Shown piece after piece: positions 1 to 64,000 of a stretch of 64,000 nucleotides of DNA (position 1 is the stretch's first letter; each line of letters begins with the position of its first letter). The stretch comes from Persicirhabdus sediminis (GTDB lineage Bacteria; Verrucomicrobiota; Verrucomicrobiia; Verrucomicrobiales; Akkermansiaceae), in assembly GCF_016595495.1 (NCBI RefSeq), contig NZ_JAENIM010000039.1, forward strand, positions 354,659 to 418,658, written 5' to 3'. Under the pieces are notes generated by a model. The model did no database searches. It was not told where the DNA came from and saw nothing but the letters and a program-made list of their open reading frames with translations. The position numbers and the translations under genes were made by a program.

Positions 1-31
1 TAAGTGTTTCTATCTTCTGTTGGCTAGTGTA

Positions 32-50
32 TTTCCAGCTGGCTGGGAAA
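32..50. repeat. Dispersed TTTCC-AGCTGGCT-type motif
   Basis: An interrupted palindrome (TTTCC, then AGCTGGCT, then GGGAAA) lies upstream of the cytochrome gene. Close relatives of the core AGCTGGCTGG/AGCTGGCTAG occur in other intergenic spaces of this window, near 8835, 38650, 44818 and 39720. I cannot assign a function. Confidence 0.35.
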
Positions 51-100
51 AATGGCTTCACACAGATGGATGATAGATTTCTCTGGCTGGTGATTTCGCT

Positions 101-115
101 GTGCATATTATGCAC
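101..115. promoter_or_regulatory. Perfect inverted repeat GTGCATA-T-TATGCAC
   Basis: A 7-1-7 perfect palindrome about 135 bp upstream of the cytochrome start. A further partial site, TTTGCATAAT, lies at 121-130. The symmetry and position suggest an operator for a dimeric repressor or activator. The regulator is unknown and no confident -35/-10 pair was identified. Confidence 0.4.
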
Positions 116-250
116 GCAAGTTTGCATAATTTGTTTGTGTCTTGCTTGACTTGTTCAGACGCTCATTTTTGTATGAAGTCACACCTTGGTGAGAGCGTCA
201 CCTCAAAGCTCTTATCAACCAAGCGACTTTCACACTTTTCAAAAACAAAC

Positions 251-826
251 ATGAAAACACCACTAGTTCCCACCCTGCGCCGATTGGCGATGCCTGTAAT
301 GCTCACTTGTACTGCTGCGGCTGTGATCAGCTGCTCCGACGAAGGTAAGCTAGGTGATAACGACCTCAAGGTTCGTGATGATTTGACTCAAGAAATGGCT
401 AGCTACGCACAAGGTGGTGCGAGCGAGGACGCTGAAGTGATCCCAGCTGAAATCATGGCTGCTGGTGAAGCAGCTTACGCAATCTGCTCAGCTTGCCACG
501 GACCTGACGGTGCTGGACTCGACCTTGGTGGTGGCATGATGATGGCTCCAGCGCTGGCTGGATCTCCAGTAGTGAATGGCGACCCATCTCTATCTGCGCT
601 GGTGATCCTGCACGGTATCGAAAAAGAAGGCACTGATTTTGTTGGCATGATGGCGCCACTGGCAATGGAAGACGACCAGCTGGCTGCAGTGCTTACATAC
701 ACTCGCAACAGCTTTGGCAACTCAGCTGGCCTAGTGACTCCTGAGCAAGCCGCTGAATTCCGCGCTCAGTGGGCTGACAGAACCGCTCCAGTAAAACGTG
801 CTGAGCTCACCGAACTCACTAAGTAA
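251..826 (+). CDS. Lipoprotein c-type cytochrome, mono-heme
   Basis: Probable electron carrier exported to the periplasm. From the ATG at 251 the product is 191 aa. It starts with two positive charges and a hydrophobic stretch ending in V-I-S-C, a plausible lipobox with lipid-bearing Cys28. The single heme-binding motif C-S-A-C-H is at residues 79-83. A later G-M-M-A-P-L segment can supply the axial Met and is followed by the amphipathic helix usual in class I cytochromes c. An in-frame GTG at 101 would add 50 residues ahead of the signal peptide, so 251 is preferred. No Shine-Dalgarno is visible. The oxidase or dehydrogenase partner is not in the window. The gene stands alone, with a terminator that runs into the next gene's start. 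Function beyond cytochrome c is inference. Confidence 0.88.
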   Translation: MKTPLVPTLRRLAMPVMLTCTAAAVISCSDEGKLGDNDLKVRDDLTQEMASYAQGGASEDAEVIPAEIMAAGEAAYAICSACHGPDGAGLDLGGGMMMAPALAGSPVVNGDPSLSALVILHGIEKEGTDFVGMMAPLAMEDDQLAAVLTYTRNSFGNSAGLVTPEQAAEFRAQWADRTAPVKRAELTELTK

Positions 827-864
827 TTTTAGACCATCAGCTGGCAATGACTTGCCACTGTGAG

Positions 865-897
865 GCTCATGCGGTAGCTCTACCGCATGAGCTTTTT
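865..897 (+). terminator. Intrinsic terminator overlapping the pdxJ start codon
   Basis: Two perfectly complementary 13-base arms (865-877 and 880-892) are followed by TTTTTA, which is a textbook rho-independent terminator for the cytochrome gene. The right arm contains the pdxJ ATG (887-889), and the T-run is pdxJ codons 3-5. The realistic loop is four bases because a two-base loop cannot close. Confidence 0.75.
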
Positions 898-1633
898 ATT
901 AGGCGTAAATATTGACCACATCGCGACACTTCGTCAGGCGCGATACGCTTTACTACCAGATTCACCCAATGCTGAGCCGAGTCCGCTCGAGGGTGCCATT
1001 GATTCCATAGCTGGCGGTGCCGACTCTATCACCGTACACGTGCGTGGCGACCGCCGCCACATGCAAGAGCAAGATGTATTTGCCATCAGCGAGCAGCTGG
1101 ACATCCCGCTCAACCTAGAAATGGGCAATACCGCAGAGATGCTAGACATCGCGCTGCGCCTCAAACCTGAGTTTGTCTGCCTGGTGCCAGAAACTCGTGA
1201 AGAAGTGACCACAGAAGGCGGGCTGGACGTCGACGGCCTATTTGATTCCCTGCAGCCAACGGTAGCCCAGCTGAGAGCTGCTGGCATCAAGGTGAGCATG
1301 TTTATTGACCCAGACATCGCCCAGGTGGAAGCATCCGCTCGCATCGAGGCAGAAATGGTAGAGCTGCACACGGGATGTTTTGCCAATGCCTTTGGTGAGC
1401 AGCGCGCCGAGGAAGTCGCGCGCCTCAAGCTAGCTGCTGAGCGTGGCCACGAGCTCGGGCTGCAAGTAAATGCCGGCCACGGCATCAACTACGAAAACAT
1501 TGCCGACCTCGCTGAGGTGCCACACCTCAAGGAATTCAACATCGGCCATACCATCGTCTCGCGCTCGGTGCGTGTGGGCATGACGCAGGCCGTCGCTGAA
1601 ATGCGCACGGCAATCGGCAAATATTTTGCATAA
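887..1633 (+). CDS. pdxJ: Pyridoxine 5'-phosphate synthase PdxJ
   Basis: Last step of the DXP-dependent vitamin B6 route: condenses 1-deoxy-D-xylulose 5-phosphate with 3-amino-2-oxopropyl phosphate to give pyridoxine 5'-phosphate, in the cytoplasm. The 248-aa length is normal. Conserved family blocks are visible: G-V-N-I-D-H-I-A-T-L-R-Q-A-R near the N-terminus, E-M-G-N in the middle, G-H-G-I-N-Y near residue 200, and I-G-H-T-I-V-S-R near the end. The ATG at 887 matches the family's usual N-terminus. That start lies inside a terminator-like hairpin, so its Shine-Dalgarno region is base-paired and no SD motif is visible. acpS follows after 16 bp, the same pairing seen in Escherichia coli, which suggests co-transcription. 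Confidence 0.96.
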   Translation: MSFLLGVNIDHIATLRQARYALLPDSPNAEPSPLEGAIDSIAGGADSITVHVRGDRRHMQEQDVFAISEQLDIPLNLEMGNTAEMLDIALRLKPEFVCLVPETREEVTTEGGLDVDGLFDSLQPTVAQLRAAGIKVSMFIDPDIAQVEASARIEAEMVELHTGCFANAFGEQRAEEVARLKLAAERGHELGLQVNAGHGINYENIADLAEVPHLKEFNIGHTIVSRSVRVGMTQAVAEMRTAIGKYFA

Positions 1634-1649
1634 TCAACCAGCTGGCAAA

Positions 1650-2042
1650 ATGAATTTATATGGCATCGGCATCGACGTAGTAGAGGTGGCTCGCATCGAA
1701 TCCTCACTGCAAGAATTCGGATCTCGCTTCCGTGAGAAGGTTTTTACCGCGGCTGAACGAGAATATTGCGAAAAACAGAAGCGTCCTGCGATTCATTTTG
1801 CCGCCAGATTTGCAGCCAAGGAGGCAATCGCCAAAGCATTTGGCACTGGCATCGGAAAAAATCTTGGCCTGCTCGATATTGAGATTTTGCGCAAGCCATC
1901 AGGCGAGCCAACCGTAGTTCTCAGCGGCGCTGGTCAGCAATTTGCTGAAAATCAGAACATTACCGAAATCAAAATTAGCCTGACTCACGCGGATCATTAC
2001 GCGGCGGCTAATGCAGTTGTTTTGGCCGCAGAAAAAAATTAA
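1650..2042 (+). CDS. acpS: Holo-[acyl-carrier-protein] synthase AcpS
   Basis: Transfers 4'-phosphopantetheine from CoA to the serine of acyl carrier protein, activating fatty-acid synthesis. From the ATG at 1650 the product is 130 aa. It begins M-N-L-Y-G-I-G-I-D-V-V-E-V, matching the family's N-terminal metal-binding Asp (D9). The second signature, F-A-A-R-F-A-A-K-E-A, is near residues 51-60. An upstream in-frame ATG at 1626 lies inside pdxJ and would add eight unconserved residues, so it is not preferred. The gene sits 16 bp after pdxJ and is likely in the same transcript. Confidence 0.95.
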   Translation: MNLYGIGIDVVEVARIESSLQEFGSRFREKVFTAAEREYCEKQKRPAIHFAARFAAKEAIAKAFGTGIGKNLGLLDIEILRKPSGEPTVVLSGAGQQFAENQNITEIKISLTHADHYAAANAVVLAAEKN

Positions 2043-2130
2043 GATTTCTTGTAGTTTCTTCTTGCCCGCAGAGAAAATTCAGGTATTTATTCGCCGCGCA
2101 GCCGCAAGGCAGCAGACAAAGTTTTCAAAT

Positions 2131-2205
2131 TCCGGCATAGCTCAGCGGTAGAGCGGGTGACTGTTAATCACTAGGTCCTTGGTTCGAATCCAAGTGCCGG
2201 AGCCA
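2131..2205 (+). tRNA. tRNA-Asn(GUU), copy 1
   Basis: Cloverleaf readable by eye: acceptor TCCGGCA/TGCCGGA, anticodon loop CTGTTAA with anticodon GTT, T-arm GGTTCGAATCC, discriminator G2202, and encoded CCA at 2203-2205. Identical to the second copy 28 bp downstream. Confidence 0.97.
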
Positions 2206-2233
2206 TTTGAAAATCGAGTTAAACATGAGTAAT

Positions 2234-2308
2234 TCCGGCATAGCTCAGCGGTAGAGCGGGTGACTGTTAATCACTAGGTCCTTGGTTCGAATCCAAGTGC
2301 CGGAGCCA
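2234..2308 (+). tRNA. tRNA-Asn(GUU), copy 2
   Basis: Base-for-base copy of the preceding tRNA-Asn, with encoded CCA at 2306-2308. The two are separated by 28 bp and share one downstream terminator, so they are probably a single transcript. Confidence 0.97.
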
Positions 2309-2321
2309 CTCGAAAATGAAA

Positions 2322-2346
2322 GGTACCCAATCGGGTGCCTTTTTTT
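2322..2346 (+). terminator. Terminator of the tRNA-Asn pair
   Basis: A 7-bp stem (GGTACCC with GGGTGCC, one G-U pair), loop AATC, then seven T residues. Confidence 0.85.
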
Positions 2347-2376
2347 GTGCCCGGGTGTTTCAGGCATTTCCTGCTT

Positions 2377-2765
2377 GCAGGTGGCAGGTGGCAGGTGGCA
2401 GGTGGCAGGTGGCAGCTAGCAGGTGGCAGGTGGCAGGTGGCAGGTGGCAGGTGGCAGGTGGCAGGTGGCTGGTGGCTGGTGGCTGGTGGCAGCTGGCAGG
2501 TGGCTGGTGGCTGGTGGCTGGTGGCTGGTGGCTGGTGGCTGGGCATGGGCATGGGCATGGGTGATGGGTGATGGGTGATGGGTGATGGTGTTTGTTGTAT
2601 TGGCGAACTGGTGAACTGGTGAACTGGTGAACTGGTGAACTGGCTGAACTGGCTGAGCTGGCTGAGCTGGCGAACTGGCGAACTGGCGAACTGGCTGAAC
2701 TGGCTGAACTGGCTGAACTGGCGAACTGGGTAGCTGGGTAGCTGGGTAGCTGGGTAGCTGGGTAG
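2377..2765. repeat. Mosaic microsatellite with shifting period
   Basis: About 390 bp of back-to-back short tandem repeats whose unit changes stepwise. Heptamers GGCAGGT then GGCTGGT run to about 2540; hexamers GGGCAT fill about 2541-2558; heptamers GGGTGAT about 2559-2586. After a short interruption come octamers GGTGAACT (about 2602-2640), nonamers GGCTGAACT and GGCTGAGCT, octamers GGCGAACT, nonamers again, and octamers GGGTAGCT (about 2728-2765). Most units share a CTGG or GGT core. Open frames cross the heptamer part on both strands because seven is not a multiple of three, but none looks like a real gene. Confidence 0.9.
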
Positions 2766-2820
2766 TAAATTTCCCGTGACTAGGTGAGGATGAGCGAGAC
2801 TGGGGTGAATCCGCAGCTAG

Positions 2821-4620
2821 AGCTAGAAAATGCCGAAGGCATACAATAGCCTAGCCTAGGGTAAGGCAGCGCCGAAGGCGCAACGCAACCCTAGGTGAGC
2901 GCCCCCCCCCAAAAACCACAGAAGGGCTGAAAGCCCCAAAGAACAAAGCCCATGGCTTCAGCCATGGGATAGTGGTCATTGACGACCGCGCCCTGAAAGG
3001 GGGCTAGAAATCGCCGGTGTCCAGCCCGCTAAAGTAAGCGGGATAGATATGGCGATGTCTAGCCGGCTTCAGCTAGAAAATGCCGAAGGCATACAACAGC
3101 CTAGCCTAGGGTAAGACAGCGCCGAAGGTGCAACGTAACCCTAGGTGAGCGCCCCCAAACTCCAGAAGGGCTGAAAGCCCGACACAGTTTGATAGGCTAC
3201 GTGTAGCCAGTTCGCTAGATATTTGATTGAATGCGATGCTCCAGCCAGAAAATGCCGAAGGCATACAGCAGCCTAGCCTAGGGTAAGAAAGCATCAAAAG
3301 TGCAACGCAACCCTAGGTTGCATGCCCAAAACCACAGCAGGGCTGAAAGCCCCAAAGAACAAAGCCCATGGCTTCAGCCATGGGATAGTGGTCATTGACG
3401 ACCGCGCCCTGAAAGGGAGCTAGAAATCGCCGATCTCCAGCCCGCTATGGAGAGCGAGTTAGATATGGCGATGTAGGGCCCGCTAGAGAAAGCGGAGAAG
3501 GGATCTCCGCAGTCCGAAAGCCTGCGGCTGAACTGCCGAGCTGGCTGGAGATATTCAGCGGTAGGTGTGTCTGTGCCCGCAGTTCCAGCTAGAATACGAG
3601 GAAGCCATATTGCCTAGCGATCCGGCCTCAGCTGGAATATGGGAGAGTCATATTAGCTAGCGATCAAGCTTCAGCCAGAAAATGCCGAAGGCATGGAACA
3701 GCCTAGCCTAGGGTAAGACAGCGCCGCAGGAGCAACGCAACCCTAGGTGAGCGCCCCCAAAACCACAGAAGGGCTGAAAGCCCGACACAGTTTGATAGGC
3801 TACGTGTAGCCAGTTCGCTAGATATTTGATTGAATGCGATGCACCGGCTAGAAAATGCCGAAGGCATACAACAGCCTAGCCTAGGGTAAGACAGCACCGA
3901 AGGCGCAACGCAACCCTAGGTGAAGCATGCTCAAAACCACAGAAGGGCTGAAAGCCCGACACAGTTTGATAGGCTACGTGTAGCCAGTTCGCTAGATATT
4001 TTGATTGAATGCGATGCACTGGCTAGAAAATGCCGAAGGCATACAACAGCCTAGCCTAGGGTAAGACAGCGCCGAAGGTGCAACGCGACCCTAGGTTGCA
4101 TGCCCAGAATCACAGAAGGGCTGAAAGCCCCAAAGAACAAAGCCCATGGCTTCAGCCATGGGGTGGGTGGGATGGATGACCGCGCCCTGAAAGGGAGCTA
4201 GAAATTGCCGCTGTCCAGCCCGCTATGGAGAGCGAGTTAGATATGGCGATGTAGGGCCCGCTAGAGAAAGCGGAGAAGGATCTCCGCAGTCCGAAAGCCT
4301 GCGGCTGAACTGCCGAGCTGGCTGTTGATATTCAGCTGGAGGTGTGTCTATGTCCGCAGTTCCAACTGGAATATGAGGAATCCATATTGGCTAGCGATCA
4401 AGCTTCAGCTGGAATATGGGAGAGTCATATTAGCTAGCTAGCCAGCTAGAGCTGGAAAATGCCGAAGGCATGCAACAGCCTAGCCTAGGGTAAGGCAGCG
4501 CCGCAGGTGCAACGCAACCCTAGGTGAGCGCCCCCAAAACCACAGAAGGGCTGAAAGCCCGACACAGACCGCGGCGCTCAAAAGAGTCATCGAGTCATGT
4601 TAGCTAGCTAGACCTTCACA
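2821..4620. repeat. Array of seven hairpin-rich repeat modules
   Basis: Seven copies of one module start at about 2821, 3071, 3243, 3673, 3846, 4021 and 4450. Each opens with GAAAATGCCGAAGGCAT. It continues with CCTAGGGT and ACCCTAGG as perfectly complementary arms about 35 bases apart, and then GGGCTGAAAGCCC. Several hairpins have GAA triloops (ATGCC-GAA-GGCAT, GGGCT-GAA-AGCCC, CGCC-GAA-GGCG). Two kinds of tail follow. The short tail gives 172-175 bp spacing (copies 2, 4, 5). The long tail contains CCCATGGCT-TC-AGCCATGGG and gives 429-430 bp (copies 3 and 6) or a shortened 250 bp (copy 1). Copy 7 is truncated. The architecture resembles REP/BIME clusters. No transposase is present nearby. 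Small open frames inside are repeat by-products. Confidence 0.9.
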
Positions 4621-4639
4621 ATGCCGCTTGCGGTGTGTT

Positions 4640-4875
4640 GATCGCGTCCAGTTGCCATATTTTCTATCATTTGCTAGGTGGGTAGATCTTACCCATTGTA
4701 TTAGAGTCTTGTTTGTTATGAGTTCAATGGCTTCACTAAAGGTTATGGTTCCTTAAGGTTGGCGGATAATGAAACGCTGGAGCAGCTGAGGTGAAAAAAA
4801 TGCCATTTCTTTGCTTTTGTAGCTTGCAATTATTCACGTTTCCATGCAATTTGCGCGTGCCTTACAAGGTCACAC
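4640..4875. other. Intergenic sequence before tRNA-Ser
   Basis: No convincing gene, repeat or terminator seen. It presumably carries the tRNA-Ser promoter, but no clear -35/-10 pair was identified. Confidence 0.4.
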
Positions 4876-4963
4876 GGAGGGGTGGCAGAGTGGTTGAATG
4901 CACCGGTCTTGAAAACCGGCATACCGCAAGGTATCGAGGGTTCGAATCCCTCCCCCTCTGCCA
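4876..4963 (+). tRNA. tRNA-Ser(UGA)
   Basis: Acceptor GGAGGGG pairs with CCCCTCT (a terminal G-U pair). Anticodon stem CCGGT/ACCGG encloses loop CTTGAAA, anticodon TGA. There is a long variable arm (ATACCGCAAGGTAT), T-arm GAGGG-TTCGAAT-CCCTC, discriminator G4960 and encoded CCA at 4961-4963. The variable arm fits a class II serine tRNA. Confidence 0.96.
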
Positions 4964-4979
4964 TTGATCTAAAGCAAAT

Positions 4980-5004
4980 AGCCGCAAGCAATTGCGGCTT
5001 TTTT
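4980..5004 (+). terminator. Terminator after tRNA-Ser
   Basis: Perfect 8-bp stem AGCCGCAA/TTGCGGCT with a GCAA loop; the T-run begins at the end of the stem (4999-5004). Confidence 0.9.
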
Positions 5005-5257
5005 GCGTTTATGATTACAGCCAATTGTACACTATAGTGGCACTGGGAAATGCTCATTCTTTAGCTGGAGCATTGAATGTCCAGAATAAGGGGATGATAG
5101 GGCAGCGGGAATGCTGATATCATAGCCAGCTCAGCTTGCAGTTCTCTTAACTAACAAATCACCTCTGCCCGAGGGATTGTCTTTGGAAGGGGAGGTGAGG
5201 GTGAGTTTTTGTACAAATTCCAGACTTACCTAATTAAAGTTAAAGTGAATACGTAAT

Positions 5258-5830
5258 ATGATTGTGATGAGCATGCGAAACTTTTTGGTAATTGAGCTTA
5301 TATTTATGTTGGGTTTATGCGGGTGTAAGGAAGCTAGTAAGGTGAGCGAAAGCATCGTCGTAGATGGAGGTACATATACCTTTGAATTAGTTGTTGAAAA
5401 TGAGTTAAATTCAGCAAAAGAGTTTGATCTTAAGTATGATGGTGGCTTCAAAAATATGTTAGTTAGCCGCTTGTTTATTCAAGAAGAAAGGGTTGTTACT
5501 CTTTCACCAACACCTACGCAAAGTGATGCTGTTCGGTTTACGGGTAGTCATCTAGGAATTGGTACTGGCTGGGAGACTGTCAAGGAGCTCTTTTTTGACG
5601 GGGATAAGTTATATTTAGGTACCCCTTACGATAGTTCTACCCGCATTGACGAGATGGCTGTGATTGATCTTGAAGCTTATCAAGACGTCTATGGGAGTGG
5701 TCAGAAACCAATGACCTACTTGACGGTAGCTCAAGGATTTTCGTACCCTAAGTTTCTAGAGATTTTTGAAATTGTAGCTAATTGTAGCAGTGTTGTTGGG
5801 CTCGGCTATTATTCTCATGTGAACCCATAA
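5258..5830 (+). CDS. Hypothetical lipoprotein
   Basis: No recognised family. The product is 190 aa from 5258 (ATG), with alternative in-frame ATGs at 5267 and 5273; the third gives the tidiest signal peptide. The N-terminus is a hydrophobic stretch ending L-G-L-C-G-C, a good lipobox with lipidated Cys23 (counted from 5258). The mature part is acidic and beta-rich, without obvious repeats or catalytic motifs. The gene is more AT-rich than the housekeeping genes around it and lies between a tRNA/repeat zone and another repeat zone, so recent acquisition is possible. It stands alone. Membrane anchoring is supported by the sequence; any role is unknown. Confidence 0.72.
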   Translation: MIVMSMRNFLVIELIFMLGLCGCKEASKVSESIVVDGGTYTFELVVENELNSAKEFDLKYDGGFKNMLVSRLFIQEERVVTLSPTPTQSDAVRFTGSHLGIGTGWETVKELFFDGDKLYLGTPYDSSTRIDEMAVIDLEAYQDVYGSGQKPMTYLTVAQGFSYPKFLEIFEIVANCSSVVGLGYYSHVNP

Positions 5831-6047
5831 TTGCGATGAATGACCATTTATTGGGGCCAGCCTGAGTAGGCGACAGCTTGGTGTGTTTTTGCCAAGCTGT
5901 TTTGCATGAATCAATTTGCTCCTGTAGGGAAGGGGGGCCGCCTAGGCGTGGTGAGAGTGGTTCTGAGATGGTTGAGGCTGCTAGAGTGCCGCGTTTGTGG
6001 GGCAAGGTGGTAGTGGCTCCTATCATCACCGAGTGGTTCTTTGTAGC

Positions 6048-6159
6048 GCGATGGGCTTTCCATTCTGCCTTCGGCAGATCTATCAGCTGGCTGGTGTCCG
6101 TGGGTTGCGCTCGCTGGGCTCGCTGACCCACGGCTAAAGTCTGGAAACCCTCCGGGTTA
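6048..6159. repeat. 112-bp structured repeat, copy A
   Basis: Near-identical (two mismatches) to 7167-7278. It contains the hairpins CTGCC-TTC-GGCAG, GTGGGT...ACCCAC enclosing a GCTCGCTGGGCTCGCTG segment, and AACCC-TCC-GGGTT. Open frames across it translate to the low-complexity Q-R-A-Q-R-A-Q-P type and are not genes. Confidence 0.85.
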
Positions 6160-6225
6160 TGTGGGGTAACTCTGATGTGAATAGGCAGGGCTGTGCATGA
6201 TGAGGCTAGCGAGTTGGTGCTGTAG

Positions 6226-6399
6226 GTGGTAGCTCTGCTAGACGATGATGGACGCGAAGGGTTCAATGCGGTAGGCGCAACCGAGGCCTTGAAAGCGGTA
6301 AAAACCTACCATCGCAGGTTCAACTGGCGTAAAGGTGGCGGAGGCCGCAAGGGTCCGTACAAAGGTACACCTTTTGCTCTGCATTTGCGCGGGGAGTAG
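6226..6399 (+). pseudogene. Orphan 57-aa coding-like segment, possible gene remnant
   Basis: An open frame with a possible GTG start at 6226 and stop at 6397-6399, immediately after an in-frame TAG at 6223. The translation is rich in Arg, Lys and Gly near its end (R-R-F-N-W-R-K-G-G-G-G-R-K-G-P) and looks like the C-terminal tail of a longer nucleic-acid-binding protein. I do not recognise the family. A 10-bp inverted repeat follows at 6419-6428 and 6483-6492. Being flanked by repeats, it could be the relic of a mobile element or a small basic protein. Low certainty. Confidence 0.3.
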
Positions 6400-6418
6400 T
6401 TAGAGAGCTTAAAAGGGC

Positions 6419-6492
6419 GTTTGGATAGAATGGTTGACATTCAGCGGTAGTTTGGGAGCGTTTAGGTATGATAAGTTGCAATCTATCCAAAC
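6419..6492. repeat. 10-bp perfect inverted repeat spanning 74 bp
   Basis: GTTTGGATAG (6419-6428) and CTATCCAAAC (6483-6492) are perfect complements. They lie just after the orphan coding-like segment and could mark an element end or a structured RNA. No U-run follows. Confidence 0.45.
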
Positions 6493-6545
6493 AATCCAGT
6501 CGCCAAGAATTGGGAGAACTATATCGGAGCCTCGGCTAAATATCC

Positions 6546-6570
6546 AAGCCGAAATGCTAAATTTCGGCTT
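6546..6570 (+). promoter_or_regulatory. Hairpin before small membrane gene
   Basis: Perfect 10-bp stem AAGCCGAAAT/ATTTCGGCTT with a GCTAA loop. An upstream CGGCT just before it could pair alternatively with the left arm, giving two mutually exclusive structures. No T-run follows, so termination is doubtful. It ends 40 bp before the ATG at 6610. Confidence 0.4.
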
Positions 6571-6609
6571 CTCGTGTGTAATCTAATACTGTTCGGTAAA
6601 AAAGTAATC

Positions 6610-6846
6610 ATGATAAGAAATATCACAACCGGGATAACGCTATTTTCCCTTGGTCTATTATTACGAATTAAGGCATATCCGTTAGCTTGGCCCACTAACT
6701 ATAGATATTCGGGGCCACGTGAATACACTGATTGGGCGATATGGGAAGCAGCCTACATAGATGTATCAATGTGCTTTATGCTGCTAGGTGGGCTACTATT
6801 TATTTTAACACTAGTTGCTGATCAGTTTAAGAGGTTTGATGGTTAA
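6610..6846 (+). CDS. Small hypothetical membrane protein
   Basis: 78 aa from the ATG at 6610; an in-frame upstream ATG at 6574 would add 12 residues. Two hydrophobic segments are visible, one near residues 6-18 and a stronger one near 50-70, separated by an aromatic-rich stretch, with a basic C-terminus. No family is recognised. The base composition is AT-rich compared with the rest of the window. It lies between two repeat-bearing intergenic zones and downstream of a hairpin, so it may be accessory DNA. It could still be a chance open frame, but its length and its membrane-like hydrophobicity make a real gene slightly more likely. Confidence 0.45.
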   Translation: MIRNITTGITLFSLGLLLRIKAYPLAWPTNYRYSGPREYTDWAIWEAAYIDVSMCFMLLGGLLFILTLVADQFKRFDG

Positions 6847-7313
6847 ACTAAAAACTAGCCGAACAAGTCGTTGACCCCGACGACTAGTAGCTACCGAGCT
6901 TCGTTTTTCTACTGGTTTACAGAATTGAAACCTTAATCATTTCACTAACGGTTACATCGCCGCCGGTGAATTGTACGTTACAAAAATTTGCGACCAGCCC
7001 GCTAACTGGCGAATGCATTCGATCCATGGTTTTGATAGAGCATGGATTTGATCACTGCAATGGGGGGATCGGCGCCCAAGAGAGCCAAGTCGAGTATCGT
7101 ATATATCCCTGAGGGGGAGCACCAGATCACGCCAATGCTAGATGGCGTGGCAGAGACTATCACGGTGCGATGGGCTTTCCATTCTGCCTTCGGCAGATCT
7201 ATCAGCTGGCTGGCGTCCGTGGGTTGCGCTCGCTGGGCTCGCTGACCCACGGCTAAAGTCTGAAAACCCTCCGGGTTACGAGGGGGAGGTCAGGTTGGAG
7301 ATTTGTTGACCTG
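6847..7313. other. Gene-free stretch with repeat copy B
   Basis: No gene is supported. It holds the second 112-bp repeat (7167-7278) and otherwise unassigned sequence. The open frames that cross the repeat on both strands are by-products of its GC-rich palindromes. Confidence 0.55.
7167..7278. repeat. 112-bp structured repeat, copy B
   Basis: Differs from copy A (6048-6159) at two positions. Same orientation, same three hairpins. The flanks are unrelated, so the repeat moved or was duplicated as a discrete unit. Confidence 0.85.
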
Positions 7314-8195
7314 TTATTTTGGGCGGGCGATGAGGATGCCAGCGTGTTTTTGGTAGCGGTATAGGTAGTCGCTGAGTGGTTGGTCGAGGATGACTTTTTT
7401 GTAGTCGGATGACGCGTGCATGAGGCGTGCGCGGCCCTTGCTATCTTTGACGACGATGCCGACGTGTGAGCAGTAGCTGCCATTTCCGTGGCGGGCGATG
7501 CCGATGATGTCGCCATTTTTCAGCTGGCTCTCGATGGCGCGCACTTTGTCTTTGGGTATCATGCTGACCTTCATCTGGGTGACCCGTTTTTCGTGTTTGG
7601 CCATGCCGACGCGCAGCTCTGGGTTGTGTTTGAGGTAGCGGTAGTATTTCCACAGCTTGCTCATCTCGTCGCACTGGTTAGGCATGACGATAGTGGGGAA
7701 TTTGTTGGTGATGTCGTTGATGTTGCGGCGCTTTTGGTTATCGTCAAACCAATCCGCTAGATAGTGGATGCGGTCGAGGTAGTTGCCTCGGCAGCGGCCG
7801 GAGAAATATCGAGTATGCTCAATCTGCGCTAGCAGGTCCTTAGGTGTGTAGCTGGATTTTTTGGTCTCTAGCATCTTGGAGAAGGCTAGGCAGGTTTCAA
7901 AAAACGTCCAGCAGTCGAGACCGTTGAAGTTGACCGATGGTGACTCGATGTGATCGTCGATCTCTAAGGTGTAGGCGACATAGGGTGTTCCTTCTAGCTG
8001 GCGGCCCACTCTAACCATGCGCTCGCCAATTTCTAGCTGGCGCCAATTTTCCCGCTCAGCGAGCAGGCAGATTTGTTGGAATTTTTGCTGTCCTACAAAG
8101 GTGGTTTTCAGCGGCAGGAAGTTTTCTGCGCTCAGCGACAATGTGCTGATAGTTAGCTGGCAGATGATGGCGGCTAGAATAGGGAACCATTTCAT
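7314..8195 (-). CDS. DUF1460 family, N-acetylmuramoyl-L-alanine amidase-like
   Basis: Secreted Cys/His hydrolase-like protein of 293 aa. DUF1460 members, studied in Bacteroides, have a papain-like (NlpC/P60-related) fold and cleave or bind peptidoglycan fragments. A clear signal peptide ends near residue 23. Catalytic candidates are Cys95 in G-L-D-C-W-T-F and His244 in C-S-H-V-G-I-V-V, both in the family's typical surroundings. The length is normal. rnhA lies 91 bp upstream on the same strand, and the two may share a transcript without obvious functional link. The start at 8195 gives a normal signal peptide. Enzyme substrate is inferred from the family, not shown here. Confidence 0.85.
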   Translation of the reverse strand: MKWFPILAAIICQLTISTLSLSAENFLPLKTTFVGQQKFQQICLLAERENWRQLEIGERMVRVGRQLEGTPYVAYTLEIDDHIESPSVNFNGLDCWTFFETCLAFSKMLETKKSSYTPKDLLAQIEHTRYFSGRCRGNYLDRIHYLADWFDDNQKRRNINDITNKFPTIVMPNQCDEMSKLWKYYRYLKHNPELRVGMAKHEKRVTQMKVSMIPKDKVRAIESQLKNGDIIGIARHGNGSYCSHVGIVVKDSKGRARLMHASSDYKKVILDQPLSDYLYRYQKHAGILIARPK

Positions 8196-8286
8196 GCCAG
8201 CTAAGGTGGCAGATCAGCTAGGAAATTCAATCATTAGAAAATCAGCTGAGGGAAGGTGGGCGTGTCATGTCACGCTGGTTTGATCT

Positions 8287-8760
8287 CTATCCTGCCTCGG
8301 CCTGATAGCCGTGATCGATCGGGTTGTTTGGCTGGGTGGCTGCTTCCACGGCGAGTTCATCACAGCGCTCGTTCATCGGGTGGCCGGCGTGACCTTTGAC
8401 CCACTGCCAGTCGATTTGGTGTGGCGCCATGGCTTTGAGCAGTCGCTGCCAGAGGTCTTGGTTTTTGACTGGTTTTTTATCTGACTTTTTCCAGCCACGT
8501 TTTTGCCAGCCGACAATCCAGTTTTGGCGGATGGCGTCGACGAGGTATTTTGAATCAGAAGTTAGAGTCACCTGGCACGGTTCTTTTAATGCTTCTAGGC
8601 CAACGATGGCGGCCATGAGTTCCATGCGGTTGTTAGTGGTGGTGGCAAATCCGCCATTCATTTCTTTGCTCAGCTTGCCAAAGGTGAGGATGGTGCCGTA
8701 GCCCCCAGGGCCGGGATTGCCGCGTGATGATCCGTCGGTGTAGATGGTGACATGTTTCAT
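8287..8760 (-). CDS. rnhA: Ribonuclease HI
   Basis: Cleaves the RNA strand of RNA-DNA hybrids and removes Okazaki primers and R-loops. At 157 aa it is close to the Escherichia coli enzyme. All catalytic residues are visible: D9 in the N-terminal Y-T-D-G-S, E47 in M-E-L-M-A-A, D69 in T-S-D-S-K, H124 in V-K-G-H-A-G-H, and D134 in E-R-C-D-E-L-A. The basic protrusion (W-Q-K-R-G-W-K-K) used for hybrid binding is present. The start at 8760 matches the family N-terminus. It is divergent from the rlmB-like gene, with about 100 bp between them. Confidence 0.97.
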
Positions 8761-8863
8761 GTGACTTGCTTAGCGGATGTGCCGCTGGCTGGCCATACTT
8801 TTTGCTGGGATGGGTTGATTTTTGCAGTCTTGCATTTCCAGCTGGCTAGTTTACTGGTCGGGC

Positions 8864-9430
8864 ATGCGCAGAAGGGATTCAGAAGCTAGGGAGAATAAAC
8901 ATGCCCGTGGTGGCCAGCGGGTGAAGAAATCACGCACTGAGGATGATTTGTTTGAAATTTTACAAAGTGACGGTCAGCCGTTGATTTTGATTCTCGACTG
9001 CGTGCAGGACCCGCACAATTTGGGCGCGATTTTGCGTACCGCTGATGGTGCTGGGGTGACGGCTGTGGTTGCGCCGAAGGATAAATCCGCTGGGCTCACT
9101 GAGACCGTGCACCGCATTTCTGTGGGTGCAGCCGATCACGTGCCCTTTGTGCAGGTGACTAACTTGAGCCGCACGATGAAGCGTCTGCAAGAAGAAGGTG
9201 TGTGGCTGATAGGCACCAGTGATAAAGGTGACAAAAACATCTACGACTGCGATTTGAAAGGGCCAACTGGCATTGTGATGGGTGCTGAAGGCAAAGGTAT
9301 GCGTCGATTGATTGAGGAAAATTGCGATTTTCTGGTACAGATCCCTATGAAGGGTCATGTCGACTGCTTGAATGTTAGCGTGGCGACTGGCGTTTGTTTG
9401 TACGAAGCCGTTAGGCAGCGTGGGTTGTAA
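8864..9430 (+). CDS. rlmB: SPOUT (TrmH/SpoU) rRNA 2'-O-methyltransferase, RlmB-like, short form
   Basis: Probably uses S-adenosylmethionine to 2'-O-methylate a ribose in RNA; in RlmB this is G2251 of 23S rRNA. From the ATG at 8864 it is 188 aa. The three SpoU motifs are clear: D-P-H-N-L-G-A-I-L-R-T-A-D, G-I-V-M-G-A-E-G-K-G-M-R-R-L, and I-P-M-K-G-H-V-D-C-L-N-V-S-V-A-T-G. The catalytic domain closely follows Escherichia coli RlmB. The N-terminal L30e-like domain of about 75 residues is missing, replaced by a basic stretch of about 30 residues. An upstream in-frame ATG at 8822 adds 14 unlikely residues. Because of the missing domain, another RNA target is possible. Confidence 0.82.
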   Translation: MRRRDSEARENKHARGGQRVKKSRTEDDLFEILQSDGQPLILILDCVQDPHNLGAILRTADGAGVTAVVAPKDKSAGLTETVHRISVGAADHVPFVQVTNLSRTMKRLQEEGVWLIGTSDKGDKNIYDCDLKGPTGIVMGAEGKGMRRLIEENCDFLVQIPMKGHVDCLNVSVATGVCLYEAVRQRGL

Positions 9431-9563
9431 TTCCCAAGCTGAAGCTAGTTGATCTAGCGTAGCTCATAGGTGGGGTGTGTTTTTAATCAAAATCACCCTA
9501 TCTAGTTGATCGTGGACAAATAGTGTCCCATGCACATTCTGGCAATTTTCGGTTTAGCTGAAA

Positions 9564-11492
9564 GTGTCCAATCAGTGGTGCGTAGAGTTATGTGTGAGCG
9601 ATCAAATTAAGCATTCATTTGTCTATTTGCTAGCTGGCGGCATGGCCGTTGGTTGCTTGGCAATGGCTGTTGATTTGTTTCGTCCAACTGGGCCAGCTGA
9701 GAAACCGGCTGAGCTGGCTGCGCGGCCAAGTAAACGTATTGTTTCTGCGCGGGAGGTTGAATATCGAAGCGAACTCATCGAGCGGGCGAAACGCCAGCAG
9801 GAGGCAGTAGAAGCTGCGCAAGAACGCAAAGAAGCTGTAGCTGCCGCTAAGCAGGCGCAAGCTCAGCAAATGACTCTGCAGCAGTTAGCGCAGAATGAAA
9901 AGATAGAGCAAATGGCTCGCGACCTCGCTGAGATGCATCAGGCGAGTGATGAGGCAAAACGACTGGCTGATATTCGCCAGCAGGTTCTAACTCATGCTGG
10001 TCATATGGCGGTGCATAGCGAGAAGCCGTGGCAAACTTTGATTATCGTTGCCGAGGCCTACGAAGAGGAAGGTGATGTGACGGCGATGAAGTCGGTGCTC
10101 GGGGATGCGGAGAAGTTAGCCCACAATCCAGTTGATGCCGATGTCGCTTCATGGGCAATTCGCGATGTGGTGAAGGCTATGGTGAAGATGCGGCTCGACG
10201 ATGAATCACTGAAGGCGATAGAAAATATTTCCCATCCACAGGCGCGCGATCTAGCTACCTTGGATGTGGCTGTGTGGTATAGCAATCAAGGCGATACGCA
10301 ACTGGCTAAAGATCTCAGTAAATCAATTTCTAACGAGCTAACTAAAGATCAGTTGTTGGTTTCGGTGGCTGAGGGTGAATCCGAATATGAAGGACTCAAC
10401 CGCGCGGCGCTCACTATTAATCAAATCACCAATGCCGCGCAGCGAGATGATGCCTGGGGGAAGGTAGCCATGAAGCTGAGCCGTGCAGGAGATTTTCCCT
10501 CAGCTGAGAGTGCTATTAACCGCATGACTAACGAGGCGAAGCGCGACCGCACGCTGGTTACTATGGCTAGGGAGTTAGCTAAAAATGGTCGCGCTAGTCG
10601 TGGCATGCAGATGTTAATGCGCATGAGTAATTCGGCGATGATAGATGCCGCGTTATGCGAGATTTCCAGTGATTATGCGCGCCGTCACGAGTTCACGACG
10701 AGTGAGTATTTCAGCGAGCGTATAGCTAGCAAAGGTAAACGATCAGCGGCTATTTCTACGCTAACAATTGAAAAGAGTAAGCGCGGTGAGCTAGATGAAG
10801 CGCTAGCCTCAGTGGATGTGATTCCGGAAGAGTTAGTTCGTGAGCGCACGCTGCGGTCTATTGCTGGCGTGATGGCTCGTTTGAATAACCCGCGGCGCGC
10901 ACGTAATGTAGCTAGACGGATTCAATCAGCCAACGAACGCGACTTGGCATTTGCGAGCGTGGCTGCAGCGGCGGCTGTAAAAGGGGAGACGAGCATTGCC
11001 TTCAATACCATTCAAGAGATTAGTTTGCCTCACGCCAAGGCGCTGGCTTTGTTAGCGTTGGCGCGTAGCCAGTATGCGGCGGGCCATGTACAAAAGGCGA
11101 CGACGCTACAGGAAAAAGTGGTTTCCTTGCTCGCTGAGGTGGAGTCCAATGCGCAGCGCGATCAGGTGTTAGTTGGGGTTGCTAGATTGCTTCAGTTCCA
11201 GCACGATAGTTATGTAGCTAGCGACTACTGTGCGCTAATCTCGAATGTTGGTTTGCGCGATAAGATTTGGAGCGAGCTGGCTGTCACGCAGATCAGGCAG
11301 GGGAATTTGGCGGCTTCGCAGGCTTCTGCTGGGCAGATAGTCAACGAGCAATTGCGCAATCGATGTTACGACGCGACGGCAAAGGTATTTGCTCAACAGG
11401 TTAAGCCTGAATCTGCCATAGTTAAATCTCGCGAGCTGGAAACTCACCGTCAGCGGGTAGTTTTCTTGTGTGAGATTGCAGGCAAGATTTGA
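9564..11492 (+). CDS. Membrane-anchored coiled-coil and alpha-repeat protein
   Basis: No known function. The 642-aa product starts at GTG 9564. A second in-frame GTG at 9594 gives a shorter, equally plausible N-terminus directly before the membrane segment. One hydrophobic segment (about residues 18-40) is followed by a Pro-rich linker and then an Ala/Gln/Glu/Lys-rich coiled coil at about 65-145. The remainder, about 150-640, consists of degenerate alpha-helical repeats of roughly 30 residues, TPR/HEAT-like, with recurring A-I-x-x-I and R-D-x-A patterns. This suggests an anchored scaffold in the cell envelope. It is encoded just before a DAACS symporter, with a 31-bp gap to the likely ATG, and could share its transcript. 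There is no Shine-Dalgarno at either start. Confidence 0.75.
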   Translation: MSNQWCVELCVSDQIKHSFVYLLAGGMAVGCLAMAVDLFRPTGPAEKPAELAARPSKRIVSAREVEYRSELIERAKRQQEAVEAAQERKEAVAAAKQAQAQQMTLQQLAQNEKIEQMARDLAEMHQASDEAKRLADIRQQVLTHAGHMAVHSEKPWQTLIIVAEAYEEEGDVTAMKSVLGDAEKLAHNPVDADVASWAIRDVVKAMVKMRLDDESLKAIENISHPQARDLATLDVAVWYSNQGDTQLAKDLSKSISNELTKDQLLVSVAEGESEYEGLNRAALTINQITNAAQRDDAWGKVAMKLSRAGDFPSAESAINRMTNEAKRDRTLVTMARELAKNGRASRGMQMLMRMSNSAMIDAALCEISSDYARRHEFTTSEYFSERIASKGKRSAAISTLTIEKSKRGELDEALASVDVIPEELVRERTLRSIAGVMARLNNPRRARNVARRIQSANERDLAFASVAAAAAVKGETSIAFNTIQEISLPHAKALALLALARSQYAAGHVQKATTLQEKVVSLLAEVESNAQRDQVLVGVARLLQFQHDSYVASDYCALISNVGLRDKIWSELAVTQIRQGNLAASQASAGQIVNEQLRNRCYDATAKVFAQQVKPESAIVKSRELETHRQRVVFLCEIAGKI

Positions 11493-11523
11493 CCTCACAG
11501 CTTGAGCATGTTTGCCTGCGGGT

Positions 11524-12831
11524 ATGAAAAAGTTACCGGCTCACTGGCAAATGTTGATTGCGCTCATTCTAGCAGCATCAACTGGGTGGTTATTCCGACG
11601 TCTCGACAATGCGGGCTCGGGGGAATTTATTTCCGCCGCAGTAGCTACTTGTGAGTTTATTGGTAATCTATTCATGCAGGCGCTGAAGATGATCATCGTG
11701 CCATTAGTGGCGGCGTCTATCATTGCGGGCATTGCTGGCTTGGGCAATGTGAAGGGGTTTGGTAAGTTAGGGCTTAAAACATTAGGTTTCTACAGTATGA
11801 CCAGCCTGCTGGCGATTCTAGTGGGTTTGATGTTTGTGAATGTGCTAGAGCCGGGGCGTACCAATGGTGAAGCTAACCGAGAAATTCAAGCTGCCTTTGA
11901 CCGCGAGCATGAGCAGGCAAGTGAGGCGAATCTAGCTAAGGTGGAGAGCGCAAATAGCAAGAAGGGCAGTGATTTTGTTGATATCTTTAAGAAAATGGTG
12001 CCGCCAAATATTTTTGCTGCGGCTTCTAATAATGGTCAGTTGATAGGATTGATTTTCTTCTCAATCTTATTTGCGATTGCGATGACTAGTTTGCCAGCAC
12101 GGCAGATGGAGCCGCTGCTAGGTGGGGTGTCGGCGCTACACGAGGTGATGGTGCGCATGACGCAGTGGATCATGGTGATGGCGCCTATCGGAGTTTTTGG
12201 TTTGCTGTTACCTGTTGTTTACGAAACTGGACCAGAGTTATTTTTGTCCTTGGGTAAATATTTCCTCACTGTTTTGTTAGCTCTGGGAACCCATCTGTTT
12301 ATCACCATGCCGCTGGTTCTGAAGCTTTGTGGTAATGTGAATCCATGGGCGCATATGAAGGCCATGCGGGTTGCTCTAATGACGGCATTTTCAACCGCCT
12401 CGTCATCGGCGACCCTGCCTGAGACCATGGTGTGCGTAGAAGAGAACTCAGGCGTTTCTAAGCGAGTGACTGGATTTACCCTGCCGCTGGGAGCAACGGT
12501 GAACATGGATGGCACCGCGCTATACGAGTGCGTTGCGGTTCTGTTTGTTGCCCAGGTAATGGATATTCCTCTCGGTCTGGTGGCGCAGTTTGGTATCGTT
12601 CTGACTGCTTTGCTGACCAGTATTGGTGTGGCTGGTGTGCCATCTGCTAGTTTGGTGGCTATTTTGATTATTCTCAATAACTCAGGCATCCCTAACGCGA
12701 ATGTAGCGGTGACCGCGCTGTTGGCTGTCGATCGTCTGTTGGATATGACACGCACTGCGGTGAATGTGTTTGGTGATTCATGTTGTGCGGTGGTGATTGC
12801 TAAATCTGAAGGTGAAAGTTTGAAAGTCTAA
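11524..12831 (+). CDS. Dicarboxylate/amino acid:cation symporter (DAACS/SDF family)
   Basis: Inner-membrane importer coupling Na+ or H+ to uptake of an acidic amino acid or C4-dicarboxylate. From the ATG at 11524 it is 435 aa; an upstream in-frame TTG at 11512 is less likely. Signature regions of the transport domain are intact: the serine-rich S-T-A-S-S-S-A-T-L-P hairpin, G-A-T-V-N-M-D-G-T, and L-D-M-T-R-T-A-V-N-V-F-G-D. The Arg of the last motif is the residue that in GltPh contacts an acidic side chain, favouring glutamate/aspartate over neutral substrates. A charged loop of about 45 residues (near 115-160) separates the early helices. Exact substrate is not determinable by eye. Confidence 0.9.
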   Translation: MKKLPAHWQMLIALILAASTGWLFRRLDNAGSGEFISAAVATCEFIGNLFMQALKMIIVPLVAASIIAGIAGLGNVKGFGKLGLKTLGFYSMTSLLAILVGLMFVNVLEPGRTNGEANREIQAAFDREHEQASEANLAKVESANSKKGSDFVDIFKKMVPPNIFAAASNNGQLIGLIFFSILFAIAMTSLPARQMEPLLGGVSALHEVMVRMTQWIMVMAPIGVFGLLLPVVYETGPELFLSLGKYFLTVLLALGTHLFITMPLVLKLCGNVNPWAHMKAMRVALMTAFSTASSSATLPETMVCVEENSGVSKRVTGFTLPLGATVNMDGTALYECVAVLFVAQVMDIPLGLVAQFGIVLTALLTSIGVAGVPSASLVAILIILNNSGIPNANVAVTALLAVDRLLDMTRTAVNVFGDSCCAVVIAKSEGESLKV

Positions 12832-12867
12832 CTAGATAGTAAATATAGTGTTTTAGTTAGGTGTGGT

Positions 12868-12897
12868 GGTCGTCTCAATTCGTCTTGTGAGATGATC
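12868..12897 (+). promoter_or_regulatory. Hairpin in the cobT leader
   Basis: A 10-bp stem (two G-U pairs) between 12868-12877 and 12888-12897 with a 10-base loop, 34 bp before cobT. No T-run follows. The 100-bp gap is too short for a full cobalamin riboswitch and I see no B12-box-like sequence. Confidence 0.35.
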
Positions 12898-12931
12898 GCT
12901 GTGGTGGATGATAGAAATGCATTAGGTATAG

Positions 12932-13927
12932 ATGATGAAAATTTCAGCAGATGAAGCAAGAGAGCAGGCGTGGGGAAGACAGAGTCAATTGACCAAGCCG
13001 CCGGGAAGTTTGGGTGAGTTAGAAAATATTGCCGTTGAGCTGGCCGGGATCCAGAGGACCAACGAGCCAGTGGTGCGTCCGGCTGGCTGTATTATTTTTG
13101 CGGCTAACCATCCTGTGGTGGCGAATTGTCCAGAAGTGAGTGCTTTTCCGATGGAAGTAACATCGGCGATGGTGGCTAACTTCGAGGCGGGTGGAGCTGC
13201 GTCTAGTGTTTTGTGTGCGCACCACGGCATGCCGCAGGTAGTCGTTGATGTTGGTGTTTCGATAGATGTTGATGGTGTAGGCGATTTGCGTGATGGTAAG
13301 GCGATGAGTATGGAGCTTTGCCGCCAGTCAATTGCTGCGGGTGAGGCGGCGGTGCGCGACATGGTTGCCCATTCAGATGGTTTGAAATTATTAATTTTGG
13401 GCGAGATGGGAATTGGCAATACTACAGTGGCGGCGGCGCTTACTGGAGCTGTGTTAGGCGAATCAGCAGCACGTGTTACAGGTCGCGGGACAGGTGTGGC
13501 TGACCCATCCTACATCGTCAAGCTGGCGGCGGTTCGGCAGGCATTAGAGAATGTGGACGCCACGTCCGCGGAGACCATGCTTGCTAGTGTGGGTGGTCGT
13601 GAAGTGGCGGCTATGGTTGGTGCAATGATAGCAGCGGCTGAGCTAGAAATTCCAGTGTTAGTGGACGGCTATATTGTTACCAGTGCAGCTTTGGTGGCGG
13701 TGGAGATGCATGCTTCAGTGCGTGATGTATTATTGTTTGCTCACCAATCGCGTGAGCAGGGGCACCAGTTAGCTCTGAAATCGCTTTCCGCTAACGCATT
13801 GCTAGATATGAACTTGGCTCTGGGTGAGGCGAGTGGCGCATTGGTGGCTTACCCGATGCTCGAGCAGGCGTGCATCTTACATAATAAAATGGCGACCTTT
13901 GAAGCTGCGGGTATCGTCAAAGAATAG
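12932..13927 (+). CDS. cobT: Nicotinate-nucleotide-dimethylbenzimidazole phosphoribosyltransferase CobT
   Basis: Makes alpha-ribazole 5'-phosphate from 5,6-dimethylbenzimidazole and nicotinate mononucleotide for the lower ligand of cobalamin. 331 aa, near family length. Hallmarks: K-P-P-G-S-L-G near residue 25, G-E-M-G-I-G-N-T-T near 165, G-R-G-T-G near 190, and the C-terminal G-E-A-S-G whose Glu299 corresponds to the catalytic base. Two adjacent ATGs (12932, 12935) are possible starts. cobS begins 2 bp after the stop, so cobT, cobS and the phosphatase form one operon for nucleotide-loop assembly. The partner cobU is not in the window. Confidence 0.96.
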   Translation: MMKISADEAREQAWGRQSQLTKPPGSLGELENIAVELAGIQRTNEPVVRPAGCIIFAANHPVVANCPEVSAFPMEVTSAMVANFEAGGAASSVLCAHHGMPQVVVDVGVSIDVDGVGDLRDGKAMSMELCRQSIAAGEAAVRDMVAHSDGLKLLILGEMGIGNTTVAAALTGAVLGESAARVTGRGTGVADPSYIVKLAAVRQALENVDATSAETMLASVGGREVAAMVGAMIAAAELEIPVLVDGYIVTSAALVAVEMHASVRDVLLFAHQSREQGHQLALKSLSANALLDMNLALGEASGALVAYPMLEQACILHNKMATFEAAGIVKE

Positions 13928-13929
13928 GC

Positions 13930-14733
13930 ATGATATTTTTCCGCTCCATACGCGCATCTGTGCTGTTTTTGACCCGCATCCCGCTAGGTGGTTACCCCTA
14001 TAGTGATGAGGAAAATAAATGGAGCACGGCACATTTTCCTCTAGTTGGGGCGATGTTAGGTGTCTTGGCTGCGCTGGTTTATTGTCTGGCATTTAGTGTG
14101 CTTGGCCCATGGCCAGCTAGCTTTCTGATGCTGGGTGTGATGTGTCTGCTAACTGGTGGCTTTCACGAAGATGGTCTAGCTGATACGGCGGATGCAATCG
14201 GCGGTGCCTACAACCGCGAGAAGTTATTTGAAATCCTTAAGGATAGCCGCCTGGGGTCGTTTGGCACATTGGCTTTGGTTGTGGTGATTGGTTTTAAAAT
14301 GTCCTGCCTAGCAACGCTGCCGGACAAGGTGTTAGCTTCTGCGGCTGTTGGTGACCATTCACTTGCGTTGACCATGTTGGGCTTGCTTGTATTCACTCAA
14401 TCGCTGTCTCGTTTGTTTCCGGTGATTTTGTTGGTATGTATGCCGTATGCGACCACTGATGCGGCGGCGAAAAGCCGTCAGGTGAGCCGAGCTGATTGGC
14501 GTCAGGGGGTGACTGCGATCATCTGGGCGGCATTAGTGCTGGCGGTGTTAGTTTTCACGCAGCTGATTTCAGTCGAGTTAGTAGGCGTGTCTCTGCTGGC
14601 TGGGAGCGTGCTGGCAGTTTTGTTAGCTCGCTATTTTCATTATCGAGCTGGCGGTGTAACGGGCGATTTTCTTGGTGCTAGCCAGCAGCTGATAGAAGTC
14701 ACCTTGTTCATCTGTATATTTGCTTGTTTATGA
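13930..14733 (+). CDS. cobS: Adenosylcobinamide-GDP ribazoletransferase CobS
   Basis: Integral membrane enzyme joining adenosylcobinamide-GDP with alpha-ribazole (or its 5'-phosphate) to form adenosylcobalamin (or its phosphate). 267 aa with several hydrophobic helices. The family's acidic motif G-G-F-H-E-D-G-L-A-D-T-A-D is at about residues 76-88, followed by D-S-R-L-G-S-F-G; both are characteristic. The start is 2 bp after cobT's stop. The stop overlaps the ATG of the next gene (ATGA at 14730-14733), which implies translational coupling. Confidence 0.96.
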   Translation: MIFFRSIRASVLFLTRIPLGGYPYSDEENKWSTAHFPLVGAMLGVLAALVYCLAFSVLGPWPASFLMLGVMCLLTGGFHEDGLADTADAIGGAYNREKLFEILKDSRLGSFGTLALVVVIGFKMSCLATLPDKVLASAAVGDHSLALTMLGLLVFTQSLSRLFPVILLVCMPYATTDAAAKSRQVSRADWRQGVTAIIWAALVLAVLVFTQLISVELVGVSLLAGSVLAVLLARYFHYRAGGVTGDFLGASQQLIEVTLFICIFACL

Positions 14734-15287
14734 TCATTGTCCTTAGGCACGCGCCGCCAGCTGAGAAAATGGCTGGCATTTGTTACGGTCAGCTGGAAAT
14801 CCCGCTGGCAGTAGATCATGCTGCGGCAGCTGATAGGGTAGTGGGTCGACTCGTGCAATTGGGTTATCAGCCAACGGATGTCATCTCTAGCGATTTGCAG
14901 CGATGCAGTGGCTTGGCAGAGCAGTTGCTAGACCATTTTCCGCAGGCCAGTATGGCTGCTGACGCGCGCTTGCGTGAGCTCGACTTTGGCGAATGGGAGG
15001 GGATCAGCTGGGATGAACTGCAGCTGAATGATGGTGAGCGGCTGGATAGCTGGATGAGTGATTGGCTATTGGCGTCGCCGCCAGCTGGTGAGTCATTGCC
15101 TGAGCTGGAGCGACGAGTTTTTGATTTTTGTGACGAGCTAGATCACGAGGGTAGGTTGGTTTTGTTAGTTGCTCACGCTGGCTCAATTCGCGCGCTGCGT
15201 CGCTATTTCCAACAGGATCCGCTAGATTGGCTTGAGCTGATGAATCAGCCAGTTGAGCATTTGGCTGTCGAGCTGCTGGTGATGTGA
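14730..15287 (+). CDS. cobC: Histidine phosphatase, probable alpha-ribazole phosphatase (CobC-like)
   Basis: Phosphoglycerate-mutase-like phosphatase of 185 aa that probably removes phosphate from alpha-ribazole phosphate or adenosylcobalamin phosphate. The ATG at 14730 overlaps cobS's stop. The catalytic N-terminal motif is L-R-H-A-P, where Ala replaces the more common Gly of R-H-G. The second His is in V-A-H-A-G-S-I-R near residue 155, and E near residue 85 (L-D-F-G-E-W-E) fits the proton donor region. Assignment as CobC rests mainly on position in the cob operon; histidine phosphatases have varied substrates. Confidence 0.82.
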   Translation: MIIVLRHAPPAEKMAGICYGQLEIPLAVDHAAAADRVVGRLVQLGYQPTDVISSDLQRCSGLAEQLLDHFPQASMAADARLRELDFGEWEGISWDELQLNDGERLDSWMSDWLLASPPAGESLPELERRVFDFCDELDHEGRLVLLVAHAGSIRALRRYFQQDPLDWLELMNQPVEHLAVELLVM

Positions 15288-15320
15288 ATTGTTAGCTGAC
15301 GAAGCTGTTGTATTCTAGGC

Positions 15321-15376
15321 AAAAAAAATAGCCACCCAGCCGGATTGGCTTGGATGGCTATAATGAGAATTTTTTT
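15321..15376. terminator. Bidirectional terminator between cobC-like gene and helicase
   Basis: Hairpin 15329-15360 (outer TAGCCACCC with GGATGGCTA, one mismatch; inner AGCC/GGCT), with eight A on the left and seven T further right. It serves the two convergent genes, best for the minus-strand helicase. Confidence 0.75.
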
Positions 15377-15387
15377 AGCGGCTAGGT

Positions 15388-16731
15388 TTAGCGCTTTTTG
15401 CCATTTTTGTTTGGTCGGCGCTTGGCGGTTTTCTTGCTCGCTTTCTTTTTACCGAATGTGCGGTTTTGTTTGGCGTCGAGTCCGCTTTGGAACCGCTTCG
15501 ATGATTCTGAGCGGTTGACCGAGTGGCGCTTTGGTTTGACCTTTTGTGGTTTTTCGAAGCGGCTGGATTTATCTTCTTCTGGTGCAGGCACATTGTAGTT
15601 GAATCCAGCGAGTTGGCGCACGGCGATGGTGCGACCGATGTGTTTTTCCAGCTTGGCGAGACGGTTTTGGTCAGCCGCGGTATTAAATGTGATCGCGTGA
15701 CCGGTAGCTCCAGCGCGTCCGGTGCGACCGATGCGGTGGATGTAGTCTTCGTTGCTTTCAGGGAAATCGAAATTAACCACGTGAGTGATGGAGTCGATGT
15801 CGAGCCCGCGAGCGGCGATGTCGGTGGCTACAAGTACGCGGATTTTGTTTTCACGGAAATCGCGGATGGTGCGTGAGCGGTGGTTCTGGGACATCTCACC
15901 GTGCATGGCGGCGGAGTCGATGCCGGCGCGCTGCAGGTCTTTGGCGAGTCCAGCTACTTGGTCGCGGGTGCGTACAAATACGAGCACGGAGAAAAAGTTG
16001 TGGTCATCAAGCAGGCCGATGAGCAGGTCAGTTTTTAGGTGTTGCTCAGCTGGGTAGAGGAATTGCTCGATGGTGCTGGCGGTATTGCTGCGCTTGCCTA
16101 CTTCTACGATTTCTGGCTTTTCCATGAAATCTGCAGCGAGTTTTTCCAGCGGCTTAGGCAGGGTGGCTGAGAAAAGTAATGTCTGACGGCGATTTGGCAG
16201 CGGGCGGATGATTTCGATGATGTCGGGGAGGAATCCCATGTCGAGCATGCGATCGGCTTCGTCGAGAACGAGGAATTCTAGTTTGCCAAACTGGCAGTGG
16301 TTGCCTTTTTGCAGTGCGAGTAGTCGGCCAGGTGTGGCGATGACGATGTCGGCATTGCTTTGTAGTTTTTCAATCTGATGTTGCTCGCTGGCGCCGCCGG
16401 TGACGACGACGGTGCGCAAATTGGTAAATTTTGCGTATTTGCGGATATTTTCGTGGATCTGGTGAACCAGCTCACGAGTGGGAGCAATGATGAGCGCTTT
16501 GGTGTGACGTTGGTTGTCACTGCTAGTTGCTTGGCAGAGTTTGGATAAAATCGGCAGGGTGAATGCTGCGGTTTTGCCGGTGCCGGTTTGGGCGATGCCA
16601 ATAAGGTCGTGGTTTTTGACGATTTTGGGAATGGCACGTTGCTGAATCGGCATGGGTTTGGCGTACCCAAGCTCGTTGATCGCTTTGGTAATTCTCTCTG
16701 CTAGGCCTAATTGCTCGAACGACATACTCAC
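15388..16731 (-). CDS. rhlE: DEAD-box RNA helicase, RhlE-like
   Basis: ATP-dependent RNA unwinding, typically in ribosome assembly or mRNA decay at low temperature. 447 aa. Motifs in order: Q motif (P-M-P-I-Q-Q), Walker A A-Q-T-G-T-G-K-T (about 47-54), P-T-R-E-L, D-E-A-D, S-A-T, and H-R-I-G-R-T-G-R. The last 70 residues are strongly basic (poly-Lys/Arg with Ser and Asn), an RNA-binding tail usual for RhlE-type proteins. M-S-M-S-F offers two adjacent starts, 16731 and 16725; either fits. It is the only gene in its apparent transcript and is divergent from the GH2 gene. Confidence 0.93.
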   Translation of the reverse strand: MSMSFEQLGLAERITKAINELGYAKPMPIQQRAIPKIVKNHDLIGIAQTGTGKTAAFTLPILSKLCQATSSDNQRHTKALIIAPTRELVHQIHENIRKYAKFTNLRTVVVTGGASEQHQIEKLQSNADIVIATPGRLLALQKGNHCQFGKLEFLVLDEADRMLDMGFLPDIIEIIRPLPNRRQTLLFSATLPKPLEKLAADFMEKPEIVEVGKRSNTASTIEQFLYPAEQHLKTDLLIGLLDDHNFFSVLVFVRTRDQVAGLAKDLQRAGIDSAAMHGEMSQNHRSRTIRDFRENKIRVLVATDIAARGLDIDSITHVVNFDFPESNEDYIHRIGRTGRAGATGHAITFNTAADQNRLAKLEKHIGRTIAVRQLAGFNYNVPAPEEDKSSRFEKPQKVKPKRHSVNRSESSKRFQSGLDAKQNRTFGKKKASKKTAKRRPNKNGKKR

Positions 16732-16828
16732 GAGATAGTTCCGATCAGGTAAAATACAAGTTATTTACCGTGTCACTTTTCTCTGCTGTTTGCAGCTGGA
16801 TCGAGGATTATTTTTAATTGGGACAATA

Positions 16829-16854
16829 TTTGCGCATCTGTCGCAAATTATAAT
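16829..16854 (+). promoter_or_regulatory. Operator-like repeat abutting a TATAAT box
   Basis: TTTGCG-N7-CGCAAA (16829-16847) is followed at once by a perfect TATAAT at 16849-16854. The same half-site recurs at 17005-17033 in front of the GH2 gene, suggesting one regulator binds both sites. A matching -35 is not obvious. Confidence 0.4.
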
Positions 16855-17004
16855 ACCTGCTGGCAAGTATTTAGTTGATGGTTTAGCAACTATTAGTGGT
16901 CGATATTTTACTTATTCAGCTGTGATTTAACTGAATGTCATGTTTTTTTATCATTTCGTGGTGATTGTTTATCATTTTTAAAACACTTCACTGGCTGTGC
17001 AAGA

Positions 17005-17033
17005 TTTGCGTTAAATATAGTAGTTGACGCAAA
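17005..17033 (+). promoter_or_regulatory. Second TTTGCGT/ACGCAAA inverted repeat
   Basis: Arms TTTGCGT (17005-17011) and ACGCAAA (17027-17033) flank 15 bp and lie 36 bp before the GH2 ATG. The half-sites match the upstream copy at 16829-16847. The form is compatible with a LacI-like or similar dimeric regulator; this is inference. Confidence 0.4.
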
Positions 17034-17068
17034 ATGTGGTAGGTTTAAGATGCGTATTATATATCAAC

Positions 17069-20000
17069 ATGAGGACACCAACTAAATGGTCAACCTTGCT
17101 GGCAGCAGCAGGTGTGACGACAGCTTTTACTACTATGCTGAGCGCAGAGACGCTCAATTTTAACCCCGCTTGGAAGTTCATTAAAGATGACGTTGAGCAG
17201 GGACAAAAAGTCGATTTGGACGATTCCAGCTGGGAGACAGTCTCCGCGCCGCATACCTTTAATGATGTGGACACCTTTGACGATTGGTCCGAGCTCGGCC
17301 ACGTGGGTGAGCGCGATCAATGGGATGGACGTACTTGGTACCGCAAACATTTTGTTGCGCCTAAAGAATGGGACGGCAAACAGATCATTCTGGAATTTGA
17401 GGCGATTCGCCAGCTGAGTGAAGTGTATATCAATGGCGTGAAGCTAGGTGGCTCAGAAAATGGTTTTGTGCCATTTGGTTTCAACCTCAGCAAGCACCTG
17501 AAATACGGCGAAAATAACGTAATCGCGGTGATGGCTGATAATAGCTTTGTGCGCGATGAAGAGGATCAAGGCCACAAGTGGGACGCTTATGAAGGCGGCG
17601 CTAAACTGCCATGGAATAACCCACACTGGCACCCAGCTCACGGCGGCATTTACCGCAATGTGAAACTGCACGTTAAGGATGCGGTGCATCTCACGCTGCC
17701 ACTTTATGATAATCTGGAAACAGTAGGTACTTATACTTACGCGCTGGATCCATCACGCGAAAAAGCAACCATCGGTGTGGAGCCAGAGGTGATGAACTCA
17801 AGTTCTGAGTCGCAGTCGCTAGAAGTTATCTCATTGGTATTTGATGCCGATGGCGAGCAGGTGCTCGAGCTGAAAGAATCCGCCAAACTTGCAGCTGGCG
17901 AGAAGAAGGTGATTCAGATGCGCGCGCAGCTGGAGAACCCACGTTTGTGGGAGCCGGCATCACCACATGTTTATACGGTGAAAACTCAGCTGAAAGTTGA
18001 CGGCAAAGTGGTAGATGAAAACCAAGAACCACTGGGTGTGCGCTGGATGCAATTTAATCCGCACACAGGTTTTTACATCAATGATCGCTATGTGAAAATG
18101 AAAGGTTGGGGGCAGAAACCAACCAACGAATGGCCAGGTCTAGGGGCTGCTCAGCCAGATTGGATGCACTATTTCACCATGCAGCTGATGGCTGAAGCGA
18201 ATGGTAACATGGTGCGCTGGGGTCACTGCGCTGGCGCCAAAGCCTCATTAGTGGCGTCTGACCAACTGGGCATTCTCACCCTGCAAGTGGGTGTGGACGG
18301 TGAGCAAGACGTAGAAGGTCACCCATGGGAAGTGCGCGCTGCCGCATTCCGCGATATGATCATCTATTTCCGCAACCATCCATCCATCGTTGTTTGGGAA
18401 GGTGGCAACCGCCGCGTTTCTAGACCACACGTGGTTGAGCTGACTGATTTTATCAAAAAGTACGATCCGCACGGTGGTCGTGGATATGGACATCGCTCAC
18501 CTGATACTGTGGTTGGCGAATTCAGTAATGTTTCTATCACCATGGAAGGTGGCGGATTCCGCGAAGGCATGACTCCTATCGAAGGTGAATATAACCGCGA
18601 GGAGAGCCCGCGCCGCGTCTGGGATCGCCAGACACCTCCATATGAAAATTGGCACGCTGTGGGTAGTTACGATCTCACCGCCGAGCAGTTTGCGCTCAAC
18701 CAGTGCTGGCAGTGGGACAAAGTAAGCTTCCGCGGCCACGGTGGTGGTGCTAACTGGATCTTCTCAGACTCCACATCAGGTGGTCGTGTGAATACAGAAG
18801 TTTCCCGTACCTCAGGTGAAGTTGACGGTGTGCGTTTGCCAAAAGAAGCGTATTACGCCTGCCGTGTGATTTTCTCAGACGAACCAGACATGCATTTGCT
18901 TGGCCACTGGAACTATCCAGCTGGAACTAAAAAGACACAGTATGTGATTTCTAATGCTGAGGAAGTGGAGCTGTTTTTGAATGGCAAGTCACTGGGCAAA
19001 CAAAAGCGTACCGTTGGTACTGACGTGAGAAATAACAAGCACCCGCTGATTTTCTCATGGGCAGATGTGCCATTTGAAAAAGGTGAAGTGTTAGCTGTAG
19101 CTTACATTGATGGCAAAGAAGTTTGCCGTCACGAGAAGAAGTCTACTGGTGACGCGGTCGCGCTGAGAATTACTCCAATCCTTGGGCCTGACGGTTTCCA
19201 AGCTAACGGTAGTGATGTGGCTCTGTTTGATGTCGAAGCTGTCGATAAAGATGGCAAGCGTGTTTTGGTCTGGAATGGTAAAGTTGACTTTGAACTCAGC
19301 GGCCCAGGAATCTGGCGCGGCGGCTATAACAGCGGCAAAATCAAAACCATCAACCATACCTACCTCGACCTCGAGTCTGGCATCAACCGTGTGGCTGTGC
19401 GCTCAACTCTCGAGCCAGGGGAAATTACCCTCAAGGTGACCACCGAAAAAGGACTCAAAGCAGGGTCTGTTAGCGTAAAGGTTAACGATGCTAAAGTTGC
19501 AAACGGTATCAGTGGTTACATGCCACCATTGCCAGCAGCTGAGCCAACTGAGCGACTAGCAGCGCCTCCAGCTGAAGATCTGGAAATGGCCAAACGTGAT
19601 AAACCACTCGAGCTGGCGAAAGTTGACGGCATCGTTAGTGACCTCACCTACACAGGTCCATCACCATCAGGAGCTGACATTGTGAAGCCAATGATTGGCC
19701 AGCCAGCATTCAGTGATTATCCAAATCCATTCAAGGTGATTCACCCATTAGTGGCAGAGTCTGAGCAGATCCGTCTGCCATTCCACGACTGGGATTACTG
19801 GGCGGCTGATGTGGTTGGATTTGTTGTTGATAAAGACGCATGGGTCTACGTTGGCCACGTTCATTCACTGCCGTCACCTGCATGGCTCGATGAATTTGAA
19901 AAGCTAGACGCGTCACTCAGCCTGAACAATGGTAAGGAGACTCACGAGCTTTACAGAAAGCATTTCAAGGCGAACTCAGAGATTCTCATTCCAAGTAATT

Positions 20001-20089
20001 TGGACATGAATCAAGAGCAGCTGAAGAAGATCAAACAGAGACATATGCACTTCCGTCAGATGATGATCTTCGTGGTAGAAGATAAATAA
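17069..20089 (+). CDS. Secreted glycoside hydrolase family 2 protein with atypical active site
   Basis: GH2 beta-glycosidase relative (beta-galactosidase-like) of 1006 aa, exported by a signal peptide ending around residue 26 (T-M-L-S-A then E-T-L). The order is GH2 sugar-binding jelly roll (about 30-210), immunoglobulin-like domain (about 215-335), TIM barrel (about 340-620), and then C-terminal beta domains, with a final segment of about 140 residues that I do not recognise. The usual acid/base Asn-Glu pair is altered: in H-P-S-I-V-V-W-E-G-G-N-R-R, Asn447 is followed by Arg448. A nucleophile-like Glu is present in I-E-G-E-Y-N (E505/E507). It may use another donor, cleave a different linkage, or only bind sugar. 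The ATG at 17069 is preferred over an upstream in-frame start at 17024. Confidence 0.85.
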   Translation: MRTPTKWSTLLAAAGVTTAFTTMLSAETLNFNPAWKFIKDDVEQGQKVDLDDSSWETVSAPHTFNDVDTFDDWSELGHVGERDQWDGRTWYRKHFVAPKEWDGKQIILEFEAIRQLSEVYINGVKLGGSENGFVPFGFNLSKHLKYGENNVIAVMADNSFVRDEEDQGHKWDAYEGGAKLPWNNPHWHPAHGGIYRNVKLHVKDAVHLTLPLYDNLETVGTYTYALDPSREKATIGVEPEVMNSSSESQSLEVISLVFDADGEQVLELKESAKLAAGEKKVIQMRAQLENPRLWEPASPHVYTVKTQLKVDGKVVDENQEPLGVRWMQFNPHTGFYINDRYVKMKGWGQKPTNEWPGLGAAQPDWMHYFTMQLMAEANGNMVRWGHCAGAKASLVASDQLGILTLQVGVDGEQDVEGHPWEVRAAAFRDMIIYFRNHPSIVVWEGGNRRVSRPHVVELTDFIKKYDPHGGRGYGHRSPDTVVGEFSNVSITMEGGGFREGMTPIEGEYNREESPRRVWDRQTPPYENWHAVGSYDLTAEQFALNQCWQWDKVSFRGHGGGANWIFSDSTSGGRVNTEVSRTSGEVDGVRLPKEAYYACRVIFSDEPDMHLLGHWNYPAGTKKTQYVISNAEEVELFLNGKSLGKQKRTVGTDVRNNKHPLIFSWADVPFEKGEVLAVAYIDGKEVCRHEKKSTGDAVALRITPILGPDGFQANGSDVALFDVEAVDKDGKRVLVWNGKVDFELSGPGIWRGGYNSGKIKTINHTYLDLESGINRVAVRSTLEPGEITLKVTTEKGLKAGSVSVKVNDAKVANGISGYMPPLPAAEPTERLAAPPAEDLEMAKRDKPLELAKVDGIVSDLTYTGPSPSGADIVKPMIGQPAFSDYPNPFKVIHPLVAESEQIRLPFHDWDYWAADVVGFVVDKDAWVYVGHVHSLPSPAWLDEFEKLDASLSLNNGKETHELYRKHFKANSEILIPSNLDMNQEQLKKIKQRHMHFRQMMIFVVEDK

Positions 20090-20123
20090 TTCTAGCTAGA
20101 AAAAGCTTAAATAATATTTGCCA

Positions 20124-20156
20124 AGCGTGCTCCTAATTGGGAGCGCGCTTTTTTTT
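20124..20156 (+). terminator. Terminator of the GH2 gene
   Basis: Stem of about 10 bp, AGCGTGCTCC with GGGAGCGCGCT (one G-U), loop TAATT, then eight T. Confidence 0.85.
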
Positions 20157-20245
20157 GTTTCTTATTCATTATTAAAAACTTGTATCATCCTGGGCTGTTT
20201 GTGATAGAATGACAGTTCCTGTATCAATTAGTACCCTATATCAAT

Positions 20246-21331
20246 ATGAATAACTCCCCAAAATCCCCCCACATTAGATACCCAGACGCAACTCTGGTGA
20301 TGACCTTTGAGCCTGCCCGCAAACATCACTGGGCACGTCTTCTCAAACATCTAGCTGAAGATCAAACATTGGTGAACCTCAGCAAAACTACCTTCAGCCA
20401 AATTCATGAGCTGCAGCATTATTGTTCTAAATCTAAAGGTGAAATCGTGCCGCCGCAACGCGTGCCATTGACTCTAGCTGGCAAACGGCTCGAGCTGATC
20501 ATCACCTGCGGGCGACTGCTTAGTTTTGAATTCGAAGGATACGACTTCACCAGCGAGCCCGCTTCCAGCCAGCTGGAAAACTTCTTCACCGAGCTGGTCA
20601 TTTTGCTCTCGCTCTCAGCTTCCCTGAGAATCAAAGATTCGCAGAATGAAAAGGCGCTGATGAAAATTGAGGCCAGAGATCATGCGCGGAAAGTTGCGCG
20701 TTTGGCATTGATCGAGCAGGTGGAAATCCCACGCAGCCCAGCGGTGTCAATTGCCAGCATGAGCTACAACGCAGCGCCATCTGAGCAGGTATTTGTTGAT
20801 AGTATTACCCGCTGCGAGCTGGATGATTGGAATGGCGCGGCTCCTGGTGACGACGACTCATTGGCTGATTATTTCTCCGAATACCATGGCGAATATACCG
20901 CGTGGTTTGGCATCGTCCGTGAGGTCTGGTTCGATAAAGAAAAACAAGAAACCCACATTCGTGTGGAGCATAAATATTTTGATGGCATCGTCGATACCCA
21001 CCTACAAATCACCTCTATCTACGGAGCTGGTGATTTTGAAGTCATTGTCGCTGGCGAGATTGCCGAGCAGAACTTGCCTCTGCTCAGTCTAGCTAGATTC
21101 TACGGTGAGGTGGGCGAGACCAAAGACCGTAGCATCTGCGTCTACGCCGACTACATTCGCTATTGGGATTGGGGCAAATTTGCCTTCATGGATTACGGCC
21201 TAGATGGCAGTAATCCTGAATGGGTGAAACTTCGCAAAATCTCAGGATATGAAGTTTATACCACCAAACCTAATACAGCATTTTACGAGAGCTTGTTAGG
21301 CTGTAGGCATGCCTACAGTGAAGCGTCATAG
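20246..21331 (+). CDS. Hypothetical protein, cytoplasmic
   Basis: 361 aa, no recognised family. No signal peptide and no membrane segment. The sequence is soluble-looking with mixed alpha/beta character: a helical N-terminal half including H-A-R-K-V-A-R-L-A-L near residue 148, and an acidic, aromatic-rich C-terminal half containing many W, Y, D and E residues. No catalytic motif is obvious. It has its own terminator and lies between two secreted sugar-related genes but shows no mechanistic link to them. The start at 20246 has no Shine-Dalgarno, as with many genes here. An 18-bp perfect palindrome lies within its last codons (21301-21318). Confidence 0.78.
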   Translation: MNNSPKSPHIRYPDATLVMTFEPARKHHWARLLKHLAEDQTLVNLSKTTFSQIHELQHYCSKSKGEIVPPQRVPLTLAGKRLELIITCGRLLSFEFEGYDFTSEPASSQLENFFTELVILLSLSASLRIKDSQNEKALMKIEARDHARKVARLALIEQVEIPRSPAVSIASMSYNAAPSEQVFVDSITRCELDDWNGAAPGDDDSLADYFSEYHGEYTAWFGIVREVWFDKEKQETHIRVEHKYFDGIVDTHLQITSIYGAGDFEVIVAGEIAEQNLPLLSLARFYGEVGETKDRSICVYADYIRYWDWGKFAFMDYGLDGSNPEWVKLRKISGYEVYTTKPNTAFYESLLGCRHAYSEAS

Positions 21332-21342
21332 CATGTGTGTTG

Positions 21343-21380
21343 ACCAGCTGGGGCAAGCTTGTTGCTCCAGCTGGTTTTTT
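21343..21380 (+). terminator. Long-stem terminator
   Basis: 14-bp stem between 21343-21356 and 21362-21375 (one G-U), loop GCTTG, then a T-run. Arms begin with ACCAGCTGG, the motif seen repeatedly in this genome. Confidence 0.88.
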
Positions 21381-21403
21381 GTGCCTAGCTAGCATTCTAC
21401 CAG

Positions 21404-22573
21404 CTAGTTTTGTTCGGTGATTTGGTGAATCCAGCCAGCCAGCGTGACGATGTACAGCTCACCCTGACCATCTTGGCCAAACGAGGCGATGCTTCGCAGG
21501 CCACCATTTTCAGCTTTGAGAATATTTGACCAATCTTTCAGCTGCGCCGCCTTGCCTGCTTCTACCTTGAATGACCAAACGTGCGGCGTGACGTAGTCGG
21601 CAAAAAAGTAGTGGCCGTCTAGCGATTTGATTTTCCCGCGGTAAACGCAGCCACCGGTGATAGATAAACCTTCGCCCGCGGCTGAGCCGTGCGCGTAAAC
21701 GTGAATTGGGTCGATGGCGCCAGCTGGCTTTTTGCCGCCCGCTTTTTTGTTGGGGGTTTCTATCAACCCTTCACGCAGCCGCCAGCCAAAGTTGGCGCCG
21801 CCAGCAGATCCAGCTGGTAGATAGTTAATTTCTTCCCAATGGTTCTGCCCAACATCGGCAATATAGAGGTCGCCAGATTTGGCATCAAAAGTGCAGCGCC
21901 ATGGGTTGCGCAAGCCATAGGCCCAGATCTCATTCAGCGCTTTATCATCATTCACAAATGGGTTGTCGCCAGGGATGGAATACGATTTCTCCACAGAAAC
22001 ATCCAAACGGAGAATTTTCCCAAGGTGAGTTTTTAAGTCTTGGCCAGCATCTTTTGGGTCGTTAGCCGCGCCGCCGTCACCAATACCCGCGTAAAGAAAT
22101 CCATCAGGGCCAAATTCTAACCAGCCGCCATTATGATTTTTGTACGGTTGATCAATGGTGATTAGTTCTTCCTTAGTCGCAGCATCCGCTGTCATCAGCG
22201 AGGCGTCCGCTCTGAATCTAGCAATTTTCACCGCGTGATCAGCATCTGTATAATACAGGTAAAATCGTCGTGAGCTGGAGTAATCTGGGCAGAAGGCCAT
22301 GCCGAGAAGTCCTTGTTCGTTAGCTTGCACATCGATCACTGAGGTGAAATCCATGAAGAGCTTGGGTTGGCCAGTAGCTAGATCATAGCTGTAGATCATG
22401 CCTTCTTTTTCTACCACCCAGACTTTGCTGTTCTCCCCAGCTGGGGAGCCTAACCAGAGTGGCTTGTCGAATTTATGACTTAAGGTTTTGAGTTGTATCG
22501 GTCCAGCTAGACTCGCTGTGACGCTCGCTATTAATGCTAGAGTAAGATGTGGGAGAGTGCGCATGAATTGCAT
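21404..22573 (-). CDS. Secreted PQQ-dependent glucose/sorbosone dehydrogenase-like protein
   Basis: Beta-propeller of the soluble glucose/sorbosone dehydrogenase family (as in YliI/Asd), which oxidises aldose sugars with pyrroloquinoline quinone. 389 aa; a second ATG at 22564 is also possible. A signal peptide ends near A-S-L-A-G. Family landmarks: N-H-N-G-G-W-L-E-F-G-P-D-G with the catalytic-type His, G-I-G-D-G-G, G-K-I-L-R-L-D, A-Y-G-L-R-N-P-W-R and D-V-G-Q-N-H-W-E-E-I-N. No PQQ biosynthesis genes are in the window, so the cofactor may be imported or made elsewhere. Adjacent to the porin and GH2 genes, it may process released sugars; that link is inference. Confidence 0.88.
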   Translation of the reverse strand: MQFMRTLPHLTLALIASVTASLAGPIQLKTLSHKFDKPLWLGSPAGENSKVWVVEKEGMIYSYDLATGQPKLFMDFTSVIDVQANEQGLLGMAFCPDYSSSRRFYLYYTDADHAVKIARFRADASLMTADAATKEELITIDQPYKNHNGGWLEFGPDGFLYAGIGDGGAANDPKDAGQDLKTHLGKILRLDVSVEKSYSIPGDNPFVNDDKALNEIWAYGLRNPWRCTFDAKSGDLYIADVGQNHWEEINYLPAGSAGGANFGWRLREGLIETPNKKAGGKKPAGAIDPIHVYAHGSAAGEGLSITGGCVYRGKIKSLDGHYFFADYVTPHVWSFKVEAGKAAQLKDWSNILKAENGGLRSIASFGQDGQGELYIVTLAGWIHQITEQN

Positions 22574-22742
22574 TATAGTGATGACGGTCTATCTGCCAAG
22601 GATTTGCATGAGCCGAATTACCTGCCTAGCTGGTGACTTGTTGTATCCTAGACGGTGTTCCGGCGCTAGGTGATCGATTGCAAAGTTAACGTATGTTTAA
22701 CCTTGATTGAATATAGCCTTCTGCTAATTGTTGGAGTTAGTG

Positions 22743-24380
22743 ATGAAAAAGTTAATCTATCTGAAATTGTCGCTTGCCTGTCTGAGTTTTCAGTTGGTGC
22801 AGCTGCAGGCAGCGGAACAACAAGCTGTGGTTGAGGCCGATGATGCCGCCGCTATCTTGAAAGAAATTCGCTCTATGCGCAGCGAATACGAGGCTCGTAT
22901 CGCCAAATTGGAAAACCGAGTGATCGAGTTAGAAGGAAAAAATGCTGAGTTAAAAAACTCGGTGAAGAAGCAGAGCAATGACATTGATAGCTTAGCGAAA
23001 AAATCTAGCAAGCCAGCTGCAGTGACGAGTACGGCAACCGCAGCCACTAACTATGGCGCTAAGTCAGGCATGCCAACGGATCTTGCTCCATCACATGATG
23101 AAAGTGAGACTCCAGCTGGTTTTGCGACTCAGCTTACCGAGGATGGATTGACCAAAGGTTTTGAGTTTCATGGATATTTCCGCTCTGGTTATGGCATCAA
23201 TGAAAATGGCGAGGTGATGGAGGCATTCAAAAACCCAGGTGCGCAATCTAAATTCCGCTTGGGTAACGAGACAGAAACTTATATCGAAACGGCCTTCAGC
23301 TATCATTTCCCCGAGTTAGATCTAGATGATGGTAAAGAATTTATGGTAGCCGTTAGGACGTCGTATGTAATTCCCGATGCTTTGGGTTCTGATAGCACAC
23401 TGAGTATTCGTGAAGCTTATGGTCAGGCATTAGGTGTTTGGGAGGCTCGCCCTGAAGTTAGTTTTTGGGCTGGTCAGAGGTTTTACGACCGCTGGGATGT
23501 GCATATGTCGGATTTCTACTATCTCGATATGAGTGGATTTGGTGGCGGTATGGAAGGTTTAGACCTCGGTTTTGGTAAGCTATCGGTCGCGTGGTTAGGC
23601 GGTAGTATTGATGCATTGAATTCTAACGCGTCAGAGGAGCTCAATGAGGTGAATACAAAAAACAGCATCGATTTTCGTCTTTCCGATATCGAACTTGGGC
23701 CAGGTGTTGGTTTTGTTTGGCTCGATCTAGCTGATCTCGACGATACTTTTAAACCTAACGAGCAGAATGTTGTTGTTAATGGTTCTGGTGGTATAGCTGG
23801 TGGATTTTCCTATGAACTGCAGGATGTGTGGGGTGGTTACAGCCGCACCATGGTGCAGTACGGTGTAGGGGCAGCAGCTAAATTTAGAACCACTCAGGAA
23901 GATTACAGCTTCTTGGATCTGCCTACAGATCCGCTCACTCCGACCGTGGTGAATACGGACGATAGCTGGCATTTTCGTGCGGTTCAGGATCTAGTCATTC
24001 AGCCTAACGAGTGCGTGAGCATGCAGGGCACGATTGTTTGGGATGAAGTTGATGTGGGTGTTGAGGGCATGGACTCACGTAATAGTTGGGTCTCATTTGG
24101 TCTGCGTCCTCAGTATCATTTCACCGATCATTTTAGCGTCGCATTGGAAGCTGGTATTGACTATGTCGATAGCGATCTGTTTGACAGCGGAACAGTTTAC
24201 AAATTTACCATTGCTCCTCAGCTAACGCCCAAGCGCGATTATTTCTCTCGTCCTGCATTGCGCCTATTCTTGACCTGGGCGACTTGGTCTGACGACTTAG
24301 AAGGCTATGTAGCACCACGGACTAACGGCGATGATACTAGCGGTCTATCAGCTGGTATTCAGGTTGAGTCATGGTGGTAA
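22743..24380 (+). CDS. Maltoporin (LamB)-like sugar porin with N-terminal coiled coil
   Basis: Outer-membrane beta-barrel for carbohydrate diffusion. 545 aa from the ATG at 22743, which has a GGAG Shine-Dalgarno at 22733-22736. Signal peptide to about residue 23. The LamB hallmark G-Q-R-F-Y-D-R-W-D-V-H-M-S-D-F-Y-Y is near residue 245, followed by many alternating amphipathic strands and a C-terminus ending in Trp-Trp, consistent with an outer-membrane sorting signal. Classical LamB lacks the coiled coil of about 50 residues found here after the signal peptide (R-S-M-R-S-E-Y-E-A-R-I-A and following), which may tether the trimer or bind peptidoglycan. Substrate unknown. Confidence 0.85.
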   Translation: MKKLIYLKLSLACLSFQLVQLQAAEQQAVVEADDAAAILKEIRSMRSEYEARIAKLENRVIELEGKNAELKNSVKKQSNDIDSLAKKSSKPAAVTSTATAATNYGAKSGMPTDLAPSHDESETPAGFATQLTEDGLTKGFEFHGYFRSGYGINENGEVMEAFKNPGAQSKFRLGNETETYIETAFSYHFPELDLDDGKEFMVAVRTSYVIPDALGSDSTLSIREAYGQALGVWEARPEVSFWAGQRFYDRWDVHMSDFYYLDMSGFGGGMEGLDLGFGKLSVAWLGGSIDALNSNASEELNEVNTKNSIDFRLSDIELGPGVGFVWLDLADLDDTFKPNEQNVVVNGSGGIAGGFSYELQDVWGGYSRTMVQYGVGAAAKFRTTQEDYSFLDLPTDPLTPTVVNTDDSWHFRAVQDLVIQPNECVSMQGTIVWDEVDVGVEGMDSRNSWVSFGLRPQYHFTDHFSVALEAGIDYVDSDLFDSGTVYKFTIAPQLTPKRDYFSRPALRLFLTWATWSDDLEGYVAPRTNGDDTSGLSAGIQVESWW

Positions 24381-24439
24381 GCCAGTATTTTATTTGTTAA
24401 TGCTGATCGCTGCAGCTGTATAACATTACCCAATATAAT

Positions 24440-24472
24440 AAATGCCCGCTCTGTAAAACAGAGTGGGCATTT
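24440..24472. terminator. Bidirectional terminator, porin/TonB receptor
   Basis: 15-bp stem (one G-U) between 24440-24454 and 24458-24472, A-rich on the left end and T-rich on the right, placed between convergent genes. Confidence 0.85.
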
Positions 24473-24501
24473 ATGGCTTAGGGAAAGGGTCTATCTAATG
24501 A

Positions 24502-26667
24502 TTAGAACTCAATTGTGCCGCCGAGGTAGAAACGACGAGGGAAAGCTGGGCCGTAAGTATATCCAGGGTCACGATATTGACCGCTGTCTAGGTCGCTCTG
24601 GAACTGGTTGAAGACGTTTTTTACGCCAGTGTTCACAGTCAGCGGGTATTGGTTGGCGATGATGAATTCTTTGCTCAAACCGAGGTCGACATCAAAGAAC
24701 CAGTCCGTTCTTTTTAGTTCATTTCTTACGAGGTCGCCGGTGTTTGGGTCAGAGATAATGTGGGGAACATCCATTGGGCCAGTAGCTTTTAAGGCTACAA
24801 AAACGTCAAACCAGTCGTGTGAGTAGTTGAACTTAATTTGACCTAATGACTCAGGTGTTTTTAGATAGTTAGATGAGTAGATAGGGTTGTCGAGTGGGTC
24901 GACTAAAGTATCATCACCGAGAACGAGTTGTGGGTTTTCATATTGCAGCTTTTGCTGAATCCATGAGAACTCAACGCGCCAGATATCAGCATAATAGCCG
25001 AGGTTGAATTCAACACCACCAATAGTAGATGATTCACCGTTAGTTCTGAGGAACTCGACTCTATCATCAGTTTCGCTGAGAGGTTCAAGGACAAAGGTGT
25101 CATCCAGCCAAGTGTAGAAGGCATTCATTTCTAACTTCCAGTTGTCATCAATTTTCCACTCTGGAGCGATAGAGATTGTGGTGGCGCTTTCTTCTTTTAA
25201 ATTTTCATCTTGATAGATGACTTCAAGATCGCCGCCTACAGTAGCAATGTGAAGGTCTTCGTCAAAGACTTGCGGGGCTCTGAATCCTGTAGAAACGCTA
25301 GAGCGAATGCGGAAGTTGTCGTTAGCTTTGTACATGACCGCAGCGCGAGGCGAGAAGATGGGGTCATTGATCTCAGAGTGCCAGTCTACACGGGCCCCAT
25401 ATTCCAATGTCCAAGCGTCAGATACGTCCCAGCGGTGCTGGGCTAAAATGCCGAAATCAGTGTAGGTTTCATCTAGATTGCGATCTACGGAGGCATGTTC
25501 GTCTGTCAATGTTTCATAGCTGTACTGAGCCCCAACAGTGAGTATACTGGTATCTGAAAACTCGTAGTTTGCGGTTACATCAACAAAGTGGAGGTGGTTT
25601 TCAGTGGTGCCAAAACCAAGATCAGGAGTCCAATCTGGATTGTAGTAGGGGGAGTCTGGATCCGGTGAGCCAAGCGCCACGATTCCTCCGTAGTATGAGT
25701 CACGGTCTGTGCGGGCGTATGAATAAGCCATAGATGTGCTGAGCTTTTCATTGTGGTCTGCTAGCCATTTGGTGGTGAATACATGGCGGTCAGTGTCAGC
25801 AGCTTCGCAGATCAATGACATGTTTGGCGGTCTATCAAAAGCATCTCCTGCGTCACCACCTCGCCTTTCTTCGCGGGTGAACATATAGTCGAATACAAAC
25901 TGCGAACGCTCTGTAGGAGCCCATAGAGATCTCAGTCCCATGGCGCCTAACTTTCGCTCGGAGATGTTTGTGAAGCCATCTTTATTGATGTCGATTGGTG
26001 GTAAATAGTCGTAGTTGGCAAAGCCAGTTAGTTTTAGCTTGGAGTCGTCACTGACCCAGTCGCCGAGGGCAAAAAAGTTATACCCTGGACCGTGACCGAA
26101 GCTATCACCTGAGAAGCTTTCCACTCGGCTAGAAAATTGGTGACCAGTTACGTCTGGGTTACGTGGTATTAAGTTGATCACGCCGGCTACAGCACCAGGC
26201 CCGTATAGCACTGACCCTCCGCCTTTGACGATTTCAATTTGATCTATCATGCCTGTGGGTATTTGCTCGATGCCATACACGCTAGCTAGACTAGAAAAGT
26301 TAGGCATGCCATCGTTAAGGATGCTGATGTACGGCTGGGGGAGACCGAGCATTTGCAGGTTCATCTGGTTGCAGTTGCCGCAGGCGTTGTCTAATCGTAG
26401 ACCCGGAGTGTATTCAATGATTTCAGCTAGTGTTCTAGCTTGGCTATCGTCGATGAGGGTGCGGTCAATGACCTGCGTTCTAACGAGCGCGTCAGAGAGC
26501 AGCTCTTGCTGCTTTGATCCTGTGATAACAAAGTGTTCTAGCTCGTCTAATTCGGTGCTGTGTACGTGGCCGTCATCCGCGGTGTGCACATGTTCGTCTT
26601 CGGCTCTAGCCAGAAGTAGACTGGCAAATAGCATGCACACGATGTTTTTTTTGGGGACTTTAATCAT
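24502..26667 (-). CDS. TonB-dependent outer-membrane receptor with His-rich N-terminus
   Basis: Energy-coupled outer-membrane importer of 721 aa. Signal peptide to about residue 22. A His-rich stretch follows (E-D-E-H-V-H and D-D-G-H-V-H; His26, 28, 34, 36). The plug domain then reads from F-V-I-T-G-S-K-Q-Q-E to N-L-I-P-R-N-P, with N-A-C-G-N-C-N-Q carrying Cys96 and Cys99. The rest is a 22-strand-type barrel ending R-R-F-Y-L-G-G-T-I-E-F with terminal Phe. His and Cys clusters suggest a metal ion or metal chelate as cargo, consistent with the two-HMA protein elsewhere in the window, but this is inference. An inverted repeat 32 bp upstream may be its operator. Confidence 0.9.
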   Translation of the reverse strand: MIKVPKKNIVCMLFASLLLARAEDEHVHTADDGHVHSTELDELEHFVITGSKQQELLSDALVRTQVIDRTLIDDSQARTLAEIIEYTPGLRLDNACGNCNQMNLQMLGLPQPYISILNDGMPNFSSLASVYGIEQIPTGMIDQIEIVKGGGSVLYGPGAVAGVINLIPRNPDVTGHQFSSRVESFSGDSFGHGPGYNFFALGDWVSDDSKLKLTGFANYDYLPPIDINKDGFTNISERKLGAMGLRSLWAPTERSQFVFDYMFTREERRGGDAGDAFDRPPNMSLICEAADTDRHVFTTKWLADHNEKLSTSMAYSYARTDRDSYYGGIVALGSPDPDSPYYNPDWTPDLGFGTTENHLHFVDVTANYEFSDTSILTVGAQYSYETLTDEHASVDRNLDETYTDFGILAQHRWDVSDAWTLEYGARVDWHSEINDPIFSPRAAVMYKANDNFRIRSSVSTGFRAPQVFDEDLHIATVGGDLEVIYQDENLKEESATTISIAPEWKIDDNWKLEMNAFYTWLDDTFVLEPLSETDDRVEFLRTNGESSTIGGVEFNLGYYADIWRVEFSWIQQKLQYENPQLVLGDDTLVDPLDNPIYSSNYLKTPESLGQIKFNYSHDWFDVFVALKATGPMDVPHIISDPNTGDLVRNELKRTDWFFDVDLGLSKEFIIANQYPLTVNTGVKNVFNQFQSDLDSGQYRDPGYTYGPAFPRRFYLGGTIEF

Positions 26668-26698
26668 ATTATTGCGATCTGTGTTTTGCTCTCATCTG

Positions 26699-26719
26699 TA
26701 TTGAGATTGAGATTCAATA
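26699..26719 (-). promoter_or_regulatory. Possible operator upstream of the TonB receptor
   Basis: TATTGA and TCAATA arms enclose a GATTGAGAT centre; AT-rich and close to the start, in the position expected for a Fur/Zur-type metal regulator. It does not closely match the classical Fur box, so the regulator is uncertain. Confidence 0.3.
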
Positions 26720-26962
26720 ACATGTCTTGTGTGTTTGAACTGTGCGTAAATTGTTAAATTGTGTGCGGATACCCTCATGGCTTGGGGGTAGGTGACGATT
26801 ATATGATAGATTGTTTGCCTAAGTCTCTAATCGCTAGAGTTTTGTTAATGGTGGGCGAGAGGGGTGCTCTAGCATGCCTGCTAGATAAAATTTTCCACGC
26901 TGAATGCCTGAGGGTGCGGGTGATGATAGGTTTACATAGTTGGTGGTGGTTTGATGGCACAA
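26720..26962. other. Gene-free intergenic stretch
   Basis: No convincing gene. A 78-codon open frame here has no recognisable product or start signal. The stretch presumably carries the TonB-receptor promoter region on the minus strand. Confidence 0.45.
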
Positions 26963-26995
26963 AAAATGCCAACTCCGCTTTGGAGTTGGCATTTT
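26961..26995 (-). terminator. Terminator of the fucosidase gene
   Basis: Perfect 14-bp stem between 26963-26976 and 26982-26995 with a five-base loop; read on the minus strand it ends in a run of T. Confidence 0.9.
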
Positions 26996-27040
26996 AGTTA
27001 GCTAGCTTTCGAATTACCGAAAGCTTAGCGATTAGATAGA

Positions 27041-28990
27041 TTATTGAATGCTATCGTTTTGGCGGAGGATCGTTTTGTCGCGTTGAATACCAATGCTCAG
27101 CGCATCTAAATCAGTGGCTTTAAGGCCTGTGATTTCGAGGCGGAGTTTTGCAGGAATGTGCTCTTTTTTCACCTTCTTGGCGGAAACTTTAAAGTCGCCG
27201 ACTTCAACGTGGCCGTTGGCGTCTACTGAGTAGTCGCTGCTCATGATCTTCTTGCTGCCTTCGTAGAGTGTGGCGGTTCCCTTAGCTGCGGTTTTGCTGC
27301 CGATCCACAGGGTGGCGCTAGGTACAGAGCCGCTTTCAAATTCAACGCTAACGCCGTCTTTGCTATCTTTAGCTGCAGAAAGATCGATGCGTGTTGAGTT
27401 GGCGATGAGGTGGTGGCCATATGGGTGCCAGCCCACTTTGATATTGCTAAACTTGAAGCCGTTACAATGTGGGTTAGGTGCCTTAGCTGGAAGTTTCACG
27501 GTTACGCTTTTATCAGCATTGGTGCTGTATTCAACTGGGCCATGGCCTAGCAGTTCAATTTTAGCGCCGTCTTCTTCACCTTCAATGATGACTGATTTGA
27601 AGGTCATTTCAGTGAGTCCTTCTGGCCAATGCATCGCCCACGCGTAGAGGTTTTTGCCATCTTTGCTCTGGGTGTAGCGTTTGTCATCAACTTGGAAGTT
27701 AGATGTTGCATGCTCGAGGCTGTTAGCTGCGCCTTTGTGACCAGTGCTGGTTTTTGTGTGACCTTCACCGTATGTGAGCCATGGGCGGCTGTCATAGATG
27801 CCTTCGCCACATGTTTCGTTAAATGCGCCAATGGCTCTGAGGCCAGTCATGAATTCCTCTGGGAATGTGCCTTTGTAATCTGGCCCAATGTTGAGCAACA
27901 AGGTGCCATTTTTGGCAACGATGTCGACGTACATATCAACCAAGCTGTCGTCTGGTTGTGTGGTTGGGTTAGGGTAGTAGAACCAAGCACTTGCACTGGT
28001 GTCAGAAAGCCATGGATATTCTGTGAGGCGAGGCATGTGGCCACGCTCGAGATCGAGTGTTCCGTATGTGCGGCTTTCAGCATCGCGTGCTTTGCGGGCT
28101 ACTGTTGGGGAGTCTTGACCGTAGCTGCGAGCTTTGTTGTAGAAGTTAGCATACATTTGTAGCTGGATGTCGCGGTCCTGCCAGCTGAGGCCGAAGTCGA
28201 ACCAGATAAGGTCTGGCTGATAATTATCAACAAATTCTCCAACAGCATCACGCCAGTATTCCTGCCACTCGCGTGGGGCGTGTTTCCACTCAGCGTCGTT
28301 TTTAACGCGTTCGCCTTTGTCGTTTTCGATGTATTTTTCTACCGCGTGGTGTTCTGGACCGTAGAGTTCTGGGTGGCCTGGGTCATATTTCCATGCGTTT
28401 TCCCAGTAACGATAACTGAATCCGTGGTGGAATGTGCCGATGAATTTCATGCCGCGCTTGCGCACAGCTGTAGCGACCTCGCCGCAGATATCACGTTTGG
28501 GTCCCATTTTTCCAGCGCAGAATGGATTGAGCTCGGAGTCCCACATGAGGAAGTTGTCGTGGTGGACGGAGACTGGGCCAGCAAATTTGGCGCCAGCCAT
28601 TTCAAAAACATCCGCCCAGTGCTCGGCATCAAAATCATCTGCGGTGAACTTCTCACAAATCGCACGATAGTTGACTTCTTTTGGATCGCCCCAATATTTT
28701 TTGTGGTATTCATGACCGCCTGTGCCTGGGCGATAGAGTTGGCTACCATACCAGCCAAAGCGGCCGATGTTTTTCTCGTCTGGGTGCTGGATGGCGTGGG
28801 TCACTGGACCCCAGTGGGTGTAAATGCCAAACTTTGCATCGCGGAACCACTCGGGAACGACGTAGTTAGCTTGCAGGCTCTCAAGTGTAGGTTCATTTGG
28901 CCCGGGTGCTACGGGAGATTTTGACTCAGCCAGTGAGCTGCCCATAGTTAGGACGGTGCAGCCTAGTGTGATTATGGTTTTTTTGTTCAT
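27041..28990 (-). CDS. Secreted alpha-L-fucosidase, GH29
   Basis: Retaining hydrolase removing terminal alpha-L-fucose from glycans such as fucoidan or mucin-type oligosaccharides. From the ATG at 28990 (649 aa) it has a clean signal peptide ending near S-S-L-A-E. An upstream in-frame start at 29047 would put 19 charged residues before it and is rejected. GH29 landmarks: K-F-G-I-Y-T-H-W-G near residue 53, S-V-H-H-D near 141, and D-L-I-W-F-D-F-G with nucleophile Asp265. C-terminal beta-sandwich regions lie at about 440-649. Together with the sulfatase it points to sulfated fucans, though the genes are 11 kb apart. Confidence 0.93.
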   Translation of the reverse strand: MNKKTIITLGCTVLTMGSSLAESKSPVAPGPNEPTLESLQANYVVPEWFRDAKFGIYTHWGPVTHAIQHPDEKNIGRFGWYGSQLYRPGTGGHEYHKKYWGDPKEVNYRAICEKFTADDFDAEHWADVFEMAGAKFAGPVSVHHDNFLMWDSELNPFCAGKMGPKRDICGEVATAVRKRGMKFIGTFHHGFSYRYWENAWKYDPGHPELYGPEHHAVEKYIENDKGERVKNDAEWKHAPREWQEYWRDAVGEFVDNYQPDLIWFDFGLSWQDRDIQLQMYANFYNKARSYGQDSPTVARKARDAESRTYGTLDLERGHMPRLTEYPWLSDTSASAWFYYPNPTTQPDDSLVDMYVDIVAKNGTLLLNIGPDYKGTFPEEFMTGLRAIGAFNETCGEGIYDSRPWLTYGEGHTKTSTGHKGAANSLEHATSNFQVDDKRYTQSKDGKNLYAWAMHWPEGLTEMTFKSVIIEGEEDGAKIELLGHGPVEYSTNADKSVTVKLPAKAPNPHCNGFKFSNIKVGWHPYGHHLIANSTRIDLSAAKDSKDGVSVEFESGSVPSATLWIGSKTAAKGTATLYEGSKKIMSSDYSVDANGHVEVGDFKVSAKKVKKEHIPAKLRLEITGLKATDLDALSIGIQRDKTILRQNDSIQ

Positions 28991-29220
28991 CTTACGAGTG
29001 TGACTATAAAATATATTTTCATCATTAAAACGGCGCTTGCCAGACAATTGTTTCAGAAAAATGCATTTTAGGGAGAATTCGGTTGCGCGTTGATTCTCAG
29101 TTAAATGGGAGAAGTCTATTGAGCTGTATGGATTTGGAGATGTTAATGATTCAATCTTTTATGAAAGAATTTAATCATAGTGAATCTTCAGTGGAGGTGC
29201 TTTAAAGTATTCTGCTTAAC
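28991..29220. other. Intergenic region between polX and fucosidase
   Basis: Carries the fucosidase promoter region on the minus strand. No gene or repeat seen. The only strong structure is the polX terminator at its left end. Confidence 0.4.
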
Positions 29221-29254
29221 AAAAAAGCCGCGCAGCTGGATAGCTGGGCGGCTA
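29221..29254 (-). terminator. Terminator of polX
   Basis: 12-bp imperfect stem AGCCGCGCAGCT with AGCTGGGCGGCT, loop GGAT, followed on the minus strand by six T. Confidence 0.8.
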
Positions 29255-29278
29255 GTTGATTAATGCTTTGTGATGTGT

Positions 29279-31027
29279 CTAGCGGATGCGTTCGCTTTTG
29301 CTTTTGCTGAGGAAACTGAGAACTTCATCGAGGTTCATGCAGTTGAGCACATCCTCGCGTCTGAGCCACCCTTTGCGGGCGAGACGCACGCCAAAGTGAA
29401 GGTTTTGTAGTTGTTCAACGCCGTGGGCATCTGGGTTGATAGAAGTCATTACGCCGAGGTCGCGAGCCTTGTGCCACCATCGCCAATCCATGTCTAGACG
29501 GCGCGGGCTGCAGTTGAGCTCAATGATAGTGCCTGTTCTAGCAGCGCAGTCGATGATCTTGTCAACGTTGACTGCATAAGGGTCGCGGCGGAGAAGTAAT
29601 CGACCAGTTAGGTGGCCAATCATGGTGACGTGTTCGTTCTCCATGGCGCGGATAATGCGCGCGGTCATGTCTTTTTCAGCTAGCGTGAATGAGTTGTGCA
29701 CGCTGGCTACACAGTAATCTAGCTGACTGAGGGTATCATCATCAAAGTCTAGCGAACCATCTTTGAGGATGTCTACCTCAGATCCTGCGATGATTTTGAA
29801 ATCGTCCCATTGCTCGTTGAGTTGGCGGATTTCTTCTATTTGTTTTAGCAATCTATCAGCGTAGAGGCCATTTGCTTGGAATGAAGATTTTGAGTGGTCG
29901 GCAATGCCTAGGTATTGCAGGCCAAGGTCTTGTGCGGCTTGCGCCATTTCCTCTAGGCTATTGCGGCCGTCAGACGCGGTGGTGTGGTTGTGGAATGTGC
30001 CACGTAGGTTTTCTAACTCTACCAAGCGCGGTAGCTCGCCAGCGTCGGCAGCTTCAATTTCGCCACGGTTCTCGCGCAGCTCAGGTTCAATGAACTCGAG
30101 CTCTAGCGCGCGGTAGATGTCGCGTTCATCGACTACGTTAGGAGGCGCTGGTTGGCTGGTGTCTTTATGAGTAAAGGCGTATTCGTTGAGCGACCAGCCA
30201 CGTTTGTTAGCTAGCTGGCGAATGCTAACATTGTGCTCTTTGCTGCCGCTAAAATATTGCAGGGCAAAGGGGAACTGTTCGTTGCTTACGGCTCGCAAGT
30301 CGCACTGCAATCCGTTGACTAGGCGCACAGCTGCTTTGGTTTCTCCCTTGGCAATGATTTCTTCGACCTCGTCTAGCTGGGTGAAGTAGTCGATGATGTC
30401 GGCTTGTTGTTTGGTGGCAACAAGGAAGTCGAGGTCATGTAGTGTCTCCTTGGCGCGCCGGTAGGAGCCAGCAATGGCGGCGCGGCTGGTAGACGGATGC
30501 TCTTTGATAGCAGCTAGGATGGTTTCAGCTAGAGCTGTGATGTCGCCAAGCCGGTATCTGCCAGCGAACTTCTCTTTAGTTTCGATCGCCTTGAGAATGT
30601 TGCTAACTGACTTGGGTCCAAATCCGCTGAGTTCTTTGATGCGGTCGGTCTCACACGCTTCCTTGAGAGATGCGATAGAGGTGATGTCTAGCTTTTGATA
30701 GAGCGCTTTGATTTTCTTTGGCCCAAGACCTTGAATTTCAAATAGCTCGAAAATGGTTGCTGGGAATTCACCGCGGAGGTTTTGATAGAATTCCAGTTCG
30801 CCTGTGGTGGCGAGTTCGTGAAGTTTATCTTGCAGAGCACTGCCGATGCCCTTGATACCCTTGAGTTCATTGTTAGCCGCCAAGTGGATGATGTCACCGT
30901 CGTAGTCACGAACAACATCAGCGCCATTTTTGTAGGCTTTTATTTTAAATGGGTTCTCTCCTTTGAGTTCTAGGAGTGTGGCGATTTCTTCAAGGATGTC
31001 GGCAATGGCGTCTCTGCTGATAGACAT
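29279..31027 (-). CDS. polX: Family X DNA polymerase with PHP domain (PolX)
   Basis: Gap-filling repair polymerase with PHP-type 3'-5' exonuclease. 582 aa, the standard bacterial PolX size. Order: N-terminal helix-hairpin-helix region (about 1-95, including G-I-G-S-A-L), a second HhH (F-G-P-K-S-V), palm domain with the A-G-S-Y-R-R block and metal-binding D-L-D (about 215), then the PHP domain from about 335 with H-N-H, D-H-S, and late H-L-T-G and N-P-D-A-H-G metal-ligand segments. The start gives the conserved N-terminus. It ends near a minus-strand lipoprotein gene and is probably followed by its own terminator at 29221-29254. Confidence 0.95.
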   Translation of the reverse strand: MSISRDAIADILEEIATLLELKGENPFKIKAYKNGADVVRDYDGDIIHLAANNELKGIKGIGSALQDKLHELATTGELEFYQNLRGEFPATIFELFEIQGLGPKKIKALYQKLDITSIASLKEACETDRIKELSGFGPKSVSNILKAIETKEKFAGRYRLGDITALAETILAAIKEHPSTSRAAIAGSYRRAKETLHDLDFLVATKQQADIIDYFTQLDEVEEIIAKGETKAAVRLVNGLQCDLRAVSNEQFPFALQYFSGSKEHNVSIRQLANKRGWSLNEYAFTHKDTSQPAPPNVVDERDIYRALELEFIEPELRENRGEIEAADAGELPRLVELENLRGTFHNHTTASDGRNSLEEMAQAAQDLGLQYLGIADHSKSSFQANGLYADRLLKQIEEIRQLNEQWDDFKIIAGSEVDILKDGSLDFDDDTLSQLDYCVASVHNSFTLAEKDMTARIIRAMENEHVTMIGHLTGRLLLRRDPYAVNVDKIIDCAARTGTIIELNCSPRRLDMDWRWWHKARDLGVMTSINPDAHGVEQLQNLHFGVRLARKGWLRREDVLNCMNLDEVLSFLSKSKSERIR

Positions 31028-31030
31028 GAG

Positions 31031-31567
31031 TTATAAGGAATTGTGTGGGCGTAGGGTGATGTTGTTGGGGTCGTATGAATCTCGCGGTGAGAATAACCAG
31101 CCTGGATCTTTGCTGACGACGGCATAGTTTGTTAGCATGAATTCTGGCAGAAACTGGTTAGAGTTGATCTCGTAAACCGTCTTGCCGGTGTAATAACCAT
31201 AGATTTTGTATTCGTAGTTATTGTCGAATCCATATTTCTGGTTACCGCTGCCATTTTCAGAAAATCTATCTGGCTGGCGACGTTTGCTCTCGTTGAACAT
31301 GACAAGTTTGGCTGATGTCGCTGGTTGGCCAGGTTTGCGCAAGTATCCCCAAAAGCGGGTCTTGTTGACGTAGTACCGGCGCCCGTAATAGAAATTACCG
31401 CGCGCTTCAGTGCTAATCATTTGCTGACGAACTTCAGCTGTTGGGCCACCCATGTTGGGCACGCCCATGCCTCCTGAAGAGCTAATTGGTCCACATGAGG
31501 ATAGGATGAGCGATCCTAGACCGAGAAAGGTAAGCGCAACTTGTCTTATCATGAATCGAGTTTGCAC
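31031..31567 (-). CDS. Hypothetical lipoprotein
   Basis: 178 aa from 31567, or 173 aa from a second ATG at 31552 that gives a more usual signal peptide. A hydrophobic stretch ends I-L-S-S-C, a credible lipobox. The mature part starts with a Gly/Ser/Met-rich linker and is then rich in Tyr, Asn and Lys (G-N-F-Y-Y-G-R-R-Y-Y). No family is recognised. It is 3 bp upstream of polX on the same strand and thus co-transcribed with it, although a functional link is not obvious. Confidence 0.75.
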   Translation of the reverse strand: MQTRFMIRQVALTFLGLGSLILSSCGPISSSGGMGVPNMGGPTAEVRQQMISTEARGNFYYGRRYYVNKTRFWGYLRKPGQPATSAKLVMFNESKRRQPDRFSENGSGNQKYGFDNNYEYKIYGYYTGKTVYEINSNQFLPEFMLTNYAVVSKDPGWLFSPRDSYDPNNITLRPHNSL

Positions 31568-31604
31568 CTAGCTAGCTAGATCAATCAAGTTTCAAGTTAC
31601 ATTT

Positions 31605-32423
31605 CTAGCTGAGGCGGATCATGTCCCTGACGAACTGGTACCAGAGGTAGAGTAGCCCTTTGAAGGTATATTTAAAATATCCGTCTCCTGTTAGTTCGAT
31701 GATGCCTGCTTGGAGATTGTGGTCAATCTGGCTGCGCATCTCAGTTTCTATCTCTAACTCGATGATGTCGGGGTCGGGGAAAAGCAGGTCGTCGATGATT
31801 AATCCCTGTTTGATGAGGTAGCCGTGGTGGCTTTCTAAAACCGCATCTGGGCAGGTGATAGAGCAGCTGACTTGGTTCCAGTGTGCATTGCTGGTTGGTT
31901 TTAGCGTCTGCGAAAATGGATAGTTAGTTGTGCGCCAAATCCCCTTGGTGACATCTTTGGAGCTCATGCTCAGGTAGGAAAAAGTGACGTGTGATTGTTC
32001 GCATAGGCATACTTGGGCGACCGTGCGTTCCTCGGGGTTCCAGTACAGTTCGAAGACTTGTTTCATGTCGCCCCAGTCCCAGCCGCACGCGCGAACGTGC
32101 TCGAACCCTGCGTCCTCCAAAACTTTGATTGCCTGGTGGGCTTCTGGATACAGCGAGATGTCTGGAGACATTTTTGGTTTCAGCTTGTTTTCCAGAGGCA
32201 TGCGCAGGCTGCGAATGCGTGTTAGCAATTCGACCCACGGCAGCATGAACCAGAGCAGTGGTGAGACCATGCCGATCCAAATATTCTCACTGATGTAGTA
32301 GCCAGCTAGGCCAGTAGCGATGAGAAAGGTGATCGCACCGAGTTTGCGCACGGTACACGTTCGGCTCGATCTCAGAGCGACTGCGAGGATGATGACGGCT
32401 ATGATGATAAGGAATTCGCGCAT
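31605..32423 (-). CDS. Hypothetical inner-membrane protein
   Basis: 272 aa from the ATG at 32423. A longer open frame exists to 32549 but its first 42 residues are unlike a natural N-terminus. Two hydrophobic segments (about residues 2-18 and 28-60) are followed by a soluble domain of about 190 residues with several Trp and Cys. No known motif. It lies at the head of a minus-strand group (this gene, the lipoprotein, polX) and is divergent from the gamma carbonic anhydrase gene. Role unknown. Confidence 0.72.
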   Translation of the reverse strand: MREFLIIIAVIILAVALRSSRTCTVRKLGAITFLIATGLAGYYISENIWIGMVSPLLWFMLPWVELLTRIRSLRMPLENKLKPKMSPDISLYPEAHQAIKVLEDAGFEHVRACGWDWGDMKQVFELYWNPEERTVAQVCLCEQSHVTFSYLSMSSKDVTKGIWRTTNYPFSQTLKPTSNAHWNQVSCSITCPDAVLESHHGYLIKQGLIIDDLLFPDPDIIELEIETEMRSQIDHNLQAGIIELTGDGYFKYTFKGLLYLWYQFVRDMIRLS

Positions 32424-32566
32424 GGCTGAATGACTTTGGCGTGGTGTGTGGCACGCTTTGGTAGGTTTGCAGGGGGCAATTACCACCGCAATGTGGCACA
32501 GGAAAGATCTTAGTAAAGTGAAGTTGTTTTCTGGCCAAATCCATATCACCCATCTAGCTTGCCTGT

Positions 32567-33148
32567 ATGGCTATTGAGAGCTTTGACGGGATATGTCCGA
32601 ATATACATTCGTCTGCCTATGTGGCGACCAGCGCCGATGTTATCGGTAAGGTTAAAATTGGTGAGCAGGCGAGTATTTGGTACAATGCAACGCTGCGTGG
32701 AGATATTAATGAAATCATCATTGGTAACTATTCTAACGTGCAGGATAATGCTGTTATTCATCTAGCAGATAACTACGGCTGCTATCTCGGCGAGTATGTC
32801 ACTATTGGTCACAGCGCAGTCATTCACGCCTGCACCATTAAAGATGAAGTGCTTATTGGTATGGGTGCTTGTATCCTCGATGGCGCTGTCATTGGTGAGC
32901 GCTCTATTGTTGGAGCTAACTCACTCGTTACTAGTGGTACGGTGATTCCAGCGGGTTCCTTGGTGGTGGGATCGCCAGCTAAAGTGGTCCGCCAACTCAC
33001 CGATGAGGAGCAGGGGAAAGTGCGTTATTGGGCGGAGAAATATGTGCGCCATACAAAAAAATATAAAGCGCGTCCTAACGACGGGCTTGTAAAAGGCGCT
33101 GAAGATGAGTTAACTACATTCGAACCTCAATCATTACCGCATGCATAA
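32567..33148 (+). CDS. Gamma-class carbonic anhydrase-like hexapeptide-repeat protein
   Basis: Left-handed beta-helix trimer of the YrdA/PaaY/Cam group; members hydrate CO2 or have unknown acyl-transfer-like roles. 193 aa. Hexapeptide repeats of the [LIV]-G-x-x type run from about residue 22 to 140. Metal ligands His65 (N-A-V-I-H), His82 (I-G-H-S) and His87 (V-I-H-A-C) are conserved. The start gives the expected N-terminus. The 3' end overlaps the next gene by 8 bp, which argues for a shared transcript with the BFN nuclease gene, acyP and rapA. Confidence 0.9.
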   Translation: MAIESFDGICPNIHSSAYVATSADVIGKVKIGEQASIWYNATLRGDINEIIIGNYSNVQDNAVIHLADNYGCYLGEYVTIGHSAVIHACTIKDEVLIGMGACILDGAVIGERSIVGANSLVTSGTVIPAGSLVVGSPAKVVRQLTDEEQGKVRYWAEKYVRHTKKYKARPNDGLVKGAEDELTTFEPQSLPHA

Positions 33149-33602
33149 ACCAGAAGATTTAGTCCAAGTTGAGCCCATTGCCTTGTTACCGACCCAGTCT
33201 GGTTGTGCGGTATTTTTGGGTGATGGCGATAAGGCCATTGTATTTTATATTGAGCCGTCGATAGGGGCTTCTATCAATGCGGTGATGGCAGATGTGGAGC
33301 CGCCGCGGCCACTCAGTCATGATTTGATCAACTCCATCTTAGATGGGTTTGGCGCCAAGATGTTATATGCGGTGATCGTCAAAGCTGAGCACGATGTCTT
33401 TTATGCGCGGCTGATCTTGCAGGCGGAAAATGAAGTGCAGCATAAGAAAATCGTCGAGCTAGATGCACGACCGAGCGATTGCATTGCGCTGGCTGTTCGT
33501 CAATCGGCTCCCATTTATTTTCTCAAAACTGTCTGGGAGACTCAGCGTGACATGTCCGATGTGCTAGAGGACCTGCGCAAGCAGGGGAATGATGAAGCCT
33601 AG
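33141..33602 (+). CDS. Bifunctional nuclease (BFN, DUF151) family protein
   Basis: Small nuclease-family protein of 153 aa; plant and bacterial relatives have been reported to act on both DNA and RNA, but the cellular role is unclear. The family core D-A-R-P-S-D-C-I-A-L-A-V-R is at about residues 109-121, where Cys replaces the usual Ala. The N-terminal half has the typical I-E-P-S-I-G / E-P-P-R-P-L-S-H-D block. It overlaps the gene before by 8 bp and is followed by acyP after 20 bp. Confidence 0.87.
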   Translation: MHKPEDLVQVEPIALLPTQSGCAVFLGDGDKAIVFYIEPSIGASINAVMADVEPPRPLSHDLINSILDGFGAKMLYAVIVKAEHDVFYARLILQAENEVQHKKIVELDARPSDCIALAVRQSAPIYFLKTVWETQRDMSDVLEDLRKQGNDEA

Positions 33603-33622
33603 AAAGTTTTAGATTAGATCTC

Positions 33623-33913
33623 ATGGTGACTAAACAAATCATCATCGAAGGGCGCGTTCAGGGTGTTGGGTTTCGTTATACCACGCGCCAGCTAGCTGGA
33701 AAATTTGCGCTGTCTGGCTGGGTGAAAAATCTACCAGATGGCGATGTGGAGTTGGTGGTTGAGGGGGAACTCGTCGAGGTGGACGCTTTTCTGCGCAAGC
33801 TATTCCACGACTCGCGTCTAGCGGCTTATGTTACTGGCCGCCACGAGATGGATATTTCTCAGCTGTATGGCTGTGATGGATTCGAGATTGCTTATAGATC
33901 TCAGCGTGTCTAG
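33623..33913 (+). CDS. acyP: Acylphosphatase
   Basis: Hydrolyses acyl phosphates such as carbamoyl or acetyl phosphate. 96 aa, normal size. Active-site Arg18 is in V-Q-G-V-G-F-R-Y, and Asn36 in G-W-V-K-N-L-P-D-G; both are required in the family. The gene follows the BFN gene and precedes rapA by 8 bp, in an apparent operon. Confidence 0.95.
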   Translation: MVTKQIIIEGRVQGVGFRYTTRQLAGKFALSGWVKNLPDGDVELVVEGELVEVDAFLRKLFHDSRLAAYVTGRHEMDISQLYGCDGFEIAYRSQRV

Positions 33914-33921
33914 CTAATGGC

Positions 33922-36657
33922 ATGCAGCAGTCCGAGATAAAGTTAGGCCAACGATGGGTAAGTGAATCTGAGCCAGAGCTCGGCCTGGGGGTGATGCAGG
34001 CGGTTGAGTTTAATCGTGTAGAAATCTATTTTCCAGCGGTTGAGGAAAAGCGTATCTATGCGTTGAAATCAGCTCCTATCCAGAGAGTTACCTTTAAGGT
34101 GGGGGATAAGCTTGAGTTGTTGGACGGTTCTCAGCTGGATGTTGACGCCGTCCAGTTAGCTGATGGATTGCTGACCTATCAATGTGGTGAGCTTGCGGTG
34201 GTAGAGAGCGAGTTGGCGCATACGATAAGTTTTTCTAAACCAGATGCTCGCTTGTTGCTAGGCCAGGCTGATGACCCGCGAGATTTTGCGCTGCGCACGA
34301 GGGCGCTGCGTCACGACTACCAGCTCAGCCAATCACCACTGCGTGGTTTTGTTGGTGGCCGCATGGATTTGATTCCTCATCAGATGTATATTGCCTCAGA
34401 GGTGGCATCGCGTCTCAAGCCGCGGGTTTTGTTAGCCGATGAGGTGGGGTTGGGAAAAACCATCGAGGCAGGTTTGATCATGCACCGTCTGCATCTGACA
34501 GGCCGCGCGAGTCGCATATTAGTGATCGTGCCTGAGCCGCTAGTGAACCAATGGTTTGTGGAAATGTTACGTCGTTTCCAGCTGATGTTTGCTATTTTTG
34601 ATGAAGAACGATGCCAGTCGATTGAGGCTAACGAAGATGGTGTGAATCCATTCATGGATAGTCAGTTAGTTCTATGCTCGCAGGATTTCTTGCTGCAGAA
34701 TCCAGCTAGGGCTCAGCAGGTAATATCCGCTGGTTGGGATTTGTTAGCTGTGGACGAAGCGCATCACCTCGAATGGTCAGAAAACGAGTCTAGCGCAGCG
34801 TACGGCTATATCGAGCAGCTTGCTGGCTGCATTGACGCGGTATTATTGCTGACGGCAACACCACAGCAGCTAGGGCCTGAAGGTCACTTTGCTAGGCTGC
34901 GTTTGTTGGATCCAATTCGCTACCATTCATTAGAAAAGTTTGTCGAAGAAAACCTTCACTATCAAGAAGTAGCTCGCATCGTTGATGAGCTACAGTCAGC
35001 CAAGCCGCTAGCAGCTGCGGATGCTGCAATGATCGCATCTCGCTCGCCGCAGTTAGCTAAGCGGTGTGAGTTGGTGGCTAGTGGTGACGCAGCGAGTCGC
35101 GATTCTTTGATCGCCGACTTGCTAGATGCCTTTGGCACTGGGCGTGTTATGTTCCGCAATACAAGATCGGCACTGCAGGGATTTCCCGAGCGAAAAGCTC
35201 ATTTACACGAACTTCCAGCTGGCGATGAATTTGCTAATAAGTTGGAATTTTTGCTCGATTGGTTGCGCCAAAATGACGATGAAAAATTGTTATTGATTTG
35301 TCGTACTCGCGAAATGGTGGGGCAGATCCAGCAGGCGGTGCAAGACTTACTGAATGTGAAGTGTGCGCAGTTCCATGAAGATATGACCTTGTTGCAGCGC
35401 GATCGCGCGGCGGTGTATTTTTCTGACCCAGAGGGTGCTCAGCTGATGATTTGCTCGGAGATTGGTAGTGAGGGGAGGAACTTCCAGTTTGCTCACCACT
35501 TGTTATTGTTTGATTTGCCGGCTGATCCTGAGCTGTTGGAGCAGCGCATTGGGCGACTCGATCGCATTGGTCAGACATCGACCATTAATATTCATGTGCC
35601 ATTTCAGCTGGATCATTCGAGTGAGGTGTTAGCCAAGTGGTATCATCACGGGTTGGATAGTTTTGAGCACCATCAGCCAGCTGCGGTAGAGGTGTTTGCT
35701 CATAGCCGAGACCAGCTCGAGAGCTTGTTTGAGAATTTTGATCGCGGTCAGCTAGATGAGTTGCTTGTGCAAACTCGCCAACACTGCAAGGAAACCAGCG
35801 AGAAGATGGCCAACGGTCACGACCGTCTGTTGCAGATGAATTCTAGCAAGCCTGAGCGTGCCGCCGAGTTGATCGAGTCGATACGCGATGAGGATGAGCT
35901 GACGACCTTTGAGAATTTTATCATCTACTTGCTAGATCGACTTGGAGCCAAGGTGGAAGAGTTAGGTGATAGAGCCTATCTGATTAAACCTGGCCATGTC
36001 GTCGACGATCACATTGCTGGGATTCCGGATGAGGGGATTTGGGCGAGCTTTGACCGTACCGTGGCGCTGAGCCGTGAAGATATGGTATTTCTGACCAGGG
36101 ATCACCCTTTGGTGCGCGGTGCGCTGGATAGCTTGTTGAGCGACCATCTTGGCAGCTCAAGTTTTGCTGTTTGGCGTCATCCATTGGAGAAGAAGATATT
36201 GCTGCAGGCGAACCTGCTGCTAGAGGCTCATGCGCCAGCGTCCATGCACCTTGATAGATTTCTTGCAGCGACGCCAATTTCTCTGTGCTGCGACCACCAG
36301 CTAGCTGAAGTTTTACCGGCGGATAGGCCGCCAGAAGCAGCGCTGCGCTCAGGTAATCATCGCCCATTGTTAGCGAAAGATGCACTGCGTCTGGACCTGC
36401 TGCCAAAGATGGTGGACAAGCTCCATCAGCTAGCTGAGCTGCAGTCGAAGAAGATCATCAAACAGGCTGAGAAATCAGCGCGTGCCGAGCTGGATCACGA
36501 GCTAGATCGTTTGCAGGCCTTGGCTGAAATCAATGATACGGTGAATCAGCGTGAGATTGATGAGCTGAAAAAACATCGCGACGAGGTGATGGTGGCGATT
36601 TCTAACGCCCGTGTGCGGATGGATTCAATCCGCCTGATCTGGAAGGCGCCAAAGTAG
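33922..36657 (+). CDS. rapA: RapA/HepA-type SWI2/SNF2 ATPase, RNA polymerase recycling factor
   Basis: Binds RNA polymerase and promotes its recycling, using a Swi2/Snf2 ATPase. 911 aa, slightly shorter than the 968-aa Escherichia coli protein. Tudor-like N-terminal region (about 1-100), then Walker A D-E-V-G-L-G-K-T (about 173), V-D-E-A-H-H, L-T-A-T-P, the second helicase lobe with G-S-E-G-R-N-F-Q-F and R-I-G-R-L-D-R-I-G-Q, and the C-terminal coiled and globular part. The start at 33922 lies 8 bp after acyP. It carries about 15 CTAG tetramers by hand count, an example of the base-word pattern noted under findings. Confidence 0.95.
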   Translation: MQQSEIKLGQRWVSESEPELGLGVMQAVEFNRVEIYFPAVEEKRIYALKSAPIQRVTFKVGDKLELLDGSQLDVDAVQLADGLLTYQCGELAVVESELAHTISFSKPDARLLLGQADDPRDFALRTRALRHDYQLSQSPLRGFVGGRMDLIPHQMYIASEVASRLKPRVLLADEVGLGKTIEAGLIMHRLHLTGRASRILVIVPEPLVNQWFVEMLRRFQLMFAIFDEERCQSIEANEDGVNPFMDSQLVLCSQDFLLQNPARAQQVISAGWDLLAVDEAHHLEWSENESSAAYGYIEQLAGCIDAVLLLTATPQQLGPEGHFARLRLLDPIRYHSLEKFVEENLHYQEVARIVDELQSAKPLAAADAAMIASRSPQLAKRCELVASGDAASRDSLIADLLDAFGTGRVMFRNTRSALQGFPERKAHLHELPAGDEFANKLEFLLDWLRQNDDEKLLLICRTREMVGQIQQAVQDLLNVKCAQFHEDMTLLQRDRAAVYFSDPEGAQLMICSEIGSEGRNFQFAHHLLLFDLPADPELLEQRIGRLDRIGQTSTINIHVPFQLDHSSEVLAKWYHHGLDSFEHHQPAAVEVFAHSRDQLESLFENFDRGQLDELLVQTRQHCKETSEKMANGHDRLLQMNSSKPERAAELIESIRDEDELTTFENFIIYLLDRLGAKVEELGDRAYLIKPGHVVDDHIAGIPDEGIWASFDRTVALSREDMVFLTRDHPLVRGALDSLLSDHLGSSSFAVWRHPLEKKILLQANLLLEAHAPASMHLDRFLAATPISLCCDHQLAEVLPADRPPEAALRSGNHRPLLAKDALRLDLLPKMVDKLHQLAELQSKKIIKQAEKSARAELDHELDRLQALAEINDTVNQREIDELKKHRDEVMVAISNARVRMDSIRLIWKAPK

Positions 36658-36679
36658 GTGGTATTAGTTTTCTAACTAG

Positions 36680-36714
36680 GCTCCAGCGGGGTGATTACCG
36701 CTGGAGCTTTTTTT
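36680..36714 (+). terminator. Terminator of the acyP-rapA operon
   Basis: Perfect 10-bp stem GCTCCAGCGG/CCGCTGGAGC, 8-base loop, seven T. Confidence 0.92.
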
Positions 36715-36729
36715 GTGAAAATTCATCAG

Positions 36730-37407
36730 TTAGGCTTGTGCTGCTAGCATGGCAGCTTGGATGGCTTTCACCTTGTCCATGTCTTTGATGCCTGGTGAGA
36801 TCTCGGCGCCAGAGGCGATGTCGATACATGCTGGGCGCACGGTGGCGACCGCTTCTTGGGCGTTGGCTGGTGTGATGCCGCCAGCTAACATGACTGGGAT
36901 TTCGGCGTGTGATTGCATGAATGTGCGTGCGTGATTCCAGTCGAAAGTATGACCGGTGCCGCCGTAGACGCCAGGGGCGGGCGCATCTAGCAAGAGTGCG
37001 TTAGCGCCGTAGCTGGCGATATCGTTAAGTGAGTCGGCTGCGTTAACGCCAATGGCTTTGATGAATGGTAACTTGGCATCGATGAATGGCTGGCAGTAGG
37101 CAAGGTCTTCGTCGCCGTGGAATTGCACCATGTCTAGCAGCCCATCTTCGAGTAACTGTTTTGGTAGGCTCGGGTCGGCATTGACAAAAACACCAACGCG
37201 GACGATGCGGCCAGCGCTAGATTTTAGCCACTCGGTGGCGTCAGCTGGCGTGATGTAGCGTTTTGACTTTGGGTAAAAATTCACGCCGAGGGCATCGACG
37301 CCGCAGGCTATGAGTGCTTCAGCATCAGCGGTTGTGGTGACGCCGCAGATTTTTAATGCGCAGCTGGCTGGTGATAGAAAGTCGTTAAGCATGCCGCAAT
37401 CAACCAT
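36730..37407 (-). CDS. trpF: Phosphoribosylanthranilate isomerase TrpF
   Basis: Third step of tryptophan synthesis: Amadori rearrangement of phosphoribosylanthranilate. The TIM barrel begins with L-K-I-C-G-V-T (catalytic Cys), contains G-V-N-F-Y-P-K-S-K-R-Y, and ends with D-A-P-A-P-G-V-Y-G-G-T-G, whose first Asp is the general acid. The N-terminus is uncertain: in-frame ATGs at 37458, 37407 and 37392 give 242, 225 or 220 aa, none with a clear Shine-Dalgarno, and the conserved fold starts well inside all of them. It stands apart from other trp genes and is divergent from sixA. Confidence 0.93.
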   Translation of the reverse strand: MVDCGMLNDFLSPASCALKICGVTTTADAEALIACGVDALGVNFYPKSKRYITPADATEWLKSSAGRIVRVGVFVNADPSLPKQLLEDGLLDMVQFHGDEDLAYCQPFIDAKLPFIKAIGVNAADSLNDIASYGANALLLDAPAPGVYGGTGHTFDWNHARTFMQSHAEIPVMLAGGITPANAQEAVATVRPACIDIASGAEISPGIKDMDKVKAIQAAMLAAQA

Positions 37408-37505
37408 GAAATGGCCTAGATTAAAGTAAAAACCAGTGGCGGTGGAGAATTTGGACATTCATCGTATGAATTTCTGCCAATCTGTAGTAGCGTATTGATT
37501 GATCT

Positions 37506-37991
37506 ATGGACTTAATCATTATTCGACACGCAAAGGCTGAAGATAATCAAGGCGCTGATGGTGAACGGGCGCTCACTGATAAGGGGATTAGCCAAGGTGA
37601 GGCGGTTGGCGATTTGCTCATCCAGCTGGATCTCGAGCCCGATGTAGTATTAGCTAGCCCGCTGGTGCGCGCGCGACAGACTGCTGAGGCGATCTGTTCT
37701 CGCTGGGAGGCGGCGACGCCTATTATTGAACCCTGGCTGAGCTGTGGCATGCCGCCATCCGAGGCGAAGGTGGAGTTGCAGGCGTATAGTGCTTTTCAGA
37801 CGGTGGCGATAGTTGGTCACGAGCCAGATCTGTCTTGTTTGGTTGAGCACATTCTCGGCATGCAAATTGGCTGCTGTGAGATGAAAAAGGCCAGTGTTTG
37901 TTATATTAAAGATGTGAAACTGAATGGTGGTGGCGGCGTTTTGGGTTTTCTTGTACCCGTGGCGGCTATGGCGAAAAAAGCGAGTGAGTAG
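37506..37991 (+). CDS. sixA: SixA-type phosphohistidine phosphatase
   Basis: Small histidine phosphatase of 161 aa, like SixA, which dephosphorylates phosphohistidine of Hpt domains or the nitrogen phosphotransferase system. Catalytic His8 in I-I-R-H-A-K-A-E. The second His is in V-G-H-E-P-D-L-S near residue 103. The middle A-S-P-L-V-R-A-R-Q-T-A-E motif is typical. It has its own region, divergent from trpF; a weak hairpin at 38089-38110 may end its transcript. Confidence 0.9.
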   Translation: MDLIIIRHAKAEDNQGADGERALTDKGISQGEAVGDLLIQLDLEPDVVLASPLVRARQTAEAICSRWEAATPIIEPWLSCGMPPSEAKVELQAYSAFQTVAIVGHEPDLSCLVEHILGMQIGCCEMKKASVCYIKDVKLNGGGGVLGFLVPVAAMAKKASE

Positions 37992-38061
37992 CTAGAATGT
38001 CCAGCTGGAGATTTGATTCATGCCTTTGATGAATGATCTGCATGCTTGTGGCGCTGACAAG

Positions 38062-38113
38062 TTAGCGCGCTTGCGCTAAGTTCATCTCAATTGGCTGTGG
38101 ATGGCCAATTTTG
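38062..38113 (+). terminator. Pair of hairpins after sixA, possible terminator
   Basis: TTAGCGC-GCTT-GCGCTAA (38062-38079) and AATTGGC/GCCAATT (38089-38110) followed by a short T-run. The second is the better terminator candidate, though weak. Confidence 0.4.
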
Positions 38114-38231
38114 TGTTAAGAGTCTACCATACAAAGACGCCTGCCGCTGCACGCATGTTCTGTCCGAGTTTGTGCAGTGGTGGGTAAACACCAAGTTTTT
38201 GTTTGATGCCGACTGCGGGTTTCCAGCTGGC

Positions 38232-38573
38232 TTAGTCGATGAGTTCGTCGTCGGACGGCGCCTTGGGTAGCACGGTGAGCAGGAGAATGGGAAGTAGGAT
38301 GATGCCGCCAATCATGGCGAGGTCGTCGGTATTTTCTGGTAGCTCAACGAGCTCGTTTTTGGCGATGAAATGGATGGTGAATTTGGCGATCTCAAATGCC
38401 GAAAATAGGAGGGCGACACCGGTGGCGTAGACCAGCAGCTTAACTTTGTGGCGGAAGCTGGCTGATTTTTTTTTCGCGAGCCGAACTAGTAAATGGCTAG
38501 CGATTAGCATCAGCACGGTGACGGAGATGATTTCCATAAACGTAACTATCAGTTTTTCAGCTGGTTTAGACAA
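38232..38573 (-). CDS. Small hypothetical membrane protein
   Basis: 113 aa from 38573; a second ATG at 38537 would give 101 aa. Three hydrophobic segments (about residues 14-30, 47-68 and 85-105) with a Lys-rich loop between the first two. No recognised family and no catalytic motif. It lies alone between sixA and cysK. Confidence 0.65.
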   Translation of the reverse strand: MSKPAEKLIVTFMEIISVTVLMLIASHLLVRLAKKKSASFRHKVKLLVYATGVALLFSAFEIAKFTIHFIAKNELVELPENTDDLAMIGGIILLPILLLTVLPKAPSDDELID

Positions 38574-38696
38574 CTGAAATTAGGTATGAAGTGAGACAAG
38601 CGTGTTAATTAAGAGGCTATTTAGGTAAGTTACTTTGGATTATGCTTGCAGCTGGCTGGAAAATGCCGATTTTATGTGCATCCAAATTTTTAAATT

Positions 38697-39659
38697 ATGA
38701 GTAAGGTAGCAACAACACTAGCAGATACCGTGGGGAATACTCCACTTGTGAAACTCAACTCTGTCGTCGAAGGTCTTGAGGCCGACGTTCTCGTGAAGGC
38801 AGAATTTTTTAACCCGCTGTTCAGCGTGAAAGATCGTATTGGTAAGGCCATGATCGAGGCTGCTGAAAAAGACGGCACGCTCAAGCCAGGTGGCACCATC
38901 GTTGAGCCAACATCAGGTAATACTGGTATCGCGCTGGCATTTGTAGCGCGTGCTAAAGGTTACAAGTGCATCTTGGTGATGCCTGAGACCATGTCACAAG
39001 AGCGCCGCGTGCTTTTGGCGATGCTTGGTGCTGAGATCGTACTGACTCCTGGTGCTAAGGGAATGGGTGGCGCGATTGCTAAAGCTAAGCAGCTGGTTGA
39101 AGAGCTAGGTGCTTTTGGTCCTAGCCAGTTTGATAACCCAGCAAACCCACAGATTCACCGTGAGACAACAGGTCCTGAGATCTGGGAAGCAACTGACGGC
39201 AAAGTAGACGCGTTTGTAGCCGGTGTAGGTACTGGTGGTACACTTACTGGTGTGGGTGAAGTTCTCAAGGCGAACAATCCTGAAGTTAAGATCGTAGCGG
39301 TTGAGCCAGCTGATAGCCCAGTGATTTCTGGTGGTAAGCCAGGTCCTCACAAGATTCAGGGTATTGGTGCAGGATTCATCCCAGGCAACCTCAATACTGA
39401 GATTGTTGACGAAGTGATCACTGTGACTAACGAAGATGCGTTTGCGACTTCTCAGCAGGTGAACCAGCAAGAAGGTATCCCAACTGGTATTTCTTCAGGT
39501 GCGAATATCTGGGCGGCTATCCAGCTGGCTAAGCGTCCTGAAATGAAAGGCAAAACGATTGTCACTATCGCAGCGAGTTCTACTGAGCGTTACCTCAGTA
39601 CACCACTTGCTGAGTCAGTACGCGCTGAAGTCGCTAACCTGCCAGTTGCTGAGCTGTAA
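38697..39659 (+). CDS. cysK: Cysteine synthase A (O-acetylserine sulfhydrylase)
   Basis: Makes cysteine from O-acetylserine and sulfide with pyridoxal phosphate. 320 aa. PLP lysine Lys45 in F-S-V-K-D-R-I-G, the T-S-G-N-T-G-I-A substrate loop near residue 77, and [10 protein letters not shown] for phosphate binding are all intact. The start has no Shine-Dalgarno; an AGCTGGCTGG-type motif lies about 40 bp upstream. A strong terminator follows. No cysE is nearby. Confidence 0.97.
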
Positions 39660-39684
39660 TTTCCAGCTAGCTGAAAATTTTCCA

Positions 39685-39717
39685 CCTCTCGTCCATCTTT
39701 GGGTGAGAGGTTTTTTT
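39685..39717 (+). terminator. Terminator of cysK
   Basis: CCTCTC...GAGAGG stem extended by inner TCC/GGG pairing, then seven T. Confidence 0.85.
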
Positions 39718-39769
39718 GTCTAGCTGGCTGACTAGAATGGGAAAATCTAGCTAGCCAGTGGGCAAAAAT

Positions 39770-39850
39770 TTCCCCGACTAGAGCGAGGTGCGTGCTGGAG
39801 CCGTTTATGGCTCTGGCTGTAGGCATCTGGGAAATGCTCCAGTCGGGGAA
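39770..39850. other. 81-nt long-range hairpin between cysK and sulfatase
   Basis: Perfect 10-bp outer arms TTCCCCGACT (39770-39779) and AGTCGGGGAA (39841-39850), continued by GAGC/GCTC after a single mismatch, with smaller inner stems (GGTGC/GCATC and GAGCC/GGCTC). There is no T-run, so it is not a simple terminator. It may be a structured RNA or a small mobile hairpin element. Confidence 0.5.
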
Positions 39851-39887
39851 TTGAGTGATGTCAGCTGACTAATTTCGTGAGGGTTTA

Positions 39888-41456
39888 TTATTTGTTATTC
39901 TTTTTGGCTTTGCCTTTTTCCTGCTTAGCTTTTTGCTGTTCGATGTATGCCTGCACTTTGTCTACACGCGCAGGTTTTGGGTAATCAGCTGGGTCGAGTC
40001 CCTCGGTGCTTGATACATATGTGGCAAGCTCTGCTGCTGTGGCTGGCGGTGACATTGCGTCGAGTTCGTCACAGTGCTTCTTGAGCATTTCAACGATTTC
40101 TGGGTACTGTGCTGAGATGTCGTTACTTTCTGTTGGGTCTTCGGCAATGTTGTAGAGTTCAGGTTCAAAGAAAAACCCGTTCTGTCTATCGGCAGGGTTT
40201 GGTCTATCGATAGGGTTGTTCTTTGGTGTGCCAGCTAGTTTTTTAGCGGCCCCGAGCATTCTGTCATTGCGTCGCCAGACGAGTTTCATGTCGCCTTTGC
40301 GGATGGCGTAGCCACGACCAGCGCGCCACATTAGAAGGCGGTCTTTTACTGGCTCGATCTCACCGCTGAGAGCTGGGAGCATATTGATGCCGTCAAATTC
40401 ACGATCTGTAGGTAGCGTGATATTTGCAGCGGCTGCCATGGTTGGCAAAATATCCAAGCTGGAGACCACTTCTGGGTAATCGTCGCCGACAATTTTACCA
40501 GCTGGCCAGTGGATACCGAATGCCACGTGGTTGCCGCCATCTAGAATTTCGGCTTTGCCACCTGAGAATGGTCGATTGTTGATTTCTACACAGGCTGGAT
40601 CGTTTTTGAGCACACCGCCGCCGCCATTGTCGTTGAGGAAAAAGACGATGGTATTGTCGCGTTCGCCAATGTCATCGAGGCACTTGAGGATGCGCCCTAG
40701 GTTTTGGTCGACGTTTTCCATCATGCCGACGTACTGGTGGATGCCGTAATCTTCCATGCCTTTAGGTGCTTCGATGGGGCCGTGCATGGCATTCGGGCAC
40801 AGGTATAGGAAAAATGGCTGCTTTGGCGCTACCGATTTCATCCAGTCAATGCTGAGATCAACCATAAGGTCTGTCTTGTAGCGGGCGTCGCCATTTTCTT
40901 GTATGGGCCAGTCAGCTGGCTCTTCATTGATGAGAAGTTTTGATCTGCCGGTCTCTAGCATTTTTGCGGTAGGGTTGTGGCGGCCAACGGGGTAGACGTG
41001 GTAATCAAAACCGCGCTGCAGGGGGAGAAATTCTTTATTCTCACCGAGGTGCCATTTGCCGACGGCGGCACAGGTGTAACCAGCTGGCTTGAGAATGTCG
41101 GCGATGGTGAGTTCGTCTAGCGAGAGTCCATGTTTCAGGGCTAAGGCATTCTCGGTGCCGCCGCTGAGTGTCTCGTAGGCAAATCTAGCTTGAAAGCGAC
41201 CAGTGATGAGGCCTGCGCGAGATGGGGCGCAAACGCCGTGGGTGACATACCCTTGCTTGCAGAAGCGACCTTCGGTGAAGAGCTTGTCGATATTGGGTGT
41301 CTTGATGACTTTGCTGCCTGTGTAGCCAGTGGCATTGTAGTGCACGTCGTCTAGTAAGATGACTACGAAGTTGGGCTTTTCAGGTTTTTCGGCAGCTATA
41401 AGAGTGGCTGCCGCGCAGCTAATAAGTAGCGCTGAGGCTAGTGATTTGATGTTCAT
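39888..41456 (-). CDS. Secreted sulfatase (formylglycine type)
   Basis: Arylsulfatase-fold enzyme of the alkaline-phosphatase superfamily, likely removing sulfate from polysaccharides. 522 aa; signal peptide ending near L-I-A-A. Metal-binding D-D at residues 36-37 and the C-A-P-S-R sequence with Cys76 as the formylglycine precursor are intact. Formylglycine-generating enzyme is not encoded in the window. The C-terminus ends in a Lys-rich tail (K-Q-E-K-G-K-A-K-K-N-N-K). The start at 41456 matches the signal peptide. It fits the fucosidase and GH2 as part of algal polysaccharide use, by inference. Confidence 0.93.
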   Translation of the reverse strand: MNIKSLASALLISCAAATLIAAEKPEKPNFVVILLDDVHYNATGYTGSKVIKTPNIDKLFTEGRFCKQGYVTHGVCAPSRAGLITGRFQARFAYETLSGGTENALALKHGLSLDELTIADILKPAGYTCAAVGKWHLGENKEFLPLQRGFDYHVYPVGRHNPTAKMLETGRSKLLINEEPADWPIQENGDARYKTDLMVDLSIDWMKSVAPKQPFFLYLCPNAMHGPIEAPKGMEDYGIHQYVGMMENVDQNLGRILKCLDDIGERDNTIVFFLNDNGGGGVLKNDPACVEINNRPFSGGKAEILDGGNHVAFGIHWPAGKIVGDDYPEVVSSLDILPTMAAAANITLPTDREFDGINMLPALSGEIEPVKDRLLMWRAGRGYAIRKGDMKLVWRRNDRMLGAAKKLAGTPKNNPIDRPNPADRQNGFFFEPELYNIAEDPTESNDISAQYPEIVEMLKKHCDELDAMSPPATAAELATYVSSTEGLDPADYPKPARVDKVQAYIEQQKAKQEKGKAKKNNK

Positions 41457-41705
41457 GGTGTGCTAAGTATGTGTTTACTAGGTAGTAAAATACTTAGACT
41501 GAATAGCTTTACAATATGAAATTAATTTACCCCTGTGGAAGCGGGGTCTTGCAGCACGGTGTGTTGTGGGCCGGCTAGGTATCAATCGCGAGATTATTCG
41601 ATTTAGCGTATTGGCTGGAATTTACCTCGGCTGAGCCTGATGTTGTCAGGGGATTTTTGTATATGTGATGCGTTGGCGGGCTAGGAGCTGCCTGGATCTG
41701 GGCAC
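41457..41705. other. Intergenic region without a gene
   Basis: No gene or named repeat recognised. It presumably includes the sulfatase promoter on the minus strand. Confidence 0.4.
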
Positions 41706-41736
41706 AAAAAAACGCAGCTTGTCTGGCTGCGTTTTT
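41706..41736. terminator. Terminator of infA (bidirectional)
   Basis: 11-bp stem AAAAACGCAGC (41708-41718) with GCTGCGTTTTT (41726-41736), loop of seven. Read on the minus strand it is followed by a T-run, which suits infA. Confidence 0.88.
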
Positions 41737-41764
41737 GATTTCTTAAATGAATCGATTTGAGGCG

Positions 41765-42079
41765 TTAGCCTACACGGAAGACGATGCGTGCTTTGGTGGT
41801 GTCATATGGAGACATCTCCATTTTTACACGGTCGCCAACCACGAGACGGATGAAACGCTTGCGCATTTTACCTGAAATGTGAGCCAAGACTTCGTGACCA
41901 TTTTGCAGTTCCACTTTGAACATGGTGCCTGCCAGAACGCTCTTGATAACGCCTTCGATCTCAATGGCTGAATCTTCGCGATCATCATCACGACGCTTCT
42001 TCATTGGGCCACGGTTATTGCGTCTGCGGTTGCCGCCTGGTCTTCTGCCTCGGTTTGGTCTTTTTGGTTTTCCTGCTAT
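41765..42079 (-). CDS. infA: Translation initiation factor IF-1, probable AUA start
   Basis: Binds the ribosomal A site during initiation. The first ATG is at 42004, giving 79 aa; the conserved part, from I-E-I-E-G-V-I-K through G-K-M-R-K-R-F-I-R to the C-terminal R-I-V-F-R, is complete. However, the frame stays open upstream to 42079. There an ATA codon sits 7 bases behind a perfect AAAGGAG (42087-42093), while the ATG at 42004 has no Shine-Dalgarno. Starting at ATA gives 104 aa with a basic extension ([15 protein letters not shown]) of R/G/N/P composition. Either the start is a rare AUA codon or a base is misread. glnS lies upstream on the same strand, so infA is probably in its transcript. 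Confidence 0.85.
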
Positions 42080-42086
42080 GGCTCTG

Positions 42087-42093
42087 CTCCTTT
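42087..42093 (-). promoter_or_regulatory. Strong Shine-Dalgarno AAAGGAG before an ATA codon
   Basis: Seven bases upstream of ATA 42077-42079 (minus strand). It is one of the best SD matches in the window. No ATG, GTG or TTG exists at the right distance in any frame. Confidence 0.7.
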
Positions 42094-42188
42094 GTTGTTT
42101 GCTGTCTACTTGGATAGTTTACCACAGATCCATGAAGACAGCGGAACGTTTCTTAATTCAGTGTAATTAGCAATACTAAAATGCGTCT

Positions 42189-43871
42189 TTATTTTTTCTT
42201 AGCCCAAGAATCTTTTAGTGAAACGGTAAGGTTAAAGACGAGTTTTTCAGCTGGTGTATGGTCCACGCGGTCAGTGCAGTAGTAGCCGAGGCGTTCGAAC
42301 TGGCAGCTGGCTTCAGCTGGGAACTCGCCGAGTGATGGTTCTACTTTTGCAGTGCTGATGACTTTGAGTGAGTCGCCATTGATGGCGGCTTTGAACCCGT
42401 CTTCGTGGGCGTCTGGGTTTTCGTCGAGGAATAGGCGGTCGTACTGGCGTACTTCGGCGTCCAATCCGTGCTCAACGCTCACCCAGTGGATGGCTGCTTT
42501 GCACTTGATGCCTTCTGGTGCGTTTTTGCCTACTGTGTCTGGAATGTATTCACAGTGGATCTCAGAGACCTCACCAGTTGATTCACATTTCACCATGGCG
42601 TGGCAGGTGATGATGTATCCACCGCGCAGGCGTACTGAGCGGCCTGGTCCAAGTCGGAAGAATTTTTTCGGTGGGTCGATCATGAAATCATCACGTTCGA
42701 TCCAGACTTCGCGGCCTAGGGTAACTTTGCGGGTGCCAGCTTCCTTGTCGTTAGGATTGTTTGGCAGCTCCATTTCTTCGCTGTGACCTTTTTCCCAGTT
42801 AGTGATGACTACTTTGAGTGGGTCGAGCACCGCCATGCGTCGTGGTGCGCTGGCATTGAGCTCGTTGCGCACCTCGTATTCGAGTAGGGCGACGTCGGTG
42901 ATGCCATTGTATTTGGTCATGCCAATGCGCTGGCAGAACGAGCGGATAGATGCAGCTGGGTAGCCGCGTCGGCGAAGTCCGGAGAGAGTTGGTAGACGTG
43001 GGTCGTCCCAGCCGCTAACTAATCCATCTTCTACCAGCTCAAGCAGCTTGCGCTTGCTCATCACAGTGTAGTTGAGGTTGAGGCGGGCAAATTCAATCTG
43101 CCTTGGCTTCGATGGTGTTGGGCAATTTTCAACCACCCAGTCGTAGAGTGGGCGGTGGTTTTCAAATTCTAACGAACAGAGCGAGTGAGTGATGTGCTCG
43201 TGCGCATCTTCTAGCGGGTGAGCAAAATCGTACATCGGATAGATGCACCAGTCACCACCAGTATTGTGGTGTTCTGTGTGCAGCACGCGGTAGAGGATAG
43301 GGTCACGCATGTTCATGTTGGATGAACTCATGTCGATCTTAGCGCGCAGAACAGCTTCACCGTCAGCAAAATCACCAGCTTTCATTTTGGCAAAAAGCTC
43401 GAGGCTTTCTTCAGCTGGGCGATCGCGGAATGGTGAGTGGGTGCCTGGAGTTTGCACGTTGCCGCGGTTCTGGCGGATCTCGTCGCCAGTCTGTGTGTCT
43501 ACGTATGCGAGACCATTTTTGATTAGATGCTGTGCGCACTCGTAGAAAAAGTCGAAGTAGTTACTCGCAAAGTAGAGGTTTTCACCCCAGTCAAAGCCTA
43601 ACCAGCTGATGTCTTCTTTGATGCTATCAACGTAGCGAGCTTCTTCTTTTACCGGGTTGGTATCGTCGAATCGCAGGTGGCACTTGGCGTCTATCTGAGC
43701 GTATTCTTGAGCGAGCCCGAAGTTCAAACAAATTGCCTTAGCGTGGCCAATGTGGAGAAATCCATTTGGCTCAGGAGGAAAGCGCGTGATGATGCTTTCG
43801 TGTTTTTTGCTGGCGATGTCATCTTTGATGATCTCGCGGATAAAGTCGAGTTTGCCTTCTTTTTTGCTCAT
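42189..43871 (-). CDS. glnS: Glutaminyl-tRNA synthetase
   Basis: Charges tRNA-Gln with glutamine. 560 aa from the ATG at 43871 (M-S-K-K-E-G-K). An upstream in-frame ATG at 43952 adds 27 unlikely residues and is rejected. Class I signatures: F-P-P-E-P-N-G-F-L-H-I-G-H-A-K-A near residue 40 and V-M-S-K-R-K-L-L as the KMSKS variant. The C-terminal beta-barrel anticodon-binding domains follow (about 330-560). A GlnS implies this organism does not rely solely on GatCAB for Gln-tRNA. infA lies 109 bp downstream on the same strand. Confidence 0.97.
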   Translation of the reverse strand: MSKKEGKLDFIREIIKDDIASKKHESIITRFPPEPNGFLHIGHAKAICLNFGLAQEYAQIDAKCHLRFDDTNPVKEEARYVDSIKEDISWLGFDWGENLYFASNYFDFFYECAQHLIKNGLAYVDTQTGDEIRQNRGNVQTPGTHSPFRDRPAEESLELFAKMKAGDFADGEAVLRAKIDMSSSNMNMRDPILYRVLHTEHHNTGGDWCIYPMYDFAHPLEDAHEHITHSLCSLEFENHRPLYDWVVENCPTPSKPRQIEFARLNLNYTVMSKRKLLELVEDGLVSGWDDPRLPTLSGLRRRGYPAASIRSFCQRIGMTKYNGITDVALLEYEVRNELNASAPRRMAVLDPLKVVITNWEKGHSEEMELPNNPNDKEAGTRKVTLGREVWIERDDFMIDPPKKFFRLGPGRSVRLRGGYIITCHAMVKCESTGEVSEIHCEYIPDTVGKNAPEGIKCKAAIHWVSVEHGLDAEVRQYDRLFLDENPDAHEDGFKAAINGDSLKVISTAKVEPSLGEFPAEASCQFERLGYYCTDRVDHTPAEKLVFNLTVSLKDSWAKKK

Positions 43872-43992
43872 AAATACAGTCAATGGACGGGAATTTGTAT
43901 GGCTGGAGATTTGAGAAATGCAATGATTTTCCAATGCAAGATGGCCATACATCTATGATTCTCCAGCTAGGGGCATTGGCTAGTGTCGGTCA

Positions 43993-44727
43993 CTAGGCTG
44001 GCGGCGTCAAGCAATGACCTAATTTGAGGAAGTTAGCTGTCATCTGCATCACCTTTTCATCACATACAATGTAGGTGTGGTCGCAGGGGACCAAATGGTA
44101 TTCTTTCAGCTGTGGTAATTTGCCTTCGCTAGTGCTGACAATGCCATCGTTGTCGCCATCCATTAGTTTCTGAAAAATGGGAATGAGGGCAACATCTCCC
44201 ATGATCGCAGCTTGCTCGACGCTTGAGTCTAACTCTGGGATTGGGTAACGCGACGGTGTATTGGCCAGCACCTGTTTGGCTGGACCAAATACATAGTCGG
44301 TCAATTTATAGCGCTCCATTTCCGTCATGATGGTGCTGCCATTGTGTGGCGGCGCCAGATTGACCACTCGTCCAGTGATTGGCTGGATGCGTGCTAACTC
44401 CCTAACGACCATGCCGCCCATAGAGTGAGTGACAAAGTGAACGGTTTTGCACTGGCATTCGCGCTGAATCACCTCGCTGATATGTTCGGCAATGCGGCGG
44501 ATATCCCAGCGGAATGATGGATAGGGGATATTGAGTACATGAAACCCAGCCTCTTGGTGGAGGAATTTCGCCATGGGTTCGAGCGCCCAACAGCTGCGCC
44601 ATAGACCATGCAGAAGTACCACGCAATCACCCTCAGCTGGTCTAACTACAGGTGAGTCCCAGAGCATAGGTGGCCGTAAAACAGCAAGCTTACTTTTCTT
44701 AGCAGTATTTTTGGATGCCCGTGTCAT
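43993..44727 (-). CDS. Alpha/beta hydrolase, lipase-like
   Basis: 244 aa. Oxyanion motif V-V-L-L-H-G-L-W near residue 37 and nucleophile Ser102 in T-H-S-M-G-G, where Thr replaces the usual leading Gly of G-x-S-x-G; the last His is likely in L-V-P-C-D-H-T-Y. These features fit the triacylglycerol lipase/esterase group or PGAP1-like fold, cytoplasmic since no signal peptide is visible. Substrate unknown. No operon partner. Confidence 0.82.
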   Translation of the reverse strand: MTRASKNTAKKSKLAVLRPPMLWDSPVVRPAEGDCVVLLHGLWRSCWALEPMAKFLHQEAGFHVLNIPYPSFRWDIRRIAEHISEVIQRECQCKTVHFVTHSMGGMVVRELARIQPITGRVVNLAPPHNGSTIMTEMERYKLTDYVFGPAKQVLANTPSRYPIPELDSSVEQAAIMGDVALIPIFQKLMDGDNDGIVSTSEGKLPQLKEYHLVPCDHTYIVCDEKVMQMTANFLKLGHCLTPPA

Positions 44728-44892
44728 TTCCTAATCATTAGATAAAAATATGAATAAACGTAAGTCAAAAGTCATGATTGATTGATAGAGAGTTAGCCAT
44801 GTGGGCGCGCTGTCTATCTAGCTGGCTGGAATTTCCAATTGCATCCACCCGCTGATCACTGCTATCAAGTGTAGGAACCCAAGGGTCAAGAT

Positions 44893-45534
44893 ATGCAAAT
44901 GAAGATTTCACCGTATTTCCAGCTAGCTGCTAGTCTATTTGTTTCAGTTAGTATTGCACATGCCGCACCGTGTCCTGCTGAGGGCGATTGTGAGGTGTGT
45001 AAGGCCGCCGATGAGAGCAGTGAGAGCTGCGCGGCTGATTGCCAAAACGAGCTGTGTGCTGCAGCTATCAAAGAAGCAAAGTTAGTCAAGCTAGCCTATC
45101 TCGTCGATGGTATGAAATGTGAGTCTTGTTCAGCCGTGATTAGCAAGTCGCTAGAGAAGCTAGAGGGAGTGACTATTATTGACCTGTCTCCTTACAATAA
45201 GCTTGTTAGCGTGAAATTCGATCCAGAGCTGAGCTCTGCAGAAGCTGTCGCCAAGGCGATTGATGATGCCAAGTTCGACATTGTTGGTGAGCGAGTGACC
45301 CTTGCCGTTGATGGTATGAGCTGTGGTAGCTGTGAGAAAAAGATTTCTACTGAGATTGCTAAATCCAAGGAGATGAAGCTCATCAGCGTGAGTGCTGATA
45401 AGGGTTTGTTAGTTGTCGATGTGCGTCCAGCTGAGCTCGAGCTTGAAGAAGGTGAAGAGGCCGCTGAGCCAGTGGTACCAGCTGATATGGTTGCCAGCGC
45501 AGTTAAGTTAGCTGGTTTTAAAGTAGTTAAGTAG
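44893..45534 (+). CDS. Secreted tandem heavy-metal-associated (HMA) domain protein
   Basis: 213 aa with a signal peptide ending near residue 25. A Cys-rich segment (Cys27, 33, 36, 46, 50, 55) follows, then two HMA domains with metal sites M-K-C-E-S-C (Cys76/79) and M-S-C-G-S-C (Cys144/147). HMA domains normally carry Cu(I), Zn or Cd in the cytoplasm or on P-type ATPases; a periplasmic protein with two such sites and six further cysteines suggests a metal buffer or chaperone. It could serve the TonB receptor at 24.5-26.7 kb, but the two are not adjacent. The start gives a clean N-terminus. Confidence 0.85.
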   Translation: MQMKISPYFQLAASLFVSVSIAHAAPCPAEGDCEVCKAADESSESCAADCQNELCAAAIKEAKLVKLAYLVDGMKCESCSAVISKSLEKLEGVTIIDLSPYNKLVSVKFDPELSSAEAVAKAIDDAKFDIVGERVTLAVDGMSCGSCEKKISTEIAKSKEMKLISVSADKGLLVVDVRPAELELEEGEEAAEPVVPADMVASAVKLAGFKVVK

Positions 45535-45561
45535 ATTTCTTCTAACTAAAAATTATTCACC

Positions 45562-46020
45562 ATGCCAAAGAAAAAGTCTGAGCGAATTAGTGTGCCACAG
45601 TACGCCATGGCACTAGCCCACGTAGCCAGCCTGCGATCTGAAGATCCCTATCGCAAAGTTGGGGCAGCGGCATTGGATTATGATAACCGTGTGATTGGCA
45701 CGGCTTATAATGGTCTGGCTCCCGGCTATGATCCACCGGAAGAATTCTGGGATGATAGAGAGCGTCGGCAAAAATTCATGCTGCACGCCGAGGTCAACCT
45801 GTGCAGTTTGTTTCGCCGCGGTGAAGCGCGCATCGTCGCCACTACCACAATGCCATGCACTGCCTGCATGCAGACTTTATGCGCTTATGGTGTGAAGGAG
45901 ATTTATTACAAAGAAATCTATGCGGCCTCTGATGCCCCCGAGATTGCCAAACTCTACGGCATCGTTATGGAGCAGGTGAAAGATTTTCCTGTTGACCTGT
46001 TGGGCGAAATGTCCAGCTAG
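45562..46020 (+). CDS. Deoxycytidylate deaminase family protein (ComEB-like)
   Basis: Zinc deaminase of 152 aa, most likely dCMP to dUMP. Zinc/catalytic motifs: H-A-E-V-N (His75, Glu77) and P-C-T-A-C (Cys99, Cys102). The N-terminal S-E-D-P-Y-R-K-V-G-A segment is typical of dCMP deaminases. It starts 27 bp after the HMA gene on the same strand, so they may be co-transcribed. Family members also deaminate other cytidines, so the substrate is inferred. Confidence 0.88.
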   Translation: MPKKKSERISVPQYAMALAHVASLRSEDPYRKVGAAALDYDNRVIGTAYNGLAPGYDPPEEFWDDRERRQKFMLHAEVNLCSLFRRGEARIVATTTMPCTACMQTLCAYGVKEIYYKEIYAASDAPEIAKLYGIVMEQVKDFPVDLLGEMSS

Positions 46021-46037
46021 GCCCAGCTTTCAGGGCC

Positions 46038-46073
46038 AAAAAATCGCCTATTGGAAATTAATCCAATAGGCGA
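46038..46073 (-). terminator. Terminator of TPR gene
   Basis: Perfect 12-bp stem TCGCCTATTGGA/TCCAATAGGCGA (46044-46073) with a six-base loop; read on the minus strand it runs into six T. Confidence 0.88.
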
Positions 46074-46099
46074 GTGATAGAAATTATCTAGCTGGTAAA

Positions 46100-46873
46100 T
46101 TATTCAGCAGTACGCGGTGCGGTAGGATCATTTTCGTCGTCGCCACCGTAGAAGCTCTTGACGTAGCCAAACTCGATGAGTGTGTCCTGCCAAGCTGCTA
46201 GCTGGCTTGGGTTGGTCCAAACAAAGCGTGCGTTGCGCAGCAGTTTTTCAGCTTCTAACTTTTCATCGTCGTGATAAGAGATGGCTGCCTTGGCGTAATA
46301 GATGAACGGGCTGTCGTCCATGAAATCGTATTTGTCAGCCACGGCACGAGCTTTATCTTCGTTGCCATTTTTCAGCTGGCTGAGCATAATTTTGAACTGA
46401 ATCAAACGATACATTTGTAGGTTGTTTTCTTCAGAAACAAACTGCAAAAGATCGGTGAAACGCTTCTCAGCGTTATCCCAATCTTTTTTCACGAAAGACA
46501 CTTCAGCGAGGTTGAATTTGACGTTTGCGTTGTTAGGATCGATGGCGAGAACGTCTGAAAAAATCTCCTCCGCTTTATCGAAATTGCGGATTTCCACGTA
46601 ACACGCCCCCTTAATGTTGAGCAGCAGTGGGTGGCGATCAAAGATCTTTTCGGCTTCGCCGATTTTCTCGATGGCATCAAAGATACGCTTGTCGTTGAAC
46701 AAGTTCTGAATCTCGATGAGGCGCTGGCCGTAGTCTTCGCGAACTTCCAATGGGAGGTTAGAAAATGCTGCGGCTGGGGAAATTTCCTGATTAGCAGCCT
46801 CTTTGAGCTGGGCCATTGCTGGCGTAGCGACGAGACCGATAAGCAGGGCTGTAGAAATGGATTTGAGATTCAT
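46100..46873 (-). CDS. Secreted TPR-repeat protein
   Basis: 257 aa with signal peptide to about residue 21 (A-T-P-A-M-A). TPR-like helix pairs occupy about residues 48-230, with repeats of the G-A-C-Y-V-E-I-R-N-F-D-K-A-E-E-I-F type near residue 88. This is a periplasmic interaction scaffold of unknown partner. It is a single-gene transcript with its own terminator, convergent with the deaminase gene. Confidence 0.82.
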   Translation of the reverse strand: MNLKSISTALLIGLVATPAMAQLKEAANQEISPAAAFSNLPLEVREDYGQRLIEIQNLFNDKRIFDAIEKIGEAEKIFDRHPLLLNIKGACYVEIRNFDKAEEIFSDVLAIDPNNANVKFNLAEVSFVKKDWDNAEKRFTDLLQFVSEENNLQMYRLIQFKIMLSQLKNGNEDKARAVADKYDFMDDSPFIYYAKAAISYHDDEKLEAEKLLRNARFVWTNPSQLAAWQDTLIEFGYVKSFYGGDDENDPTAPRTAE

Positions 46874-46935
46874 GGATGTATGATGAACTGTGCTGATTTT
46901 GATGATTCATAGCAAAGCGGAAAAAATCATCTTCG

Positions 46936-47535
46936 TCAACTCACAGTCGCGTAGAGTTTTCTATCAGTAATGTATGATTGAACATTTTCAGCTAGCCAGT
47001 TGGCTGGCTGGCCAGTTGCTAGCTGGTGGCGAATCTCAGTGGATGAGGCTGGGTGGTCACCGTGGATGGGTGTGCATTCTAGTCCTGCACGGTTTTGCGC
47101 ACGATCACCACGTGAGTAGACAATGAAATCTAGCAGGCTTGCTAGATAGTCGTAGCGGTTCCAGCGCTCGAGCGCGTGCCATTGGTCGGTGCCCATCAGC
47201 CAGTAATAGTCGTGATGATCGCCGTACTTCTTTTTTATCTCTTCTACGGTGCGCCACGAATAGGATGGCGACTCAATGGTGAATTCAAGGTCTTCGACGA
47301 TGGCCCAGTCGAGACCTTGGGTCGCTCGTTGGCACATTGCGAGTCTATCAACATCACTGGCTGCGGGCCCAGTAGATTTGTGTGGCGATTGGCGGCAGGG
47401 GAGAAAAATAACATGATCTAATGAGCACTCGTCTACAGCAGCTTGAGCAATCTGCAGGTGCCCCTGATGGATGGGGTCAAAGGTGCCGCCAAAGAGACAA
47501 ATTGACTTTTTTGTCAGAAATTTTTCGTTCTTCAT
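46936..47535 (-). CDS. nadD: Nicotinate-nucleotide adenylyltransferase NadD
   Basis: Adenylates nicotinate mononucleotide in NAD synthesis. 199 aa from the ATG at 47535; a further ATG at 47553 is possible. Nucleotidyltransferase signature G-G-T-F-D-P-I-H-Q-G-H near residue 16, and the late S-S-T-E-I-R motif. The start is only 30 bp from the divergent chrA start, so the two promoters overlap. Confidence 0.94.
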   Translation of the reverse strand: MKNEKFLTKKSICLFGGTFDPIHQGHLQIAQAAVDECSLDHVIFLPCRQSPHKSTGPAASDVDRLAMCQRATQGLDWAIVEDLEFTIESPSYSWRTVEEIKKKYGDHHDYYWLMGTDQWHALERWNRYDYLASLLDFIVYSRGDRAQNRAGLECTPIHGDHPASSTEIRHQLATGQPANWLAENVQSYITDRKLYATVS

Positions 47536-47565
47536 GTTCGTAATATATGCCATAGATTCCCGCTG

Positions 47566-48735
47566 ATGAAACCTGCTTCTCCCATAGAATGTTTTTGTGT
47601 TGCCCTAAAGCTTGGTTGTACCTCGTTTGGTGGGCCCGTCGCCCATCTTGGCTATTTCCACGAAGAGTATGTGGTGCGCCGGCAATGGTTGACGGAGGAA
47701 AGGTATGCAGAAATCCTCGCTGTGTGCCAGTTTTTACCCGGTCCAGCTAGTAGTCAGTTAGGAGCTGCCATTGCTTATGAGCGCGCTGGCTGGCTGGGCG
47801 GATTTGCCTCGTGGTTAGGTTTTACTTTGCCCTCTGTAATTTTGATGATCGCATTTGCTATGGGGCTTTCTAGCGCCTCACACCTTACCGATGCTGGTTG
47901 GGTGCATGGCTTGAAGCTGGCAGCTATTGCTTGTGTTAGTTTGGCTGTGGTGGACATGAGAAAAAAACTCTGCCCTAAGTTCATTCATATGGTTTTGGCT
48001 CTATCAGCGATGCTGCTGTTGTATCTGTTGCCAATGACATGGATGCAGCCAGTGGTTATTGTTATTGGCGCAATCATGGGCATGGTCCTATTTAATAAAG
48101 AGTCGTCCGCTGATAGTAAGAGTGATCGCAAGAAAACCGCATGGGGGAAAATCTCTCTAGCTGGCGTGGCTTTAATGGCCTGCTTGGCCGCTCCAGCTGT
48201 TTTGCCGGGGAAAGATGGTGAGGTGCTCGGTGGAATCTTACAGGCTGGGTCGTTAGTATTTGGCGGCGGTCATGTGGTATTGCCGATGTTGGAGTCTGCT
48301 GCTGTAGAATCTGCCGCGATGCCATTAGATCAATTCCTCGCTGGTTACGGAGCTGCTCAAGCGCTTCCCGGACCATTGTTTGCATTCCCATCATTTATCG
48401 GCGCTTCCATTCCACTGTATTCAAATCCCATCTTAGGTGGTGTGTTGGCTACTTTGGCGATCTTTTTGCCAGGCATGATTATCCTTTCCGCAGGCTTGCC
48501 ACTTTGGGATCGAATTAAGCTGTTTTCACGTGCCGCTGGCGCGGTTCAGGGGGCTAATGCGACCGTTGTGGGATTGCTTGGATTTGCCCTGCTCGGCATG
48601 TTTTTGGCTGGCTCAGTGAGAGGATTGTTCGACCTATTTGTGCTGGTTGGATTGTTTTTTGTACTGCGTTTGAAGCTGGTCCCAGTGTGGGCTACTGTGC
48701 TGTTAGCTGCAGTAATTGGCCAATTTGCCATGTAG
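47566..48735 (+). CDS. chrA: Chromate transporter family protein ChrA
   Basis: CHR-family inner-membrane protein of 389 aa, consisting of two homologous halves. The N-terminal half has G-C-T-S-F-G-G-P-V-A-H-L-G and L-P-G-P-A-S-S-Q-L; the second half repeats a G-G-G-H-V-V-L-P and L-P-G-P-L-F-A-F pattern. Family members export chromate and possibly other oxyanions. About ten hydrophobic helices. No chrB regulator is nearby. It is divergent from nadD. Confidence 0.92.
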   Translation: MKPASPIECFCVALKLGCTSFGGPVAHLGYFHEEYVVRRQWLTEERYAEILAVCQFLPGPASSQLGAAIAYERAGWLGGFASWLGFTLPSVILMIAFAMGLSSASHLTDAGWVHGLKLAAIACVSLAVVDMRKKLCPKFIHMVLALSAMLLLYLLPMTWMQPVVIVIGAIMGMVLFNKESSADSKSDRKKTAWGKISLAGVALMACLAAPAVLPGKDGEVLGGILQAGSLVFGGGHVVLPMLESAAVESAAMPLDQFLAGYGAAQALPGPLFAFPSFIGASIPLYSNPILGGVLATLAIFLPGMIILSAGLPLWDRIKLFSRAAGAVQGANATVVGLLGFALLGMFLAGSVRGLFDLFVLVGLFFVLRLKLVPVWATVLLAAVIGQFAM

Positions 48736-48882
48736 TGGACTTAAATCGGTAAGCTAATTCGTTAGCTTTCTCGATTATCTATACAATTTAGTTGCTCGGT
48801 TTAGTAGTTGTGATTTTAGTTTTTGTTAACTATTGATCGTTAGTTTCTAGCGGTATTTTTCGTTTAAAACACTGGGCTGTTA

Positions 48883-48898
48883 CTGAACAAATGTTCAG
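48883..48898 (+). promoter_or_regulatory. Palindrome CTGAACA-AA-TGTTCAG upstream of giant protein 1
   Basis: Perfect 7-2-7 palindrome. Its core AACAAATGTTC is also found upstream of the paralogue (55022-55032). In both, the C of GTTC lies 37 bases before a TTGACA hexamer (48933 and 55069). The fixed spacing suggests an operator or activator site shared by both genes. Confidence 0.5.
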
Positions 48899-48932
48899 CA
48901 GTGTCGTTTGGGGTGTTTGTTTAGTTTTGCTT

Positions 48933-48938
48933 TTGACA
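48933..48938 (+). promoter_or_regulatory. TTGACA -35-like box, giant protein 1
   Basis: Canonical -35 hexamer in the same context (TTTTGACA) as the paralogue's. No convincing -10 is present at 16-18 bp, so only the -35 is called. Confidence 0.4.
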
Positions 48939-49013
48939 GAATGAGGGTAGTTAGAAGAGATTCTAATCTATCCCACACCCTATACCCCCAAATATTAACA
49001 AAACGACAAATAC

Positions 49014-52000
49014 ATGAATCTACCCAGGGGTGTAATGAGGCAGGCACTGCCCATATTACTAACACTTTGCTCGGCGAACGCGCAAAGTCTCGTGCTTAAT
49101 AACACGAACAAAACCTATACCGAAAAGCAAAGTTTTGGATCTAACGCTGCTTATAGCTCTTTTGAGCTAAAGAATAGAGCAACGGCGGATATCTCAAATA
49201 CTTTATCTTTGCAGGACGGACAATTATCTCTCAACAACTCAACTCTATCATTGATAGCGCTTGATGTAGCTGATGGAAATATTGAACTAACAAACGGCTC
49301 GGTGCTGCGAATCTATCCATCAGAGTATAGTGATTCTGATATAGGAAAGGATGTAGCACTACATAAGTCTGTAACTGATACTACTAGCAGGGCTGCTAAT
49401 AAAGGGTTTCAGATGGTTACAGGCAACTTGTATAACCAATGGAAAAGTTTAGCTAACACCGATAAATATCCAGCTTACGCGCGTATTGACTTAGGTAAGG
49501 ACTATATGGTGAACCGTTGGCGTGTTTCACACCACGGCGCTAAGAGCTCTAACGAAACTGACCAGAATACCAAAGGCTATAGACTTCAGTATAGTACGCA
49601 ATCCAATCCCGGTATCAATACTGATTCGCATTGGAAAAACTTGGATGTTCTTACCGATAACGCTGCTAGTATAACAGATCGTCTGTTTGAGCCAACGAAA
49701 ACTCGATACCTGCGCATGGTCGTTGACGTGCCAACGCAGAATAACAAGTCTGGTGAAGAGCTTAAAGTTCAGCTGTTAGAAGTTTACTCTTCTTATCCAA
49801 ATGGTTATCCCGATTGGTATTCTTCATCTGATAGAGTGAAGTTTAGTGGAACGTTCACAGCTGATAGTAGCTCAAAGCTTGAGCTGATTTATCCAAAAAA
49901 CAGCACGCTGCCTAAGTTTGTAAGGCCGTTCTGCACAGAACAAGAAGCTGCCAAAACCAATGTCTACATTGGTAGAGAGTCTGATAGTAATCTGACCAAG
50001 ATGGAGTATGCTTATCGCCGTTGGATTATTCCGGGTCAATTTTCCGATCTTTACGATCCTCAGGGGGGAACAGATTATGTCATTTCAGATAACACAAGCT
50101 CTTCAGATGAGCTGTGGACTCAGAATGGCAATAACTCAGTGAAGTATACTGGTGGTACACATGTCGTTGATACCGTGATTAACATCGGTGGATCTAATGG
50201 CGACAGCAGTAACCATCTAGTACTGAACGGAGCTAACCTGACTGTCTCAGGACAAGAGGTGAGCCTTGGTGGATCTGCGGGTCAAAATACCATTACGGTA
50301 GAAAACGATTCTACACTTGATGGTGGCCATTATGTTTGGGTTGGTAACAACTCTAGCGGCAACCAAATTTCAGTTAACAACTCGACTCTGAAAGCATCCA
50401 AAGTTCTTGTTGGTGATGGCAATACACTCAGCCTAACGAATGGTAGTAAGCTCATTCTTGATGCTTACTCAGAGACAATGGACTCATCGCTTGGTCATAG
50501 TTGGGCAAATAACTCTGCCTATCTTGACATCCGAGGTGATTTCAAAATTGAATCTGGTTCAGCCATTTACTTGAGCTATCCATCAGAGGATGCATTGCCG
50601 TTAGCGGTCAACTTATTGCATTATGAGTCGACTTCAGCTGCTTACGATCTCCTGCAGCAAACTCCAGTTTACGCATTCTGTGCACAGACTGGCAAGCAGG
50701 TGACCTTGGAATATAATAAGGGTTTCTGGGTTCAGCCAGGCATGCTTCCAGCTAACTTTGAACTGCCATTTAAAGAGACAGGTAAAACTGAGGTTTCTTA
50801 CATGGCTGAAGATGCATTCTCACCAGAACGTGTGGAAGAAGGGCGTAAGATCTATCAAGAGATGTGTGCTCTTTGTCACGTAGACAGTGGTAAAGATATG
50901 CCTATGTTTGGTGCAGCCTTTGGTGATGTTCGTGTTGTTTCTAGTACCAAGAAGTTTGCTGGAGCCTTAGGTGATCCAGAAGCGGGTGAGAAGGTGTATG
51001 AATTCCTACGCTATAATCACCCTGGACCATTCCAGGAATTTGGCGATGCATTCCTGCAGCCTGGTCCATTGGCATTGAAACCTGGTAGTCTTAACCCGGT
51101 ACTTAATACAAACCACGATTTCTTCACCGCTTGGACTGGATATACTTATCCAACAATTGAGGATGTTCACTTTGACTTGAACGATTATAACCGCACCCAA
51201 ATGCTTACTAACAAGAAGCGTTTGTCATGGATGGAGTGGATGCCACATTCAGTTCCTCCAGCGATTTCAGATGATGCAGTGAAAGCGCATATCGCCTCAA
51301 ACGGCACATCTCCTAGCTCACTACATGGTGCAGCCGAGCTTAACCGTTGGTTCTGGCGTGATCGATATGGATATGAAGAAGTAAAAAGTGCTGTGAAGCA
51401 AGACGGCTGGAGCTATGACGGTATTGTCATGGCGCAGTACGCGCAGGGCTCATGGATTGCCATGCAGTCATATGAACATCACCTGCCTGATTGGGTAGAT
51501 GGTAAGTGGAGCAAACCTGGTAACTGGCAGTTTGAGTTAGACTCAGCTGTTAACGTTGAAATTCACCAGCACGGTGTACGCAATAAACACAATGACGTTG
51601 AGGGTAACTCTCGTCGTAAGGAATGGTTCGCTAGGATGAAACATGGTTGGTGGGATTTCAGTAGTGGAATTGCCCCTAACCGTGACCCATCAAAAGGTAC
51701 AGCTTACGGCCCGTGGGGTTGTTGGTTAGGAACATACGGACAGAGCATGAAGTTTTTCCACTCCATGACATTGAAGTATTTCACCTACAATAAAGCGGTT
51801 GCTGAATATGCGAATAAGGGCACGAAATCTCGTGATAACAGAGATTTACATGCCTATGAGCCTAAATATAACGAAGATAACTGGAGAGTTAGTTATCATC
51901 AACACGCGCCATTTATTGAGCATGCTAACTACCTAGATTGGAAATATTATTTAGGTCAAGGTGGTGGCTCTAGCGGTGGCTACGATTGTATGGCCTGTGA

Positions 52001-54833
52001 AGGTCAAGATTCAAAATGTAGCTATTGTGGTGGTGACGGTTACCTTGCTGATAATGTCTATCACTCTACCTGTGGTGGCTGTGGTGGCGGCGGCTGTAGC
52101 TCATGTGACGGTCGTGGTTTTAATGTCAACAGCGGTGTCGCACCTGCTGGTCACGCTGATCTTTACCAGATGAGCGTGGAGTACGGTACTGAGCGTGAGC
52201 AGCGCTTCAGACGTGCCTTTGTACAACGTCACAACAGAGACGCAAGCTGGGGTGGAGCACTGACTTCTCCTGTAGTTCTCTGTCGCGGAACAGAACACGT
52301 AGGTGTGGGTGATGAATATACTTTGTTTATCATGCGCATGCAGGGGCAGGATGGCGACATTTCTATCACAGCTAGTGATCTTCCTAATGGCGCTAGGTTA
52401 GTGAGCCAGAATGATGGTTTTAAGATTAAAGATTACTACGTGAAGTGGACACCTACTGCGAGTGATATTGGAAATCATACCTTCAAGATCAAAGCTTCTA
52501 GCTCACAATATTCTGGTACTGATACTCAGACGGTTACTCTTAAAGTTAGCCAGCTGGGACCAGAGCCAACATTAGATCCTATCGATGAGATTCAAACTGT
52601 TCGAATCGGTCAGTATCTGACAATGCCATTTTCTATCAACAGCGACTACCGCAAGAAAATGGAATTTGAAATGGTTGGTAATGTTGGCATGGCATTCCAG
52701 AATCACCGCAAGCGTGGTGGTATCTATTACATCAAACCTGATGAAAGTGATCTAGGTGTGCACAAACTAACATTTATTGCTAGGGATGAGCACGGTCGTG
52801 AGAACAAGCAGACAATGATGCTAGAAGTACTACCTAATAGTGCGCCTAAGATCAGCTTTGTGGAAATGGGCCAAGGACCTGGTGCCTTCAAAAACATCTT
52901 CCGCGGTAAAGCGGGGGAAGAGATCCGTATGCGCATCGCCATTTCAGACCCAGAAGGCGACGAAATCAAGATCTCTACGAGCCACGGTTACCCTGGTAAG
53001 ATTGAGAAAAAATCAGACGGGACTTATGAGTTTGTGATTACTGTCACAGATGACATGGCCGAGCACTTACGTGGACCTAACGTATTTACCGTTGTGGCCC
53101 AAGATCATTGGGGCGCAGAAGGTCATCTAGTAACTCTGGTTTACTTTGAACCACGTGGATCAAATGATAACAATCACCCATGGGCAGTTACCCCAAGCGT
53201 GCAATACGTGTACGGTGGCGAGAAAGTCTATCTTGATGGATCAGCATCTGATGATCCAGATGGCGATGCTATTTCATATCAGTGGGACCAAGTCAGCAAA
53301 TCAGGCGTGCCTAATGTGAGTTTGACTAGCAGAAAGCAAGTTGTGGCATCATTCACAGCGCCTAGTGTTAGCGAGCAAAAGATTCTGAAGTTCACTCTTC
53401 AGGTGACTGATAGCAAAGGGGCGACTGATTACAATGTGGCACGTGTTGTTGTGCTGCCAGGTGAGCGTCCTCGCATACCAGTGTCTCAGCTAGCAAATCT
53501 GAATACTTATTCTGATAGTCAGGCGAGTGATTACAAAATGGTTACTGGTGTGGCTGCAATGATCTACGAAGCCGAAGACGCTTGGTTAGATGGTGTGTCT
53601 GTTACTAAGTATTCTGGCGCAAGTGGTGGCGAAGTTGCCCAAATTGCGAATTGGGAAAGCGGATCCATTCTGTGGCACGTTCCAGCTGAAGAGGCCGGTA
53701 ACTATTCTGTGCGAGTTAATGTACAGAAGGCAAATGCCTCGGAGAATGCTAGCGGAAGAATTAAAATGATGGTCAATGGCAAGTTAGTTGGCACATTTAA
53801 TCCTTTCGATAAGCAGGGGCCATTTACTGAGATTGGTGCGAAAAACTACGGTGCTAGTATTGGAGCCATCTATACAATCGCAGCATCACAGGGGTCATCA
53901 TATATTCAACAAGCTCCATTAGTAGCTGGTGTGAATAAAATTGAGTTATTGGTAGAGAATACTAATAACAAGACCTGGGGAGTAGATAACATGATGGTAT
54001 ACTGCGCGCCAAGTAATGAGTACGAATCCGTTGTGATTGAAGATTCAGTGGGCGGTACACTTCCGCCACTAGCTGCTATCCCTGACGGTGCAGTGTACTT
54101 GAGCGATCTATCATGGAGCTCTAAGAATGGCGATATGTGGACTGATAAAGTCAACGGCGCTGCCTTAGTCTATGGTAAGCATACCTATAAAAAGGGACTA
54201 GGGTTTAGAGTCGACGCTGAGGTCAGCTACAAACTCAATGGCAACTATTCCTTGTTCTCAGCTGATACATTTGTGCCTGCTGCAGGAAATAGAACCATCT
54301 ACTTTGAGTTCTATGCGGATAATAAGAAGGTCTTCAGCTCGGTGCAATCACCTAGCCAGAACCCAACAAACTGCCTGCTTGATGTGAGTGGTGTGACTAC
54401 ACTTAAAATCGTTTGCTACTTAAAGAGTGGAACGAAGCCATCAGGATATGCCGTTGTGGGCGATGCCTTCTTGCTGAAGCCTAGCGACTATCATGATTGG
54501 TTTATCAGTCAAGGTGGTATTGAGAACCTTCCAGCAGCCTTGAGGTTTGCCTATAAACAAGCTAACATTACCTACAAGCGTTATGCCTTCGGCGACCGCA
54601 ACAGTAAGATCAAGGGGAATGGTAAAGGTCAGTTGGAGTTCGAATACGATTACCGTCCAGGTCTAGACTATCAGATGGAAATTTCCTCTGATTTGAATCA
54701 CTGGATGCCTTGGGAGCCTGATTCAGGTTCGGTTACCGAGATTGGCGGTAATGGCGATTACAAGACTCGTAAGCTACTCTTTAGTAGTGAAGAGAATGAA
54801 AAGCTATTCTTGCGTGTTAGCACGGAAGACTAG
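49014..54833 (+). CDS. Giant secreted multidomain protein 1: heme c, zinc-knot and carbohydrate-binding domains
   Basis: 1939 aa, unknown function, exported (signal to about residue 24). Order: beta-rich segment 25-105; discoidin/F5-8C-like domain about 110-262; low-complexity beta-helix-like repeats about 370-500; cytochrome-like domain with a single heme motif C-A-L-C-H (618-622); an unrecognised Trp-rich region about 690-985; a knot of four CxxC pairs (992 to about 1031) resembling the DnaJ zinc finger; three Ig/cadherin-like domains (about 1105-1385); a PKD domain about 1387-1485; a CBM6-like domain about 1500-1665; an NPCBM-like domain about 1680-1825; and a C-terminal beta domain. Roughly two-thirds identical by eye to the next gene. 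A strong terminator follows. A role in polysaccharide binding plus redox is inference. Confidence 0.85.
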   Translation: MNLPRGVMRQALPILLTLCSANAQSLVLNNTNKTYTEKQSFGSNAAYSSFELKNRATADISNTLSLQDGQLSLNNSTLSLIALDVADGNIELTNGSVLRIYPSEYSDSDIGKDVALHKSVTDTTSRAANKGFQMVTGNLYNQWKSLANTDKYPAYARIDLGKDYMVNRWRVSHHGAKSSNETDQNTKGYRLQYSTQSNPGINTDSHWKNLDVLTDNAASITDRLFEPTKTRYLRMVVDVPTQNNKSGEELKVQLLEVYSSYPNGYPDWYSSSDRVKFSGTFTADSSSKLELIYPKNSTLPKFVRPFCTEQEAAKTNVYIGRESDSNLTKMEYAYRRWIIPGQFSDLYDPQGGTDYVISDNTSSSDELWTQNGNNSVKYTGGTHVVDTVINIGGSNGDSSNHLVLNGANLTVSGQEVSLGGSAGQNTITVENDSTLDGGHYVWVGNNSSGNQISVNNSTLKASKVLVGDGNTLSLTNGSKLILDAYSETMDSSLGHSWANNSAYLDIRGDFKIESGSAIYLSYPSEDALPLAVNLLHYESTSAAYDLLQQTPVYAFCAQTGKQVTLEYNKGFWVQPGMLPANFELPFKETGKTEVSYMAEDAFSPERVEEGRKIYQEMCALCHVDSGKDMPMFGAAFGDVRVVSSTKKFAGALGDPEAGEKVYEFLRYNHPGPFQEFGDAFLQPGPLALKPGSLNPVLNTNHDFFTAWTGYTYPTIEDVHFDLNDYNRTQMLTNKKRLSWMEWMPHSVPPAISDDAVKAHIASNGTSPSSLHGAAELNRWFWRDRYGYEEVKSAVKQDGWSYDGIVMAQYAQGSWIAMQSYEHHLPDWVDGKWSKPGNWQFELDSAVNVEIHQHGVRNKHNDVEGNSRRKEWFARMKHGWWDFSSGIAPNRDPSKGTAYGPWGCWLGTYGQSMKFFHSMTLKYFTYNKAVAEYANKGTKSRDNRDLHAYEPKYNEDNWRVSYHQHAPFIEHANYLDWKYYLGQGGGSSGGYDCMACEGQDSKCSYCGGDGYLADNVYHSTCGGCGGGGCSSCDGRGFNVNSGVAPAGHADLYQMSVEYGTEREQRFRRAFVQRHNRDASWGGALTSPVVLCRGTEHVGVGDEYTLFIMRMQGQDGDISITASDLPNGARLVSQNDGFKIKDYYVKWTPTASDIGNHTFKIKASSSQYSGTDTQTVTLKVSQLGPEPTLDPIDEIQTVRIGQYLTMPFSINSDYRKKMEFEMVGNVGMAFQNHRKRGGIYYIKPDESDLGVHKLTFIARDEHGRENKQTMMLEVLPNSAPKISFVEMGQGPGAFKNIFRGKAGEEIRMRIAISDPEGDEIKISTSHGYPGKIEKKSDGTYEFVITVTDDMAEHLRGPNVFTVVAQDHWGAEGHLVTLVYFEPRGSNDNNHPWAVTPSVQYVYGGEKVYLDGSASDDPDGDAISYQWDQVSKSGVPNVSLTSRKQVVASFTAPSVSEQKILKFTLQVTDSKGATDYNVARVVVLPGERPRIPVSQLANLNTYSDSQASDYKMVTGVAAMIYEAEDAWLDGVSVTKYSGASGGEVAQIANWESGSILWHVPAEEAGNYSVRVNVQKANASENASGRIKMMVNGKLVGTFNPFDKQGPFTEIGAKNYGASIGAIYTIAASQGSSYIQQAPLVAGVNKIELLVENTNNKTWGVDNMMVYCAPSNEYESVVIEDSVGGTLPPLAAIPDGAVYLSDLSWSSKNGDMWTDKVNGAALVYGKHTYKKGLGFRVDAEVSYKLNGNYSLFSADTFVPAAGNRTIYFEFYADNKKVFSSVQSPSQNPTNCLLDVSGVTTLKIVCYLKSGTKPSGYAVVGDAFLLKPSDYHDWFISQGGIENLPAALRFAYKQANITYKRYAFGDRNSKIKGNGKGQLEFEYDYRPGLDYQMEISSDLNHWMPWEPDSGSVTEIGGNGDYKTRKLLFSSEENEKLFLRVSTED

Positions 54834-54869
54834 TTAGACCACGTCAGATAGACGTTTCCAGTATATTCA

Positions 54870-54906
54870 GGCAAGGTTGATCTAGCGATTGACCTTGCCT
54901 TTTTTT
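54870..54906 (+). terminator. Terminator of giant protein 1
   Basis: GGCAAGGT/ACCTTGCC stem with a central 14-base region, then seven T. The same arms recur after the paralogue. Confidence 0.9.
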
Positions 54907-55143
54907 AGCTCCGCGATTTTTCCGCTAAGTCTGCAAATCCCCCTTTTAGTGTAACGTTTTAGTATTGTCGTTACTCGTTTACTGAGAATGAGTTAATGGG
55001 GGGTTATTGGGCCGCTCTCTAAACAAATGTTCGGCTAGATTTATCTAGTGTCAAAACTTGTTTTACTTTTGACAAGGCGTGTCTAGCTAGGCGTTATAGA
55101 TGTATAAAATACCCCATTCCCTAGCAAATAACACAACACTAAC
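54907..55143 (+). promoter_or_regulatory. Promoter region between the two giant genes
   Basis: Contains AACAAATGTTC at 55022-55032 and TTGACA at 55069-55074, which match the elements upstream of gene 1 with the same spacing. A TTATAG at 55094-55099 is a weak -10 candidate. So each paralogue is its own transcription unit. Confidence 0.5.
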
Positions 55144-58100
55144 ATGAAAATATCAAGGGGAGCATGGAGGCAGATACTGCCCGTATTGCTAACAATGTCT
55201 GCGGCTCAGGCCAAGGATCTCGTTGTTGATAACGAGGAAAAAAATTATACTAAGCAAATCAGCTTGGGGACAGGAGGGGATTACGGTTCTCTTGAGCTAA
55301 AGGGCGAGGCATCGGTGACTATCGATAATTCACTTTATATAAGCGAAGGTGGTCAGTTGAGCCTGAACCAAGCCAGTTTATCATTGATCGCTCTGGAGGC
55401 GACTGGTGGTAATGTGCAGCTAGAAAATGGTTCGGTTCTTAGATTATACCCGTCTTCATATGAAGAGTACGCTGGTGTGGATGTTGCGTTTGGTAAAGAA
55501 GCTACCTGCAAGACGACTCGGAATAGTAATCTAGCACCGAACATGCTAGACGGGGAGATCAGTTCTCGCTGGAGAAGTCGAGCCATTGAGGATCCATTTC
55601 CAGCACATGCAATGATCGATCTCGGGGATGAGTATGCGGTTAACCGCTGGAGGGTAGCTCATCGTGGTGCTAACGAGTCTAATCAAACCTCAAATAATAC
55701 CAAAGCATTCCGTCTGCAATACTCTACGCAAGAGACTCCTGATAGAGATACTGACGAGCATTGGATCAACTTGGATGTGGTGACAGACAATTCTGAGAAT
55801 TGGACGGATCGCCGTTTTGAACCAACTCTAGCTAGATTTTTACGTCTAGCAGTTGATGAGCCAAGCCAAGCATGGGATCCGGAGACTGATGAACTCTACA
55901 TCCAGCTCTTAGAAGTATATGGTGGCTATCCATCTGGTAACCCAGAGTGGTATTCACTGGCTGATAGGATGCACTTCACGGGTTCATTCTCCATGGACGA
56001 GAGTTCTCGTATTGAGATCATTTACCCTGACGGCAGTCAGCTTCCAGCTACAGTTACACCGTATTTTTCAGCAGAAATCGCTGAGACAGCAAATGTCTAT
56101 ATTGGTTATGAATCTGACGAAGAGCTCACCAAGATGGAATTTGCCTACCGCCGTTGGATTGTTCCTGGTGCTTACACAGACCTTTACGACCCACAAGGTG
56201 ATCTTTCTTATGAAATAAATGACGAATCTAGTTTCTCCAATGAGTTATGGACACTGAATGGTAATAACTCTGTTAGCTATTTGGGAGGTTCGCACGAAGT
56301 CGGTAGTATTGTCAATATTGGTGGCGGTGCTGGTGATGATAACAACCAGTTAGTTCTGGATGGTGCTGAGCTCGATGTCTTGGAGGATGAAGTGTCTGTG
56401 GGTGATGGTGCTGGCAGCAACAGCCTCAACCTCATCAACGGTTCTACGCTTGATAGCGGTCACTATCTGTGGATAGGCAAAGAGGCTGCGGGCAATGTAG
56501 CTAACATTGATAACTCTACTTTGAAAGCAGCTAAGGTCCTCGTTGGTGATGGCAATAGCCTTAATTTGACTAACGGCGGTCGACTAGATCTAGACGCCTA
56601 TGCGGATAGAATGGATTCCCAGCTAGGTAACGAGTGGGCTAACCATTCTGCCTACCTTGACGTGCGCGGTGAAATTAACATTGATTCTAGCTCAGCTATC
56701 TATCTGCGTTACCCATCCGAAGACGCATTGCCACTAGCGGTAAACCTGCTGCATTATGAATCTTCGTCGCAAGCTTACGAGCAGCTACAACTCGCTGACG
56801 TTTATGCTTATGATGTCGTTACAGGAACTAAAGTATTGCTAAAATATAACAAAGGTTTCTGGGTTCAACCTGGTATTTTGCCAGATAATTTTGAGCTGCC
56901 ATTTAAAGAGACAGGTAAAACTGAGGTTTCCTACATGGCGGAAGACGCCTTCTCACCAGAGCGTGTCGAAGAGGGACGTAAGATTTATGTAGAAATGTGT
57001 GCGACTTGCCACGTTGAAAGCGGCAAAGACATGCCGATGTTTGGTGCGGATTTTGGTGCAGCCCGTGTGGTTTCTAGTACGAAGAAATTTGCTGGAGCGC
57101 TAGGCGACCCAGAAGCAGGTGAGAAAGTATATGAATTCCTGCGCTACAACCACCCTGGACCATTCCAAGACTTTGCTGACGCCTTTTTGCAGCCTGGTCC
57201 ATTAGCTTTGAAGCCGGGTATTCTCAATCCAGTGCTCAATGAAAATGACGATTTTTATGCAGGTTGGACAGGGTATCTTTACCCAACCATTGAAGATGTT
57301 CACTTTAATCTGAACAAGTATGACCGCACGCAGATGCTCTCTAGCAAGAAGCGGTTCTCGTGGATGGAGTGGATGCCTCACTCAGTGCCTCCAGCGATCT
57401 CAGACGATGCTGTTAAGGCTCATATTGCGGAAAATGGAACTTCACCTGCTAGTTTGTGGGGCGCGGTTGAGCTCAACCGTTGGTTCTGGCGTAACCGTTA
57501 TGGTTATGAATACGTAAACAAAAATGTAGCTGCAGACGGTTGGAGTTATGATGGCATTGTCATGGCTCAGTACGCACAAGGATCATGGCTCGCCATGCAA
57601 TCCTACGAGCATCATTTACCAGATTGGGTAGATGGAAAATGGGACAAACCAGGTAGCTGGCATTTCGAGTTAGACTCAGCTGTTAATAGGGAGATCCACC
57701 AACATGGCGTTCGTATTGGGCATACTGATGTCGAAAATAACAGCCGCCGCAAGGCATGGTTCAATAGGATGAAACACGGTTGGTGGGACTTCTGTAGCGG
57801 TATCGCACCTACTCGTGATCCGGCACTAGGGCCTAAATATGGACCTTGGGGGTGTTGGCTAATGACTTATAGTAAACCAATGTCCATGTTCCATGGGATG
57901 ACCATTAGATATTTCACCTATCACAAGTCGATGGCCGATTTTGAAAGCAAGGGCACAAAAAATCGTGACGGTAGAGATAACCAGGTTTACGAGAGAAATG
58001 GCGGTTATGGTCAGGCTGGTTATAATGAGACTGGCTTTAGACAGCACGCGGCATTCATATTGCATGCTACTTATCTCGACTGGAAATATTTCTTAGGCAA

Positions 58101-60984
58101 GGATACTGACGGGGTAAGCAATATTGATTGTTTGGCCTGTGGTGGTGAGAGCTCAAATTGTTCTGTATGTGGTGGCGATGGTATCTTGCCAGATGGTATC
58201 TATCATACCGTGTGTTCCACATGTAGCGGTGAAGGCTGTGACTCGTGTAATTATAAGGGTTATTTCAGTGGTGAAGGTGATGCACCAGCGTCGTACTCAG
58301 AGCTTCACGGGCTCTGGGCGGACTATGGTTCTGCGCGAGAAGAGCGCTATATGCGAGCTTTTGTACAACGTTACAACCGCATGCCTAAATGGGGTGGTGA
58401 ACTTGATTCCCCAGTGGTTTTGTGCAGCGGTACTGAGCACGTAGCTGTGGGTGAGGAATACACATTGTTCATCTCACGCATGCAGGGACTTGATGGCGAT
58501 ATATCTATCTCTGCTAACAATCTTCCTGATGGCGCAGTGTTAGTAGTCGAGCCAGATGGATTTGGCATCAATGATTATTATGTAAAGTGGACACCACAAT
58601 CGAGTGATATTGGCAATCATACTTTCAAAATCAAAGCTTCTAGCTCTGAGTATTCAAGCAATGATACCCAGTCGATTTCACTTCAAGTAAGTCAGTTAGG
58701 TCCAGAGCCAATCATGGATCCTATCACGGAAACGGTGACTCTTCGCCTAGGTCAGTATCTGACATTGCCATTCACTATCAATCGCAACTACCGCAAGGAG
58801 ATGGAGTTTGAGATGATTGGGTCGGCTGGCATGGCATTCCAAAACCATCGCAAGCGTGGCGGTATTTATTACATCAAACCTGATGCTTCAGACCTTGGTG
58901 TGCATAAACTAACTTTCATCGCTAGAGATGAACACGGTCGCGAAAATCAGCAAACCATGGTGTTGGAAGTGCTGCCAAATAGTGCTCCTAGCATGAGCCT
59001 TGTTGAAATGGGAGAAGGTCCTGGTCATTATAAAAACATCTTCCGTGGCAGAGCTGGTGAGGAAATCCGCATGCACATTGCGGTCTCCGACCCTGAAGGC
59101 AACAAAGTGAGAATCTCAACCAGTCACGGTTATCCTGGCACGATTGAGGAGCGCGAAGACGGTACTTATGATTTTGTGATCCCTGTCACAGATGACTTAG
59201 CTGAGCATTTGCCTGGTCCTAACGTGTTTACTATCGCTGCTCAAGACGACTGGGGGGCAGAATCCCATCTGGTGACTTTGGTTTACTTTGAACCTAGAGA
59301 TTCTAACTTAAATCACCATCCATGGGCGGTAACTCCGAGCGTGCAATACGTTTATGAAGGGGAGAAAGTCTATCTTGATGGTAGCGCTTCAGATGACCCT
59401 GATGGTGATGAAATTACCTATCAGTGGAGTAAATGGTACATTGGTAACTCTGCGGCTGATATTTCTCTGAAGCAGAAAGGTAAGGCCGTCGCGAACTTTG
59501 TAGCACCAGCTGCTAGTGAGCCAAGAATTCAAAAGTTCCATCTTCAGGTTACTGATAGTCATGGGGCTAGTGATTATAATGTCGCTCGTGTGGTGATTTT
59601 GCCGGGTGAACGTCCAACAGATGAAGAATCACAGCTGGTCAATTACAGTGCCAATGCAGCTGAGCAGTCTAGCAGTTACAAAATGATTACTGGCGTGGCT
59701 GGCATGATTTACGAAGCTGAAGATGCTATGTTGGATGGCATTCCTTATGCCACTTATGACCACAGCAATGCGGTCGTGGCTGAAGTTAGTAAAAATACAA
59801 GCGGCTCACTCATCTGGCACGTTACAGCTGCCGAACAAGGGAACTATGTGGTTAGGGTGAATACACTTGCTGCTAACTTATCTAATAGCCCTAGTGGCAC
59901 GGTGCAGCTGTTGGTTAATGGTGAGTTTGTAGATAGCTATGACATCTCCCTGCAACAGGGGCCGTACACTGCTGTTGGCACGAAAAACTATGGCCATAGT
60001 ATTGGTACCATTTACACCATTGATGCCCAACAAGGCATCGAGCATATCTTAGTTGCACCACTTACTGGTGGGGTTAACAAAGTTGAGCTCCTCATTGAGA
60101 ATACCGGCGGCTCAGCATGGGGCGTTGATAATATGATGGTCTATTGCTCGCCTAACTGTGAGGAGGAAACTGTCGTGGTGGAAAATTCAGAGATTGGCTG
60201 TGCACCTGCGCTGGCCTGCATCCCTGATGGCGCCATCTATCTCAGTGATCTCGAGTGGGATACGAAGTCAGGTAATATCTGGCTCGATACTCTCGATGGA
60301 GCGCCGCTAGCTTACGGTAGTCATACCTACGAAAAAGGATTAGGCATTAAAGCTGATACCTCAGTCAGCTATCAGCTAGCGGGTGAATACGCCAGTTTCA
60401 ATGCGGATACTTTTGTGCCGGCTGAAGGAAATCGAACCATCTATTATGAAATCCGGGCGGATGGTGAGTTGGTCTTCAGTTCGGCGCAAGCACCATTGGC
60501 TATGCCTAGTCATTGTAGCCTAGATGTTAGCGGTGTGAATACGCTGAGCTTCGAGTTCTATAGAACAGATGGGAATACGAACAATGCCTACGCAGTACTT
60601 GGTGATGCCTACTTCCTCAAGCAAGGCCAGTATGCAGAGTGGATTGCCAGCCAAGGTGGTTGTGCTGATGCTCCTGCAGCATGGAGGTTCGACTACAATC
60701 AGCCAAACTTGACCTTCCAGCGTTTTGCCTTTGGTGATGTTAGCGCCAGAATGAAAAACAAAGGTCCTGGTACAGTTGAGTACCAGTATGACTTCCGACC
60801 AGGCGTTGAATACAAGACAGAGATTTCGTCTGACTTGTCTAACTGGGTAACTTGGGAGCTAGCAGAAGATGAAGCCTTCGAAGAGGAGGATGCTTATGAC
60901 GGCTACAAAACCCGCAAATTACTCATGAGCTGCGGCGAAGAAGATAATAAAAAACTCTTCATCCGCGTGAGCGCAGAGCAGTAG
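55144..60984 (+). CDS. Giant secreted multidomain protein 2, paralogue of the preceding gene
   Basis: 1946 aa with the same domain order. Signal peptide ends L-L-T-M-S-A-A-Q-A. The discoidin-like domain is at about 110-262 and the heme motif C-A-T-C-H at residues 619-623. The cysteine knot near residue 1000 keeps eight cysteines (C-L-A-C, C-S-V-C, C-S-T-C, C-D-S-C). Ig-like, PKD, CBM6-like and NPCBM-like domains follow, then a C-terminal beta domain ending F-I-R-V-S-A-E-Q. The central region from the heme to the knot is the most conserved part between the two, suggesting it is the functional core. The N- and C-terminal sugar-binding parts are more divergent, as expected if the two bind different surfaces. 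Function unknown. Confidence 0.85.
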   Translation: MKISRGAWRQILPVLLTMSAAQAKDLVVDNEEKNYTKQISLGTGGDYGSLELKGEASVTIDNSLYISEGGQLSLNQASLSLIALEATGGNVQLENGSVLRLYPSSYEEYAGVDVAFGKEATCKTTRNSNLAPNMLDGEISSRWRSRAIEDPFPAHAMIDLGDEYAVNRWRVAHRGANESNQTSNNTKAFRLQYSTQETPDRDTDEHWINLDVVTDNSENWTDRRFEPTLARFLRLAVDEPSQAWDPETDELYIQLLEVYGGYPSGNPEWYSLADRMHFTGSFSMDESSRIEIIYPDGSQLPATVTPYFSAEIAETANVYIGYESDEELTKMEFAYRRWIVPGAYTDLYDPQGDLSYEINDESSFSNELWTLNGNNSVSYLGGSHEVGSIVNIGGGAGDDNNQLVLDGAELDVLEDEVSVGDGAGSNSLNLINGSTLDSGHYLWIGKEAAGNVANIDNSTLKAAKVLVGDGNSLNLTNGGRLDLDAYADRMDSQLGNEWANHSAYLDVRGEINIDSSSAIYLRYPSEDALPLAVNLLHYESSSQAYEQLQLADVYAYDVVTGTKVLLKYNKGFWVQPGILPDNFELPFKETGKTEVSYMAEDAFSPERVEEGRKIYVEMCATCHVESGKDMPMFGADFGAARVVSSTKKFAGALGDPEAGEKVYEFLRYNHPGPFQDFADAFLQPGPLALKPGILNPVLNENDDFYAGWTGYLYPTIEDVHFNLNKYDRTQMLSSKKRFSWMEWMPHSVPPAISDDAVKAHIAENGTSPASLWGAVELNRWFWRNRYGYEYVNKNVAADGWSYDGIVMAQYAQGSWLAMQSYEHHLPDWVDGKWDKPGSWHFELDSAVNREIHQHGVRIGHTDVENNSRRKAWFNRMKHGWWDFCSGIAPTRDPALGPKYGPWGCWLMTYSKPMSMFHGMTIRYFTYHKSMADFESKGTKNRDGRDNQVYERNGGYGQAGYNETGFRQHAAFILHATYLDWKYFLGKDTDGVSNIDCLACGGESSNCSVCGGDGILPDGIYHTVCSTCSGEGCDSCNYKGYFSGEGDAPASYSELHGLWADYGSAREERYMRAFVQRYNRMPKWGGELDSPVVLCSGTEHVAVGEEYTLFISRMQGLDGDISISANNLPDGAVLVVEPDGFGINDYYVKWTPQSSDIGNHTFKIKASSSEYSSNDTQSISLQVSQLGPEPIMDPITETVTLRLGQYLTLPFTINRNYRKEMEFEMIGSAGMAFQNHRKRGGIYYIKPDASDLGVHKLTFIARDEHGRENQQTMVLEVLPNSAPSMSLVEMGEGPGHYKNIFRGRAGEEIRMHIAVSDPEGNKVRISTSHGYPGTIEEREDGTYDFVIPVTDDLAEHLPGPNVFTIAAQDDWGAESHLVTLVYFEPRDSNLNHHPWAVTPSVQYVYEGEKVYLDGSASDDPDGDEITYQWSKWYIGNSAADISLKQKGKAVANFVAPAASEPRIQKFHLQVTDSHGASDYNVARVVILPGERPTDEESQLVNYSANAAEQSSSYKMITGVAGMIYEAEDAMLDGIPYATYDHSNAVVAEVSKNTSGSLIWHVTAAEQGNYVVRVNTLAANLSNSPSGTVQLLVNGEFVDSYDISLQQGPYTAVGTKNYGHSIGTIYTIDAQQGIEHILVAPLTGGVNKVELLIENTGGSAWGVDNMMVYCSPNCEEETVVVENSEIGCAPALACIPDGAIYLSDLEWDTKSGNIWLDTLDGAPLAYGSHTYEKGLGIKADTSVSYQLAGEYASFNADTFVPAEGNRTIYYEIRADGELVFSSAQAPLAMPSHCSLDVSGVNTLSFEFYRTDGNTNNAYAVLGDAYFLKQGQYAEWIASQGGCADAPAAWRFDYNQPNLTFQRFAFGDVSARMKNKGPGTVEYQYDFRPGVEYKTEISSDLSNWVTWELAEDEAFEEEDAYDGYKTRKLLMSCGEEDNKKLFIRVSAEQ

Positions 60985-61020
60985 TTACATAGCGACGGCT
61001 AAGCGTTCTCATCAAACACA

Positions 61021-61056
61021 GGCAAGGTTGATAGATCAGTCAACCTTGCCTTTTTT
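61021..61056 (+). terminator. Terminator of giant protein 2
   Basis: Perfect 11-bp stem GGCAAGGTTGA/TCAACCTTGCC (61021-61031, 61040-61050), six T. Related to the terminator at 54870, so the transcription unit was duplicated with its terminator. Confidence 0.92.
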
Positions 61057-61104
61057 GTTTCCATCTAGTAATTGTGAATAGGCTTTGCTGATGGAGCCGA
61101 TTGA

Positions 61105-62169
61105 TTGAAAATTACTAGTTTGTCTGCTACCCGAAAGATCATCCATATTGATATGGATTGTTTTTACGCTGCCATTGAGGAGCGTGAGAATCCGCAGCTT
61201 GTTGGCAAGCCTGTGGGTGTCGGGGGCGGCAGCCGTCGTGGGGTGCTGTGTACGGCTAACTACGAGGCGCGTAAGTTTGGTTGTCACAGCGCGATGCCTA
61301 TATTTAAGGCGATGCAAAAGTGCCCGCAGCTGGTGCTATTGCCAGTTAGGTTTTCTCTCTATCGCTCGGTTTCCGCGCAGATTAAATCTATCTTTGCGCG
61401 CTTTACTGAGTTGATTGAACCATTGTCATTAGATGAGGCCTACCTCGACCTATCACATTGGGAGAGCGACGGCAGTGCGATTGCTAGAGAAATACGCGCT
61501 CAGATATTTGAAGAGACGAGCTTGCATGCCTCAGCTGGCATTGGACCAAATAAGTTAGTCGCAAAAATTGCCAGTGATCTGAACAAACCTAATGGTCAAT
61601 ATGAAGTCACCACTGACCAGCTGGATGAATTTATGCGCCAGCTGCCAGTAGGAAAGATCTGGGGAGTGGGGCGCAAGATGCAGCAACGGCTAGATCAGCA
61701 AAATATCAAAACCTGCGCTGACCTGCAGAAGTTTTCTCGTATCCAGCTGGCTCAGCAATTTGGTCGTTGGGGCAATGAACTCTACGATTTGTGCCGCGGG
61801 ATTGATCAGCGTAAAGTGAGTCCTCATCGCGTGCGTAAGTCATTAGGTAAGGAAACGACGTTTTCTGAAAATCGCCGTCATTTCAATGAGCTAGAGTTAG
61901 AGCTGAAAAAGCTAGCGGATGAAGTTGAGGCCAGCTGGAAAAATAAACTCGCCGAGCGCGAGGTGAAATCACTGGTTGTGAAGTTGAAGTTCGAAGATTT
62001 TACTCAAACGACCAGTGAACGAGTTAGCCGGTCGGTTGACTATCAGCTAGCCAAGGAGTTGCTGGGGGAAGCGCTCAGCCGCGGTAATGGCAAGTCGGTG
62101 CGGCTCATCGGCCTGAGTGTGAAGTTTGCCGACCAGACACCACAAGCTCAGCTGGAAATGGATTTTTAA
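61105..62169 (+). CDS. dinB: DNA polymerase IV (Y family)
   Basis: Translesion polymerase of 354 aa starting at TTG 61105, with GGAG at 61093-61096 as Shine-Dalgarno. Catalytic motifs: I-H-I-D-M-D-C-F-Y-A-A-I-E (first Asp pair) and S-L-D-E-A-Y-L-D-L (second Asp-Glu). The helix-hairpin-helix G-V-G-R-K-M and little-finger domain are present. The last residues Q-L-E-M-D-F match a beta-clamp binding peptide. No LexA-type site is visible immediately upstream, and it is not linked to other SOS genes. Confidence 0.95.
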   Translation: MKITSLSATRKIIHIDMDCFYAAIEERENPQLVGKPVGVGGGSRRGVLCTANYEARKFGCHSAMPIFKAMQKCPQLVLLPVRFSLYRSVSAQIKSIFARFTELIEPLSLDEAYLDLSHWESDGSAIAREIRAQIFEETSLHASAGIGPNKLVAKIASDLNKPNGQYEVTTDQLDEFMRQLPVGKIWGVGRKMQQRLDQQNIKTCADLQKFSRIQLAQQFGRWGNELYDLCRGIDQRKVSPHRVRKSLGKETTFSENRRHFNELELELKKLADEVEASWKNKLAEREVKSLVVKLKFEDFTQTTSERVSRSVDYQLAKELLGEALSRGNGKSVRLIGLSVKFADQTPQAQLEMDF

Positions 62170-62239
62170 GGTGTTTATTGGCAGGTTGATAGATGTTGTT
62201 TTTGGTTGTATTAAATTTGTTAGTCAGTAGATATTTGTC

Positions 62240-62905
62240 ATGCATAAACACTTTATCCTAATAGCCGTTTTTCTATCAGCATGTGAAGAGAAACCAGCTA
62301 GCATAGCTGAGTCTGGCAGACTAAAAAAAACAAACGCATCTAGCGAAAGCTATCCCTATCTATCACCTGAAGATCTTGGCATTCAAAAAAAACGTCTATC
62401 TATCACGCCGCAAAGCGGGCAAGTCGCTGTATTACGATATGTACGCGAGAATAACAAAGAGGAGCACGATCAGTTTATTTACGATCAAATCAAATGGACG
62501 AACGGTGAGCAGGTTCATTGGGACGTCATTGAGGCGCCATTGTCATTTTATAATGGCTACCAGGTAGCTAGTGAGTCTAAAGAAGAGCAATTTCGTGATA
62601 GCTGGCGACTCAAAGCTGGCTATGTTAGCGAGGAAATTATTGATTATCATTTTCTAGAATCTAGCTGGAGAAGCTCGGAAGTTGAAGTGATAGGCCGCAT
62701 GGCCTATAGCAAAAATACGGTGACCAAGAGCGAAGACTTGGTCTGCCATTTTCGACTCTTTGTGCTTAGCCTGGAAGAGGTTAAAAAGTTACACCCTGAG
62801 CTGGATGTCGAGCGCGACGAGGGCGTGAGCCAGTGGTCGGCGGCCTTCACATTGACTGCAGAAGAGCTAGCTGAGCGAAGCCAGCTATTGAGCGTCGCCG
62901 AGTAG
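62240..62905 (+). CDS. Hypothetical lipoprotein
   Basis: 221 aa with a short signal peptide ending F-L-S-A-C, a good lipobox with Cys15. The mature part is charged, with S/E/K-rich stretches and several Trp, and shows no known motif. It stands alone between dinB and the Ppx/GppA gene; an A-run of eight near 62326 could be prone to frameshift, but the frame continues unbroken. Confidence 0.72.
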   Translation: MHKHFILIAVFLSACEEKPASIAESGRLKKTNASSESYPYLSPEDLGIQKKRLSITPQSGQVAVLRYVRENNKEEHDQFIYDQIKWTNGEQVHWDVIEAPLSFYNGYQVASESKEEQFRDSWRLKAGYVSEEIIDYHFLESSWRSSEVEVIGRMAYSKNTVTKSEDLVCHFRLFVLSLEEVKKLHPELDVERDEGVSQWSAAFTLTAEELAERSQLLSVAE

Positions 62906-62940
62906 CGACGCTTATTTTGGCAAGGTGGTAAGTGGGGGAG

Positions 62941-63834
62941 TTAGGCTTCTAGCCGTGAATGATAGACCCAACCTTCACGTAGTCCGCGGCGCAGGACGAT
63001 AGCTTTTTCTGCGTCGACGTGAGCTAGCAATTCTTGGGCGGCGATAGCTGCCGTTGGCAGCACATCCCAACGTTTTGCTTGCGAGGTCGTTAGGGTGTCT
63101 TCAATCTGCGGGTCTCCGTCGATGATGCGCTCGAGAAAGGGCAGCAGGGCTTTGGTATTAAGTCGTAGCGAGCGATTAAGGACAAATGGATAGCCGCTGT
63201 GTTTAGCCATCAGCTGACCAATAGATCGCCAAGTGCCGCCGATGAGATAAGCGTTTTCGTGTTCATCTACCCAGTCTAGCGAGTCGATGTAGCTTTTCAG
63301 CGCGCTGCGTGGATCTGATTTGCCTAGCAGCATGAGGTAACCAAGTGGCGCGCTTGCTGTATGGGTGACGGTGCCGTGTTCTAATCTAGCTATTTCCAAA
63401 CTACCGCCACCAAGGTCGGCAATCAGTCCATTCGCTTCAGGGTTAATAGAAAGTACGGAATGGGCGGAATAGAAGGCTTCTTCTTCACCGCTAAGGATAC
63501 GCACTTTGGATTGCATAATTTCCTCCGTCATGGCGACAATTTCACTTTGATTAGAGGCGTCTCTGGTAGCCGCTGTGGCTAGAATGTCTAGCCGCTGGAC
63601 GGGGAAGTTATCTAATAGTTGGCGGAATTTTACCATCATAGCGCGGGCTCGTTTGAGGGCGGTTGGTCCGACGGCTCCCGTAGCTGAGACATCTTGGGCA
63701 AATTTACAAGATAGCTTGTGGTTATAGAGCGCTTGGTAGCCGTGATCTGAGCCGTCGTAGATTACAAGGCGAAGTGAGTTAGAGCCCATATCCATGACAG
63801 CGTGAAGGTTTTCTGGTGGAAAGACATTTGGCAT
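62941..63834 (-). CDS. Exopolyphosphatase/guanosine pentaphosphatase (Ppx/GppA) family
   Basis: 297 aa, the single-domain (catalytic-only) form. The ASKHA-fold phosphate loop is visible as V-M-D-M-G-S-N-S-L-R at the N-terminus and A-D-L-G-G-G-S-L-E at about 140. Family members hydrolyse polyphosphate or pppGpp. Short members without the C-terminal HD-like domain occur in several phyla, so the exact substrate is open. A partial minus-strand gene upstream may belong to the same transcript. Confidence 0.9.
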   Translation of the reverse strand: MPNVFPPENLHAVMDMGSNSLRLVIYDGSDHGYQALYNHKLSCKFAQDVSATGAVGPTALKRARAMMVKFRQLLDNFPVQRLDILATAATRDASNQSEIVAMTEEIMQSKVRILSGEEEAFYSAHSVLSINPEANGLIADLGGGSLEIARLEHGTVTHTASAPLGYLMLLGKSDPRSALKSYIDSLDWVDEHENAYLIGGTWRSIGQLMAKHSGYPFVLNRSLRLNTKALLPFLERIIDGDPQIEDTLTTSQAKRWDVLPTAAIAAQELLAHVDAEKAIVLRRGLREGWVYHSRLEA

Positions 63835-63877
63835 AACAGTTTAATAATGGCACGAAATCGCTTCGTTTCCAACCTCT

Positions 63878-64000
63878 TCACTCATAATTCTTAAATGTTG
63901 TTGGATAATTAGAAATCCCAGCTGTCATTGTTAGTGGTTGATTTTCAATGAGCTCGCTGGAGAACGAACGGGTGTAATCATCAGCTGTAAATGTAATAGC
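63878..64000 (-). CDS. C-terminal 40 residues of a minus-strand gene running off the window
   Basis: An open frame on the minus strand from the window edge to TGA at 63878-63880. It ends with ...M-T-A-G-I-S-N-Y-P-T-T-F-K-N-Y-E. The G-I-S-N-Y-P piece recalls the G-I-A-x-Y-P segment of GGDEF domains, but the protein stops soon after, where GGDEF domains normally continue, so this assignment is weak. It lies 44 bp from the Ppx/GppA start on the same strand. Confidence 0.45.
   Translation of the reverse strand, partial: AITFTADDYTRSFSSELIENQPLTMTAGISNYPTTFKNYE

Follow-up and report, generated by a model that had tools for sequence, protein, structure and literature searches.

A G-rich intergenic satellite of related blocks with changing unit length in Persicirhabdus sediminis

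Long simple sequence repeats with units of 5 to 11 nt, among which heptamers are the commonest, have been described in bacteria by Mrazek et al. (2007, as reported in PMC4679880 and PMC4692102). According to the same two reports, it has been suggested that the preference for 7 bases is tied to the length of DNA contacting the polymerase, and beyond this suggestion the reason why bacterial satellites prefer such units is left there unexplained. In particular, TAACTGA arrays of Beggiatoaceae, cyanobacteria and Bacteroidetes (MacGregor 2015, PMC4679880) are intergenic heptamers whose unit is common to distant lineages and which sometimes mix with other heptamers in larger assemblages. The GGGNATC and GGGGA(C/T)T heptamers of Xanthomonas and Nostoc (Rehm et al. 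2015, PMC4692102) are G-rich, non-coding, quadruplex-type repeats and are presented as a genome-wide class preferring four units. Bacterial compound microsatellites, finally, consist of adjoining arrays of differing units (PMC9024877). In other words, heptamer satellites, their spread across distant lineages, their mixed assemblages and slippage as their cause are, as these accounts present them, already published (PMC4679880, PMC4692102).

The 389-bp tract discussed here lies at positions 2377-2765 of the window, that is, of the whole 64 kb stretch of DNA that was analysed. It belongs to the heptamer class of long simple sequence repeats, while being longer and more varied, and it is marked by its changing unit length. 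Namely, it consists of tandem runs of short units beyond chance expectation in a non-coding location, and its unit is 7 at 2377-2540 and 2559-2586, with units of 6, 8 and 9 elsewhere. It resembles the repeats of Mrazek et al., as reported, in its short tandem chromosomal units, the dominance of heptamers and the slippage proposed for them, but differs in that the unit length switches among 6, 7, 8 and 9 within one tract. Like the TAACTGA arrays it is intergenic, whereas its units are others and it follows tRNA genes, those arrays often lying just upstream of start codons (PMC4679880). With the repeats of Rehm et al. it shares G-richness and non-coding location, its GGGTGAT block is near GGGNATC in sequence (PMC4692102), and at least four G3 runs in tandem units are found at 2541-2582 and again at 2728-2762. 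That said, the likeness concerns one block in one tract and not a genome-wide class: a systematic 800 kb sample of the same genome (40 pieces of 20 kb each, or 19% of the whole), which holds two quadruplex motifs, has 10 arrays with three or more copies, and a GGGNATC-type unit occurs in not one of them. Compound microsatellites, as described, are dominated by units of 1-3 nt and are mostly coding (PMC9024877), in contrast to the non-coding units of 6-9 nt seen here. No tract with a succession of units of 6-9 was found in the open-licence literature searched, to the extent of its accessible text.

That the tract exists, at these coordinates and with every unit named in an earlier, sequence-only reading, was verified by inspection of the sequence, unit cutting and Tandem Repeats Finder (Table 1). 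It falls into two repeat fields, A (2377-2588) and B (2602-2765), with 13-15 irregular bases between them. Tandem Repeats Finder reports period 7 at 2377-2539 (score 249) and 2557-2588, and period 8 at 2601-2729 (score 181) and 2726-2765, while autocorrelation peaks at 7 and its multiples in field A and at 8 and 51 in field B. Field A is composed of (GGCAGGT)n, (GGCTGGT)n, (GGGCAT)3 and (GGGTGAT)4, with a unit length of 7, briefly 6, and then 7. Field B is composed of GGCGAACT, (GGTGAACT)4, interleaved 9-mers and 8-mers and (GGGTAGCT)n, with unit lengths of 8 and 9 interleaved, and then 8. The sequence-only reading had described a series of 7, 6, 7, 8, 9 and 8; all of these lengths are present, but the series omits both the interruption and the interleaving, the order over the whole tract being 7, 6, 7, 15 irregular bases (GGTGTTTGTTGTATT, 2587-2601), 8, 9, 8, 9, 8. 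The irregular bases are perhaps decayed units. Earlier units also return, as with GGCAGCT and GGCAGGT inside the GGCTGGT block (2488-2501), and a 35-bp segment of the 9/8 pattern at 2642-2676 has a second copy 51 bp further on (2693-2727) that matches it at 33 of 35 bases.

Table 1. Features of the repeat tract and its surroundings (window coordinates, except in the last line)
Feature	Position	Strand	Basis
Two identical tRNA-Asn(GTT) genes, 2131-2205 and 2234-2308, upstream of the tract	2131-2308	+	ARAGORN, Rfam
Intrinsic terminator (hairpin and T run) after the tRNA genes	2318-2346	+	sequence, RNA fold
(GGCAGGT)n block; variant pair GGCAGCT-AGCAGGT at 2411-2424	2377-2466	+	sequence, unit cutting
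(GGCTGGT)n block, broken by GGCAGCT-GGCAGGT at 2488-2501	2467-2540	+	unit cutting
(GGGCAT)3 block, unit 6	2541-2558	+	unit cutting
(GGGTGAT)4 block, unit 7; with the preceding block, a canonical G-quadruplex motif at 2541-2582	2559-2586	+	
15 irregular bases between the fields; the first two also prolong the GGGTGAT run	2587-2601	+	unit cutting
GGCGAACT, then (GGTGAACT)4, unit 8	2602-2641	+	unit cutting
Interleaved 9-mers (GGCTGAACT, GGCTGAGCT) and 8-mers (GGCGAACT)	2642-2727	+	unit cutting
(GGGTAGCT)n block, unit 8; second G-quadruplex motif at 2728-2762	2728-2765	+	unit cutting
Acido-Lenti-1 (RF01687) hairpin array, downstream neighbour, outside the tract	2829-4524	-	Rfam, five hits over cut-off
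(AAAACTG)n places within 1 kb of RF01687, own genome	C42:48105, C45:54085, C45:57110, C47:193345		

As the sequence-only reading had it, the tract begins approximately 30 bp past the terminator of the tandem tRNA-Asn genes and ends just before the hairpin array, in agreement with the sequence, RNA folding and Rfam. The terminator hairpin (about 2318-2343) has an RNA fold of -16.7 kcal/mol (z -4.8), and the terminator is missing from the list returned by a consensus terminator scan. The tRNA pair itself forms a 103-bp direct repeat (2128-2317, 97% matches, ARAGORN and Tandem Repeats Finder). Downstream, the first ORF of 120 aa or more comes after 2.5 kb, and the tract is non-coding. A coding repeat was rejected, since all three plus frames contain stops and the overlapping mechanical ORFs of 80 aa or more (82 and 94 aa) extend over only the first half of the tract; two of the three minus frames are open across it. 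Arrays of this kind are not produced by random sequence: when the 800 kb sample was resampled once under an order-2 Markov model, 18 arrays reached 2.6 copies or more; each had a unit of 5, and units of 6-12 were absent.

How could such a tract have come about? In all likelihood it is a long simple sequence repeat whose mutated units were amplified by slippage again and again. Chained in order, its nine units add up to a cyclic edit distance of 16, as compared with 29.0 (sd 3.2) when the units are random but equal in composition and 32.2 when they are drawn from the window, with none of 3000 chains as low as 16 in either case. The order of the blocks, on the other hand, is only weakly non-random (16 versus a mean of 20.6 for random orders of the same units, p = 0.041), 3 edits are needed at three of the eight steps, and a strict neighbour-to-neighbour series is not proven. 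Consequently, of the proposal that each block arose by slippage from a mutated unit of its neighbour, the stepwise derivation is supported by the relatedness of the units, while the strict order is weak. According to the mechanism we propose, a short G-rich word would first have been duplicated and then lengthened by replication slippage or unequal recombination; a unit would have been changed by substitution or a one-base indel, and the altered unit amplified in turn, giving successive blocks, some of a new unit length. Longer duplications would now and then copy several units at once, and a self-folding G-rich strand with two G-quadruplex motifs would promote slipping. The slippage of mutated units, together with such longer duplications, would explain the block structure, the relatedness of the units and the 35-bp recurrence. 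In a toy slippage model with parameters of our choosing (7-mers favoured, G-biased substitutions), 6 or more units together with 3 or more unit lengths were attained in 37 of 200 runs, the medians being 5 units and 2 unit lengths versus the 8 and 4 observed. With a terminated tRNA unit on one side and an island of hairpin repeats on the other, the tract is probably tolerated rather than selected.

Kindred arrays are present in the same genome. The 800 kb sample contains 10 exact arrays of at least three copies with units of 5-15, namely 8 heptamers, one 14-mer and one 13-mer. Across the whole genome, (AAAACTG)3 has 51 matches, which we grouped into 9 separate places, and by eye both orientations relative to GC skew occur. 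A second stepwise mosaic, at C9:8865-9167, runs through (ACACCTG)8.6, (AACTGAC)8.6, (AAAACTG)n and (AACTGAC)4.9, with an edit distance of 1 for both steps measured, and two-unit mosaics are found at loci L237 and L239; similar mosaics elsewhere in the genome, which the sequence-only reading had considered worth seeking, thus do exist.

The hairpin family next to the tract, Acido-Lenti-1, is tabulated for Acidobacteria and Lentisphaerae by Weinberg et al. (2010, PMC2864571), at least in that table. In this genome it has at least 89 matches at E <= 0.001, with 150 of 1112 candidates scored. At least four of the nine (AAAACTG)n places have a match no more than 1 kb away, as compared with 4.1% of sampled intergenic bases (binomial 3e-4); among the RF01687 matches listed, the other five have none on their contig or none closer than 7 kb. 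The association is one of co-occurrence and no more. Around RF01687 hits at loci L261 (C15:5500-16500), L260, L257 and L258 there are also arrays with 14-, 16- and 19-base units, and the 16-mers of L260 and of part of L261 are composed of CCAGCCAGCC-like words. As a separate observation, the palindrome CCAGCTGG is found 359 times in the 800 kb sample (L212-L251) versus 11.8 expected from base composition, an excess of about 30-fold, with 260 copies coding and 99 non-coding, and twice in 93.7 kb of relatives' loci. It contains CAGCTG, which we take to be the PvuII site, and N6_N4_Mtase (PF01555) was not found in the genome. The palindrome is reminiscent of HIP1 (GCGATCGC), the highly iterated palindromes of cyanobacteria (PMC4390886).

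Are such tracts peculiar to this organism? Within its order, (AAAACTG)3 is present in 20 of 141 genomes and 12 of 39 genera, its reversed control in 2 of 141. Three copies of the 8-mer word GGYGAACT occur in one of the 141 genomes, solely the organism's own, and also in two viral contigs, as read around the match. As for GGCWGGT in three copies, it is no commoner than its reverse (8 versus 7 of 141 genomes by our table count), and a motif-specific G-rich heptamer of the order is accordingly not supported. A scan of 84,980 species for four copies of GGCWGGT gave at least 119 stretches in many phyla, and the comparison that follows is restricted to loci selected for these arrays, among the matches listed. 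In these 119 listed loci, 43 of the 124 chains with the seed motif hold at least two units, and 11 of the 124 have at least two unit lengths, 6 of the 11 combining 7 with 14; non-seed arrays of at least three copies are heptamers in 94 of 122 cases. After within-locus duplicates were dropped, 33 unique adjacent pairs remained of 51. Adjacent different units in the listed loci are a mean cyclic edit distance of 1.67 apart, as opposed to 2.71 (sd 0.11) after letter shuffling (0 of 500 as low), 28 of the 33 pairs being 1-2 edits apart and 2 of the 33 changing unit length. In the own genome and its relatives in the order, 25 adjacent pairs have distances from 1 to 4. Contrary to the earlier supposition that such mosaics are rare in bacteria, block mosaics thus appear, from the listed loci of many phyla, not to be rare, while a change of unit length between blocks appears unusual. 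The neighbourhood of acpS offers no empty orthologous site for comparison. Namely, acpS is matched in 33 of 38 genomes searched, the own genome included and none of the 38 being of the same genus; of the 19 loci scanned for tRNAs, 2 have tRNA-Asn beside acpS, and in both relatives it is on the other side and the opposite strand.

The foremost alternative is that the tract has a structural or regulatory role. No canonical G3 quadruplex motif is found in the window apart from the two in the tract, and in the 800 kb sample there are two in all, neither within an array; moreover, GGGTGAT resembles the published GGGNATC unit (as given in PMC4692102). The predicted structure is confined to one strand: the DNA fold of the plus strand is -64.5 kcal/mol (z -6.9 against shuffles), that of the minus strand -13.3 (z +3.6), both computed without a quadruplex option. 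GC skew is 0.60 in field A and 0.38 in field B, versus 0.05 in each 500-bp flank. On strand asymmetry, which also speaks for slippage, and on replication orientation, both raised by the sequence-only reading, the outcome is as follows: only the G-rich strand is structured, and, since the GC skew of the contig, positive in all 14 stretches sampled as far as 620 kb, turns negative in the 3 beyond, that strand is probably leading-sense at the tract. Against a role, the tract has mostly GG runs, quadruplex motifs arise as a by-product of G-rich repeats, and AAAACTG, the commonest array unit in the genome sample, is without G runs. What is more, a scan found no promoter-like site within 2040-3100, and the tRNA terminator lies upstream. 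On balance, we consider such a role improbable.

Could the tract instead be a binding-site or recombination array, for instance of tandem Chi sites? The (GGCTGGT)n block contains eight overlapping copies of GCTGGTGG, the octamer of E. coli Chi (starts 2468-2531), and the genome has a gene for a RecC-type protein (Exonuc_V_gamma match at C12:40558, E 1.9e-77). In 38 stretches, however, GCTGGTGG occurs 89 times on the leading and 38 times on the lagging strand, as compared with 97 and 25 for GTGGCTGG and 89 and 19 for TGGCGGTG. The mean over 168 words of the same composition is 18.1 and 6.6, and the strand ratio of GCTGGTGG is below that mean. Despite the presence of RecC, the octamer is not special on the leading strand relative to such words, and we give this explanation very little credence. 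An assembly artefact is, in our view, equally far-fetched: while such arrays do break assemblies, as in a relative (G141) in which contigs C24 and C36 both terminate in (GGCTGGT)n, the present tract is deep within a 775 kb contig, comparable arrays exist at other places in the same genome, and the longest exact repeat within the tract is 44 bases, every 45-mer being unique within it, so that ordinary short reads could place it and short-read misassembly is unlikely.

Slippage of mutated units in a heptamer-class satellite is, consequently, the reading that we prefer, and, the question of register aside, the tract is an ordinary, though well-developed, non-coding satellite. That said, it may record how bacterial satellites shift unit length, with a 7-base slip register drifting to 6, 8 and 9, a speculation that we regard as rather unlikely. 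The further suggestion that the drift would take place on a leading-sense, self-folding G-rich strand, in repeat-rich stretches between genes where Acido-Lenti-1 hairpin arrays also gather, is put forward just as tentatively. If this were true, the preference of bacterial satellites for 7 bases would become testable, and related blocks of changing unit length, lying amid many pure heptamer arrays, would be a handy place to probe the register.

Follow-up and report, generated by a model that had tools for sequence, protein, structure and literature searches.

What might be the function of two neighbouring genes that each encode a very large protein in which a single heme c attachment site and a central region without recognised relatives are flanked by putative sugar-binding modules? 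The question is raised by a 64,000-nucleotide stretch of the Persicirhabdus sediminis genome (hereafter the window), in which gene 1 (P0001; 49014..54833, 1939 aa) and gene 2 (P0002; 55144..60984, 1946 aa) lie in tandem on the plus strand, as do all features of the locus given below. The first-pass annotation had described two adjacent genes of 1939 and 1946 codons with a common domain order; both open reading frames are indeed real, and their products are 63-64% identical from end to end. Each is a giant modular monoheme c protein, and their signal-peptide-like N-termini, as read from the sequence, point to export. The same annotation had proposed a genome-wide search for paralogues, and this search found two more elsewhere in the genome, P0003 (contig C42, about 2160-2200 aa) and P0004 (contig C21, about 1710 aa), which are 38% and 36% identical to gene 1, respectively, in full alignments.

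All four paralogues follow one order, namely heme region, helical core, Cys knots, Ig-like domains, PKD, NPCBM and C-terminal tail, with a core of ~430 residues after the CxxCH and the Ig/PKD/NPCBM portion behind it. The N-terminal sugar-binding modules differ: genes 1, 2 and P0004 carry an F5/8C module, P0003 a second NPCBM. Modules thus appear to have been exchanged around a constant core, in the manner of modular CAZymes. When the tandem, P0003 and P0004 loci were compared, no obviously common neighbour genes were seen, so that genomic context does not name a partner.

The tandem genes look separately transcribed and commonly regulated, because a strong intrinsic terminator (54869..54907; 14-bp stem and U run, -21.1 kcal/mol, z -5.3) follows gene 1 and the same palindrome stands upstream of both genes, as CTGAACAAATGTTCAGC at 48883..48899 and as CTAAACAAATGTTCGGC at 55019..55035, each time ~120 bp ahead. 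Genome-wide, exact copies of CTRAACAAATGTTCRGC occur at these two upstream sites only, and the upstream regions of the two genes align above 200 shuffles; the palindrome is likely to be an operator. A single operon is unlikely, given the terminator and a separate promoter-like region between the genes. With a gene GC of 0.42-0.49, close to that of the surroundings, recent horizontal transfer was rejected. Since dS between genes 1 and 2 is near or at saturation, we regard them as old duplicates and not as recent ones.

The F5/8 type C (discoidin) module occupies residues 137-235 in gene 1 (49422..49718; PF22633, E=3.5e-10) and 120-239 in gene 2 (55501..55860; PF22633, E=1.1e-12; PF00754, E=1.6e-9), and the NPCBM residues 1693-1806 (54090..54431; PF08305, E=7.5e-14) and 1698-1824 (60235..60615; PF08305, E=4.5e-15). 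Ig-like and PKD domains span residues 1086-1485 of gene 1 (52269..53468; He_PIG, sub-threshold, Big_9 and K319L-like_PKD) and, by Pfam, 1090-1490 of gene 2 (58411..59613). F5/8C, PKD/Big_9 and NPCBM score above the Pfam cut-off, Cytochrome_CBB3 and He_PIG below it; each of the four copies has an NPCBM above the cut-off, and three of them an F5/8C. The NPCBM region also gives the sole PDB sequence match of the whole gene 1 protein (2vmg/2vmh, E=7e-6). The discoidin-like and CBM-like regions reported at first are therefore borne out as F5/8C and NPCBM; a further CBM6/35-like stretch in gene 1 (residues 1505-1670, 53526..54023) is a sub-threshold reading of the sequence, and its label derives from a sub-threshold PF16990 match (E=0.003) in P0004. 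Finally, a profile of the last 95 residues (gene 1 tail, 54546..54830), searched against about 115 ORFs, ranked the four giants first, followed by two neighbouring secreted proteins of the L052 locus (E 0.001 and 0.002) and an LPMO-GH18 protein (0.04), in all three of which the match sits at the C-terminus. This faint similarity may weakly tie the giants to the secreted glycan-active set of the organism.

Just past the right end of the window, L052 (5987-13881) holds three tandem genes for secreted proteins of 700-1040 aa with a similar N-terminal region throughout; Pfam gave no name to this region in the one that was scanned, where PKD, PA14, fn3 and F5/8C domains come after it.

Constraint is distributed unevenly along the giants, and the heme region (residues 586-690 of gene 1, 50769..51083; 587-691 of gene 2, 56902..57216) is the slowest-evolving part. 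It is 92% identical between genes 1 and 2 and 70-72% among the other paralogues, against 74% and 31-47% for the core (691-985), 75-81% and 34-55% for the Ig domains, 68% and 49-60% for the PKD, and 53-55% and 7-37% for the sugar-binding segments. The dN values of the tandem pair agree with this ranking (heme region 0.044, Ig 1-3 0.15, core 0.19, whole protein 0.29). The earlier view that the central Trp- and His-rich region is the best conserved part has to be given up, as both the heme region and the Ig domains exceed it in the tandem pair.

Within the heme region, the attachment motif is CALCH in gene 1 (residues 618-622, 50865..50879) and CATCH in gene 2 (619-623, 56998..57012), at the residues first reported, and there is one CxxCH per protein in all four paralogues, so that among the copies of this genome the motif is conserved. 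It is not a chance occurrence, because it is invariant in four proteins down to 36% identity and coincides with a Cytochrome_CBB3 match that is weak in all four (best E=4e-5, below the Pfam cut-off). With the relatives' class I cytochromes, a profile of the heme region aligns at 97.5% probability in a block of 31 columns around the CxxCH, and there the match ends. As in class I cytochromes, the CxxCH closes an N-terminal helix, according to a low-confidence helix prediction. Three MAFFT modes agree as far as the GP(F/I) block, and the helix ahead of it is alignable with the relatives' cytochromes; the stretch beyond has no counterpart. Past the heme motif these are alignments of distant sequences and thus suggestive: they place no Met at or near the axial Met position in any of the four copies, and no counterpart of the relatives' C-terminal helix, W(I/V)AD..Y(I/V)RNSF, in the heme region. 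Across heme region and core, the only invariant Met residues are M631 and M912; H669, H719 and H745 are invariant too, and of these residues M631 and H669 lie in the heme region. As the Met stretch and the last helix have no aligned counterpart, the distal heme ligand would be a His or would be absent; and as both are features of an ordinary electron-transfer cytochrome, the heme region may not be a simple carrier. An AlphaFold2 model of this region (133 aa) reached a pLDDT of 40, too low to show whether a C-terminal helix packs on the N-terminal one.

The core (residues 691-985 of gene 1, 51084..51968; 692-989 of gene 2, 57217..58110) is rich in Trp and His, and in the alignment of the four paralogues H719, H745, C903, M912 and many Trp (gene 1 numbering) are invariant, along with many Arg, Asp and Glu. 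The first-pass annotation recognised no family here, and our searches of Pfam, NCBIfam and PDB sequences likewise returned no known enzyme family. In Pfam, the cores of the four paralogues had no match up to E=10; in NCBIfam, there were none except cytochromes and weak DnaJ/Pus10 matches, which probably fall on the Cys-rich part; and a PDB profile search matched no more than some 30 residues at the heme, with a best non-cytochrome E=0.09. PHROG gave weak, unnamed matches. AlphaFold2, run on 538 aa with 4 alignment rows, reached a pLDDT of 31, and this model is unusable because there are too few homologues; the mostly helical structure of the low-confidence model is a hint that the core may be largely helical.

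Outside this genome the core was not found. It had no match in 78 relatives (by protein), in phylum-, order- and class-level sets of 388, 387 and 384 genomes, or in 198 genomes of another class, a set without positive control; these sets overlap and comprise roughly a thousand distinct genomes in total. With E values of up to 0.01 admitted, the phylum and order sets gave short matches only, nearly all to the cytochrome motif. Two GTDB-wide motif scans, each with two short peptide patterns that are insensitive to distant relatives, were empty, which argues weakly for absence; one scan of viral contigs and one of plasmids were empty as well.

Behind the core, eight Cys form four CxxC pairs per tandem gene (residues 992-1031 of gene 1, 51987..52106; 996-1035 of gene 2, 58129..58248). 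The eight-Cys knot described at first is better seen as two consecutive four-Cys knots, CxxC-x4/6-CxxC. The clearest example is P0003, with two CxxC-x4-CxxC units, CLACDGSGCKYC and CGQCGGEGCDHC; genes 1 and 2 have both knots, the first with a longer spacer, and P0004 has kept two of the four CxxC pairs and lacks the first knot. By eye they resemble the CxxCxGxG-type four-Cys knots of the DnaJ central zinc domain (PF00684), from which they differ in their shorter spacing, in the loss of one knot in P0004 and in belonging to presumably exported proteins. Membership of that family was not borne out, with PF00684 reaching just E=0.19 in one member and no match in the others and with P0004 holding half of the CxxC pairs. 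The knots may nonetheless bind zinc. A literature search for a DnaJ-type zinc finger in a secreted cytochrome brought up no publication.

How unusual, then, is the combination of heme c with adhesive modules? The first-pass annotation overstated its rarity, at least for Verrucomicrobia, where some PSCyt proteins carry NPCBM, CBM6, PA14 or F5/8C (PMC5615132). The PSCyt1-3/PSD1-5 proteins of Planctomycetes and Verrucomicrobia likewise join heme c to NPCBM/CBM6/F5/8C in large proteins with further domains of unknown function, as in the giants (PMC5615132). Moreover, the four relatives' cytochromes that were scanned (L033, L035, L038 and L043, from the same family and order) all have a DUF7133-HEAT-Cytochrom_C-F5/8C architecture, so heme c with discoidin is no rarity in this group of bacteria. 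These proteins have the cytochrome region closest to that of the giants, over the first 31 columns, but theirs is a class I cytochrome in full, axial Met and C-terminal helix included, and its partner domain is DUF7133 where the giants have the helical core. It is the core that is the unusual feature of the giants; heme c beside discoidin or NPCBM is an established theme.

Taking these observations together, we consider, with a probability of about one half, that the giants are exported, glycan-docked modular monoheme c redox proteins. They would be loaded with heme in the cell and exported, and would bind glycan through their discoidin, NPCBM and CBM6/35-like modules, to judge from the family assignments. 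Docking would hold the heme and the helical core against the polysaccharide, and the heme could donate electrons to, or accept them from, a redox reaction on the polysaccharide itself or on a partner enzyme, with a distal ligand that may be a His (foremost H669, with H719 or H745 next in line) or with an open site. The role would presumably be oxidative glycan processing. We favour a redox function on polysaccharide because of the heme c, the cytochrome c assembly proteins encoded in the genome, the sugar-binding modules on either side and the secreted glycan-active enzymes. Among the latter is the one LPMO of the genome, a single protein that combines AA10 (LPMO_10), Calx-beta repeats, a CBM2-like module and a GH18 chitinase. 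Of the first proposal, a surface-bound redox enzyme acting on polysaccharide or a substrate-binding electron conduit, the redox function on polysaccharide remains the preferred reading; for a location at the surface the sequences offer signal-peptide-like N-termini only, and the core may or may not be an enzyme itself.

The window also holds a GH2, an alpha-L-fucosidase, a sulfatase, a GSDH, a LamB porin and a class I cytochrome. At 21404-24380 a glucose/sorbosone dehydrogenase gene (minus strand) adjoins the LamB porin gene (plus strand), a possible case of periplasmic sugar oxidation, and the protein encoded at 44893-45534 has a signal peptide, a Cys-rich N-terminus and two heavy-metal-associated domains.

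The proposed mechanism would be like that of the Cellvibrio cytochrome-CBM proteins Cbp2D and Cbp2E, with a different core. In Cbp2D, cytochrome domains are fused to CBMs, and the isolated X183 domain reduces LPMOs (PMC8981238); a Cellvibrio strain with multiple deletions requires Cbp2D/Cbp2E to grow on insoluble cellulose (PMC12542752). These Cellvibrio japonicus proteins and TERTU_3803/TERTU_2913 of Teredinibacter are, like the giants by their sequence, exported and modular, and have been implicated in polysaccharide breakdown, possibly through LPMO reduction (PMC8981238, PMC10916295, PMC12542752). The giants share the plan of Cbp2D and TERTU_3803, in which CBMs, single-CxxCH cytochrome domains and domains of unknown function are combined: a cytochrome domain and sugar-binding modules occur in one apparently exported protein, and an LPMO, the AA10-GH18 protein, is present in the same organism. 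The modules differ (F5/8C, NPCBM and Ig/PKD in the giants, CBM2/CBM10, X158 and FN3 in Cbp2D/TERTU), and the heme region of the giants does not appear to make up a complete class I domain. Against the cytochrome entries of the PDB, no sequence relation of the core was detected past the heme motif. The redox reading is weakened by the position of the AA10-GH18 gene (L051:6249-9731), which lies unlinked on the same contig, C39, ~380 kb before the giant genes, and by the X183 domains of Teredinibacter, which failed to drive their cognate LPMO (PMC10916295).

The main rival, which we hold to be possible but rather unlikely, is that the core is itself catalytic, a genuine peroxidase- or oxygenase-like enzyme built on heme c, with the bound glycan or an associated aromatic as the compound to be oxidised. 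Its iron would be five-coordinate or have a His that can be displaced, and the pocket would be formed by the helical domain, rich in Trp, His and Arg. The lack of a Met at the axial position in all four copies, the invariance of H669, H719 and H745 and the wealth of invariant Trp, Arg, Asp and Glu residues in the core would fit such an enzyme, and module exchange around a core is a habit of catalytic domains; against this, no known heme enzyme family was matched in Pfam, NCBIfam or PDB sequences, the models (pLDDT 31 and 40) are too poor to show a pocket, and conservation is lower in the core than around the heme. That heme region and core together make up a new family of single-heme c enzymes, attacking polysaccharide oxidatively and directly, independent of copper LPMOs and with sugar-binding modules swapped around them, is a still more doubtful proposition. 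It is improbable that the giants are adhesins or matrix proteins with a structural or vestigial heme c: most of their length does consist of Ig-like, PKD and sugar-binding domains, with no catalytic domain recognised, but no segment is under stronger constraint than the heme region (dN 0.04 against 0.29 for the whole protein), the opposite of what a vestige would show. Least probable is a divergent membership of the planctomycete-type PSCyt/PSD cytochrome family, which shares the theme of heme c with NPCBM/CBM6/F5-F8 (PMC5615132) and whose PSD4 proteins are abundant in relatives, but which is largely refuted by the absence of any PSCyt or PSD Pfam match in the four cores even at E<=10, by a profile-profile comparison with 30 PSD4-bearing proteins that aligned 15 columns around the CxxCH at 2.5% probability, and by one heme motif in place of the usual two.

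If the giants are glycan-docked redox proteins, as we prefer to think, their modified heme c joined to sugar-binding modules would represent a second, apparently unrelated design besides Cbp2D/E. They would offer an independent system for testing how electrons are supplied to bacterial oxidative polysaccharide breakdown, and their core is an obvious place to look for a new fold.
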